Positions 1 to 46,323 of a DNA stretch of 46,323 nt are shown one piece after another. This stretch comes from a bacterium (lineage in GTDB: Bacteria > Patescibacteriota > UBA1384 > XYA2-FULL-43-10 > JAKAMI01): assembly GCA_021812945.1 (NCBI GenBank), contig JAKAMI010000006.1, forward strand, positions 1-46,323, given 5' to 3'. Position 1 is the stretch's first letter; the number at the start of each line of letters is the position of its first letter. The notes under the pieces are model-generated. The model saw only the letters and a list, made by a program, of their open reading frames with translations. It did no database searches and was not told the DNA's origin. Position numbers and translations under genes: made by a program.

Positions 1-2
1 TC

Positions 3-1163
3 TTCGGTCTGTTACTCCTAGGTCTAAAGAAGAAACGTCTCCGAGGTCTGGTCTACGACTCGGCTACCTTAGAGCCGATCCCCGGAGCCAGAGTCCTGCT
101 GCTTCGAGTCGAAGACACCCCTGAGTCCAATTTGTCCTCTAATTTGTCCAATAAGTCTAATGAATCCAATGAGTCTAATCTAACCAATTCTCCGGCTACC
201 GGCAACCAGCTTCTAGCTTCTGGCTCCCGACAACCGGTTACTGACTCCGGATTCCCGACTACTGACAACCAACAACCGGCTCCCGATTCCCGACTAATCT
301 CCACCTCGATCACCGATTCAAGCGGGCATTTCCAGCTGGCTCTAAGCCCGGGCAGCTACCGTCTCTTGGCGCTTAAGGAAGCCTTTGTCTTCCCCTCGGA
401 GTTTGTCAAGCAACGGGAGTTTCAACCGATCGAGAACAACTACTTCGGCCAGACCTTCAGGGTAGAGGATTACTCCTCAGCCCGTGATCTAGACTTCAAT
501 CTGCCTCTAGACAACCAAGACCCCGAACTGACTCGGAAACTGGCTCGGGTGGTCAAGAGAGTCAATCTCCTAGAGAGAGCCCTAGTCCTCTTAAACTTCC
601 CCCTGCTCTTGGTTGGCAGTCTGATCTCGGCTCTGGCTGTCTATGCCCAGCCCTCGATCTTTAATCTGATCATTCTGGCTCTCTACCTGCCTCTGTGGTT
701 GTCCTGCATCTCGGTTAGTCTCAAGTTCAACGCTTGGGGCAAGGCGGTAGACCAGAGTAGCGGCAACCCTCTGGAGCTGGTCTTGGTGCGAGCCTACATC
801 TCCGATGATCATCGGAGCGAGTCGAAAGTTGGAAGTGAAAAGTTGAAAGTTGATCCCACTAATCAAAACCAGACAATCGACACTTTTAACTTTAAAAACT
901 TTAAACTCGGACGTCTGGCTCGGACTGTAGTCACCGACCGGAAAGGCCGGTTCTATCTCCGGCTCTCTGAGGGCAACTACAACCTCGTAGCCTCCAAGAC
1001 CGACTATGCTTCCTACAAACCTCGAAAGCTTCGGATCTTTAGAGGTCTTGACTTCGTCAATCTGGTTCTTCGACTCCTGCCGAAGAGAGTGAGCTTAAGA
1101 GAGAGGACGAGCTTTGGGACAGACGTGCTGGGAGGAGAGGACATTGGCGATAATCATAAATGA
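3..1163 (+). CDS. Membrane protein with two carboxypeptidase-regulatory-like (CarboxypepD_reg/CnaB-like) domains flanking two TM helices; 5' end truncated by the window
   Basis: The frame of ORF 132..1163 is open back to position 3 (FGLLLLGLKKKRLRGLVYDSATLEPIPGARVLLLRVED...). Repeated motif ITDSSGHFQLALSPGSYRLLA / VVTDRKGRFYLRLSEGNYNLVA. Hydrophobic segments in the middle. Confidence 0.75.
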   Translation, partial: FGLLLLGLKKKRLRGLVYDSATLEPIPGARVLLLRVEDTPESNLSSNLSNKSNESNESNLTNSPATGNQLLASGSRQPVTDSGFPTTDNQQPAPDSRLISTSITDSSGHFQLALSPGSYRLLALKEAFVFPSEFVKQREFQPIENNYFGQTFRVEDYSSARDLDFNLPLDNQDPELTRKLARVVKRVNLLERALVLLNFPLLLVGSLISALAVYAQPSIFNLIILALYLPLWLSCISVSLKFNAWGKAVDQSSGNPLELVLVRAYISDDHRSESKVGSEKLKVDPTNQNQTIDTFNFKNFKLGRLARTVVTDRKGRFYLRLSEGNYNLVASKTDYASYKPRKLRIFRGLDFVNLVLRLLPKRVSLRERTSFGTDVLGGEDIGDNHK

Positions 1164-1172
1164 CCGTTTGGG

Positions 1173-1200
1173 AGTGTGACTGATAATTATCAGTCACACT
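1173..1200. repeat. 28-nt perfect palindrome (agtgtgactgataa|ttatcagtcacact), 3' of the first gene; possible terminator hairpin
   Basis: Read directly; no T-tract follows. Confidence 0.7.
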
Positions 1201-1409
1201 TGACACGCAGCCCCAGTTTGGTATATTAGAATTAATTATGGATGTGGTGACCCTTAAGGGTTGCCGCTTTTTAGTAAAAGCACAGCTTTTACTCCCTACT
1301 AATTTGCAAATTAAACGAAAATACAAATGTTGCACTAACTATTCGTACATTAGTAAATTAGTACATTAGTAGTCTAAACCCAGATCATTAATTTCTACAT
1401 GGAGAAAAG

Positions 1410-2633
1410 ATGTTGAACAAGGATTTTATGTCTGCCATAGAGCAGATTTGCGACGAAAAAGGCTTATCCAAAGAAATCGTTTTAGAAACCGTGGAAGCCG
1501 CCCTAGCCGCAGCCTACCGCAAAGATTACGGCTCCCCTCGGCAGATCATCCGCGGCAAACTAAACGAAGTGACCGGTGAAATCAATATGTTCAGGGTTTA
1601 CCAGGTTGTTGAAACCGAGGAGGAGATTGAGGAGAAAGAATCTCAGCTCCTGCTGAACGACGCTAAAAAACTCGACAAAAAAGCCGAAATCGGGTCGGAA
1701 GTAATCATTCCTCTACCGCAACACAAGGATTTCGGCCGGATCGCCGCTCAAACCGCTAAACAGGTCATTATCCAACGGATCCGTGAAGCTGAACGCGATA
1801 TGCTGTTTCAAGAATATAAAGACAAGGAAAGAACCGTTATCAACGGCTCGGTCCAACAGCTTGACGGAAATAATGTCATCGTAAACATCGGCAAAGCCAA
1901 TGCCATTCTTTATCCCTCCGATCAAGTACGAAGCGAGCACTACTACGCCGGACAAAGATTAAAAGTCTTCCTGAAGGAAGTTGTGGAAACGGCCAGAGGA
2001 CCGCAGATATTGGTTTCTCGCTCAGACAGCGAACTGATTCGAGGCCTGTTTGAGCTTGAAGTCCCGGAAATTACCACCGGCTCAGTTGTGATTAAAAACA
2101 TTGTTCGCGAAGCCGGATACCGCACCAAAATCGCCGTCGCCGCTACCCAAGAGGGGATTGATCCGATCGGTTCCTGCGTCGGACAGCGTGGTACTCGAGT
2201 CCAGGCTATTTTGGCCGAAATCGGCGATGAAAAAATCGACATTGTGCTTTGGGACGAAGACGTAGAAAACTACATTATCAACGCCCTTTCTCCGGCTAAG
2301 TGTGAAAAAATCGTTATTTCATCCAAAGAAAACAAAGCAACGGTTTATGTTCCGGAAGATTCGCTTTCTTTGGCTATCGGCAAAGGCGGCCAAAATGTTC
2401 GTTTGGCTTCCAAGCTTACCGGCTGGGGGATCGATATCGAGAAAATCGATGATTTGAAATCCAAAGATTCAACCGATAATCAAAAAGGTGAGGTAGAACC
2501 AAGCCGGGATGAAGCTGAAGAAACCGATACTCCGAAGAAAAAAACCCCGAAAACCAAAAAGTCTTCCGCCAAAAAAGCAACCAAAACTACCAAGAAAGCC
2601 AAAAAGTCAGAAACGGACGTTGTTGCCGGATAA
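1410..2633 (+). CDS. nusA: Transcription termination/antitermination factor NusA
   Basis: S1 and KH regions: [25 protein letters not shown] and [22 protein letters not shown]; Lys-rich tail. Confidence 0.95.
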
Positions 2634-2660
2634 GGCGATAATATTTAAGAGAGGGTTATT

Positions 2661-5165
2661 GTGAATGAAAATTTTTTCAATAGATTCAGCTCCAGTCTTA
2701 AGCAGGTTCTACTCTTGGCGGAGAGAATTGCCAACGATCTCGGCGATCAGTTAGATACGCAGCATGTGATTTACGCAATTGTTTCAACTAGAGACAATCT
2801 GGCTTCTGATATCCTAAAAAGCTACGAAATCACCGCCAAAAAGATTGACGTCCTCAGCCGTATTCTGAGTAAAACCAACAAACAAAACCGCACCACTATT
2901 TCAAATGATCTAAAAACCGCCCTTATATCAGCCATAAAAATTTCTGCTAGTCTCGGCCAGGGTCAAATAGAGCTGGAACATGTGCTACTTTCTCTGGTCT
3001 CAGAGAAGAAATTTAACTCATACCAGATTATCGAGCGCGCCGGAGCCGACCCCGAGAAAATCAAAGACCAGCTAAATGAAATGTTTAGTGAACTTAAACT
3101 AGCCGTTGATCAAAGCCAGGATCTTTTCAACCAGATGAACACGTCGGGTCAAACAGACGAGATGGGCTTCGACTTCCCGGGGTCCGACGGCGGGCCGTTT
3201 TCCATGCCCGGGACAACTACCGCCACTGGTGTTAAAGAAAAATCTGCTCTAGAGATCTACGGCACCAACTTAAATCACCTAGCCAAGGGCAAAAAACTCG
3301 ACCCAGTCATCGGACGCGAGGCTGAAATCACCCGAGTCGTTCAGATTCTTTCCCGCCGCAACAAAAACAACCCGATCCTGCTGGGGGAACCCGGAGTCGG
3401 GAAGACCGCTATAGTTGAAGGATTAGCCGATCAAATAGTCAAGGGCAAAGTTCCCCAAAATCTCCTAAACGAAGAGGTTATATCACTGGATCTGGGCGCC
3501 ATAGTGGCCGGAACCATGTTTCGCGGCCAGTTTGAAGCTCGTTTCAAGAAAATTATTGATGAGATTATTAAACTTGGCAATATTATTATTTTTCTCGACG
3601 AGTTGCATACCGTCATCGGGACCGGAAGCGCCGAAGGTTCACTCGACGCCGCCAATTTACTGAAACCGATCCTAACTCGCGGTCAGCTTAGGTTGATCGG
3701 AGCGACAACGTTTGACGAGTATAAGAAAAACATCGAAAAAGATAAAGCTTTCGAGCGCAGATTTCAGATCGTAAAGATTTCAGAACCTACGGTCGAGGAA
3801 ACCGTTAAAATACTTAAGGGGTTACAACCGAAATACGAAGATTACCACCACATCAGCTATCTGCCGGAAGCCATCGAATCGGCCGCCAAGCTATCCGACC
3901 GCTACATTACCGACCGATTTTTGCCGGATAAGGCTATCGACCTGATCGATGAAGCAGCCGCTTCAACCAACGTGATCTCGAAAAATAGCAGCCAGATTAT
4001 CTCTCTAACCAATCGGCTCAAAGATATCTCCCGCCTCAAGGATGAGGCCGTCGGTAATGAAAATTACAAACTAGCCACCGAACTCAAAGAGGAGGAGATC
4101 GGACTAAACGATCAGCTTCAAGCCTACCAAGCCAAGGAGAGGGAGACTCAGAAGAAAGTCATCACGCCTGAAGATATCGCCTCCATTGTCGCTGCCTCCA
4201 CCGGTATTCCGGTAACCGATCTTAAGATTGCCGAAACCATTCATTTGGTAAATCTCGAGAAGAGATTAAAGAGAAATATTATCGGACAGGATGCGGCGGT
4301 TCACGAGATTTCACAAGCCATAAAACGTTCTCGGGTCGGCATAGCCGATCCCAACCGCCCCATCGGCTCATTTATCTTCTTAGGGCCCACCGGCGTGGGT
4401 AAAACCGAGCTCGCCCGGGTTTTGGCCGGCACGGTTTTCGGGTCGGACAAGGCCTTGGTCAAGATTGATATGAGCGAGTTTATGGAAAAGCACAACGTTG
4501 CACGTCTGGTCGGAGCGCCTGCCGGTTACATCGGTTATGAAGAGGGTGGAAAACTCACCGAAACCATCCGGCACCAGCCTTACAGCCTGATTCTTTTTGA
4601 TGAAATAGAGAAAGCTCACCCCGATATTTTTAATATGCTGCTCCAGATTCTTGAGGACGGTTATCTGACCGATGCCAAGGGCAGAAGAGTCAATTTCAAA
4701 AATACGATGATTATCATGACCTCAAATCTTGGATCGTCTCTGTTCAGCGACAAGCCGATCGGTTTTATAAAAGATACTTCATCGGAGGGTTCAAGTGTTT
4801 CTGACAAAGTAGAAGAAAACCTTCATAAGGCTTTGCCTCCCGAATTTATTAACCGCCTAGACAAAATAATCGTCTTTAATCAGCTTTCCCGAGACGATAT
4901 CCATAAAATTGTTTCTCTGCGACTGAAAGATCTTGAAAAACGTCTTAAGACTGTTCACTTGAAGTTTCAAGCCACCAAGCAGGCTAAAGAGCTTTTGGCC
5001 AAGCTTGGATTCGATAAAAAATATGGCGCCAGACCCTTAAAACGCGTTATCGCCAATCAGATAGAATCGAATATTTCTGATTTGATATTGAAGTATCCGG
5101 ATCTAAAAAATAAAACCATTAAGGTTGACCGCCACGCCGACGAATTCGCCATCTCGATAGTTTAA
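2661..5165 (+). CDS. clpC: ATP-dependent Clp protease ATP-binding subunit (ClpC-type)
   Basis: Clp N domain; two Walker A motifs (GEPGVGKT, GPTGVGKT); GTG start. Confidence 0.93.
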   Translation: MNENFFNRFSSSLKQVLLLAERIANDLGDQLDTQHVIYAIVSTRDNLASDILKSYEITAKKIDVLSRILSKTNKQNRTTISNDLKTALISAIKISASLGQGQIELEHVLLSLVSEKKFNSYQIIERAGADPEKIKDQLNEMFSELKLAVDQSQDLFNQMNTSGQTDEMGFDFPGSDGGPFSMPGTTTATGVKEKSALEIYGTNLNHLAKGKKLDPVIGREAEITRVVQILSRRNKNNPILLGEPGVGKTAIVEGLADQIVKGKVPQNLLNEEVISLDLGAIVAGTMFRGQFEARFKKIIDEIIKLGNIIIFLDELHTVIGTGSAEGSLDAANLLKPILTRGQLRLIGATTFDEYKKNIEKDKAFERRFQIVKISEPTVEETVKILKGLQPKYEDYHHISYLPEAIESAAKLSDRYITDRFLPDKAIDLIDEAAASTNVISKNSSQIISLTNRLKDISRLKDEAVGNENYKLATELKEEEIGLNDQLQAYQAKERETQKKVITPEDIASIVAASTGIPVTDLKIAETIHLVNLEKRLKRNIIGQDAAVHEISQAIKRSRVGIADPNRPIGSFIFLGPTGVGKTELARVLAGTVFGSDKALVKIDMSEFMEKHNVARLVGAPAGYIGYEEGGKLTETIRHQPYSLILFDEIEKAHPDIFNMLLQILEDGYLTDAKGRRVNFKNTMIIMTSNLGSSLFSDKPIGFIKDTSSEGSSVSDKVEENLHKALPPEFINRLDKIIVFNQLSRDDIHKIVSLRLKDLEKRLKTVHLKFQATKQAKELLAKLGFDKKYGARPLKRVIANQIESNISDLILKYPDLKNKTIKVDRHADEFAISIV

Positions 5166-5252
5166 ATCCCACGTCATCCTGAATGAAACTGAAGAATCCT
5201 AAAATCTTCTAGCAAATTTATGATATTATAATCAGTAGCTGAAACATTTTTC

Positions 5253-5342
5253 TGTCATTCCCGCGCAGGCGGGAATCTACCTAATTATTAACGGATTCCC
5301 GCCGGAGCCTGTCTCGAGTGCAACCGAGAGGCGGGAATGACA
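5253..5342. repeat. Inverted-repeat element with tgtcattcccgc / gcgggaatgaca ends
   Basis: tgtcattcccgcgcaggcgggaatc ... ggattcccgcc ... gcgggaatgaca. Confidence 0.8.
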
Positions 5343-5358
5343 AACGGGAGTGGTTAAA

Positions 5359-6618
5359 ATGAAAATACAATCCGTCCGCGGTATGCGCGATATTTTACCC
5401 GAAGATCAAAAGTACTGGCAATTCGCCCAGAATCTTTTTGATGAGACTTCGAGTAGCCTCGGTTTTTCAAGATTAATAATTCCCTCAGTCGAAGAATTAT
5501 CGCTTTTTGAGCGGGGAATCGGCGAAGCAACAGACATAGTCGAAAAGGAAATGTTCGTGATAGCCGCCAAGAGCGACGACAACGCAACTCTGGCTCTACG
5601 TCCCGAGCTTACTGCCGGATGCGTCCGCGCTTATATCGAAAACGGGATGAAATCCAAACCCCAGCCGGTTCGTCTCTCGCTCTTTGGTTCCGCTTTTAGG
5701 AGAGAACGACCCCAGAAAAACCGCTATCGCGAGTTCTACCAGCTTGATTTTGAAGCCATTGGGGACGAAAAAGCGCTCTGGGATGTATACATTATATATA
5801 GCTCGCTAAAATACCTCGAAAGGCTAGGACTCAAAAATATTAGAACAACGGTCAACTCGATCGGCTGTCGTGAATGCCGGCCGTCTTATCGCGAAAAATT
5901 GATCAAATATTTTAAAGATAATGTTGATAAACTTTGCGAGGATTGTAAGCGCCGCCTCAGAACCAATCCTCTTCGTATTTTAGACTGCAAGGAACCGGCT
6001 TGCCAAGGACTGTCAAAGGACGCTCCGAAGATGCTGGACAATCTTTGCCCGGCCTGCGATGAACACTTCGACTATGTCAAGTCCTCGCTCAATAATTTGA
6101 ACGTTGATTTTGAGATCAATCCCCAGCTCGTCCGCGGTTTGGATTATTACAACCGGACGGTTTTCGAGTTTAACCAAAAAGCCGACACCGGCCGCCAGAG
6201 CTCTCTCGGTGGCGGCGGGCGATACGATTACCTGTTCGAAATGATAGGCGAGAGCCCAACGCCGGCTGTCGGCGTGGCGCTTGGTCTGGATAGGATCGTA
6301 AATGCGCTAAAAGAAAATAGTATTGAAATTCCTAAGGTTGAAACGAAGCAAATACTGATTGTTGGAACCCCTGATACTGTCAAACAATGCCTAGGGGCCT
6401 CGAACAAGATATTTGAAACTACCGCTCTAACCCCGCTCTACTTCCCGCAAGAGACTGCTATCGGCAAGCAGCTGGAACTGGCCAACAAACTCCAAGTCGA
6501 TTACGCCGTAATTATCGGTCCCGATGAATTAAAATCGGGAAAATATCAGCTTAAAGACTTGAAAACAGGCGAGCAGAAGCAAATAAAGCCCGATAAGCTG
6601 GTCGAACTTTTGTCCTGA
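5359..6618 (+). CDS. hisS: Histidyl-tRNA synthetase
   Basis: IQSVRGMRDILPEDQKYW, LRPELTAGCVRAYIENG, RGLDYYNRTVFEF motifs. Confidence 0.95.
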   Translation: MKIQSVRGMRDILPEDQKYWQFAQNLFDETSSSLGFSRLIIPSVEELSLFERGIGEATDIVEKEMFVIAAKSDDNATLALRPELTAGCVRAYIENGMKSKPQPVRLSLFGSAFRRERPQKNRYREFYQLDFEAIGDEKALWDVYIIYSSLKYLERLGLKNIRTTVNSIGCRECRPSYREKLIKYFKDNVDKLCEDCKRRLRTNPLRILDCKEPACQGLSKDAPKMLDNLCPACDEHFDYVKSSLNNLNVDFEINPQLVRGLDYYNRTVFEFNQKADTGRQSSLGGGGRYDYLFEMIGESPTPAVGVALGLDRIVNALKENSIEIPKVETKQILIVGTPDTVKQCLGASNKIFETTALTPLYFPQETAIGKQLELANKLQVDYAVIIGPDELKSGKYQLKDLKTGEQKQIKPDKLVELLS

Positions 6619-6625
6619 TATTTCA

Positions 6626-6662
6626 TAAAGACAGTCTTTCAAGGCAGTAAAGACTGTCTTTA
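6626..6662. repeat. Palindrome family C copy 1: 14-bp perfect arms taaagacagtcttt/aaagactgtcttta
   Basis: Read directly; 9-nt loop. Confidence 0.9.
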
Positions 6663-6676
6663 CAGAACCTGCCCCA

Positions 6677-6713
6677 AAAGACAGTCTTTGCCGCCCTAAA
6701 AAAGATTGTCTTC
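6677..6713. repeat. Degenerate second copy of family C
   Basis: aaagacagtctttg ... aaaaagattgtcttc; about 10/11 core pairs. Confidence 0.6.
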
Positions 6714-6727
6714 GCAGTCTCGAATAT

Positions 6728-7300
6728 ATGAGAAAACTAACTAATAAAGAGCTCCGCCTTGAAGCTGAAGCCCGTATAGACCAGCACTGCCACCTACGAG
6801 GTGGCAGTGCTGGTCAGAAGCCGGAAATCTATCTGGTTCTCGATAATTTGCGCTCTGTTTACAATATCGGAGCTATTTTTCGTACTGCCGACGCTGTCGG
6901 AGTCAAAAAGATCTACCTTTGCGGCATCTGCGCATTTCCTCCTAGGCCGGACCTTCATAAAACGGCTTTAGGAACTGAAGAATATGTTGAGTGGGAGTAC
7001 GTCGACTCGACACTTCAGGCGCTTAAGAAACTTAAGCGCCTGAAGTGTAAAATCGTTGCTCTCGAGCAGACGGACCAAAGCGATGATTATCGATCGTTAC
7101 AAGGGGTGACACCTCGCAGTATGAAACGAGGGGTTACCCCTTGTAAACTCGCCCTAGTAGTCGGCAACGAAGTCGACGGCGTCAGCCAGGAAGTCCTGGA
7201 CCTCTGCGACCAGGCCATCGACATCCCCATGGCCGGTTGGGCTAACTCCCTCAACGTCACCACAGCGCTGGGTGTGGTTTTGTACTCTTTTATTAACTAA
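6728..7300 (+). CDS. SPOUT (TrmH-family) RNA 2'-O-methyltransferase
   Basis: LDNLRSVYNIGAIFRTADAVG, LALVVGNEVDGVSQEVL, IPMAGWANSLNVTTALGVVLY. Confidence 0.9.
   Translation: MRKLTNKELRLEAEARIDQHCHLRGGSAGQKPEIYLVLDNLRSVYNIGAIFRTADAVGVKKIYLCGICAFPPRPDLHKTALGTEEYVEWEYVDSTLQALKKLKRLKCKIVALEQTDQSDDYRSLQGVTPRSMKRGVTPCKLALVVGNEVDGVSQEVLDLCDQAIDIPMAGWANSLNVTTALGVVLYSFIN
6779..6815. repeat. In-CDS palindrome (family A copy 1): gaccagcactgccacct-acg-aggtggcagtgctggtc, 17-bp perfect arms
   Basis: Read directly inside the SPOUT methyltransferase CDS. Confidence 0.95.
7010..7048. repeat. In-CDS palindrome: acacttcaggcgcttaag-aaa-cttaagcgcctgaagtgt, 18-bp perfect arms
   Basis: Read directly inside the SPOUT methyltransferase CDS. 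Confidence 0.95.
7097..7146. repeat. In-CDS inverted repeat, 20-bp arms with 2 mismatches (ttacaaggggtgacacctcg / cgaggggttaccccttgtaa)
   Basis: Read directly inside the SPOUT methyltransferase CDS. Confidence 0.92.
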
Positions 7301-7306
7301 TACACC

Positions 7307-8680
7307 TTGAAAGTGATAATCACCATCGAAAAACTTATTTTTGAAGGTTATGGTCTTGGCCATGTAGATGGCAAGGCCATTTTTGTCAGAAAATCGGTTC
7401 CGGGGGATGAGTTGGAAGTCGAGACGGTAAATATTAAAAAAAATTACGATGAAGCAATCATCAGGAAGATAATCAAGCCCTCCACCAAGCGCATTACCCC
7501 CAGATGTCCGTATTTTGATATTTGTGGCGGGTGTGATCACCAAAATATCTCTTACACCGATCAGCTCAAATTCAAAGATCAGATCATCGACGAAATGATC
7601 GAACAAAATCAAATTGAAACAGGGGAGCGTCTTCCGATAATTCCCGGCTCTGACTCTGAATATTTCTACCGCAACTCTATTCGCTTTGAATTCGTTACAC
7701 GACTGGTTGACCCGCATACTGCCACCTACGAGGTGGCAGCGCCAGTCTCAATCCAAATTGCGCGGCATAATTATTTGGATCCGGCGAAGCCGGTAATTAC
7801 CGACTTTTGTCTCTTGCAGTCTGAGTTTTCCAACGAACTATGCCAATCAATTCTTGATTTGTATAATAATTACGGCGTTCCCGATAACCGAAAACTGTTG
7901 GTTGATAACCATCTCTGGCAAATCAAAATTCGCGAGGGCAAACAGACCGGCGAATTTATGCTGGAAATGATTACCAAGAGCAGTACATTGCCTATGGAAA
8001 GAGGGTTGAAAGATCTGGTCAAAGCATTTCCCGAGATCAAATCGTTTTACCACACCATCGCCCCGGACAAAAATATCTACAAGCTAAAAAGACGGCTTCT
8101 TGCGGGCAAGCCGGTTATTTACGAAAAGATTGGCAAATATACTTTTCAGATCTCGCCGGAATCATTTTTCCAAACAAACTCTCTCGGCGTTCAAACACTT
8201 TACGATCAGATCAAAAACTTTGCCGACATCCAAATGGGGGATAGGGTTGTCGATCTTTTCTGCGGGACCGGAAGTATTGCCATATATCTCTCGACACTAG
8301 CTAAGTCAGTCATTGGAGTCGAAATAGTCCCCGAAGCCATCCGCGATGCCAAAGATAATGCTAAGATAAACAAGATCAGTAATGTCGAATTTCATTGTTT
8401 CGATGTGTCTAAACTCAACAATGAAACAATGTGGCAATATAGCAATGCAATTTTAGTTCTGGATCCGCCTCGTGCTGGTCTAAAACCTGAATTGATAAAA
8501 AAAATTTGTAAGTGTGATCCCAAACGAATCGTTTACGTTTCCTGCAATCCAGCCACCTTTTTTCGAGATATTAAAGTATTTAATAAATACGGTCTAGGAC
8601 TAACAAAGCTCCAACCAATCGACATGTTTCCTCAAACCCACCACATTGAACTCGTTGGACTCCTAGCGACAACACGCTAA
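7307..8680 (+). CDS. 23S rRNA (uracil-C5)-methyltransferase, RlmD/TrmA family
   Basis: N-terminal TRAM-like region, CPYFDICGGCDHQ Fe-S motif, VDLFCGTGSIAIYLS, LDPPRAGL, VYVSCNPATF. Confidence 0.92.
   Translation: MKVIITIEKLIFEGYGLGHVDGKAIFVRKSVPGDELEVETVNIKKNYDEAIIRKIIKPSTKRITPRCPYFDICGGCDHQNISYTDQLKFKDQIIDEMIEQNQIETGERLPIIPGSDSEYFYRNSIRFEFVTRLVDPHTATYEVAAPVSIQIARHNYLDPAKPVITDFCLLQSEFSNELCQSILDLYNNYGVPDNRKLLVDNHLWQIKIREGKQTGEFMLEMITKSSTLPMERGLKDLVKAFPEIKSFYHTIAPDKNIYKLKRRLLAGKPVIYEKIGKYTFQISPESFFQTNSLGVQTLYDQIKNFADIQMGDRVVDLFCGTGSIAIYLSTLAKSVIGVEIVPEAIRDAKDNAKINKISNVEFHCFDVSKLNNETMWQYSNAILVLDPPRAGLKPELIKKICKCDPKRIVYVSCNPATFFRDIKVFNKYGLGLTKLQPIDMFPQTHHIELVGLLATTR
7719..7739. repeat. In-CDS palindrome (family A copy 2): ctgccacct-acg-aggtggcag, with outer gactgg/ccagtc pairing at 7701-7747
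   Basis: 22-mer actgccacctacgaggtggcag (7718-7739) is identical to 6786-6807. Confidence 0.93.
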
Positions 8681-8697
8681 ATCGTGCGCTCAATCTT

Positions 8698-8745
8698 TTG
8701 AGACCACCATTTACGGTGTTGCAGCAGCCTAAAGGCTGGTCTCAA
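8698..8745. repeat. Intergenic stem-loop ttgagacca ... tggtctcaa
   Basis: 9-bp outer arms with an inner agcct-aa-aggct hairpin. Confidence 0.6.
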
Positions 8746-8781
8746 GCCCGTTGAGCCCAAGCTTCAGCTTGTTTGCGGCTC

Positions 8782-8812
8782 TTGACAATGTTCGGGGTAT
8801 GTATGGTATAAT
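8782..8812 (+). promoter_or_regulatory. Putative promoter for lexA (TTGACA-19-TATAAT)
   Basis: Consensus -35 and -10 hexamers; spacer of 19 is longer than optimal. Confidence 0.55.
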
Positions 8813-8943
8813 AAAATAAGTCCTTAGTCCAAAAGTCCCGGAGTCCGAAAGTAAATAAATGATCACAAATGGATTTGTCCTGATTCTGAAAATTTGCGCC
8901 GATTTGTGTAGTAGATTTGTGTATTAATATCATTGGAATTAAA

Positions 8944-9546
8944 ATGGTAGAGCCATTAACCAAAAAGCAAAAAGAAATATACGAGTATGTGTGTAGTTAT
9001 ATCGATTTAAACGGCTACGCTCCCAGTTTTCGTGAAATTGCCGAACACTTTCATTACAGCTCGGTGGCGACCGTCGCCGAATACATCGGCATACTTGAAG
9101 ATAAAAATTATCTTTGTAAGGCCGCCTTAAAACCTCGATCTTTGCAGATCAGTACCCAATCTGACGGCGAAAGCTATGAGATCCCGCTTTTGGGGACCAT
9201 TGCTGCCGGCGCGCCCATAGAGGCTATCCGCACTCACGAGAAGATCGATATTCCCAGAGATATGCTGGGGCGAAAAACTTTTGCCCTGAAAGTCCGCGGC
9301 AATTCCATGATCGAGGATGGAATTTTTGACGGCGATTACGTCATCATCGAGCCGACCAGCTCGGCCCGGAACGGGGACATTGTTGTCGCTTTGCTCGACA
9401 ACGAAAATGTTACCTTGAAGCGGTTTTACAACGAGAAAAGCCAGATTCGTCTTCAACCCTCCAACTCGGCCCTGAAACCGATGCGTTTTGCCAAAAAGCG
9501 CGTAACTATCCAAGGTAAGGTCAAAGGAGTCATCCGGAAATTCTGA
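8944..9546 (+). CDS. lexA: LexA-type SOS repressor with S24 peptidase domain
   Basis: LTKKQKEIYEYV...GYAPSFREIAEHF winged helix; PLLGTIAAGAPIEA cleavage region; GNSMIEDGIFDGDYVII; VALLDNENVTLKRF. Confidence 0.93.
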   Translation: MVEPLTKKQKEIYEYVCSYIDLNGYAPSFREIAEHFHYSSVATVAEYIGILEDKNYLCKAALKPRSLQISTQSDGESYEIPLLGTIAAGAPIEAIRTHEKIDIPRDMLGRKTFALKVRGNSMIEDGIFDGDYVIIEPTSSARNGDIVVALLDNENVTLKRFYNEKSQIRLQPSNSALKPMRFAKKRVTIQGKVKGVIRKF

Positions 9547-9621
9547 CTCCTCAAGATGACGTCTAACAAATTGTTGGCAATCAATGATGTTGTTGTGGTA
9601 TAATCTAGCTATTGGAGGGGT

Positions 9622-10362
9622 ATGGGAATAGCAGAGGATATCAGACCGAAAAAGCACAAAGAAGACCTACCGAAAGAATCCGAGCCGGACAAGATCGAGC
9701 GGGATGATTTTGATGAGATAGTAGAGCCTGATAATATCAAAAACACCGAACATTCCACTGCCGCGACAAACGATCCAAATAGCACGTCTGAGAGTGATTT
9801 CTTTGTCGATCCAAAAAAGAAAAAACATTCCAAGCTTGCCACAAAACACAAAAAGCCGAATTACCTCTTAATAATTCTAATCCTGCTTGTTTTGGCATTC
9901 TTGGGGATTGTGGCTTATCAAAATCTCGACTACATCAAGACCAACATCCTGAAACTTAGCAAAAGCACAGTTTCAGACATCAAAATCAAAGAGGTTGGAT
10001 TATCCGGTTACTCTACAAGTTCCGACCGATCGACCGCCGTTAGCCAGCCGGCAGCCGAGACTCCGGCTCCGACCGTAGCTACTCCCGACAAAAGCTCATT
10101 CACCATCCGGGTAAGCAACGGCAACGGTTTGGCGGGTTCCGCCTTGAAAGCGGCTACTATCCTAAAAAACGCCGGCTTCAATGTAGTATCGCAAGGCAAC
10201 GCTTCCAGTTATGCGTACAGCACCACCATAATCTACTACAAATCCGGCCAGGAGCAGAGTGCCGAGCTGGTAAAAGCCGCACTTTCGACCTATTCAGCCT
10301 CAACTCGGCTCTCCGAGACTCTTACCTCCTATGACATTCTGGTGGTTGTAGGAGGGAAATAG
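9622..10362 (+). CDS. Membrane-anchored protein with LytR C-terminal domain
   Basis: Single TM (YLLIILILLVLAFLGIVAYQ) followed by a FTIRVSNGNGLAGSALKAATILKNAGFNV domain. Confidence 0.75.
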   Translation: MGIAEDIRPKKHKEDLPKESEPDKIERDDFDEIVEPDNIKNTEHSTAATNDPNSTSESDFFVDPKKKKHSKLATKHKKPNYLLIILILLVLAFLGIVAYQNLDYIKTNILKLSKSTVSDIKIKEVGLSGYSTSSDRSTAVSQPAAETPAPTVATPDKSSFTIRVSNGNGLAGSALKAATILKNAGFNVVSQGNASSYAYSTTIIYYKSGQEQSAELVKAALSTYSASTRLSETLTSYDILVVVGGK

Positions 10363-10410
10363 TAACTTCCGTAAATCCCATTCGCGAACTGTCGCCAGAG
10401 GTCATTATAA

Positions 10411-10698
10411 GTGCTTGTGTCGGCTTGGGTGCTTGGTTCGGGTCTCGAACTTGACTATCGACAAATGCAAATATTTCAGTATGTAGACAATCTTTTCTTG
10501 GCCATTCCGCCCGCGTATCGAAGTGCGACGGCCTTGTTTGTGTTGCTATTGCTGGTTTTCTCTCTTTGGCGAATAATCAAAGGCTATGGTATTTTTATAC
10601 TGATCATTATCATTCTAATCCCGGGCATCTGGCCGGCTCTTAAAACGGTCGGGGGCGATTTGCTACTTCTTCTAACTTATATTCTCTACCGAATCTGA
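10411..10698 (+). CDS. Small membrane protein, unknown function
   Basis: Hydrophobic ORF directly overlapping the next CDS by one base. Confidence 0.55.
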   Translation: MLVSAWVLGSGLELDYRQMQIFQYVDNLFLAIPPAYRSATALFVLLLLVFSLWRIIKGYGIFILIIIILIPGIWPALKTVGGDLLLLLTYILYRI

Positions 10699-11126
10699 TG
10701 AAATATTTACAGCTATCCGCATCCGACTATGTGCTCAAGCTGGAACCGGACGATGAAATTGTTTCCTCGCTCAAAAGCTTCGCACAGATTCACGGATATA
10801 ACTTTTACCGGTTTGAAGGCATTGGAGCTTTAAAGAACCCGAAGCTGGGATTTTTTGATGTAAATATTAACAAATACAGCGACAAACTCTTCCGGTCGGA
10901 TTTTGAAATTTGTTCATTTTCTGGTAATATTTCAAGGGTAGATGACAATTTTGCAGCTCATTGCCACATCGTTCTAAGCGGCAATGATTACAAAACCATC
11001 GGCGGTCATTTTCTCGAGGGGATAGTTACCGTTACCGTCGAGATTAACCTCACCGGCTTCGACAAAGCAGTTATTCGAACGAAAGATGAAAAATCCGGAC
11101 TGAATTTATTTGATTTTGGAGACTAA
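10698..11126 (+). CDS. PPC/DUF296-domain protein
   Basis: LEPDDEIVSSLKSFAQIHGYNFYRFEGIGALKNPKLGFFD; HCHIVLSGNDYKTIGGHFLEG. Confidence 0.8.
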   Translation: MKYLQLSASDYVLKLEPDDEIVSSLKSFAQIHGYNFYRFEGIGALKNPKLGFFDVNINKYSDKLFRSDFEICSFSGNISRVDDNFAAHCHIVLSGNDYKTIGGHFLEGIVTVTVEINLTGFDKAVIRTKDEKSGLNLFDFGD

Positions 11127-12374
11127 ATGGCTAAAAACAACCCGTTTCTTACCGCACAAAAACAGATTGATCTTGCCTCGAAATATCTTGAGATCGACCA
11201 CGACCTCGTCGAGATTCTCAAAGAGCCCCAAAGAGTCGTCGAAGTGGCGCTCCCCATCAGGATGGACAACGGAAAAATCAAAATCTTCAGGGGTTTTCGG
11301 TCTCAGCACAACAATTACCGCGGACCCTACAAAGGCGGTATCCGCTTTCACCCGGACGTCAACATCGATGAGATTAAAGCTCTCTCGGTCTGGATGACTT
11401 TCAAATGCGCGGCTGTCGGTATTCCTTTCGGTGGCGCCAAGGGCGGAATCATCGTCGATCCGCACAAACTCTCGAAAGCCGAGAAAGAAAAATTGACCCG
11501 AGCTTATGTCGATAAGATTTTCGAATTTATCGGGCCTTACAAAGACATACCCGCTCCAGATGTCTACACGGACGGACAAATTATGTCTTGGATACTGGAT
11601 GAATACAATCATATTAGCCGCGAGCACAATCCCGCCGTTGTTACCGGCAAACCCGTTGCCGTCGAAGGCTCTCTAGGGCGCGATACAGCTACCTCGATGG
11701 GTGGAGTCATCGTGCTTGACAAACTTTTGAAAAGAATCGGGATCGAGAGGGATAAAGCCTCGGTTGCAATCCAGGGTTTCGGCAATGCCGGCGCCAATGT
11801 CGCCGACATCCTTTACCACCAGGGTTTCAAGATTGTGGCGGTTGCCGATTCCAAAGGCGCCATCGTTTCACGCAATCAAATTGACCCGCACGCCCTCGTC
11901 GAACACAAGAAAAAAACCGGGTCCGTCATTGGATTCGAGTCGACTAGAACCGTATCAACCGATGAATTTTTGAAACTTGACGTTACCGTCATTATTCCAG
12001 CCGCCCTAGAAAACGTCTTTACAGCCGAAAATGCCGATTCGGTCAAAGCTAAGGTAATTCTGGAGCTGGCCAACGGCCCCAGCACCATTGAGGCCGACGA
12101 GATTTTCCACAAAAAGAAAATTCTGGTTATTCCGGATATTTTAGCTAATGCCGGTGGGGTAACGGTTAGTTACTTCGAATGGGCGCAAAACCTAAGTCGA
12201 GATTACTGGACCCTCGAAAAAGTCGAGTCGCGCTTACAAGAAGTCATGTCTTCCTCCTTTGAAACCATTTATGAAAAATCCTTACAACACAGTATAACTA
12301 TGCGGGTAGCGGCTTTCGTAGTCGCTATGGAACGAATTCTCAGTAGTATCAATCTAAGAGGAAACGGGAATTAG
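11127..12374 (+). CDS. gdhA: Glu/Leu/Phe/Val dehydrogenase (glutamate dehydrogenase)
   Basis: YRGPYKGGIRFHPDVNIDEIKALSVWMTFKCAAVGIPFGGAKGGI; PAPDVYTDGQIMSWI; VAIQGFGNAGANVA. Confidence 0.95.
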   Translation: MAKNNPFLTAQKQIDLASKYLEIDHDLVEILKEPQRVVEVALPIRMDNGKIKIFRGFRSQHNNYRGPYKGGIRFHPDVNIDEIKALSVWMTFKCAAVGIPFGGAKGGIIVDPHKLSKAEKEKLTRAYVDKIFEFIGPYKDIPAPDVYTDGQIMSWILDEYNHISREHNPAVVTGKPVAVEGSLGRDTATSMGGVIVLDKLLKRIGIERDKASVAIQGFGNAGANVADILYHQGFKIVAVADSKGAIVSRNQIDPHALVEHKKKTGSVIGFESTRTVSTDEFLKLDVTVIIPAALENVFTAENADSVKAKVILELANGPSTIEADEIFHKKKILVIPDILANAGGVTVSYFEWAQNLSRDYWTLEKVESRLQEVMSSSFETIYEKSLQHSITMRVAAFVVAMERILSSINLRGNGN

Positions 12375-12375
12375 T

Positions 12376-13326
12376 ATGAACTCTGATTACGACATCATAA
12401 TAGTGGGTGGGGGACCGGCCGGGTTGGCTGCGGCAATTTATTCTTCGCGCCGTTCCTTAAAAACCCTGGTTGTTGCCAAATCTATCGGCGGCCAAGCCGC
12501 CTACGCTCCGGAGATCGAAAATTATCCGGGGATCGAGAAAATCTCCGGCGGAGAAATCTCCGCTAAGTTTTACGCCCAAGCGACTAAGTTTGGGACTCAG
12601 TTCAAAAGCGAAGAAATCATCTCATTGTCCAAATCAAAAGATAAGGTATTTCATCTCAAAACGAATCGCAACGAATACAGATCAAAGGCGGTAATTTTAG
12701 CTTTCGGCAAGACTCCCAGGGACCTGGATGTTCCGGGCGAGCAAGAGCTCAAAGGACATGGTGTCTCTTACTGTGCGACTTGTGATGCTTTGTTTTTCAA
12801 GGATAAAACCGTTGCAGTTGTCGGCGGGGGGAATTCCGCCATCGAATCGGCCATCTTGCTTGCCAAAACCAGTAAATCGGTCTATCTGATCCACCGCCGG
12901 TCTGAATTTACCGCCGAAAAAGTTCTGCTAGATGAGATCAATACAAATAAAAAGATTACTTTAATTACCGATTCTGTGGTATCAAAAATTAATGGGAACC
13001 AAGTAGTTACTTCCATTGATATAAAAAATATCAGGGATGGAAAAGTCCAAAACCTAGTGCTCAACGGTATTTTTATTGAAGTCGGTTTCGTGGTGAACGC
13101 AGAATTTGTTAAAAAGCTGGTCAAACTTGATTCGAAAAGTCAAATCGAAATCGATCCTTTAAACAAAACTAAAACCGAAGGCCTCTACGCCGCAGGCGAT
13201 GTCACAGATGTTAGATATAAACAGATAATCATTGCCGCGGGAGAAGGAGCCAAAGCCGCTCTCTCGGCCTATGATTACCTAATGACTTCAAGCGGTAAAA
13301 CCGGAGTTTATTCCGCCAAATATTAA
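12376..13326 (+). CDS. trxB: Thioredoxin reductase
   Basis: IIVGGGPAGLAAAIYSSRR; active-site CATCD; VVGGGNSAIESA; GLYAAGDVTD. Confidence 0.95.
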   Translation: MNSDYDIIIVGGGPAGLAAAIYSSRRSLKTLVVAKSIGGQAAYAPEIENYPGIEKISGGEISAKFYAQATKFGTQFKSEEIISLSKSKDKVFHLKTNRNEYRSKAVILAFGKTPRDLDVPGEQELKGHGVSYCATCDALFFKDKTVAVVGGGNSAIESAILLAKTSKSVYLIHRRSEFTAEKVLLDEINTNKKITLITDSVVSKINGNQVVTSIDIKNIRDGKVQNLVLNGIFIEVGFVVNAEFVKKLVKLDSKSQIEIDPLNKTKTEGLYAAGDVTDVRYKQIIIAAGEGAKAALSAYDYLMTSSGKTGVYSAKY

Positions 13327-13346
13327 GTTAACTTATCGGGAGACTA

Positions 13347-14039
13347 ATGCAAAATTATTTTGACTACTTTAAAAAAGCTTGGTTGATTTATCGGAGTAAC
13401 ATTAAAACGTTCTTTTCTTTCTCGGCGTTTATCGCCGTTTTATCGCTGGTTTCCGGCCTCGTCTCAAACTCGGTTCCTATTAATTCCAGGTTTAGCTTCC
13501 TTCCTCTTCTTCTGCCTGTTGCGATTTTTCTGGCATCATTGGTTTTTATAATCGCACTCTACCAATCCGTTAATAGGGCAATCTCAAACCAGCCGGCGCT
13601 TGATTTTAAGGATCGACTCTCTAAAAGCTTGAAACGATTCTGGCCGTTTCTTACTACCGCCATACTCGTTGGTATCATTGTTGTGGCCGGCACGATACTA
13701 CTGATTGTTCCCGGTATTCTGTTTGCAATCTGGTATTTTGCTTCTCTTTACATTTCGGCAAACGAGGACGTAAGTACTATGGCGTCTCTTGATAGGTCTA
13801 AAAGGTTGGTATCCGGCCGCTGGTGGCAAGTTTTCGGCTACATTATCATCCTCGGACTGATGGTGGGGATTCCTCTCGCCATACTCTCCATTCCCGTCAC
13901 TTATGGTTTGACCATTCCATTTGGCCAGTTAAATGCCGGCGTTATCGTATCCGCTCTAATCAGCCTGATTTTTACTCCTTTTGAGTATCTAATCGTCGGG
14001 ATGATTTACTACGATCTGAAAAATACCGCCGGGGAATAA
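13347..14039 (+). CDS. Multi-pass membrane protein, unknown function
   Basis: Several hydrophobic helices; GRWWQVFGY-type motif. Confidence 0.65.
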   Translation: MQNYFDYFKKAWLIYRSNIKTFFSFSAFIAVLSLVSGLVSNSVPINSRFSFLPLLLPVAIFLASLVFIIALYQSVNRAISNQPALDFKDRLSKSLKRFWPFLTTAILVGIIVVAGTILLIVPGILFAIWYFASLYISANEDVSTMASLDRSKRLVSGRWWQVFGYIIILGLMVGIPLAILSIPVTYGLTIPFGQLNAGVIVSALISLIFTPFEYLIVGMIYYDLKNTAGE

Positions 14040-14101
14040 AACTTTTGTTGATTAAATTAAGAGAAACCGATAATATAAGCATTATAAGTAAGTTAGTAGG
14101 C

Positions 14102-14144
14102 AACCTTTCACTGTCTCGAAGAAGTCATCGAGTGAGAAATCCCC
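14102..14144. repeat. Single-arm relic of the element at 29135-29264
   Basis: aacctttcactgtctcgaagaagtcatcgagtgagaaatcccc aligns to the reverse complement of 29217-29264. Confidence 0.7.
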
Positions 14145-14220
14145 TGCAAGATACAACGGTTAGGGCAAGGTGGTGGTTGCAGTATTGAGTCAGTTATTTA
14201 GGTATTTATTGGAGGGATAA

Positions 14221-15426
14221 ATGGAGTATTCGGATTCCGCGCACAAAGAAAGAGAAAACGACAATAGTACCGATATTGCGGTCAGAAAGGAACCGGAGGG
14301 CGGTACAACCTCAAACAATAAGAAGCCTCGATTTATTGATAAACTTAAAAAGTTTTGGTCTAACCCTAAGAACCGCATTGTTGTCGAAGCGGTTCTTGGG
14401 GTTATCGTCATTTTGGTCGTAGGCCTCATTCTCCGGCGCTGGTATTCCGAGAACAACAACTCCGGTGCGAATAACACAATTAAGTCTGCAACGACAAAAT
14501 CCGACACCGCTGTGGTTGAGACGGCTCCGAGTATTCTGGACGGAACGCTGGTCCCCAAAGCCCTTTCGACTAGACACCCTCTGGGAGTAATGGTCGAAAA
14601 TCACGTTGACGCCAGACCGCAGTCCGGACTTTCTGCCGCCGGCTTGGTCTACGAAGCTATCGCCGAGGGCGGCATCACTAGATATCTGGCTTTTTTTAGC
14701 GGCTACGATATCGCCAAGATTGGACCTATTCGAAGCGCCAGAACTTATTATGTCGACATAGCTAAGGGCTTTAACGCTTACTTCGCTCACGTCGGCGGTA
14801 ATTATAACGCTCTCTCTCTAATCAAAAGTATCAACGTTCTAGATCTGGACCAATTTGCCAATCCCGCGGCCTACTGGCGCGACACATCTAGAAGGGTTGC
14901 GACCGAACACACGGTTTACTCATCAACCGAAAAACTTTACTCTTTGGCAGCCAAAAAGCAATTTACTTCGGACAACACCTTTACGCCTCTAAAATTCAAG
15001 GTGGATGCGGCGGAGGCTGCACGGCCGGCGAGTCAAAAAGTTAAAATAGAGTTCAGCTCTGACGGCTACACGGATACTTTCAATTACGACCCGAAAACCA
15101 ATACTTACCCTAGATCAATAGGCAGTTTACCTGATCAGGACATCGAAACCGGCAAACGTATCGCCCCCAAAAATTTGATCCTTCAAGAAGTCACCCGCAG
15201 CGCAATTGTTACGGTAATAAACGAAAAAGGCTACGCCTACGATTTATCGTCTGGGGGTAAAGTTACCATTTTTCAAGATGGCAAACAAGTGATCGGAACA
15301 TGGAAACATCCGAACGACTCCGACCGGACGTTTTATTACGATTCAACCGGCAAGGAGATTGAGCTGAACCCGGGCCAGACATGGGTCTGTCTGACGCATC
15401 CGGATATTAGGACCACTATTGAATAA
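14221..15426 (+). CDS. DUF3048 (YerB-like) domain membrane-anchored protein
   Basis: N-terminal TM; HPLGVMVENHVDARPQSGLSAAGLVYEAIAEGGITRYLAFF; IGPIRSARTYYVDIAKGFNAYFAHVGG. Confidence 0.85.
   Translation: MEYSDSAHKERENDNSTDIAVRKEPEGGTTSNNKKPRFIDKLKKFWSNPKNRIVVEAVLGVIVILVVGLILRRWYSENNNSGANNTIKSATTKSDTAVVETAPSILDGTLVPKALSTRHPLGVMVENHVDARPQSGLSAAGLVYEAIAEGGITRYLAFFSGYDIAKIGPIRSARTYYVDIAKGFNAYFAHVGGNYNALSLIKSINVLDLDQFANPAAYWRDTSRRVATEHTVYSSTEKLYSLAAKKQFTSDNTFTPLKFKVDAAEAARPASQKVKIEFSSDGYTDTFNYDPKTNTYPRSIGSLPDQDIETGKRIAPKNLILQEVTRSAIVTVINEKGYAYDLSSGGKVTIFQDGKQVIGTWKHPNDSDRTFYYDSTGKEIELNPGQTWVCLTHPDIRTTIE
14361..14404. repeat. In-CDS inverted repeat taaccctaagaaccgc / gcggttcttggggtta (15/16 pairs)
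   Basis: Read directly inside the DUF3048 CDS. Confidence 0.88.
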
Positions 15427-15475
15427 TTTTAAGTAACCTAAGTGACTTGAGTCGTCTTAGTTCAAGGAGGATAAT

Positions 15476-16762
15476 ATGAGCCGGATAAAAAAAGTTGAAG
15501 CGCTTGAGATTCTTGACTCCAGAGGCAACCCTACCGTGGCCACTCAGGTGGAGCTGGAGGACGGCTCCTTAGGTATTGGTTACACTCCTTCCGGCGCTTC
15601 GGCCGGAGAGTTTGAAGCACTGGAAATCCACGACGGTGACACTAAGCGTTACGACGGTAAGGGAGTGTTGAGGGCGGTCGAAAATGTCAATTCCATCCTC
15701 GCCAAAGAGGTTGTCGGTCTCGAGGCCGACGATCTTAGGGTCGTCGACCGGAAAATGATTGAACTTGACGGTACCGCCAACAAATCCAAGTTGGGCGAAA
15801 ATGCCATCCTCTCCGTGTCTTTGGCTGTGGCTAAAGCCGCCGCCAAAAGCGAGCGTCTACCACTCTACCATTATCTGGCCAAGATTGCGGGGACGCTTGA
15901 TGAATCCGGACAGTTCACTTTACCGATTCCGATGATGAATATTTTGAACGGAGGCAAACACGCGGTCGGTTCCACCGATTTCCAGGAATTTATGATAGTC
16001 CCGATGAAATTTGAGAGCTTCAAGGAATCGGTTCGGGCCGGTGTCGAAGTTTTTCACGCCCTGCACAAAATCTTGGAGGAGAGATCATACCAGCCGTTGG
16101 TTGGCGATGAAGGCGGTTTCGCTCCAAGCCTTTTTTCCAATGAACAGGCCATCGAACTTTTAACTATGGCTATCAAGGAATCCGGACACCGTGTCGGCGA
16201 AGATATTTTTATCGCTCTGGATCCGGCAGCCTCGGTCTTTTACTATGAAGATATTTATCAACTTCACCGCGAGAATCGAACTTTTACCAGTCTGGAGCTG
16301 ATAGATTTTTACGAAGTCTGGACTCAAAAATATCCAATTATTTCGATCGAGGATCCATTGGCCGAAAATGACTGGGACGGTTTCCGCGAGATTACCAGTC
16401 GCCTGAGAGACAAAGTCTCGATCATTGGCGATGATCTTTATGCCACAAACAAAGATCGTCTAAAAAAGGGGATAGATCAAAAATCTTCCACCGGAATCCT
16501 TATAAAACCCAACCAGATCGGCACTCTTTCGGAAACTCTTGAAACCATAATGATGGCGAGAGAGGCCAAAATGCAATATATTATTTCTCATCGTTCGGGC
16601 GAGACAGAGGATTCGTTCATCGCCGACTTGGCAGTAGCCACCGGAAGCGGGAAAGTCAAGACCGGAGCGCCATGCCGAGGCGAACGCACTACCAAGTACA
16701 ATCGTCTGCTGTGGATCGAGCACGAGCTCGGCAGCAAAGCTAAGATGGGAACATGGCAATAG
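15476..16762 (+). CDS. eno: Enolase
   Basis: ILDSRGNPTV, GENAILSVSLA, PMMNILNGGKHA, SHRSGETEDSFIADLAVA; AAGGAGG SD. Confidence 0.97.
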   Translation: MSRIKKVEALEILDSRGNPTVATQVELEDGSLGIGYTPSGASAGEFEALEIHDGDTKRYDGKGVLRAVENVNSILAKEVVGLEADDLRVVDRKMIELDGTANKSKLGENAILSVSLAVAKAAAKSERLPLYHYLAKIAGTLDESGQFTLPIPMMNILNGGKHAVGSTDFQEFMIVPMKFESFKESVRAGVEVFHALHKILEERSYQPLVGDEGGFAPSLFSNEQAIELLTMAIKESGHRVGEDIFIALDPAASVFYYEDIYQLHRENRTFTSLELIDFYEVWTQKYPIISIEDPLAENDWDGFREITSRLRDKVSIIGDDLYATNKDRLKKGIDQKSSTGILIKPNQIGTLSETLETIMMAREAKMQYIISHRSGETEDSFIADLAVATGSGKVKTGAPCRGERTTKYNRLLWIEHELGSKAKMGTWQ

Positions 16763-16857
16763 GTAAAAAGTGGACAGTCGAAAATTATAAAAAGTTATAA
16801 GTTAATACTACTGCTGTTACGCAATTCGACTTTGACTGTCATCCTGAACGCTTTGAC

Positions 16858-16922
16858 TGTCATCCTGAGCTTGCGAAGAATCTCTACCTACAGAATAGAT
16901 CCTTCGCAAGCTCAGGATGACA
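16858..16922. repeat. Inverted repeat with 21-bp perfect arms tgtcatcctgagcttgcgaag / cttcgcaagctcaggatgaca
   Basis: Read directly; an extra partial direct copy (ctttgactgtcatcctga) lies just upstream. Confidence 0.92.
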
Positions 16923-16977
16923 AACATTGGCTCAGGATAACAATTAGGTAATAGTGGTAAATACTATATGATGCGAA

Positions 16978-17013
16978 ATACGAAAAAGACGCCTTGAGGC
17001 GTCTTTTTCGTAT
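16978..17013. terminator. Bidirectional intrinsic terminator between convergent eno and transglycosylase
   Basis: 16-bp perfect stem atacgaaaaagacgcc-ttga-ggcgtctttttcgtat. Confidence 0.88.
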
Positions 17014-17057
17014 ATACCTGCGTAATCTCTAAATAAGCTTAGCTGATGCTGCATCTT

Positions 17058-17783
17058 TTACTGTGCGATGCTCTCTGCTACACTCAAAACCTCATTTACA
17101 TAAGAAGTTGAGTGGTTATAAGAATAAAGAGCTTTTCTGATATCGGTTGTTCCGCCAGAAACCGCTAAATAATGGGCGGCGCCATGAATAGCGTCAACCA
17201 CATTATGAATATCGGCCACACCGTCTCCGTCACCATCGACACCCCAAGAACTCCAAGTTGAAGGTAAAAACTGCATAGGGCCGGTAGCGCCCGAAGGGTT
17301 GTACTTGTCGCCGAAAGTGTCACAACCGGTCTCAACGTAGTGAATAGCTTGAAGAATTCTCCAGTCGGCAATCCCATATCTTGAAGCAGCGGTTTTGTAA
17401 ACCGAATTTAAATCAAGATTTACGGGCGGCGAATAGGTTCTGGATTCTCGAGCCGCAACGTTACGAGCAACGACAGCTTTGGTTTTTGCCTCAGCCTCTT
17501 TTTTCTCTCGCTCAATGCGCGCAGCTTCGTCGGCTTTTGATTCACCCGGGGTAATAGTGATCGCGTTCTTAGTCTCAGAAAAGATTCTAGATTGGGTTAG
17601 ATCAAGCTTTAAGCCGATTACAGGAGTGGAACTGATCTGAGCCTCGGTACTCGAAGACACCATTATTAACGCCAGAAAAATGGCGGTTACAACGGCCTTG
17701 ATTAAATATTTAGTTTTTAGTCTCGATTTCTTAGTAATTCGATTCTTTCGAATCATTGTGCTCGCAGGATCGTTTGCTGCCAA
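17058..17783 (-). CDS. Lytic murein transglycosylase-like protein
   Basis: YGIADWRILQAIHYVETGCDTFGDKYNPSGATGPMQFLPSTWSSWGVDGDGDGVADIHNVVDAIHGAAHYL. Confidence 0.88.
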   Translation of the reverse strand: MAANDPASTMIRKNRITKKSRLKTKYLIKAVVTAIFLALIMVSSSTEAQISSTPVIGLKLDLTQSRIFSETKNAITITPGESKADEAARIEREKKEAEAKTKAVVARNVAARESRTYSPPVNLDLNSVYKTAASRYGIADWRILQAIHYVETGCDTFGDKYNPSGATGPMQFLPSTWSSWGVDGDGDGVADIHNVVDAIHGAAHYLAVSGGTTDIRKALYSYNHSTSYVNEVLSVAESIAQ

Positions 17784-17914
17784 ATCTGCCTAAACTCCAC
17801 TTTGACCCTGCAAAATAAAAATATTCGTCTCGGTTTACACCTCCACGAATACGGGGAACATTGTATCACAGTTCCTTCCCCTTGTCAAGACCCCTGTCGG
17901 CGGGGATTCTTAAA

Positions 17915-17957
17915 CAGAAATCCCACCTGTCCAAATGAGCTGGTGGGCGGATTTCTG
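17915..17957 (-). terminator. Terminator-like hairpin downstream of the orphan 17982..19187 gene
   Basis: cagaaat(ccg)cccacc / ggtgggatttctg stem followed by a T-run on the minus strand. Confidence 0.65.
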
Positions 17958-17981
17958 CTTTTTGCTTGTGGCGCGCCCGTA

Positions 17982-19187
17982 TCAGTGTCCCGGTTTGCGA
18001 ACCCAGATCGTAGCGATTGTTGAGCTGATCAGTGCCGAGGTCGCCCAACACCTTCCAATCTCCAGATTCGGGCACCTGACCGAATGAAACACACCGTCTG
18101 AGGGAAATCCCGCGCGATGCTTGAGAGCCATGAGCGTGACGATACCCTGCTCAGGGTCATCTACCCGTACTACGTAGCGGTTACGACTCACCGTCTCGAG
18201 GATGATGATCTGACCAGTCGATACTTCGGACAGAGAAAGTGTCTCTCGTCCAACGTAGTCATCGCCACTTGGCCCTTTCTCGAGAAGATCTCGAAGCTCC
18301 GATAAGCCCTCATCCTTAGGTATTGACGTATCGAGGTTGGCTGGTGTCCGGTTTATCCCTGCTTGAGCATACAACTCTTCAAAATACTCTCGGTTGGAGC
18401 CCATCTCCGGGTCGGCACGTATTGCTGGGTGTTGGAAGTTCCATTGTCTATCGAATCCCGTTTCGATGAGGCTAAGCGCCACTTGGAATTTCTCCTGCTC
18501 GTAGGCGTAGAAGAGAAAGCTAACGATAGCAAGCACTCCCGAGTAGCCACACTCTTCTAGCGCATTCACCAGCTGACATGGCAGGACTCCGGCCCTTTCT
18601 ATGAGGCTCTGGATCAGCTTTGACTTGTCAACTTCTTCCTGCTGTTGTTCAGCCTGGGCCGTGTTCTGGACAGCTTCGGTCATACTCTCGACTTCATCGA
18701 GGTAGGCCATCAGTTCGTTTGGCTGACGGAAGTCTCCCGCACCGGGGATTCTGGAGATGGAAATGATACGGTGGGCTATGAGAGTGTGGAGTCGATCCCC
18801 GGTTTTGACGCAGTCAAAACTGAAATCTCGACCACTACCCTCGATTCCCCCAAACCCCACCATATGGTAAACGGGTCTAGGTAACCAGGTCATGGCAAGG
18901 CCACCCAAACAAAGCGTTCCTTCTGGGACGGACCCAAAAAGCCCACCGGATACGTCGAAGAAGTTGTAGTCGGCACTTTCGACGGAGAAAACGGCTCTCT
19001 GCCGGTCGTGCCCGACAATGCCGTGTACACCCATGAAGCGTACACGAAGTCGCGACTCCTGTCCGCTACGCGCGTCTTCGGCCGAGATCAGGAGACATTC
19101 GCCCGGGGCCAGACTCACATACATTAACATCCCGCGAACAATAGCTTGGATCCCAGGTGACAGATTCGGCATTTGTCTATCTTCCAT
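17982..19187 (-). CDS. Hypothetical protein: two beta-rich end domains with a helical centre
   Basis: Long ORF with SD ggaggcgt ahead of MEDRQMPNLS; composition more GC-rich than its neighbours; no family recognised. Confidence 0.65.
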   Translation of the reverse strand: MEDRQMPNLSPGIQAIVRGMLMYVSLAPGECLLISAEDARSGQESRLRVRFMGVHGIVGHDRQRAVFSVESADYNFFDVSGGLFGSVPEGTLCLGGLAMTWLPRPVYHMVGFGGIEGSGRDFSFDCVKTGDRLHTLIAHRIISISRIPGAGDFRQPNELMAYLDEVESMTEAVQNTAQAEQQQEEVDKSKLIQSLIERAGVLPCQLVNALEECGYSGVLAIVSFLFYAYEQEKFQVALSLIETGFDRQWNFQHPAIRADPEMGSNREYFEELYAQAGINRTPANLDTSIPKDEGLSELRDLLEKGPSGDDYVGRETLSLSEVSTGQIIILETVSRNRYVVRVDDPEQGIVTLMALKHRAGFPSDGVFHSVRCPNLEIGRCWATSALISSTIATIWVRKPGH

Positions 19188-19294
19188 TCTGTACGCCTCC
19201 TCGCAGCATCGGAAATCTTCAAACAACGTAACTATATCAAATAAGATTCCTTTGTCTATAGTTGAATCGATATCAAATGTGGTATATTTGCTTT

Positions 19295-19750
19295 ATGAGA
19301 ACAGATACCATACTAAATAACTATCTTGATCGAATGATTACCGACTATTTCGCCAACATTAAGGACCATCGCGATCTTGTCTATATCGCTTTCGGCCGGC
19401 GAGCTAGGACTCGTTTAGGCTCGATCAAGCAAACCGGAGGACTAGAGAAACGGTCGATTATTACTATCAACGGGTTGTTTCGCGACGAGGCGATTCCCAA
19501 AGAAATTATCAATGCCACCATCGCCCACGAACTTTGCCACTTCGTCCATGGTTTTTCCTCGCCTTTGCCCCAGTTAGTTTCATACCCCCACCAAGGGGGA
19601 ATAGTTGATAAGGAAATGAAAAGTAGAGGACTAGGTAATTTACTAGACTTTCAAAAGAAATGGTTGAAAACCGAGTGGCCGGGAATCGTTAAGGCTAACT
19701 TTAAACCGACAGCTCGCCGTCGTCGAGCCCGCTTCATCCGCTGGTTTTAA
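19295..19750 (+). CDS. SprT-like zinc metallopeptidase-like protein
   Basis: HExxH motif in TIAHELCHFVHGFSS; Arg-rich C-terminus. Confidence 0.65.
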   Translation: MRTDTILNNYLDRMITDYFANIKDHRDLVYIAFGRRARTRLGSIKQTGGLEKRSIITINGLFRDEAIPKEIINATIAHELCHFVHGFSSPLPQLVSYPHQGGIVDKEMKSRGLGNLLDFQKKWLKTEWPGIVKANFKPTARRRRARFIRWF

Positions 19751-19751
19751 G

Positions 19752-19780
19752 GTACTGTCCACCCGCCGGGTGGACAGTAC
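19752..19780. repeat. Palindrome family B copy 1: gtactgtccaccc-gcc-gggtggacagtac
   Basis: 13-bp perfect arms with a 3-nt loop. Confidence 0.95.
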
Positions 19781-19793
19781 TAAGGAGAAATTT

Positions 19794-20126
19794 ATGGACT
19801 GTATTTTTTGCAAGATTGCGAAAGGGGAGACGGGGGAGCTTCTTTACGAGGATGAGCTTTTTGTGGCATTTGAGGATATCCACCCCAAAGCTAAGGTTCA
19901 TGTTTTGGTGATTCCGAAAAAACACGTTGAGAGTCTGGATGCTTTATCCAAAGATGATAAATCTTGGCTCTGCGACTATTTATTAACTATTAAGAAGATT
20001 GCAAATCAACTTAAACTAAAGAATGGTTATAAGGTCATCATCAACAACGGCCCGGATGGGGGACAGGTAGTCCACCACCTCCATGCCCACATTCTTGGCG
20101 GCAAAAAGATTGATTCCTTAGTCTAA
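19794..20126 (+). CDS. HIT family protein
   Basis: MDCIFCKIAKGE ... GGQVVHHLHAHILGG (HxHxH). Confidence 0.95.
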   Translation: MDCIFCKIAKGETGELLYEDELFVAFEDIHPKAKVHVLVIPKKHVESLDALSKDDKSWLCDYLLTIKKIANQLKLKNGYKVIINNGPDGGQVVHHLHAHILGGKKIDSLV

Positions 20127-20166
20127 TCTATTTCCCCATTCTTCAGACGGGGATTGCCCACCCACC

Positions 20167-20195
20167 TTGATTTATTCCTCAAGAAATTGTATAGT
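20167..20195 (+). promoter_or_regulatory. Putative promoter TTGATT-17-TATAGT for rpsU operon
   Basis: Hexamers and spacing. Confidence 0.55.
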
Positions 20196-20236
20196 AAAAG
20201 CATAATTAAATTCCCGAAAAAGGTGGTGAGATCCCA

Positions 20237-20431
20237 TTGATAGAAGTCAAGAAAAAAGAGCGCGAAAGGTTTGATTCGCTTCTGCGCCGCTTTAACCGCG
20301 AGGTTCAGCAAAGCGGTATTTTAACTATCGTTAAAAAGAGCCGGTTTTTTGAGAAAGAGCCCAACCGCCGCATGCGCCGCGAGGTTTCCATCCGCAAAAA
20401 TGTTATCAGGCGCATTCGTCGAGGATATTAA
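20237..20431 (+). CDS. rpsU: 30S ribosomal protein S21
   Basis: IEVKKKERERFDSLLRRFNREVQQSGILTIVKKSRFFEKEPNRRMRRE; TTG start with upstream aggtgg SD. Confidence 0.88.
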   Translation: MIEVKKKERERFDSLLRRFNREVQQSGILTIVKKSRFFEKEPNRRMRREVSIRKNVIRRIRRGY

Positions 20432-20442
20432 TAATTCCCGAT

Positions 20443-20883
20443 ATGAACTTAGTCGAACTGTTAAATAACGATCTTAATACCGCCCTAAAAAACAAAGATG
20501 AGTTGACCTTATCAACTCTCCGTCTTTTAATGTCGGCAATCAAGAACAAGCAGATAGAGCTTAAGCGCAAGCTTTCCGATGAGGAAACCTTGAAAATAAT
20601 CGCCAACCAAGCCAAACAACGACGCGATTCCATTGAGGCATATTCCAAAGCGAATCGTCCCGACTTAAAAAATCGCGAGCAGGCTGAACTCGATATACTC
20701 AATAAATATCTGCCAAAGCAGCTTTCCGAACAAGAAATTGAAATCGTAGTCAAAGAAGTTATCAAGGAACTCAATGCCACCAAAGCTGATTTTGGAAAAG
20801 TTATGGGTTTGGCGGTCAAGAAACTCGGCGGCGGCGCTTCCGGTCAAGCTATCTCTGAAACTGTCAAAAAACTCCTTTTTTAG
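20443..20883 (+). CDS. yqeY: GatB/YqeY domain protein
   Basis: LNTALKNKDELTLSTLRLLMSAIKNKQIELKRKLSDEE ... ADFGKVMGLAVKKLGGGASGQAISETVKKLL. Confidence 0.92.
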   Translation: MNLVELLNNDLNTALKNKDELTLSTLRLLMSAIKNKQIELKRKLSDEETLKIIANQAKQRRDSIEAYSKANRPDLKNREQAELDILNKYLPKQLSEQEIEIVVKEVIKELNATKADFGKVMGLAVKKLGGGASGQAISETVKKLLF

Positions 20884-20900
20884 CAACTAAATTATCCGCC

Positions 20901-21806
20901 ATGCTTAAAAAAAGACCGATTATCTACTTTTTTTATGTTGTCCTAGGGGTAACTTTTTTTCTGTGGCTGATTTTTGGCCTGACCGCGATTATCAATCACA
21001 GTCTTGGTTTGGGGGACCGATCATTAGTTTTTGTAAACATTTTGCCTTCTCTCGTCGGCGCCTGTGTCATTATTTTCGCCCTTTCTGCCGCCACGCCCTT
21101 GATCAGCGACTTTCTGGTCACACTACGCAGACTTCTACGATACGATAATCTCTCGAACCCGATTCTTTTGAAATTATCCCTTAACGCCCCCGGCACATAC
21201 CATCACTCAATCAACGTTTCCAACCTGGCTCACAAAGCTGCCAAGGCCATCGGCGCCAATTCGCTTTTAGCTAGGGTCGGAGCGTATTATCACGATATCG
21301 GTAAGCTGGAAAATCCGGAATTTTTCATTGAAAATCAAACTCAGGGCGACGCTTTCGGTAACGACATCTCTCCCCAAAAATCCGCTTCTATCATAATCTC
21401 TCATGTTGAAAAGGGCTTAAAGCTGGCCAAGGCCAATAATGTCACCGACGATATTTGCGATCTAATCGCCCAACACCATGGCACAACTTTGGTAAATTAT
21501 TTTTTCAAGTCAGCCAGTCAAGTCGATCGAAAAACTCTCCGCGAAGATTATCGATACCCGGGTCCCAAGCCCCACAGCAAAGAAGCCGGGATTTTGATGA
21601 TCGCTGACTGTGCCGAGGCCGCTATTCGCTCCTTGCCCTCGGTTCACGAGTCTGACATTGAAAAAACCGTTACTCAGATCATTTTGGATAAAATTGACGA
21701 AAACCAACTCGATAGTTCCGGACTTACGGAACGGGAACTAAAGACTATCAAAACTTCCATGATTGAGACTTTGAACGTAATATATCACCGTCGAATTGTC
21801 CGCTAA
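20901..21806 (+). CDS. Membrane-anchored HDIG-domain phosphohydrolase (PgpH-like HD domain)
   Basis: NAPGTYHHSINVSNLAHKAAKAIGANSLLARVGAYYHDIGKLENPEFFIENQ. Confidence 0.9.
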   Translation: MLKKRPIIYFFYVVLGVTFFLWLIFGLTAIINHSLGLGDRSLVFVNILPSLVGACVIIFALSAATPLISDFLVTLRRLLRYDNLSNPILLKLSLNAPGTYHHSINVSNLAHKAAKAIGANSLLARVGAYYHDIGKLENPEFFIENQTQGDAFGNDISPQKSASIIISHVEKGLKLAKANNVTDDICDLIAQHHGTTLVNYFFKSASQVDRKTLREDYRYPGPKPHSKEAGILMIADCAEAAIRSLPSVHESDIEKTVTQIILDKIDENQLDSSGLTERELKTIKTSMIETLNVIYHRRIVR

Positions 21807-22225
21807 TGTACAAAATCAGCATTTTCAATCAGACGGATCACAAACTCCCCGAAAATAAACGGATAGTGAGGTTTTGCAAGCAGACGCTTCGTATTCTAAA
21901 TGTCCCGGAATCTAAATTTTGCGAATTGGAGATTGTCTTTGTCTCGCCCCAAAAAATTGCTTCTTATAACCGCTTGTACCTCAAACACAAAGGTTCCACC
22001 GACATTATATCTTTTCCCAACGCCAATCCGGACAAGTCGGGGCCCGAGTCTCTCGGCAGCCTGATGATTTGCCCAAAGTATCTAGATAAATATTCTCTGG
22101 ACACCTTTCAAGTCATCGCCCACGGACTGCTTCACCTAAACGGTTACGATCATATTTTACAACCAAAAATCTGGGAAAATAAATTAAACAAGCTAAATTA
22201 TGAACTATCAAAAATTCAATTTTAA
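21806..22225 (+). CDS. ybeY: Endoribonuclease YbeY
   Basis: STDIISFP, LGSLMIC, VIAHGLLHLNGYDH. Confidence 0.92.
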   Translation: MYKISIFNQTDHKLPENKRIVRFCKQTLRILNVPESKFCELEIVFVSPQKIASYNRLYLKHKGSTDIISFPNANPDKSGPESLGSLMICPKYLDKYSLDTFQVIAHGLLHLNGYDHILQPKIWENKLNKLNYELSKIQF

Positions 22226-22577
22226 AAAGTTCATCAAAAGTTTTCACTACGCCTCCCAAGGAATAATTAACCTGTTCAAGACTGAACAGAACGCCAGATT
22301 TCACATCATCGTCGCGGTCATCTTGGGAATCTCCGCCTACTTTCTGAAATTTACCAGGCTCGAAGCCATTATTCTATTCTTCGCCATTATCTCGGTACTT
22401 TCTATCGAGATTATCAATACTGCAATCGAAAGATTGATTGATGTAGTCCATCCTGAGAATCACGGAACCATAGAATTCGTCAAGGACGCTATGGCTGGCG
22501 CCGTACTGATTGCTTCCATCATCGCCGTTGTGGTGGGCTTTCTACTCTTTTACCCCCATATCCTCGATCTGCTATAG
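22200..22577 (+). CDS. dgkA: Diacylglycerol kinase family protein
   Basis: FHYASQGIINLFKTEQNARFHIIVAV ... EIINTAIERLIDVV ... VKDAMAGAVLIASI. Confidence 0.92.
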   Translation: MNYQKFNFKKFIKSFHYASQGIINLFKTEQNARFHIIVAVILGISAYFLKFTRLEAIILFFAIISVLSIEIINTAIERLIDVVHPENHGTIEFVKDAMAGAVLIASIIAVVVGFLLFYPHILDLL

Positions 22578-22662
22578 TTGACTTGCACATTTCGATAATA
22601 TTTGAGTATACTGGTAATATGGTTGAGATTTTGAAACTTGATATTTTTGCTTGGAGGGATTA

Positions 22663-23901
22663 GTGGCTCGAAAAAACGTAATTGTCGGTTTGGATGTCGG
22701 TAGTACCAAGATAGCGGCGATCGCCGGACAAATGTCTGATAATCTTGTGGATATTGTCGGTGTCGGCAAATCCAATAGTACGGGACTTCGAAAGGGGAGC
22801 GTGACCGATATCGAAGAAACGGTTTCGTCGGTTTCGGTTGCCCTCGAAGAAACTGAGCGTATGAGCGGTTCTCCGCTCCAGGACGCTTACGTCTCAATCA
22901 GCGGCACCTCCGTCGTCGCCCAAAACAGCAAGGGTGTTATCGCCGTTTCCCGAGCCGACGGTGAGATCAGCGATTCGGATGTTGCTCGGGTTATCGAAGC
23001 CGCACGCGCCATTCCAAACTCGCCAAACTACGAAATCATTCATGTTATCCCTAGAACCTTCACCATAGACGGACAGAGCGGCATCAAGGATCCTGTGGGT
23101 ATGAGCGGGATACGCTTGGAGGTGGACGCCTTGGTCGTGACCGCCTCGACTCCGTCTGTCAAAAACCTAACCAAATCGGTCAATCAGTCTGGCATACAGA
23201 TAAACGAATTGATCTTTTCTCCGCTTGCCACCGCTAAGTTTTTGTTGTCCAAGAGGCAAAAGGAGATCGGAGTGGCGTTGGTCGACATCGGTTCCGCCAC
23301 CACCAGTTACGCCGTGTACGAGGAGGGGGAGATTTTAAGTTGTGGTGTCATCCCAATAGGTTCCTCCCATATTACCAACGACATCGCCATCGGTCTTCGG
23401 ATCAATATCGACACCGCCGAGACCATCAAAGTTAAATACGGTTCCGCTTTCCCTGAAAAGATTAACGAAAAAGAGGAAATTGATCTTAGTAAGATCGATA
23501 AAAACGAAGACACCGTTGTAAATTCAAAATACGTTGCCGAGATCATCGAAGCCCGTCTGCACGAGATATTTCAGATGCTCAAGGAGGCTCTGGCCGAGAT
23601 CGGCCGCGATGGTATGCTGCCGGCCGGAATTATTCTTACCGGGGGCGGTTCTAAGCTCGATGGCTTGGTCGATTTTGTCAAAGATAACCTTCATCTTCCG
23701 GCTCAGGTCGGCGTCCCATTACCTGAGCTCACAGGCATTGTTGACAAACTCGCCGATCCCATATATGCTACAAGCATCGGACTAATGACATGGGGAATGG
23801 AGTCAGGTAGCCATTTTTCAAGGAGTCCCCTGAATTCAAACCCGGCTATCAATGGCTTATTTGAAAAAGCCAAGCGTCTTTTTAAACAGTTAATGCCCTA
23901 A
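22663..23901 (+). CDS. ftsA: Cell division protein FtsA
   Basis: VIVGLDVGSTKIAAIAG, VALVDIGSATTSYAVYEEG, IILTGGGSKLDGL; GTG start after ggaggg. Confidence 0.95.
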   Translation: MARKNVIVGLDVGSTKIAAIAGQMSDNLVDIVGVGKSNSTGLRKGSVTDIEETVSSVSVALEETERMSGSPLQDAYVSISGTSVVAQNSKGVIAVSRADGEISDSDVARVIEAARAIPNSPNYEIIHVIPRTFTIDGQSGIKDPVGMSGIRLEVDALVVTASTPSVKNLTKSVNQSGIQINELIFSPLATAKFLLSKRQKEIGVALVDIGSATTSYAVYEEGEILSCGVIPIGSSHITNDIAIGLRINIDTAETIKVKYGSAFPEKINEKEEIDLSKIDKNEDTVVNSKYVAEIIEARLHEIFQMLKEALAEIGRDGMLPAGIILTGGGSKLDGLVDFVKDNLHLPAQVGVPLPELTGIVDKLADPIYATSIGLMTWGMESGSHFSRSPLNSNPAINGLFEKAKRLFKQLMP

Positions 23902-23964
23902 TCGGGCGACACATATGTTGTATTACGTCGTAATAAATATTACTCTATTTTCGTAGGAGTACGC

Positions 23965-25110
23965 ATGGATAAGCGAACCGAACTTGATAATTTTGCTTCA
24001 ATCAAAGTCGTCGGTGTAGGGGGTAGCGGAAACAATGCAGTGACCAGAATGATCAATTCCAAGCTTCGCGGGATTGATTTTGTGGCTATAAATACCGATG
24101 CTCAAGCTCTAGCTCACAACGAGGCTCCGATTAAAATTCAGATAGGTAAAGAAACTACTCGAGGTCTTGGGGCGGGAGCCGATCCGGAGATCGGCCGGCG
24201 GGCCATCGAAGAAAACAAAGAAGAGGTCTACGAGGCTCTCAAGGGAACCGATATGGTTTTTATCACCTGCGGAATGGGCGGCGGCACCGGTACCGGCGCT
24301 TCTCCTTTTGTGGCGGATATTTCCAAGGAATTGGGGGCTTTAACTGTCGGAGTGGTGACCAAACCCTTTGCTTTCGAGGGTCAAAGACGCCGTAAAATTG
24401 CCGAAAACGGTATATCTGAGTTAAAAGACCGCGTGGACACGCTTATCACCATCCCCAACGATCGGCTCCTTCAGGTTATCGACAAAAAAACCTCGCTTTT
24501 CGACGCTTTCGGTATAGTTGACGACGTTCTAAGGCAGGGTGTCCAGGGTATTTCCGACCTGATAGTTCTCCACGGCATTATCAATGTTGATTTTGCAGAC
24601 GTCAAGGCCATAATGTCAAACGCCGGCAGCGCCCTTATGGGGATAGGTCGCGGCAACGGCGACAATCGAGCAATCGAAGCTGCCAGAGCCGCCATTGAAT
24701 CGCCCCTGCTCGAACTGTCTATTGACGGCGCCAAGGGCATCTTGTTTAATATTACCGGCGGGCCAGATCTGGGTATGTATGAGATAGACGAAGCTGCTAA
24801 AGCTATCACTGAGGCTGCCGATGGCGATGCCAATATTATCTTTGGAGCCATTATCGACGAGGCGATGCAGGGCGAGGTCAAGATCACAGTTATCGCCACC
24901 GGTTTCGAAGGAGAGGCGCCTCGCACGCCAAAAAAGAGCGCCGTACCGACCGATGCTTCCGTTTTCTCCTCCCAGATCATCAATTCTCGTGAAATGCCCG
25001 AACCTATCAGCCGCAACCGTTTCCTGGCTCCCGAAGAGCCTGCCGACACCGAGGAGAAAGCCGAAGACGAGCTTGAAGTTCCGGCCTTCATCCGCCGCAA
25101 GCTAAAATAA
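23965..25110 (+). CDS. ftsZ: Cell division protein FtsZ
   Basis: [27 protein letters not shown] tubulin signature; C-terminal [13 protein letters not shown]. Confidence 0.98.
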
Positions 25111-25130
25111 TCGAAACTTTTTACACATAA

Positions 25131-25185
25131 AACAATTGTTATTTACGGGAGTGAGTAATCTCCTGTTATAATAATTGTTTTTTGT
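25131..25185 (+). terminator. Terminator after ftsZ
   Basis: acaattgttatttacgggag ... ctcctgttataataattgtttttt. Confidence 0.7.
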
Positions 25186-25202
25186 TTTTGCGATTTTTAT
25201 TA

Positions 25203-25233
25203 TTGACAGTAGATATATGGTGCTTGCTATAAT
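25203..25233 (+). promoter_or_regulatory. Putative nrdR-nrdJ promoter (TTGACA-19-TATAAT)
   Basis: Consensus hexamers with a NrdR-box-like acagtagatatatggt in the spacer. Confidence 0.5.
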
Positions 25234-25265
25234 GGTTAAGCACAACATCTGGTAGAGAGAAAATT

Positions 25266-25352
25266 GTCATTCCGGGGGAGTCCGCGACCGAAGAATCCTA
25301 CGATCTAGAGCGCAAGCAACAGGATTCTTCGTCGATGACTCCTCAGAATGAC
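25266..25352. repeat. Inverted-repeat element gtcattccgggggagtccgcgaccgaagaatcct ... aggattcttcgtcgatgactcctcagaatgac
   Basis: Long imperfect palindrome between the putative nrdR promoter and start codon. Confidence 0.82.
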
Positions 25353-25365
25353 CGAGCGAATTATT

Positions 25366-25812
25366 ATGCAATGTCCAAATTGCCATTCGAAAGAATCTAA
25401 AGTCACCGATTCCAGAGATGATGACCGGTCTGTTCGCCGTCGCCGCGAGTGTCTTGCCTGCAGTCATCGTTTTACCACTTACGAAAAGATAGAAATTCCG
25501 CGATTTTCTATCGTGAAACGCGACAGGTCGCGCGAGGGATACGATCGGAGTAAAATTACCACCGGAATTTTCCTGGCATTTGAAAAAAGACCGTTTACTA
25601 AGAGCCGGTTGGAGGAGTTCGCAGATGACATCGAACAGGAGCTAATCTCTCTGGGGCAAAAGGAGATCAAGTCGTCGCAAATTGGAGATATTGTCTCCCG
25701 GCACATCAAAGCCGCGGACGAAGTTGCTTATCTGCGCTTTATCTCTGTATACAAATCATTTAAAAACGCCAAGTCGTTTATTCGCGAAGCAGACAAGTTA
25801 ATTAGACAGTAA
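25366..25812 (+). CDS. nrdR: Transcriptional repressor NrdR
   Basis: MQCPNCHSKESKVTDSRDDDRSVRRRRECLACSHRFTTYEKIE Zn-ribbon plus ATP-cone. Confidence 0.97.
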   Translation: MQCPNCHSKESKVTDSRDDDRSVRRRRECLACSHRFTTYEKIEIPRFSIVKRDRSREGYDRSKITTGIFLAFEKRPFTKSRLEEFADDIEQELISLGQKEIKSSQIGDIVSRHIKAADEVAYLRFISVYKSFKNAKSFIREADKLIRQ

Positions 25813-25836
25813 TTTGTAATTGAATGGAGGGCTCAA

Positions 25837-28299
25837 GTGGCTGAAAATCAGACGCAAATTCCCGGGGGGCAGACTAATCTGTTCATTAAAGAGGAGCCGA
25901 CGACTCCGCCCAAGGTTATAACCATAGAGACTGGCAAAAAACATAAGGCAAAAAAATCAGCCGATTTGATCGACTGGCAGAGGCTTTACGACAAATTACC
26001 CGAGCCAAGCCTATCACCGAACGGGCGCATGGTTTTGGAAAAGCGGTATCTCTTTAAGGATGACGAAGGGAAAATCATAGAATCTCCGAAGGATATGTTT
26101 TTCCGCGTGGCCAGATTCATTGCCCGCGCCGAATATATTTTCGATAAGGACGCCGAGGTCGAACTTCTGGCCAAGGAGTTTTATTTGGCTATGGCTAGAT
26201 TCGATTTTATGCCCAACAGTCCGACACTGATGAATTCGGATCGCAAACTCGGTCAGCTCTCCGCTTGCTTTGTCCTGCCAATAGGCGATTCAATGGAAGA
26301 GATATTTGATGCGGTAAAATTCACCGCCCTTATTCACAAGTCGGGCGGCGGCACCGGTTTTTCATTTTCCAGAATCAGGCCGCAAGGAGACAGGATCAGT
26401 TCTACCTCCGGAACCTCTTCCGGGCCAATAACCTTTATGAAAGCATTCAATGAGGCCACTGAAACTGTCAAACAAGGCGGGACTCGCCGCGGCGCCAATA
26501 TGGCGATACTCCGGGCCGATCATCCGGACATTGAAAGCTTCATCGCGGCCAAAGAAAAAAACGATCAACTGAACAACTTCAATATTTCCGTAGCCGTGAC
26601 CGATAAATTTATGGACGCTCTGCGCCAAGGAACCGATTACGATCTGGTTAATCCTCACAATAACAAGGCGGTCGGACAACTAAGCGCTCCGGAAATATAC
26701 AAAAAGATCGTTTATCAAGCCTGGAAAAACGGTGAACCGGGGATTATCTTTATCGACCGGATCAATAAATACAACCCGACTCCGGCTGCAGGGGAGATAG
26801 AGTCAACAAACCCTTGCGGCGAGCAACCGCTTCTGCCCTACGAGGCATGCAATCTCGGCTCAATCAATCTTGGCAACTATGTGCTAGGCGAAGGGCAAAA
26901 CGCTAAAATCGATTTCGACCGTCTGAAGTCGACCGTACATCTGGCGACACGGTTTCTCGATAATGTCATAGAAGTCAATAAGTATCCGCTCCCCCAGATA
27001 GATAAAATGTCGCGAGCCAATAGAAAGATCGGGCTCGGGGTGATGGGTTTCGCCGACCTGCTCATAAAACTCGGCGTACCATACAACTCCGAAAAGGGTC
27101 TGAAGTTGGCTAGAAAGATAATGAGTCTTATCGATACGGAATCGAAAGCCATGTCGAGCGAGCTGGCTAGACGGCGAGGGGTTTTCCCAAATTACGACCA
27201 AAGCATTTTCCCGGCCAAAGGCTTAAGGCTTCGAAACGCCACTACTACCACCATCGCCCCCACCGGTACCATCTCCATAATCTCCAACGCTTCCAGCGGC
27301 GTTGAGCCCTTGTTCGCCGTTTGTTATTTCAGACAAAATGTATTGGACAACGACACCCTAACCGAAGTGAACCCGCTGTTTGAAAAAATCGCCAAAGAGC
27401 GAGGATTTTATTCTGAAGAATTAATAAAGGAGATCGCTGAAACCGGCAGTCTCGATGGCGTTGAGGGGATCCCGTCGGATGTCAAAGAACTTTTTGCCAC
27501 CGCCCAGACCATCTCTCCGGAAGACCATATAAAAATGCAAGCTGCATTTCAAGAATTTACCGACAACGCCGTTTCTAAAACTGTCAATTTTCCCAACAGC
27601 GCTACCGAGGAAGACATCAAAGAGGCTTATGACCTGGCCCACAAACTCGGCTGCAAGGGCGTGACAGTTTACCGAGACGGTTCCCGCGATACTCAGGTTC
27701 TTAATACCGGAGCAACCGAAAATAATCAGGATAGTAAAAACGAGCCGGTTAAAGAGGTTATTTACGAAACTTTAGTCAAACCGAGGCCTCGTCCGGAAGT
27801 CGTGGTGGGTACAACCGAGAAAATAGCCTCAGGTCTTGGAGATATGTACATTACGATAGATGAAGACGAGGTTGGTATCAACGAAGTTTTCATTCGCATC
27901 GGCAAATCCGGCGGGGAAGCGGCGGCTATGAACGATGCCTTAGCCAGGATCATCTCGGTCGCTTTGCGTTCCGGGGTAGATCCCAAGGTCATTGTTAAAC
28001 ACCTAAAGGGGATACGCGGCTCGAATCCGATCTGGCACAACGGCGAACTTATCCTGTCCTGTCCCGATGCCGTGGCTAAAGCGATGGAGAGGTATATTAA
28101 ACGCAAGTCGACGCTTCCTTTAAATTTCAAGGTCGAGAATCAAGCTCCGGATAACTTGGAGAAAGAGGGTAAGGGCAGCGGGTACTATTCGGAATCGGAT
28201 CATGCTCTAAACAATGCTTGTCTTGAATGCGGCGGAAAAATCGACTATGAATCAGGTTGTTATGTCTGCCGCGATTGCGGTTATTCCAAGTGCGGCTGA
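25837..28299 (+). CDS. nrdJ: Class II (adenosylcobalamin-dependent) ribonucleotide reductase
   Basis: FMPNSPTLMNSDRKLGQLSACFVLPIGDSMEEIF; STNPCGEQPLLPYEACNLGSINL; GAMN-type and TSCPD-like region; C-terminal CxxC zinc ribbon. Confidence 0.95.
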   Translation: MAENQTQIPGGQTNLFIKEEPTTPPKVITIETGKKHKAKKSADLIDWQRLYDKLPEPSLSPNGRMVLEKRYLFKDDEGKIIESPKDMFFRVARFIARAEYIFDKDAEVELLAKEFYLAMARFDFMPNSPTLMNSDRKLGQLSACFVLPIGDSMEEIFDAVKFTALIHKSGGGTGFSFSRIRPQGDRISSTSGTSSGPITFMKAFNEATETVKQGGTRRGANMAILRADHPDIESFIAAKEKNDQLNNFNISVAVTDKFMDALRQGTDYDLVNPHNNKAVGQLSAPEIYKKIVYQAWKNGEPGIIFIDRINKYNPTPAAGEIESTNPCGEQPLLPYEACNLGSINLGNYVLGEGQNAKIDFDRLKSTVHLATRFLDNVIEVNKYPLPQIDKMSRANRKIGLGVMGFADLLIKLGVPYNSEKGLKLARKIMSLIDTESKAMSSELARRRGVFPNYDQSIFPAKGLRLRNATTTTIAPTGTISIISNASSGVEPLFAVCYFRQNVLDNDTLTEVNPLFEKIAKERGFYSEELIKEIAETGSLDGVEGIPSDVKELFATAQTISPEDHIKMQAAFQEFTDNAVSKTVNFPNSATEEDIKEAYDLAHKLGCKGVTVYRDGSRDTQVLNTGATENNQDSKNEPVKEVIYETLVKPRPRPEVVVGTTEKIASGLGDMYITIDEDEVGINEVFIRIGKSGGEAAAMNDALARIISVALRSGVDPKVIVKHLKGIRGSNPIWHNGELILSCPDAVAKAMERYIKRKSTLPLNFKVENQAPDNLEKEGKGSGYYSESDHALNNACLECGGKIDYESGCYVCRDCGYSKCG

Positions 28300-28335
28300 T
28301 TTTCTAGAAAAGGCGACTTACACTGATTATCCACT

Positions 28336-28355
28336 CCTGCCTGCCGGCAGGCAGG
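28336..28355. repeat. 20-nt perfect palindrome cctgcctgccggcaggcagg
   Basis: Read directly. Confidence 0.9.
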
Positions 28356-28419
28356 GATCCCGCAACTGATCCGTGGGGTAGATCTGTGGCGGTCACTGCT
28401 ACATTATTTAATATCTAGT

Positions 28420-28926
28420 ATGACCATCATCTTCACCGGAGACGGAAAAGGCAAGACCAGTGCCGCCCTTGGGGTGGCCCTTCGTTCAAGCGGTTGGGGC
28501 AACAAAGTCGCCGTAGTTCAGTTTATCAAAGGTAATAAAGAGATAGGGGAATGGAAAGCGATCCAAAAGATCGGGGGGATCGACATCTTCCAGTATCTCA
28601 ATGACAAGAAATTGTATATAGCCAATCCCGAAAAACGCCACCGAGATACTATGCCGGCTGTTATGGATGATATCGGGCGACTGGCTGAATCAGGCGATTA
28701 TAGTTTAGTAGTCCTAGACGAGGTAAACAACGCCATTAATCATAAACTGGTCAAGGTCAAAAAGATTGTCTCGATATTAAAGACATATCCCAAGACCGAC
28801 TTTATCCTAACCGGCCGAAATGCCGATCCCGAACTGGTGAAGATGGCCGATATGGTCACTGAAATGAGAAACATCAAGCACCCTTTTGACCGCGGTGTCC
28901 CTGCCAAAAAAGGAATTGATTATTAG
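28420..28926 (+). CDS. cobO: Cob(I)alamin adenosyltransferase (CobA/CobO/BtuR type)
   Basis: MTIIFTGDGKGKTSAALGVALRSSGWGNKVAVVQFIKG; LVVLDEVNNAINHKLV; LTGRNADPELVKMADMVTEMR. Confidence 0.93.
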   Translation: MTIIFTGDGKGKTSAALGVALRSSGWGNKVAVVQFIKGNKEIGEWKAIQKIGGIDIFQYLNDKKLYIANPEKRHRDTMPAVMDDIGRLAESGDYSLVVLDEVNNAINHKLVKVKKIVSILKTYPKTDFILTGRNADPELVKMADMVTEMRNIKHPFDRGVPAKKGIDY

Positions 28927-29134
28927 CTGGTGTCGGCGTTGTAATCTAAAGGTACCGTAATATTAAATATCCAGTCCTAGCAACTAGAAGATTATATGCT
29001 TAGGGTCGTACTTTACAAAATTTCGCAAAGGGGTAATATAGGTTGTAGGGGTTTTGGACCTACGATTGGTACGGCGAGTTGTTTTTTTGGTTGTGAAATT
29101 TGTTTATATTTTCGTCATCCCGGACCCAGTATGC

Positions 29135-29264
29135 AACCACTCACTGTATTGTCATTTCGACATCCTTAAGCTTGTCGAAGGACGAGAAATCTCCTGATCC
29201 ACTATTGTATATCTCGGGGGGGATTTCTCGCTCGATGACTCGCTCGAAATGACAGCGAGTGGTT
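29135..29264. repeat. About 130-bp MITE-like inverted-repeat element
   Basis: aaccactcactgtattgtcatttcga ... gagaaatctcc ... ggatttctcg ... tcgaaatgacagcgagtggtt. Confidence 0.8.
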
Positions 29265-29334
29265 ACCCCCGTATCGTAGGTTTTAATCCGACGGATACAT
29301 ACCGAGTCTTAGTTACTATAAAAGAGATCTTTGT

Positions 29335-29856
29335 ATGAACAAAAAAGAAACGGTTCTGGCATTTCTTATCATCGCCTTGGGCGTTTTGTCGCGCTTTCTT
29401 CCGCATGTGCCAAACTTTGTGCCGGTTACTGCTATTGCTATCTTCGGGGGACGGTATTTTAGCAAATACTACGCCTGGGTTATTCCGTTTGCCATAATGT
29501 CTATTTCAGATATTTTTCTCGGTTTTTCCGATGTGACTCTATACGTTTATGCAGGATTAGCTTTGGCAATCTTTGGCGGGACGATTCTAAAAAAACATTA
29601 CGGGATTGGAAACTTGGTTGCCGTTACGTTTGCCTCATCTGTCGGTTTCTTTTTAGTCAGCAATTTCGGAGTCTGGATGGCCGGCTGGTATGGGCGCACC
29701 CTCCCGGGGCTAATTAAATGTTACGAGATGGCCATCCCTTTCTTCCGTAATTCACTTGCCGGAGACTTGTTTTATGTCACTGTAATGTTTGGTGCCTACG
29801 AGATTGTCCGTAATCGACTCTTCTCAAAATGGTTTACCACTCAACAGCACATTTAG
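29335..29856 (+). CDS. Multi-pass membrane protein, DUF6580-like putative transporter
   Basis: VLSRFLPHVPNFVPVTAIAIFGGRYFSKYYAWVIPFAIMSISDIFLGF; SNFGVWMAGWYGRTLPGLIKCYEMAIPFFRNSLAGDLFY. Confidence 0.72.
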   Translation: MNKKETVLAFLIIALGVLSRFLPHVPNFVPVTAIAIFGGRYFSKYYAWVIPFAIMSISDIFLGFSDVTLYVYAGLALAIFGGTILKKHYGIGNLVAVTFASSVGFFLVSNFGVWMAGWYGRTLPGLIKCYEMAIPFFRNSLAGDLFYVTVMFGAYEIVRNRLFSKWFTTQQHI

Positions 29857-29902
29857 CCCTACATTCCATATTCCATATTCTATATTCTAACCTAGGAGGC
29901 CT

Positions 29903-30235
29903 ATGAACGAGATTACACCGCTGGAGCTGACATCTGAGAACTTTAACAAGACTATTTCCGGCGAAAAACCGGTTATGGTTGATTTTTGGGCCCCATGGTG
30001 CGGCCCTTGCCAAATAATGCTGCCGATCATCGACGAGCTGGCTAAAGATTACAAGAACGGGGGTAAAGTCGTGATAGCTAAGCTCAACATTGACGAGCAC
30101 CCGGAAATAGCCGGGAAATATAACGTAATGAGCGTCCCCACCATCCTGCAGTTCAAGGCCGGCAAGGTTGTCGGGCAGATGGTCGGAGTCACCCCGAAAG
30201 AAGAGCTGGAGAAGTCGCTTGACAAGCTAGTATAG
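29903..30235 (+). CDS. trxA: Thioredoxin
   Basis: PVMVDFWAPWCGPCQIMLPIIDELAKDY; YNVMSVPTILQFKAGKVV. Confidence 0.96.
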   Translation: MNEITPLELTSENFNKTISGEKPVMVDFWAPWCGPCQIMLPIIDELAKDYKNGGKVVIAKLNIDEHPEIAGKYNVMSVPTILQFKAGKVVGQMVGVTPKEELEKSLDKLV

Positions 30236-30247
30236 TTGTGCTATAAT
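30219..30247 (+). promoter_or_regulatory. Perfect consensus promoter TTGACA-17-TATAAT overlapping the end of trxA
   Basis: Exact -35, exact -10, optimal spacing. Confidence 0.8.
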
Positions 30248-30290
30248 TTGAGTTGTTGTTTTGGGAGATGTTAAAAATTCGTCTCTCATA

Positions 30291-30354
30291 CAAAGCTCCT
30301 TAACTGGTCCCTCATACGTATTCATACATTTTGAGGGACCTTTTGGGAGCTTTG
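30291..30354 (+). promoter_or_regulatory. Structured leader RNA with nested hairpins (caaagctcc/ggagctttg enclosing ggtccctca/tgagggacc)
   Basis: Two perfect 9-bp stems downstream of the consensus promoter. Confidence 0.65.
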
Positions 30355-30414
30355 GGCCTAGGAGGCCAAGCTACCGTCGCATCGACGCACTATTATCCAA
30401 ACTCGAGGTGCGAG

Positions 30415-30675
30415 ATGAAACGCAGGATTTTGTGGGACGCTGTTGCAATGGTCATTGGACTGCTTGCGATGGCGACTCAGGCCGTTCTTGGCTATCGAGC
30501 AGGTCATGAGAACCCGCTCAGCAATTCCGCACCACCGGACCCCCTCTATGTCATCCTCTTTATCGGGGGAATGGTGGCCGGCGCGGTAGGCTTCGCTTTC
30601 TTGATACTCGACGTGAGGGAGTACAGAAAGCAGAAACATGGTCTCGCCGCACCAGAGTATGTGTCTCAAGAATAA
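30415..30675 (+). CDS. Small two-TM protein, unknown function
   Basis: MKRRILWDAVAMVIGLLAMATQAVLGYRAGHE...LYVILFIGGMVAGAVGFAFLILDVREYRKQK; start follows gaggtgcgag. Confidence 0.55.
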   Translation: MKRRILWDAVAMVIGLLAMATQAVLGYRAGHENPLSNSAPPDPLYVILFIGGMVAGAVGFAFLILDVREYRKQKHGLAAPEYVSQE

Positions 30676-30705
30676 TGCTCCGGAATCGTGACCAGTTTTA
30701 CCGAG

Positions 30706-30728
30706 CGCCACCGGCTTCAACGGTGGCG
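30706..30728 (+). terminator. Hairpin cgccaccg-gcttcaa-cggtggcg followed by ttt
   Basis: 8-bp perfect stem 30 bp after the 2-TM ORF. Confidence 0.6.
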
Positions 30729-30812
30729 TTTCGAGTTTAAAAGAGGATTTAACGACAACAATTATCTCCGAGCTAGTCGTTGAGCTTGAAATCGTCTGAA
30801 CTATCGGGCTTA

Positions 30813-30847
30813 ATCCTACTGTCCACCCGCCGGGTGGACAGTAGGAT
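30813..30847. repeat. Palindrome family B copy 2, 16-bp perfect arms, gcc loop
   Basis: Contains tactgtccacccgccgggtggacagta, identical to 19753-19779. Confidence 0.95.
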
Positions 30848-30897
30848 ATTTGATGTTGATGCTGGTCGGATAACCGTAAATCGGCTATAATCAATCT

Positions 30898-33744
30898 ATG
30901 GCAGAGAAGATATTGGTTGGTCTCAATAAAGCCCAGAAAGAAGCCGTGACGCATCGCACAGGGCCGCTTTTGATTATTGCCGGCGCCGGAACGGGTAAAA
31001 CTACGGTGATCACTCGACGAATTGCCTGGCTAATAGAGCAAAAACTAGCCGAACCCTCCGAGATCCTAGCCTTGACCTTTACCGAAAAGGCCGCCGCCGA
31101 AATGGAGGAGAGGGTAGACAGGCTCGTACCATACGGCTTTACTGATATGTGGATTTCGACTTTTCACGCCTTTGGCGATCGTTTGCTTCGCGACTACGCC
31201 ATAGAGCTTGGCTTGCCGGCTAACTTCAAAGTATTAACGGCCACCGAGCAAGCTATTTTTATGCGTCAAAACATTTACGCTTTTGATCTAAACTACTATC
31301 GACCGGTGGCCAATCCGATCAGTCACATCCAGGCGCTCCTTTACCACTTTTCCAGATTGAAAGACGAGCTTATCTCTCCCGAAGAATACTTGGCCTTAGC
31401 CCAATCTCAAAATTCAAATCTCAAATCTCAAAGTAATGATCAGGAAAAAATTTTAGAGCTGGCCAGAACATATTCGCGATACCAGGAACTGATGGTCCAA
31501 GCCGGCAACTTGGACTTCGGCGACCAGTTATTCCTAACCTACAAGCTACTAAAAGAAAATCTAAAAGTTCTCGCCGAATGTCAAAACAAATATAAATATA
31601 TTTTGGTCGATGAGTTTCAAGATACTAATTTTGCTCAGAACGAAATGGTAAAATTATTGGCTAGCAAACATCAAAACATTACAGTGGTCGGCGATGACGA
31701 CCAATCAATTTACCGTTTCCGCGGAGCTTCAATCTCCAATATTTTGGATTTTAAAAAAACTTATAAAAGTGCGGAACAAATTGTTCTAAACCTGAATTAC
31801 CGCTCGACTCAACAGATTCTTGATTCTTCATACAAACTCATACAAAATAATAACCCCGACCGTCTCGAAGTTAAAAACAAGATCGACAAAAGACTCTTGT
31901 CTGACAAAAATGGACTTTCGCCAGAACTTTTACACTGCGACACTCTTTCCTGCGAGGCCGATCTGGTAGTCAAAAAAATTACCGAGTTAAAAGCTAAGAT
32001 GGAGCTAAACTATAACGATTTTGCTATCCTGGTTCGAGCCAACACCCATGCCGAACCATTTATTCAATCTCTGAATATTGCCGGAATCCCCCATATTTTC
32101 TCCGGAGCCTCCGATCTTTTTTCCTATCCTGAAATAAAAATGCTGGTGGCTTTCTTGAAATGTCTGGTTTATACCGACGACAACCTGGCGTTTTATCAGC
32201 TGGCCACCAGCGAACTTTACCGGATACCCGACAAAGAGATAAGCGGTTATTATACCCAAGCCGTCCGCTCCAACCGTTCAATTACCGAAGTAATCGAAAC
32301 TGAGTTCGGTGACAAAAAAGTTTTCATTGAGCTTTTGGCGGATATTGGAAACTTTCGACAACGAAAAAACGAACCGGTCGGGGAACTGCTTTATCAATAT
32401 CTGAGTGAAAAAAAATATCTCAGCTCCCTAACCGAAAATCCCACCATAGATGATGAGCTCAAAGTCTCCCGGATTGCCAAATTTTTCGACCGGATCAGTG
32501 AGTTTAATCATTCGAGTGAGGAAAGGGGAGTACTGGCATTTCTTCACAACCTGGAATTGATCCTAGAGGTCGGAGACGAGGTTATAGTCTCGGATATTGA
32601 TCCGGATCTTGATGCGGTGAATATTTTGACCGCTCACGCCTCAAAAGGGCTTGAATGGCCGGTTGTTTTCATCGTCAACTGCGTCTCAGACCGATTCCCT
32701 GGCCGGAAGAAAAAAGAGGCTCTACCGATTCCCGACGACCTGATTCGCGAGCGTTTACCGGAAGGGGATTTTCATCTCCAAGAGGAAAGGCGCCTTTTCT
32801 ATGTCGCCGCAACAAGAGCCAAGGATCTGCTTTTTCTCACTAGTGCCGATGACTACGGCGGCAAACGAGCCAAAAAGCTTTCTCAGTTTGTTATGGAACT
32901 TCTGGACAAGCCCAAGAGTGACGAAGTCAAACACAAATCCAGTCCAATGGAAAAAATCGCTCGTTTCGGTAAACTTTCCAAGAAACCTCTAAAGTTGCCC
33001 GATAAGTTTAGCGGGGAAGTGATTAAATTATCCCGACAGCAAATTGACGATTATTTTTCCTGCCCGAAAAAGTTTTATTTTGCCCACATAGTTAAAATTC
33101 CACTTCTCGAAAATCATTATCTAATGTACGGAACCGCTATCCATGCGGCTCTTGATCATTTTTTTCGCCGTAGACTCAAAGGAGAGAAACCAAAAATTGA
33201 ACAGTTGCAACAAGATTTTCTTCAAGCATTTAAGAGCGTCGGGTTTATAACACGAGAGCACGAGGATCAAAGAAGAAGAAACGGCCTTCTAGCACTTGAG
33301 AGATTTTTTCAATCTGATATCATAGGTCTACAGGTACCCGCTAGGGTAGAGGAACCTTTTGAATTTTACGAAAACAAAATAAAAGTCAGCGGCCGATACG
33401 ATTTGATTTACGACAACAAAGACGGGATTGAGATTCGAGACTTTAAAACCAGCGATGTTAGAGAACAGACCGATGCCGACAAACGAATAAAAAAGTCGAC
33501 CCAAATGATGATCTACGCCTTGGCCTGGTACGAAAAACACCAAGTCATCCCTAAAACTTCTTTGTATTTTATAGAATCGGGAATTAAGGCCGAAACCGTG
33601 TTTACTCCAAATGTTCTAACGGAAACCAAAGAAATGATTTTTCGGGTAGCCGCAGGCATCAAGAAAATGGACTTTGCGGCCGAACCAGATTACAATACCT
33701 GCCGCGGCTGTCCTTATCGAGATATTTGTTATGAAGCAATATAA
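30898..33744 (+). CDS. UvrD/PcrA-type helicase fused to a C-terminal PD-(D/E)XK nuclease with Cys cluster
   Basis: AGAGTGKTTVITRRI, LVDEFQDTN, VGDDDQSIYRFRGA, LTAHASKGLEWPVVF; C-terminal GRYDLIYDNKDGIEIRDFKT and CRGCPYRDIC. Confidence 0.93.
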   Translation: MAEKILVGLNKAQKEAVTHRTGPLLIIAGAGTGKTTVITRRIAWLIEQKLAEPSEILALTFTEKAAAEMEERVDRLVPYGFTDMWISTFHAFGDRLLRDYAIELGLPANFKVLTATEQAIFMRQNIYAFDLNYYRPVANPISHIQALLYHFSRLKDELISPEEYLALAQSQNSNLKSQSNDQEKILELARTYSRYQELMVQAGNLDFGDQLFLTYKLLKENLKVLAECQNKYKYILVDEFQDTNFAQNEMVKLLASKHQNITVVGDDDQSIYRFRGASISNILDFKKTYKSAEQIVLNLNYRSTQQILDSSYKLIQNNNPDRLEVKNKIDKRLLSDKNGLSPELLHCDTLSCEADLVVKKITELKAKMELNYNDFAILVRANTHAEPFIQSLNIAGIPHIFSGASDLFSYPEIKMLVAFLKCLVYTDDNLAFYQLATSELYRIPDKEISGYYTQAVRSNRSITEVIETEFGDKKVFIELLADIGNFRQRKNEPVGELLYQYLSEKKYLSSLTENPTIDDELKVSRIAKFFDRISEFNHSSEERGVLAFLHNLELILEVGDEVIVSDIDPDLDAVNILTAHASKGLEWPVVFIVNCVSDRFPGRKKKEALPIPDDLIRERLPEGDFHLQEERRLFYVAATRAKDLLFLTSADDYGGKRAKKLSQFVMELLDKPKSDEVKHKSSPMEKIARFGKLSKKPLKLPDKFSGEVIKLSRQQIDDYFSCPKKFYFAHIVKIPLLENHYLMYGTAIHAALDHFFRRRLKGEKPKIEQLQQDFLQAFKSVGFITREHEDQRRRNGLLALERFFQSDIIGLQVPARVEEPFEFYENKIKVSGRYDLIYDNKDGIEIRDFKTSDVREQTDADKRIKKSTQMMIYALAWYEKHQVIPKTSLYFIESGIKAETVFTPNVLTETKEMIFRVAAGIKKMDFAAEPDYNTCRGCPYRDICYEAI
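31401..31436. repeat. In-CDS low-complexity insert (ccaatctcaaaattcaaatctcaaatctcaaagtaa)
   Basis: Degenerate tctcaaa(at) repeats coding for AQSQNSNLKSQSN. Confidence 0.75.
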
Positions 33745-34612
33745 ATTTAAAAAACTAATTATCCTCGTTTCGATACTCGTAGTTCTCGGAGTCGCCGGTT
33801 TTGCGTTTTACCATTTCACTCGGACGCCCCATCCGGCAAGTTCGAATCAGGGCGATTCCAATCCCGAGACAGTGCCTGAAACGACACCTATTCCAGCACA
33901 GGAGGCCAGCCAAACTCCGACGCCGAATCCACCCATACTTAAGCCCAAAAAACCGGTTGCTATACTGATGTATCACTCTATCCGAGTCTACAACAACTCA
34001 GCTGACAAAATCGGCACCGGACTTTCCGTTCCTCAGTCTATTTTCGATACGGAGATGAAGGCCCTAAAAGACAGCGGATTTCAATCTATTAGCCTAAGTA
34101 ATTATTATTCAGGCAAACTGCCGGCCAAGCCGGTGGTTATTAGTTTCGACGACGGTTATGATAATGCGTATACCCAAGCGTTTCCTGTTTTAAAAAAGTA
34201 CGGTTATATTGGAATTTTCTATATCATCACCGGTAAAATCAACACCACCGGCTATCTAAACGATCTGCAAATAAAAGAAATGGCCGGGTCGGGAATGATA
34301 TTTGGAGATCATACTATTTCACACCCCGATCTTACCAACATTTCAAACTCAAAATTGACTCGTGAATTAGTCGAGAGCAAATCAAAGCTTGAACATTTAG
34401 TGGGGTCTAGAATTACAGATTTTTGCTATCCTTCGGGAAAATACAATTTTAGGGTTGAGGCCGCTGTCCGTTCTGCCGGATTTTTAACGGCAACCACCAC
34501 CAAAAGTCCGTCCAGTCTAAAATTTTCAGATTTCTTGAGACTGCCGCGATTAAGAATCAGCAACACCGACACTGCCAGATCAGTGCTGCGTAGAGTTTTA
34601 TCCATCAAGTAA
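33731..34612 (+). CDS. Membrane-anchored polysaccharide deacetylase
   Basis: VAILMYHSIRVY; PVVISFDDGYDNAYTQAFPVLKKYGYIGIFYIITG; SHPDLTNIS; FCYPSGKYN. Overlaps the previous gene by 14 nt. Confidence 0.92.
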   Translation: MKQYKFKKLIILVSILVVLGVAGFAFYHFTRTPHPASSNQGDSNPETVPETTPIPAQEASQTPTPNPPILKPKKPVAILMYHSIRVYNNSADKIGTGLSVPQSIFDTEMKALKDSGFQSISLSNYYSGKLPAKPVVISFDDGYDNAYTQAFPVLKKYGYIGIFYIITGKINTTGYLNDLQIKEMAGSGMIFGDHTISHPDLTNISNSKLTRELVESKSKLEHLVGSRITDFCYPSGKYNFRVEAAVRSAGFLTATTTKSPSSLKFSDFLRLPRLRISNTDTARSVLRRVLSIK

Positions 34613-34685
34613 CCATCTCCTTAAATACCTATTACGAGGAGCCATAGGGTCTTTCGGATTGTTCTGAACGGGCTCCAAGAAATAA

Positions 34686-35645
34686 ATGGATAAAATCACC
34701 ATCAAAGAAGAAGACCATGGCGTCCGGTTGGATAAATATTTATCTCGTTTATTCCCGGGTATTTCTCGAGCGGTCATACAAAAAAACATTGCCGAGGGGC
34801 AAGTGCTCGTTGACCGCCAAAAGACTAAACCCTCATACGCACTAAAAGCCGGTAATGTTGTCGTCATTGAAAAGATCAAACCGAGGCTACCCGATACGGC
34901 TCAACCTCAGAGGGGGGAGTTGGATATAGTCCATGAGGAAAATGATTTTCTGGTGGTCAATAAGCCAAGGGGGTTGGTGGTTCACCCGGCCCACGCCAAT
35001 CCCGATCATACCCTAATAAACTACTTGTTAATGCTCAGGCCCGGTATCGCCGAGGCCGTTTACGATCCGGATAAGCAAATATCCAGGCTCAGACCCGGTG
35101 TTGTCCATCGGCTTGACAAAGATACCACCGGACTTATCATCATCGCCAAAAACAAAATTGCTTTAGCTAAATTATCCGGGTTAATTCAGCGGCGCAAGAT
35201 CAACAAGACTTATCTGGCCTTGGTTAGCGGCTGGCCGGACAAGGAGGGAAGTGTTAAAACATTTCTCAGGCGCTCTTCCGCCGATCGGCGCAAGATGTCG
35301 ACACACAATTTCTTGGGCAAAGAATCCGAAACTGCCTACAAAGTAATAAAATATTTTGAGCATCGGAAACTCAGACTCGCGTTGGTCGAAGCTCATCCGA
35401 TTACCGGCCGTACCCACCAGATTCGAGTTCATCTGGCTTCGATAGGCTTTCCAATCATCGGTGATTTGATATACGGCAACCAAATATCGATCAAACATTC
35501 AGACAACTTAAAGGTTAAGGGTCAGTTACTTCACGCCGGCCGTCTGCAATTTAGATATAAGGGAACAGACTACGACTTTTTCGCTCCCTTGCCTCAAGAT
35601 TTTATACAAATAATCTCAAAATTTAAGGAGATTAATGAACAATAA
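34686..35645 (+). CDS. rluD: RluA/RluD-family pseudouridine synthase with S4 domain
   Basis: VRLDKYLSRLFPGISRAVIQKNIAEGQVLVDRQ; VVHRLDKDTTGLIIIAKN; TGRTHQIRVHLASIGFPIIGD. Confidence 0.94.
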   Translation: MDKITIKEEDHGVRLDKYLSRLFPGISRAVIQKNIAEGQVLVDRQKTKPSYALKAGNVVVIEKIKPRLPDTAQPQRGELDIVHEENDFLVVNKPRGLVVHPAHANPDHTLINYLLMLRPGIAEAVYDPDKQISRLRPGVVHRLDKDTTGLIIIAKNKIALAKLSGLIQRRKINKTYLALVSGWPDKEGSVKTFLRRSSADRRKMSTHNFLGKESETAYKVIKYFEHRKLRLALVEAHPITGRTHQIRVHLASIGFPIIGDLIYGNQISIKHSDNLKVKGQLLHAGRLQFRYKGTDYDFFAPLPQDFIQIISKFKEINEQ

Positions 35646-36621
35646 ACAACTAATTGCCGTTGTTTTGGGGGGAGCATCGGCCGAACGGAAGATTTCAATC
35701 AAAACCGGCACTGAAGTCCTTAAGGCTATAAATAAGAATAAGTATGACGTAATCTTACTTGACGGGGCAACGGAAAAGCAGCTTTCTGCTATTGATTGCA
35801 ACGACGGAAGCTGCCGGATTTCTTATGAAACATATTTGAACGATGGCAAGAATAGAAGACCGGATCTGATGTTTTTGGCCCTCCATGGCACCTATGGAGA
35901 GGATGGTACCATTCAGAGCCACCTCGATCAATTCGGCTTGAAATATACTTTTTCAAATGCCAAGTCTTCGGCCAATGCCATGGATAAGGTTATAGCCAAA
36001 GAGTTATTTGATAAAGCCGGTCTTTTGACCGCGAAACAATTAATACTAAAAAAGAATAATGATGTAGATATCAACAAGATCAGCAAAACTCTCGGTTCAT
36101 CGGTGGTGGTAAAACCTGTGAAGCAAGGATCAAGTTTCGGTATCAGCATTGCCCACAATCAAAAACAGCTTGAAAGCGCTATCGATGAGGCTTTTAAGTT
36201 CGACTCCTCCGTCATGATTGAAAAGTACATTAAGGGTACTGAGATCACTGTTGCAACAATGGGCAACAATAAGATTGAGGCCATGCCGGTGATCGAGATT
36301 AAACCCACCAAATCTGAATTTTTTGATTATTATGCCAAGTATAACGAGAGCGGATGCAAGGAAATCTGCCCGGCCGGAATCTCAGATTCCCTCAGCCGGA
36401 AAGCCCAAAAACAGGCAATTCTGGCTCACAAAGCGTTGAAGTGCCGCGGGATCGCTCGGACAGATATGATTATAGAGGAGGGGACTAATAATTTATATAT
36501 TTTGGAGACCAATACTATCCCCGGGATGACTCCAATCTCGCTTCTGCCCAAAGCAGCAAAAGCGGCCGGTCTGACTTTTACCCAACTGATACAAAAAATC
36601 ATTGACTTGGGGATGGAGTGA
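35635..36621 (+). CDS. ddl: D-alanine--D-alanine ligase
   Basis: VVLGGASAERKISIKTG; FLALHGTYGEDGTIQSHLD; LETNTIPGMTPISLLPKAAKAAG. Confidence 0.94.
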   Translation: MNNKQLIAVVLGGASAERKISIKTGTEVLKAINKNKYDVILLDGATEKQLSAIDCNDGSCRISYETYLNDGKNRRPDLMFLALHGTYGEDGTIQSHLDQFGLKYTFSNAKSSANAMDKVIAKELFDKAGLLTAKQLILKKNNDVDINKISKTLGSSVVVKPVKQGSSFGISIAHNQKQLESAIDEAFKFDSSVMIEKYIKGTEITVATMGNNKIEAMPVIEIKPTKSEFFDYYAKYNESGCKEICPAGISDSLSRKAQKQAILAHKALKCRGIARTDMIIEEGTNNLYILETNTIPGMTPISLLPKAAKAAGLTFTQLIQKIIDLGME

Positions 36622-37181
36622 TGGCGGAAATAAATATCGTCATTCTTTGTGGACCATCGGCAAGCGGTAAAGACGCAATTCTGACTGAACTGCTAAAAGA
36701 AACTAAATACAATTTTAAAAAAGTTGTCACTTATACTTCGCGTCCGAATTCTAGAGATTTCGAAAAAGCAGGATTTAGTTACCACTATCTGACTAAAGAA
36801 GACTTTGAGGAAAAAATCAAATCGGGTTTTTTTCTCGAGCACATGGAAACTCACGGGTATCTTTATGGCACCCCGAAGAATGCTTTTTCTTCGTCCGGAA
36901 ATTATATCATGCAAATAGACATTAGGGGTGCGCTAGAGGTTAAGAGATCGTTACCGAATACCCTAATTATTTTTATTGACGTCCCGAAAGATCAACTTAT
37001 TCAAAGACTAAAAAAAAGAGGGGAAACCGACAAGATGATCGACGTAAGAATGGATACCGCTGACAATGAATTCAAATCAATGGTCAAGGCCGATATGATC
37101 ATTGATAATCCTAATGGCTCATTCAAACAAACTCTCCTTAAAGCCAAAAGTACTCTTGATAAATTTCTCTCAATGAAGTAA
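36621..37181 (+). CDS. gmk: Guanylate kinase-like protein
   Basis: CGPSASGKDAILTELL; VTYTSRPNSRDFEKAGFSYHYLTKEDFE; HGYLYGTPKNAF. Confidence 0.85.
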   Translation: MAEINIVILCGPSASGKDAILTELLKETKYNFKKVVTYTSRPNSRDFEKAGFSYHYLTKEDFEEKIKSGFFLEHMETHGYLYGTPKNAFSSSGNYIMQIDIRGALEVKRSLPNTLIIFIDVPKDQLIQRLKKRGETDKMIDVRMDTADNEFKSMVKADMIIDNPNGSFKQTLLKAKSTLDKFLSMK

Positions 37182-37185
37182 ATTA

Positions 37186-37206
37186 ATACTATGTATGACA
37201 TAGTAT
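37186..37206. promoter_or_regulatory. Candidate operator: perfect 9-3-9 inverted repeat atactatgt-atg-acatagtat overlapping a TATGAT -10-like hexamer (37204-37209)
   Basis: Read directly; 27 bp upstream of the RHH-nucleotidyltransferase start. Confidence 0.7.
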
Positions 37207-37232
37207 GATTTATTAGGAATCAAGGAGTAACA

Positions 37233-37856
37233 ATGCGAGAGAGAATTACTATTTCGATCAAAAAAGATCTCTTAAACAAAATCGACCAGCAAATTGACGG
37301 TTCCAGACTGCGTAATCGTTCTCATGCCATCGAACACTTCATCAGCGAATCCCTCGGCTTGGCTGAAGTAAATAACGTGGTGATCCTAGGGGGAGGAAAG
37401 GGCGCGCTCAAACTTATTCCCATAATCGAAGACTCTATCAAGAGCCTGGCTAAATATGGTATTTCTCGCATCCATTTGGCTGTCGGATATTTGGGACCGA
37501 AAATAAAGGAGTTTATAGGCGACGGGACAAAATACGGGGTAAAGATCGAGTATCTGGAGGGAGGGGAGGGGACAGCCGGAGCGCTTAAACCTCTCGAAAA
37601 GCTCTACAAAAAGACTTTTTTGGTTGTGAACCTGGATGATGATCTACTTTTAGACCTAAAAAAACTCACAACTTTTCACAGGCAACATCTGGCTGTTGCT
37701 ACCATAGCCACCAAAGATATTATAACCCAAAAGGGTATTTATGTTCTGGAACCGGAAGTGTTTAGGTATATTCCGGCCGGGTTTTCGATGATCGAAACCG
37801 ACGTTTTCCCAAAGCTGATTGAGGAGAACAAACTTATCACTTTTCCTGTGATCTAA
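37233..37856 (+). CDS. Ribbon-helix-helix domain fused to a nucleotidyltransferase-like domain
   Basis: RERITISIKKDLLNKIDQQIDGSRLRNRSHAIEHFISESLGL (RHH) then VVILGGGKGA...YGISRIHLAVGYLGPKIKEFIGDGTKYGVKIEYLEGGEGTAGALKPL. Confidence 0.85.
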   Translation: MRERITISIKKDLLNKIDQQIDGSRLRNRSHAIEHFISESLGLAEVNNVVILGGGKGALKLIPIIEDSIKSLAKYGISRIHLAVGYLGPKIKEFIGDGTKYGVKIEYLEGGEGTAGALKPLEKLYKKTFLVVNLDDDLLLDLKKLTTFHRQHLAVATIATKDIITQKGIYVLEPEVFRYIPAGFSMIETDVFPKLIEENKLITFPVI

Positions 37857-37890
37857 TCCTGCGCGGTAGCGACAAATTGAGACGTTCTTA

Positions 37891-37919
37891 TTGAATTATT
37901 AAATCATCTTCTCTATAAT
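37891..37919 (+). promoter_or_regulatory. Putative promoter TTGAAT-17-TATAAT of secD
   Basis: Hexamers and spacing; -10 ends 7 nt before the ATG. Confidence 0.65.
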
Positions 37920-37926
37920 AAGTTTA

Positions 37927-39210
37927 ATGCAGCGAAGAAGCATCATAACTTTAATTGTGATATTAGCCATTGCTACATTGGCTATTTTGATAGATATTCC
38001 CAAAGACCCAAACTTCGGTTTTTCCGAGCTCAAAGCTCATCTCGGACTTGATCTTCAAGGCGGGACTCAGCTGGTCTACCAGGCAGATCTGTCCGCCTCG
38101 GCCGACAAAGCCAAAGATTTGAATAATCTAATGAGCGTTTTCCGCACCCGTGTCGACAGTTTGGGCGTAGCCGAGCCATCCATTCAATCCCAAGGCTCGG
38201 ATCGGGTTATTATCGAACTCCCCGGGATTAAAGATATCGGCAGCGCCATTTCGACCATCGGTTCGACATATGAGTTGGCCTTTATGATTCAAGGCGATTC
38301 CGGCGGAACCGCCTTAAATGATTACTACACCAACACCCCTTATCCGGGGACATGGAAGACGACCGACTTAACCGGACGCGATTTGATCAGTTCCGACGTC
38401 GAATACCAGGGTCAAAGCGTTAGCTCCGAGCCGGTCGTCAGTTTGGTTTTCAACGGTACCGGACGGGACAAGTTTTCCAAAATCACTACAGACAATGTAA
38501 ATAAACGGCTAGCCATTGTTCTGGATAATAAAATCGTCAGCGCCCCCAATATCCAGGTTGCCATCACCGACGGACGAGCCGTGGTAACCGGTATGGCCAA
38601 TATCGATGAAGCAAAAAAGCTCTCCAACCGTCTCAACGAAGGGATGCTGCCCGTACCGGCTAAGCTGGTGGCTCAAAACAGTATTGGGGCCACGCTTGGA
38701 GCGGACTCGATCAAGGCTAGTCTTTTGGCCGGAATCGTCGGACTTCTGTTGGTTGTAATATTTATGATTTCGCTCTACAAATTACCCGGCGTTGTTGCCG
38801 TCATTGCTCTGTCTTTTTATTCCTTTATCGTCTTGGCATTATTTAAACTCATACCGGTAACCTTGACCCTGGCGGGTATTGCCGGATTCATCCTTTCTAT
38901 AGGCATGGCGGTTGACGCCAATATCCTAATATTTGAAAGAATGCGCGAGGAACTTCGTTTGGGAAAAACTCTGCACCTAGCCATCGACGAGGGTTTCAAG
39001 CGGGCTTGGAGCTCCATACGCGACTCGAATATCTCCTCGCTTATCACTTGCCTGATTCTGTTTTTGCTTGGCACCGGATCCGTCAAAGGTTTCGCCCTGA
39101 CTCTTGCCATCGGCATTTTAGTAAGTTTATTTACCGCGGTCACCGTCAGTCGAAATCTACTGATTCTTGTTTCATCAAATAATTGGTTGAAGAAATATAT
39201 CCATATCTAG
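37927..39210 (+). CDS. secD: Protein translocase subunit SecD
   Basis: LGLDLQGGTQLVY; FRTRVDSLGVAEPSIQSQGSDRVIIELPGI; GMAVDANILIFERMREELRLGK. Confidence 0.96.
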   Translation: MQRRSIITLIVILAIATLAILIDIPKDPNFGFSELKAHLGLDLQGGTQLVYQADLSASADKAKDLNNLMSVFRTRVDSLGVAEPSIQSQGSDRVIIELPGIKDIGSAISTIGSTYELAFMIQGDSGGTALNDYYTNTPYPGTWKTTDLTGRDLISSDVEYQGQSVSSEPVVSLVFNGTGRDKFSKITTDNVNKRLAIVLDNKIVSAPNIQVAITDGRAVVTGMANIDEAKKLSNRLNEGMLPVPAKLVAQNSIGATLGADSIKASLLAGIVGLLLVVIFMISLYKLPGVVAVIALSFYSFIVLALFKLIPVTLTLAGIAGFILSIGMAVDANILIFERMREELRLGKTLHLAIDEGFKRAWSSIRDSNISSLITCLILFLLGTGSVKGFALTLAIGILVSLFTAVTVSRNLLILVSSNNWLKKYIHI

Positions 39211-39215
39211 TCGGT

Positions 39216-40118
39216 ATGATCAACATCATTGGTAAGAGAAAATACTGGTATATCTTCTCAGGCACGCTGGCGTTGGCCGCTGTTTTGTCGATCTCGTTCT
39301 GGGGCTTAAGACTCGGTATAGATTTCAAAGGCGGGTCGATCCTAACTTTAGATCTACGCCATGGTGTGGACCCGGCCACGGTTAAGAACCAAATTGCGGA
39401 TTTCAGTTTAAGTTCGCTAACCGTTCAACCTTCCGGCGATACGAGCCTAATCATCCGCACTCAGGAGATAGACAATCAGACAAAAGACAAAATAGTCGCC
39501 AAGCTGGCAAAGGATTACCCCCAAATCTCCGTCGATAACTTTCAAACCATCGGACCAACCGTCAGCCGCGATCTGACGACCAAGGCCATCGAAGCGGTCA
39601 TTTTTGCAGCCATAGGCATAATTGTCTTTGTCGCCATCGCCTTTAGAGGAGTGCCCAAACCGGCCAATTCCTGGCGCTTTGGGATCTGTGCCATCTTAGC
39701 CCTGCTTCACGATCTTTTGATCGTCACCGGAGTAGCTGCGATCCTGGGTCACTTCTTCGCCTGGATGGAGATAGATTCGCTCTTTATTACCGCTTTGTTA
39801 ACCATACTTGGTTTTTCCGTGCACGACACCATCGTGGTTTTCGACCGCTTCAGGGAGAATCTCAAACGAAACCCCGGCGGTAACTTTGAAACTTTGGCCA
39901 ACGAAAGTGTCGTTCAAACCCTTTCGAGATCTATTCTGACTTCCGTTACCACCATTATGGTACTGCTTTCGCTGTTCCTACTAGGCGGATCCGCGATCAA
40001 GGGTTTTGTCTTCACTCTGCTATTTGGAATATTCATCGGAACCTATTCTTCAATTTTCAACGCCACGCCGCTACTGGTGACTTGGCACAATTTCAGCCTG
40101 AAATCAAAAAAATCATAA
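39216..40118 (+). CDS. secF: Protein translocase subunit SecF
   Basis: LRLGIDFKGGSILTLD; GPTVSRDLTTKAIEAV; TILGFSVHDTIVVFDRFREN. Confidence 0.96.
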   Translation: MINIIGKRKYWYIFSGTLALAAVLSISFWGLRLGIDFKGGSILTLDLRHGVDPATVKNQIADFSLSSLTVQPSGDTSLIIRTQEIDNQTKDKIVAKLAKDYPQISVDNFQTIGPTVSRDLTTKAIEAVIFAAIGIIVFVAIAFRGVPKPANSWRFGICAILALLHDLLIVTGVAAILGHFFAWMEIDSLFITALLTILGFSVHDTIVVFDRFRENLKRNPGGNFETLANESVVQTLSRSILTSVTTIMVLLSLFLLGGSAIKGFVFTLLFGIFIGTYSSIFNATPLLVTWHNFSLKSKKS

Positions 40119-40123
40119 AGACT

Positions 40124-40240
40124 AGAATATAGAATGTTGAATATAGAATATAGGATGTAGAATGTAGTAATAGAAATTTTTGGATTTTGGCATTTGATCT
40201 TTTATTAGAAATTGGGATTTTGAAATTAGATCTTTGTTTC
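40124..40240. repeat. Low-complexity degenerate repeat (gaatatagaat..., then gattttg/gatctttt type)
   Basis: agaatatagaatgttgaatatagaatataggatgtagaatgtag followed by ttggattttggcatttgatc...gggattttgaaattagatc. Confidence 0.75.
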
Positions 40241-40321
40241 AAGTAGGGGAGCGCGATTGAATAAAACGAACTTTTATTTCTAGAAATATTTTGTCCTAAT
40301 CTAACTAAAACGGGGAATAAG

Positions 40322-40720
40322 ATGATTTTGATAATATTCGGACTAATATTTGGACTTTTGATCGGCACATTTTTACAGTTAAATATTCCGCCGGAATATG
40401 CCCGTTACACGGCCGTCGCCATTGTCGGGATCATGGACTCTATTTTCGGCGCTCTAAGAGCCCAAAACGAAGAAAAGTACGATACGACTATCTTTTTGAC
40501 CGGACTCGGTTTTAATATGCTTATGGCTATGATCATCACTTACTTCGGCGATAAACTCAACCTTGATCTATATATTGCCGTTCTGGTGGCCTTCACCATT
40601 CGTATCTTCCTAAATATCGGCATTATCAAAACCAAAACCATCGAACACTGGCGCAATCGCCGCAGAAAATCTCAAACAGTTTCCGACCAGCCGAGGACTG
40701 ACAAAGTTATCAATCCCTGA
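40322..40720 (+). CDS. sbp: Small basic protein (Sbp, DUF1290) family
   Basis: IPPEYARYTAVAIVGIMDSIFGALRAQNEEKYDTTIFLTGLGFNMLMAMIITYFGDKLNLDLYIAVLVAFTIRIFLNIGIIK. Confidence 0.88.
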   Translation: MILIIFGLIFGLLIGTFLQLNIPPEYARYTAVAIVGIMDSIFGALRAQNEEKYDTTIFLTGLGFNMLMAMIITYFGDKLNLDLYIAVLVAFTIRIFLNIGIIKTKTIEHWRNRRRKSQTVSDQPRTDKVINP

Positions 40721-40742
40721 ATTACCGTCCGCCGGAGTAGCA

Positions 40743-40776
40743 ATGACAGTCTTTTTAACACCATAAAGACTGTCAT
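40743..40776. repeat. Palindrome family C copy: atgacagtcttt / aaagactgtcat
   Basis: 12-bp perfect arms with a 10-nt loop. Confidence 0.92.
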
Positions 40777-41182
40777 CATTATTCAACCGGATTTGTTACT
40801 TTATCTTGTCCTAGACTAAATATATACCTGTTGAGGGTAGATTTTATCGTTTAGCTCAAAAAAATGCATCCTGGGGCATTCTGCAGCCTTTTAGTCTCAG
40901 CTTAGGCCTAATTTTGTGCCCAAGCCAAGGACCAGGCTAGCGTTCCGAAATGACAGCGAGAGGTTGCTATGAATAAGTTAATTATAGGAAAACTATTTTT
41001 ATCAAAAAGAATTTTTTGAGCGTTAACCGACAGTGCCGTTATTCGAGCCGGTCTGTAGATAAAATTTACGGAAGCCTTAATCTCGATCTTGTGTAAATGT
41101 CGCACAATGTATCTTATGCGACATAATCAAGTACCGGACGAGCGTTTATTTATGAGTACAAATATCCTCCGTGGCAGGTAAT

Positions 41183-41210
41183 TGTCATTCCCGCCTGCGC
41201 GGGAATGACA
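41183..41210. repeat. Palindrome tgtcattcccgc-ctgc-gcgggaatgaca
   Basis: 12-bp perfect arms; same ends as the element at 5253-5342. Confidence 0.92.
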
Positions 41211-41419
41211 TCAGTGAATTATTATGTCTGCAACAGATTTATATTATAACTTTTTGAACTGTCTATATGACCGAAAATATCCGGTACTTTTTTGCACCTG
41301 ATACTTAGATATCTATACTCGTCAAACCTTGTCCTTGATTTTTCACAAATAGCGCCAGGAATATTTGTACCGATATTTCGCTCTCCCCCGAACACCAAAT
41401 CCCCCGTCCTTTCAAAAAA

Positions 41420-41462
41420 ATAATGACAGTCTTTAATATGCACTTACAAAGACTGTCATTAT
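41420..41462. repeat. Palindrome family C copy: ataatgacagtcttt / aaagactgtcattat
   Basis: 15-bp perfect arms with a 13-nt loop. Confidence 0.93.
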
Positions 41463-41499
41463 AATAATAGCAGAGCCTGTTGTTGACTGGCTTACTAGC

Positions 41500-44367
41500 T
41501 TACTTACTGATCCCCTTGCTCCCCGCCTTCTTGGCCAGGTCATGAGCCTTATTAAAAAGGTCGTCTATCACATATCCCTGCTCAGCCATAAGCTCCTTAT
41601 TGATCTTCTCTCCGACATACCATTTGACCCCGCCCTTGGCGGTTTGTTCTTTATAAATGGTGTCGCCGATGATATTGTCAAGCTTCAAGTACTTGATCTT
41701 GGGGGGTTTTGGAACCTCATCTCCCGCTTCGGTCGGTGGAGTATTTAAATCTGTCGGTTGTGGTGAAATTGGACTCGGCTTCACCCGCTCTTCGGGAGTC
41801 ATAACCGGTTGCAATGACGTTATCGGGTCGCTCACCACTATCTCGGCCAGTGGTTTTTTTCTGCCGGCTGTCAGATCGGTAATGTTTGGCACGGGTGCGG
41901 CCGTTGAAATCGCTCCAAGCCCCCCCCTTAAAAATGCTTCGGATTCCGACCTAAGCTCTTCCTCGTTGGCGCGCAAGCGGTCGACGATGCCATTCTCTAC
42001 CTTTTCTCTAGATTGCGCGTATTGTTGTCTGCTGACATTTTTGATGATGACGGAATAATTTTCATAAATGGGTACCGGCGGGAGGGTTAATGCCGAGAAA
42101 GCCGGCGAAGAAATTCCATCAATCAGCAGTTTTATGTAGATCTGGTATTTGTCAAGATTTACCAAGTCCTGCTCTGAGAAAACCGGCATAAATTCCTTGA
42201 CCAGAAAAGTTGCGTCAGTGGCGCCGACCCGGAAAGATATCAGTGTTCCGACATTACCAAAAACCGCATCTCGGACCTCCTCAGGCATCTGAGTGATATA
42301 CTGATTTGCCATAGTCAGACTCAAGTTGTACTTACGAGCTTCAGACAATATCACCGCGAACGACTCGGTAGCAAAATTTTGAAACTCGTCGACATACAGA
42401 AAACATTCCGGACGTTCGCTCAAGGGGACATCAGCGCGACTCATAGCCGCCAGCTGAACCTTGGTGATCAGCATAGCCCCCAAAAAGGCCGAATTGTCCT
42501 CCCCTATCTTTCCTCTAGATAGGTTGATAATCATAATCTTCTTCTCGTCCATCACCTTGCGCATATTTATGGAAGATTTGGCTTGCCCGACAATGTTTCG
42601 GATGGTGGCAGTAGCTAAAAACTGACCGACTTTGTTTAATATGGGTGAAACCGCTTCGGTTCTAAACTTGTTGTCGTAGCCGCCGAATTCATTTTCCCAG
42701 AAGTCTTTGATGACCGGGTCCTTGACCACCGCCACCACTTTGTCGCGGAATCGTTTTTCTGTTAGCATTCTCGGGATGTCCATCATGGTTGAATCCGGGT
42801 ATTCCAGAAGCGCCAAAACCGTATTTCGAAGAATGTGCTCCAAGCGGGGTCCCCAAGATTGGCCGAAAATTTTCTTAAATATGCCGACAAAACCGGAGGC
42901 CACCATGCCCTTGAAGTCATCTTCAACCATTTCCAGAAGGTTTATGGCAACCGGAAAGGCTCGATCCGCCGGGTCTATCAGCACCACGTCGTTGATTCTT
43001 TCCTTGGGCACCACCTCCAGAGCTTTGTCGGCAAACTCGCCGTGAGGATCGACAATGATAACCCCCTTGCCCTGGCGGATATCATCCACAGCCATATTTT
43101 CCAAGAGAGTTGATTTGCCTGTGCCGGACTTGCCCACCACGTAAGTATGCCGCATCCTGTCGTTGGTTTTTACCCCAAACTTGTGAAAAGTGTTCCTAAA
43201 GTTCGTATTCCCTATCAAGGTCAGAACTCCCGACGGATAATTGTCGATCATCGGCAGATTCGATGGCGGCTCCCCTTTCTTGCTCCCGGACCAAACAATG
43301 TTCGGGGTTTCGACGGAAATATTCGGAAAATGATAAATACTGGCCAGCTCTTCAATATTGAAAATATTACCTTTTCTGGGAAATTCTCTGGCTCGAAAAT
43401 TATCCCAAAACTTGGCATCGTTTAAGGTGATGTCCGAGGCTATAAAGCCGTTAAGATTGGTGGTATTGAATTGCTTAAAAGCTCCGACAATCTGGCTAAC
43501 CCGCATTTGAGTCGCAACCGGCTCCTTGCCGATAGCGATAATCCGGATGACCGACTCAAAACCGAGCTTTAGGACTTTTTCCTCGATAGCTTTGAGCGCC
43601 GCTTCGACCGGAGACGACAGTGACGGGGCTTCGGCAGATTTGATCTCAGCCGACGGATTTATAGCCGTCGCGGCGAAGAGTTTCAGAAAACTGACCAAAC
43701 CCTTGGTATAACGATTGCTTTTGCCGAATATTCCGCTCTGCCTTCCGGCCCGCACATGTTCGATAGTTTTAAGTCCTTTGTTCTGCCAAGTGTCGTCGAT
43801 CGGCCGTATCACGAATTGCATCCAGATCTGCTCCCCTTCGGACAGCTTGGTAAACGTGGAAGTGATGCCAGCCAGAGGATCGACCTCGAATATTTTAAAT
43901 GTTTTGATAGGGTAAACGTCCGGCTTGTTTAGGATCAGCTCGCAACCAGCGATCTGTTGATCTTTGACCTTGTCGACCGTGGCATAATCCTCCACCTCAT
44001 GAATCTCAACGGTCGGAAACTGCGCATAGATTTGACCCTCGACAAAATCCTTGAGGTACTTTGGGACTCGGGCATAGAACCGGATATACTTGTCCTGAGC
44101 CACAATCTCAAAACTAAGCTGGCTCTGGTAGGGGGCCTTTTTTGAAAATATACCGTGCAGACTGGCAAACATCTGCTCGGCAGCTAGCGGAGTTTTATCG
44201 TTATTCTTCGGAACATTTATCAAAATAGTCGAGTATTCCTGGCTGCTCAACCATTCGTAATACTTCTTATCTCGAATAATTTTGTACCACAAATAAACAA
44301 CCCAAACAGGGCCTACGATCAATATGATGTAGACCAGCACTTTTAGAAACAATACAAAACCATCCAT
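41500..44367 (-). CDS. Membrane-anchored DUF87/TraM-VirB4-type ATPase (type IV secretion-like DNA-binding domain)
   Basis: N-terminal TM; HTYVVGKSGTGKSTLLENMAVDDIRQGKGVIIVDPHGEFADKAL; CFLYVDEFQNFATESFAVILSEARKYNLSLTMANQYITQMP. Confidence 0.88.
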   Translation of the reverse strand: MDGFVLFLKVLVYIILIVGPVWVVYLWYKIIRDKKYYEWLSSQEYSTILINVPKNNDKTPLAAEQMFASLHGIFSKKAPYQSQLSFEIVAQDKYIRFYARVPKYLKDFVEGQIYAQFPTVEIHEVEDYATVDKVKDQQIAGCELILNKPDVYPIKTFKIFEVDPLAGITSTFTKLSEGEQIWMQFVIRPIDDTWQNKGLKTIEHVRAGRQSGIFGKSNRYTKGLVSFLKLFAATAINPSAEIKSAEAPSLSSPVEAALKAIEEKVLKLGFESVIRIIAIGKEPVATQMRVSQIVGAFKQFNTTNLNGFIASDITLNDAKFWDNFRAREFPRKGNIFNIEELASIYHFPNISVETPNIVWSGSKKGEPPSNLPMIDNYPSGVLTLIGNTNFRNTFHKFGVKTNDRMRHTYVVGKSGTGKSTLLENMAVDDIRQGKGVIIVDPHGEFADKALEVVPKERINDVVLIDPADRAFPVAINLLEMVEDDFKGMVASGFVGIFKKIFGQSWGPRLEHILRNTVLALLEYPDSTMMDIPRMLTEKRFRDKVVAVVKDPVIKDFWENEFGGYDNKFRTEAVSPILNKVGQFLATATIRNIVGQAKSSINMRKVMDEKKIMIINLSRGKIGEDNSAFLGAMLITKVQLAAMSRADVPLSERPECFLYVDEFQNFATESFAVILSEARKYNLSLTMANQYITQMPEEVRDAVFGNVGTLISFRVGATDATFLVKEFMPVFSEQDLVNLDKYQIYIKLLIDGISSPAFSALTLPPVPIYENYSVIIKNVSRQQYAQSREKVENGIVDRLRANEEELRSESEAFLRGGLGAISTAAPVPNITDLTAGRKKPLAEIVVSDPITSLQPVMTPEERVKPSPISPQPTDLNTPPTEAGDEVPKPPKIKYLKLDNIIGDTIYKEQTAKGGVKWYVGEKINKELMAEQGYVIDDLFNKAHDLAKKAGSKGISK

Positions 44368-44480
44368 CTAGTCCTTCTTATCTTGAATTAAGCTTGCTAC
44401 TTAACCCCGGTTGCTTGCCCCTCGCGCGTTCCTCTCTACACTATACACTATCAATTAATATCCATAAATAGTGTTTGCTT

Positions 44481-44573
44481 AATCGCGAATCCTCGCTGAA
44501 TTTCGACGGTCTAGAAGTGCATTGAGACAACGATCTTAAAAAGCGCCTAGAAATTCAGTGAGGATGAGCGATT
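44481..44573. repeat. Long imperfect inverted repeat aatcgcgaatcctcgctgaatttc ... gaaattcagtgaggatgagcgatt
   Basis: Arms of about 24 nt flanking a 45-nt centre, between two minus-strand genes. Confidence 0.75.
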
Positions 44574-44583
44574 GAATGCAACT

Positions 44584-45615
44584 TTATTTCAGATAATACT
44601 CGCCGCTAGCGTTTTTAGCGATCTTTGAGGATTTTGTCAGGTTGACCAAAACGGTGTTCTTTTTGACTATCCGCTGTTTCGAAACAAACTCCAGAATCTG
44701 TGACAATTTCTGCGGTTTCTCTTGGTTCTTCAGAAAATTGAGAATCACGTCGCCTATCGTCCCCTCGGAGTAACCCCATTTTTTTAAAGCGTAAAGTCCC
44801 CTACCGACCAAAACGTAGTCAGAATTGGCGATCAGTTCGTTGTGGACGGTGGATTTATTAATATTTTTATGGTCAAATTTTGAGTTGCGGATAGATTCGG
44901 CAATTTCGGCAAAATGCATCGGTTTCTTGCTCTCCGACAAGACATACTCGATCTTATCTCCGATAGTTTTGGGATTGATCTTCCGGTTTGTCACCAAACC
45001 AAACTCGCCTTTCTTGGTTACAATAATACTCTGCGCGGATTTTAGGAGCCCGACTAGCTCGATCTCACTCAGATTCTCCGACCGGCTCAAGTTTGATTTT
45101 AATTGATTTAGTCTTACCGGCAGTTCCAGTTTCTTTAGATACTGCGTCGCCTCGCCCAAGATCTTTAACGACCCTTCCAAATCCAACTCTTTATCGACCC
45201 AGCCATTCTTAAGATGCTGATGATTTTTGATTCTAGTCAAACGATCGTTCAGATCCAAAAGCAACCTTACAATATTTTGATGATCGGCTTCAACTTCCTT
45301 TAACAGTTCTTTTAGATGATGCTCGGAGAGAATATTCCCTTGATTAAGAATGATTAGCGAGAGATTATTGTACTCTTCTAAATGTTTTTCTGAAATTCGT
45401 TTCTTTAGCTTTTTCTTGATTTCGACTTCAATCTGCCGGACTCTCTCCCTGGAAAGACCAAACTTGCGGCCGATAGCTGAAAGTGTCTGATGACTGATCC
45501 CGATACCGTATCTTCCGGTAATAATCTCGGATTCTCTGGCCGAAAGTCCGGAAAACAAGTCTTTGGTAAAAAGCTTGGTCAATTCATTGATTTTTGGTTG
45601 GCCTTGATTTTTCAT
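44584..45615 (-). CDS. Sigma-70 region 4-like HTH plus HARE-HTH domain protein
   Basis: LSARESEIITGRYGIGISHQTLSAIGRKFGLSRERVRQIEVEIKKKLKK; C-terminal HARE-like KKPMHFAEIAESIRNSKFDHKNINKSTVHNELIANSDYVLVGRGLYALKKWGYSEGTIGDVI. Confidence 0.88.
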   Translation of the reverse strand: MKNQGQPKINELTKLFTKDLFSGLSARESEIITGRYGIGISHQTLSAIGRKFGLSRERVRQIEVEIKKKLKKRISEKHLEEYNNLSLIILNQGNILSEHHLKELLKEVEADHQNIVRLLLDLNDRLTRIKNHQHLKNGWVDKELDLEGSLKILGEATQYLKKLELPVRLNQLKSNLSRSENLSEIELVGLLKSAQSIIVTKKGEFGLVTNRKINPKTIGDKIEYVLSESKKPMHFAEIAESIRNSKFDHKNINKSTVHNELIANSDYVLVGRGLYALKKWGYSEGTIGDVILNFLKNQEKPQKLSQILEFVSKQRIVKKNTVLVNLTKSSKIAKNASGEYYLK

Positions 45616-45645
45616 TCTTTCAATCGTTTAGGTTTCTTAAGTTGT

Positions 45646-46140
45646 TCAAGAAACAATGTTTTCCACCGCGGCGTATTCCGAATCGGAATCTTCCGGAACG
45701 ATGATCGTAATCTTGTCTCCAAGTTCGGCTTTGAAATATGTGATTGAGGCGGTTAATACCTTGTACTTCTTATCATTACAGGAAGCGTAATATTGATCTT
45801 CCTCGATTTCGAGCGTCGCCACGACTTTTTTCCTGGGTACGGGACCAATCTGCTTGAACAAAAATGTCCCGTCTTTGGTAATACTTAGTTTCAGCACATC
45901 TCCCGGGATCAGCTTTGACTTACTGGCGTAATTAGCCGCAACCGGATATGACTTTCCATCCGAATCTATCATTTTGAGCCCGTCAAAAACCCCCTCTATG
46001 CTCGATTCGTCAAACGATTTAGATAGCGTATGAGCTTTTTCCGCGATCTTTTTACCAAATAATATCTCCCTGGCATTGGAAATCTGTTTCTCGGCGGATA
46101 AAAGCAGGCTGTTTATTTTGTCCAAATCTTCGTTTTTCAT
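45646..46140 (-). CDS. Conserved hypothetical protein, CPR-type beta-rich
   Basis: MKNEDLDKINSLLLSAEKQISNAREILFG...IEGVFDGLKMIDSDGKSYPVAANYASKSKLIPGDVLKLSI...ITYFKAELGDKITIIVPEDSDSEYAAVENIVS. Confidence 0.7.
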   Translation of the reverse strand: MKNEDLDKINSLLLSAEKQISNAREILFGKKIAEKAHTLSKSFDESSIEGVFDGLKMIDSDGKSYPVAANYASKSKLIPGDVLKLSITKDGTFLFKQIGPVPRKKVVATLEIEEDQYYASCNDKKYKVLTASITYFKAELGDKITIIVPEDSDSEYAAVENIVS

Positions 46141-46292
46141 ATCTTTCAAGACTATACAACAAATCACAAAATAAGTCAACATTTTTGACCTCGCTTCACT
46201 AGTGTCCAAATAAAATTTCAAAAATACAAAAAACCTCCTGTTTAGGTTAAGCTTGGTTTGTAACAACAAAACCAACTTAAAGCAGGAGGTCT

Positions 46293-46323
46293 ATGGAAAA
46301 CTCTATCACAATTCTCAGCCAGT
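46293..46323 (+). CDS. Start of a divergent gene truncated by the right edge (MENSITILSQ...)
   Basis: ATG preceded by AGGAGGT; runs off the window. Confidence 0.5.
   Translation, partial: MENSITILSQ

Follow-up and report, generated by a model that had tools for sequence, protein, structure and literature searches.

Dispersed REP hairpins probably inserted in frame into two adjacent RNA methyltransferase genes of a small patescibacterial genome

The window, i.e. the whole stretch of 46,323 nucleotides that was analysed, belongs to a Patescibacteriota genome of 0.91 Mb in 42 contigs. Two adjacent and intact RNA methyltransferase genes are encoded between positions 6728 and 8680, and the four palindromes that an earlier sequence-only reading had reported within them do exist at about the places it gave (6779-6815, 7010-7048, 7097-7146 and 7718-7739). 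The features of this locus are as follows:

6728..7300, + strand: SpoU/TrmH-type RNA 2'-O-methyltransferase gene, 190 aa, SpoU motifs intact (PF00588, 120.7 bits; 15-orthologue alignment)
6777..6819, + strand: F1 REP copy 1, near the SpoU N-terminus, in-frame DQHCHLRGGSAGQ (model R1, 47.8 bits, E = 6.6e-13 genome-wide)
7010..7048, + strand: perfect 18-bp palindrome encoding TLQALKKLKRLKC, in the SpoU gene, not an insertion (ungapped against 14/15 orthologues)
7094..7146, + strand: in-frame hairpin insertion SLQGVTPRSMKRGVTPC, in the SpoU gene (gap in the alignments with orthologues and with TrmH from the PDB)
7307..8680, + strand: RlmD-type 23S rRNA (uracil-5)-methyltransferase gene, 457 aa, catalytic SCNP motif intact (TIGR00479, 335 bits)
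7703..7738, + strand: 12-residue insertion LVDPHTATYEVA, RlmD residues 133-144, missing in 14/14 orthologues
7707..7751, + strand: F1 REP copy 2, in the RlmD gene, in another frame than copy 1 (model R1, 47.0 bits, E = 1.3e-12 genome-wide)

Within the SpoU gene, the segment 6779-6815 forms a perfect 17-bp stem closed by a 3-nt loop, 7010-7048 forms a perfect 18-bp stem, also with a 3-nt loop, and 7097-7146 is composed of two 20-nt arms, 90% complementary, around a 10-nt loop. The gene thus holds two perfect stems of at least 17 bp; the mean longest stem was 6.5 across synonymous recodings of this gene (n = 5,000), and only one recoding reached a perfect stem of that length, so these hairpins are far beyond chance. 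The RlmD protein scores well above the TIGR00479 cut-off (183.6 bits), matches PDB 5xj1 (E = 2.6e-53) and has a Peribacteria MAG among its best named relatives. Its palindrome (7718-7739) is a 9-bp apex, which is unremarkable by length alone; what is remarkable is its membership of the F1 family, whose model matches positions 7707-7751 (47 bits, E = 1.3e-12).

As the sequence-only reading had stated, one 22-mer is identical at 6786-6807 and 7718-7739 and is read in two different frames (HCHLRGG and TATYEVA, respectively). That reading had also proposed to search for the 22-mer in the genome and in its relatives. Allowing mismatches, three further sites were found in the genome, and a covariance model of the family, named F1 (model R1, 45 nt, built from 26 copies), retrieved exactly five genome copies at E <= 5e-10: two in genes, one overlapping a gene end and two intergenic. 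The family is present in 17 of the 55 genomes of the class, this genome counted, that is in 16 of the 54 others. Its apex, CACCT-ACG-AGGTG, is nearly invariant. In the 10-bp stem of the model, the five apex pairs never vary, whereas each of the five outer pairs shows changes in both arms, with pairing mostly preserved; this covariation amounts to 37 double-change cells, compared with 12.9 in shuffled alignments, none of 500 shuffles reaching the observed value. F1 is free of stop codons in five of its six reading frames. One F1 copy overlaps the 3' terminus of a short-chain dehydrogenase ORF on contig C1 (L150:2906-3796), whose final residues and stop codon it appears to provide. In the relative G025, an F1-like hairpin stands beside a second CACCT-N3-AGGTG palindrome inside a 149-aa TsaB-like-looking ORF (contig 3, L177:304-753, - strand).

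The same reading had proposed to check by alignment with orthologues whether the palindromes are insertions. Insertions were found for LVDPHTATYEVA in RlmD, for 7097-7146 and, as a lengthening, for the SpoU N-terminus, and not for 7010-7048, which aligns without gaps. In SpoU, the N-terminus exceeds that of orthologues with a comparable start by 7-9 residues (alignment with 15 orthologues), and the boundary of this insertion is uncertain because the region is variable among orthologues; the structural model of this protein, computed from two sequences, was poor (mean pLDDT 57.7) and was left out of the argument. In RlmD, LVDPHTATYEVA is unique to the present protein among the 15 sequences aligned, the closest of the 14 orthologues being 59% identical. 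The relatives compared came from outside the genus and the family, and a near-identical empty site was not seen among them. On the AlphaFold2 model of RlmD (mean pLDDT 90.3), the insert maps, as the sequence-only reading had suggested to check, to a low-confidence loop (pLDDT < 50 at residues 137-143) between two strands (residues 124-133 and 147-153), and is thus predicted to occupy a surface beta-hairpin loop.

A REP is a short hairpin whose copying depends on a REP-associated tyrosine transposase (RAYT), an enzyme of the Y1/HUH class with folded single-stranded DNA as its substrate. F1, with its 45-nt model and several copies, is a short (20-50 nt) dispersed palindrome of this kind, and F1 hairpins stand on both sides of seven Y1_Tnp (PF01797) genes in five relatives (G004 C14, G004 C32, G018, G039 C37, G039 C25, G003 C22 and G048 C16). 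Since it brackets RAYT genes in these five relatives, F1 is considered to be a REP family. In the present genome, no RAYT was found adjoining any F1 copy; five Y1_Tnp genes are encoded, each adjoining palindromes of its own family, and in a tree the C39 and C25 transposases are placed next to the clade that includes the F1-bracketed transposases, support being moderate (91/89). The Y1_Tnp gene of C39 (L147) has a hairpin of another family, F2, on either side within 30 bp, the two being nearly identical, and so forms a compact RAYT-REP unit. Those of C19 (L149) and C21 (L146) lie within arrays of inverted REP-like units (GTAGTCC.../...GGTCTAC and GAGTCC.../...GGTCTC) that resemble REPIN-type arrays. 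Classical REPs are marked by a GTAG tag at the foot of the stem (PMC8266576). In F1, GTAG occurs at the stem foot in only 4 of 78 flanks, and F1 was therefore not filed as a GTAG REP; GTAG spans the apex instead, on one strand.

A single family for all four palindromes was considered and rejected, as the arms at 7010 and 7097 match no other hairpin of the genome. The hairpin at 7097-7146 gives the SpoU protein about 11 residues that most orthologues and the solved TrmH lack. One arm of this hairpin has a single-arm relative in the genome, at C31:31612, and no matching hairpin was found elsewhere in the genome or in 60 relatives. This segment is probably another REP-like insertion, from a rare family.

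The palindrome at 7010-7048 is of a different nature. It is not an insertion, since the alignment is ungapped and a genome search allowing up to 3 mismatches yields no second copy of the palindrome. Its left arm encodes a sequence that is ordinary for the SpoU family, whereas its right arm has lost a glycine that 13 of the 15 orthologues retain, and its centre, CTTAAG-AAA-CTTAAG, is a small hairpin by itself. Perfect hairpins can be created by replication template switching (PMC8794818), and proteins can be altered by it (PMC8604942). A unique inverted repeat, an unchanged length and a small inverted-repeat nucleus fit this pattern, as judged from orthologues only. Template switching is thus probably the best explanation for this swap of residues at constant length: the polymerase would have switched template at the CTTAAG-AAA-CTTAAG nucleus and copied the left arm into the right one, making the palindrome in place. 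As in described quasipalindrome template-switch mutations (PMC7202029, PMC8604942, PMC8794818), an inverted repeat would have been perfected at constant length; unlike theirs, the event is deduced from orthologues and not from a close ancestor.

The reading that we favour, with a probability of about 0.85, is that F1 REP copies were inserted in both genes, that 7097-7146 is probably a rare REP-like insertion and that 7010-7048 results from a template switch. The two F1 copies would have entered in frame, one in the variable N-terminal stretch of SpoU and the other in the surface beta-hairpin loop of RlmD, and it is proposed that they persisted because five of the six F1 frames are stop-free and because both sites tolerate extra residues. 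A transposase would have moved the two copies here, and both proteins presumably still work despite their inserts. The dispersal of a DNA element into coding sequence, which the sequence-only reading had advanced, is therefore supported for the two copies of the 22-mer (a five-copy family, RlmD orthologues without the residues, RAYT flanks in relatives) and not for the four palindromes as one phenomenon, 7097-7146 being another in-frame hairpin insertion and 7010-7048 no insertion at all.

Several other hairpin families are encoded in the genome. F2 (CTGTCCACCCG-N-CGGGTGGACAG) flanks the C39 RAYT and resembles F1; two of its 12 copies lie within genes (a MiaB-like tRNA methylthiotransferase and a PEP-utilising-domain protein), and two occur in the window:

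19752..19780, no strand assigned: F2 REP, intergenic
30813..30847, no strand assigned: F2 REP, intergenic

The copy at 30813 was considered as intragenic and rejected, the overlapping 198-aa ORF (- strand) looking spurious. In the MiaB-like gene (C27, L302:452-1705, - strand), F2 and GACAGTCTTT-family hairpins stand side by side and are both read through, and a reading of the translation suggests a possible third repeat, TVIPDLIRNPDGTNLDPCLRGDDG. A 5'-3' exonuclease gene of the PolA N-terminal type (C2, L244:11879-13039, - strand) contains two in-frame TCATTCCCG...CGGGAATGA repeats, translated as HSREGGNLP...RGND, and a PEP-utilising-domain ORF (C23, L301:861-2033, + strand) contains an F2 hairpin read as VPTVHPPGGQLAG. 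The two genes of the window are thus not alone, since other families are read through in these three. The GACAGTCTTT family, which adjoins the Y1_Tnp gene of C30, also provides a hairpin within a 3,617-codon open frame of that contig (L247:9484-9515) and intergenic palindromes in the window (6626-6701, 40743-40776 and 41420-41462). A further dispersed family is represented in the window by a 26-nt inverted repeat, TGTCATCCTGAGC... (16858-16922), and is also found on contig 30 (L247).

That the REPs of this lineage provide new protein segments again and again, with a preference for genes of RNA-modification and nucleic-acid enzymes, so that a single small genome would make several proteins decorated by different REP families (two or three inserts each in the SpoU, MiaB-like and exonuclease genes), is a tentative idea that we regard as rather doubtful. 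Still less probable is a functional reason for the retention of the intragenic REPs, such as slowed translation, mRNA stability or a coordinated control of RNA-modification genes: the decorated genes do include three RNA-modification enzymes and the 5'-3' exonuclease, in parallel with DNA-repair and RNA-modification genes elsewhere (PMC3733652), but the insert sites, the frames and the families differ, and strong palindromes are mostly intergenic (15 of 64 lie in ORFs in a 305-kb sample including the window, the ORFs being defined by length alone and some of them spurious).

A coding-level coincidence or protein-level selection, in which the protein requires these residues and the palindromic DNA is accidental, is very improbable. 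A string of this kind can arise by chance: in the pyruvate phosphate dikinase (PPDK) of G004, CACCTACGAGGTG was examined as an F1 insert and rejected, its 9-bp F1-like stretch aligning with solved PPDKs without any insertion. For the two genes of the window, however, (i) orthologues lack the residues, (ii) the whole 45-nt F1 model matches, flanks included, (iii) F1 copies also lie between genes, and (iv) stems such as these almost never appear in recoded genes, chance being rejected by F1 family membership as well. In the QueH of G004, CACCTACGAGGTG is presumably a chance occurrence in coding DNA, judging from the general features of that protein family. That all the hairpins arose on the spot through template switching during replication, without a mobile element, suits 7010-7048 (constant length, self-complementary nucleus, unique in the genome) and is hardly credible as a general explanation, as it cannot yield five dispersed copies of one sequence or their association with transposase genes, and family membership refutes it for the two 22-mer copies.

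REPs translated as extra protein loops are a known, little-studied phenomenon, of which the insertions described here are a new instance. The sequence-only reading had named the Rickettsia palindromic elements (RPEs) as the precedent. They are a related case: described as palindromes inserted in frame into conserved genes of a reduced genome (RPE-1), they resemble the present situation, in which in-frame insertions are found in otherwise conserved protein genes. Here, by contrast, RAYT genes are flanked by the family in relatives. Precedents also extend beyond the RPEs, since intragenic REPs have been reported in several bacteria, frequently in genes for DNA repair and RNA modification; RPE-4 and RPE-6 of Rickettsia are counted among them and have been classed as CGTC REPs (PMC3733652). 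In agreement with that reading, no account of REPs or RAYTs in Patescibacteria was found in the open-access literature searched.

The intragenic GTAG/CGTC REPs (Di Nocera et al. 2013, PMC3733652) are likewise read through in ORFs, often at N-termini or in DNA-repair and RNA-modification genes, and some genes are hit more than once; F1 differs from them by a stem foot without GTAG or CGTC tag. Compared with REPtrons and RAYT-REP systems (PMC2817692, PMC8266576), a hairpin-bracketed Y1 transposase gene, a separate REP family per transposase and, as in the S. maltophilia REP, a stem of about 16 bp with a 3-nt loop are shared, whereas F1 has no adjacent RAYT in this genome and is conserved at its apex rather than in a 5' tetranucleotide. 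RAYT-REP systems and the read-through of REPs as protein are thereby extended to a lineage of very small genomes. For this case, names can be given to the element family, to the transposase that accompanies it in relatives and to the residues that were inserted, and the decorated enzymes, compared with and without their inserts, offer a direct test of the neutrality of such inserts.
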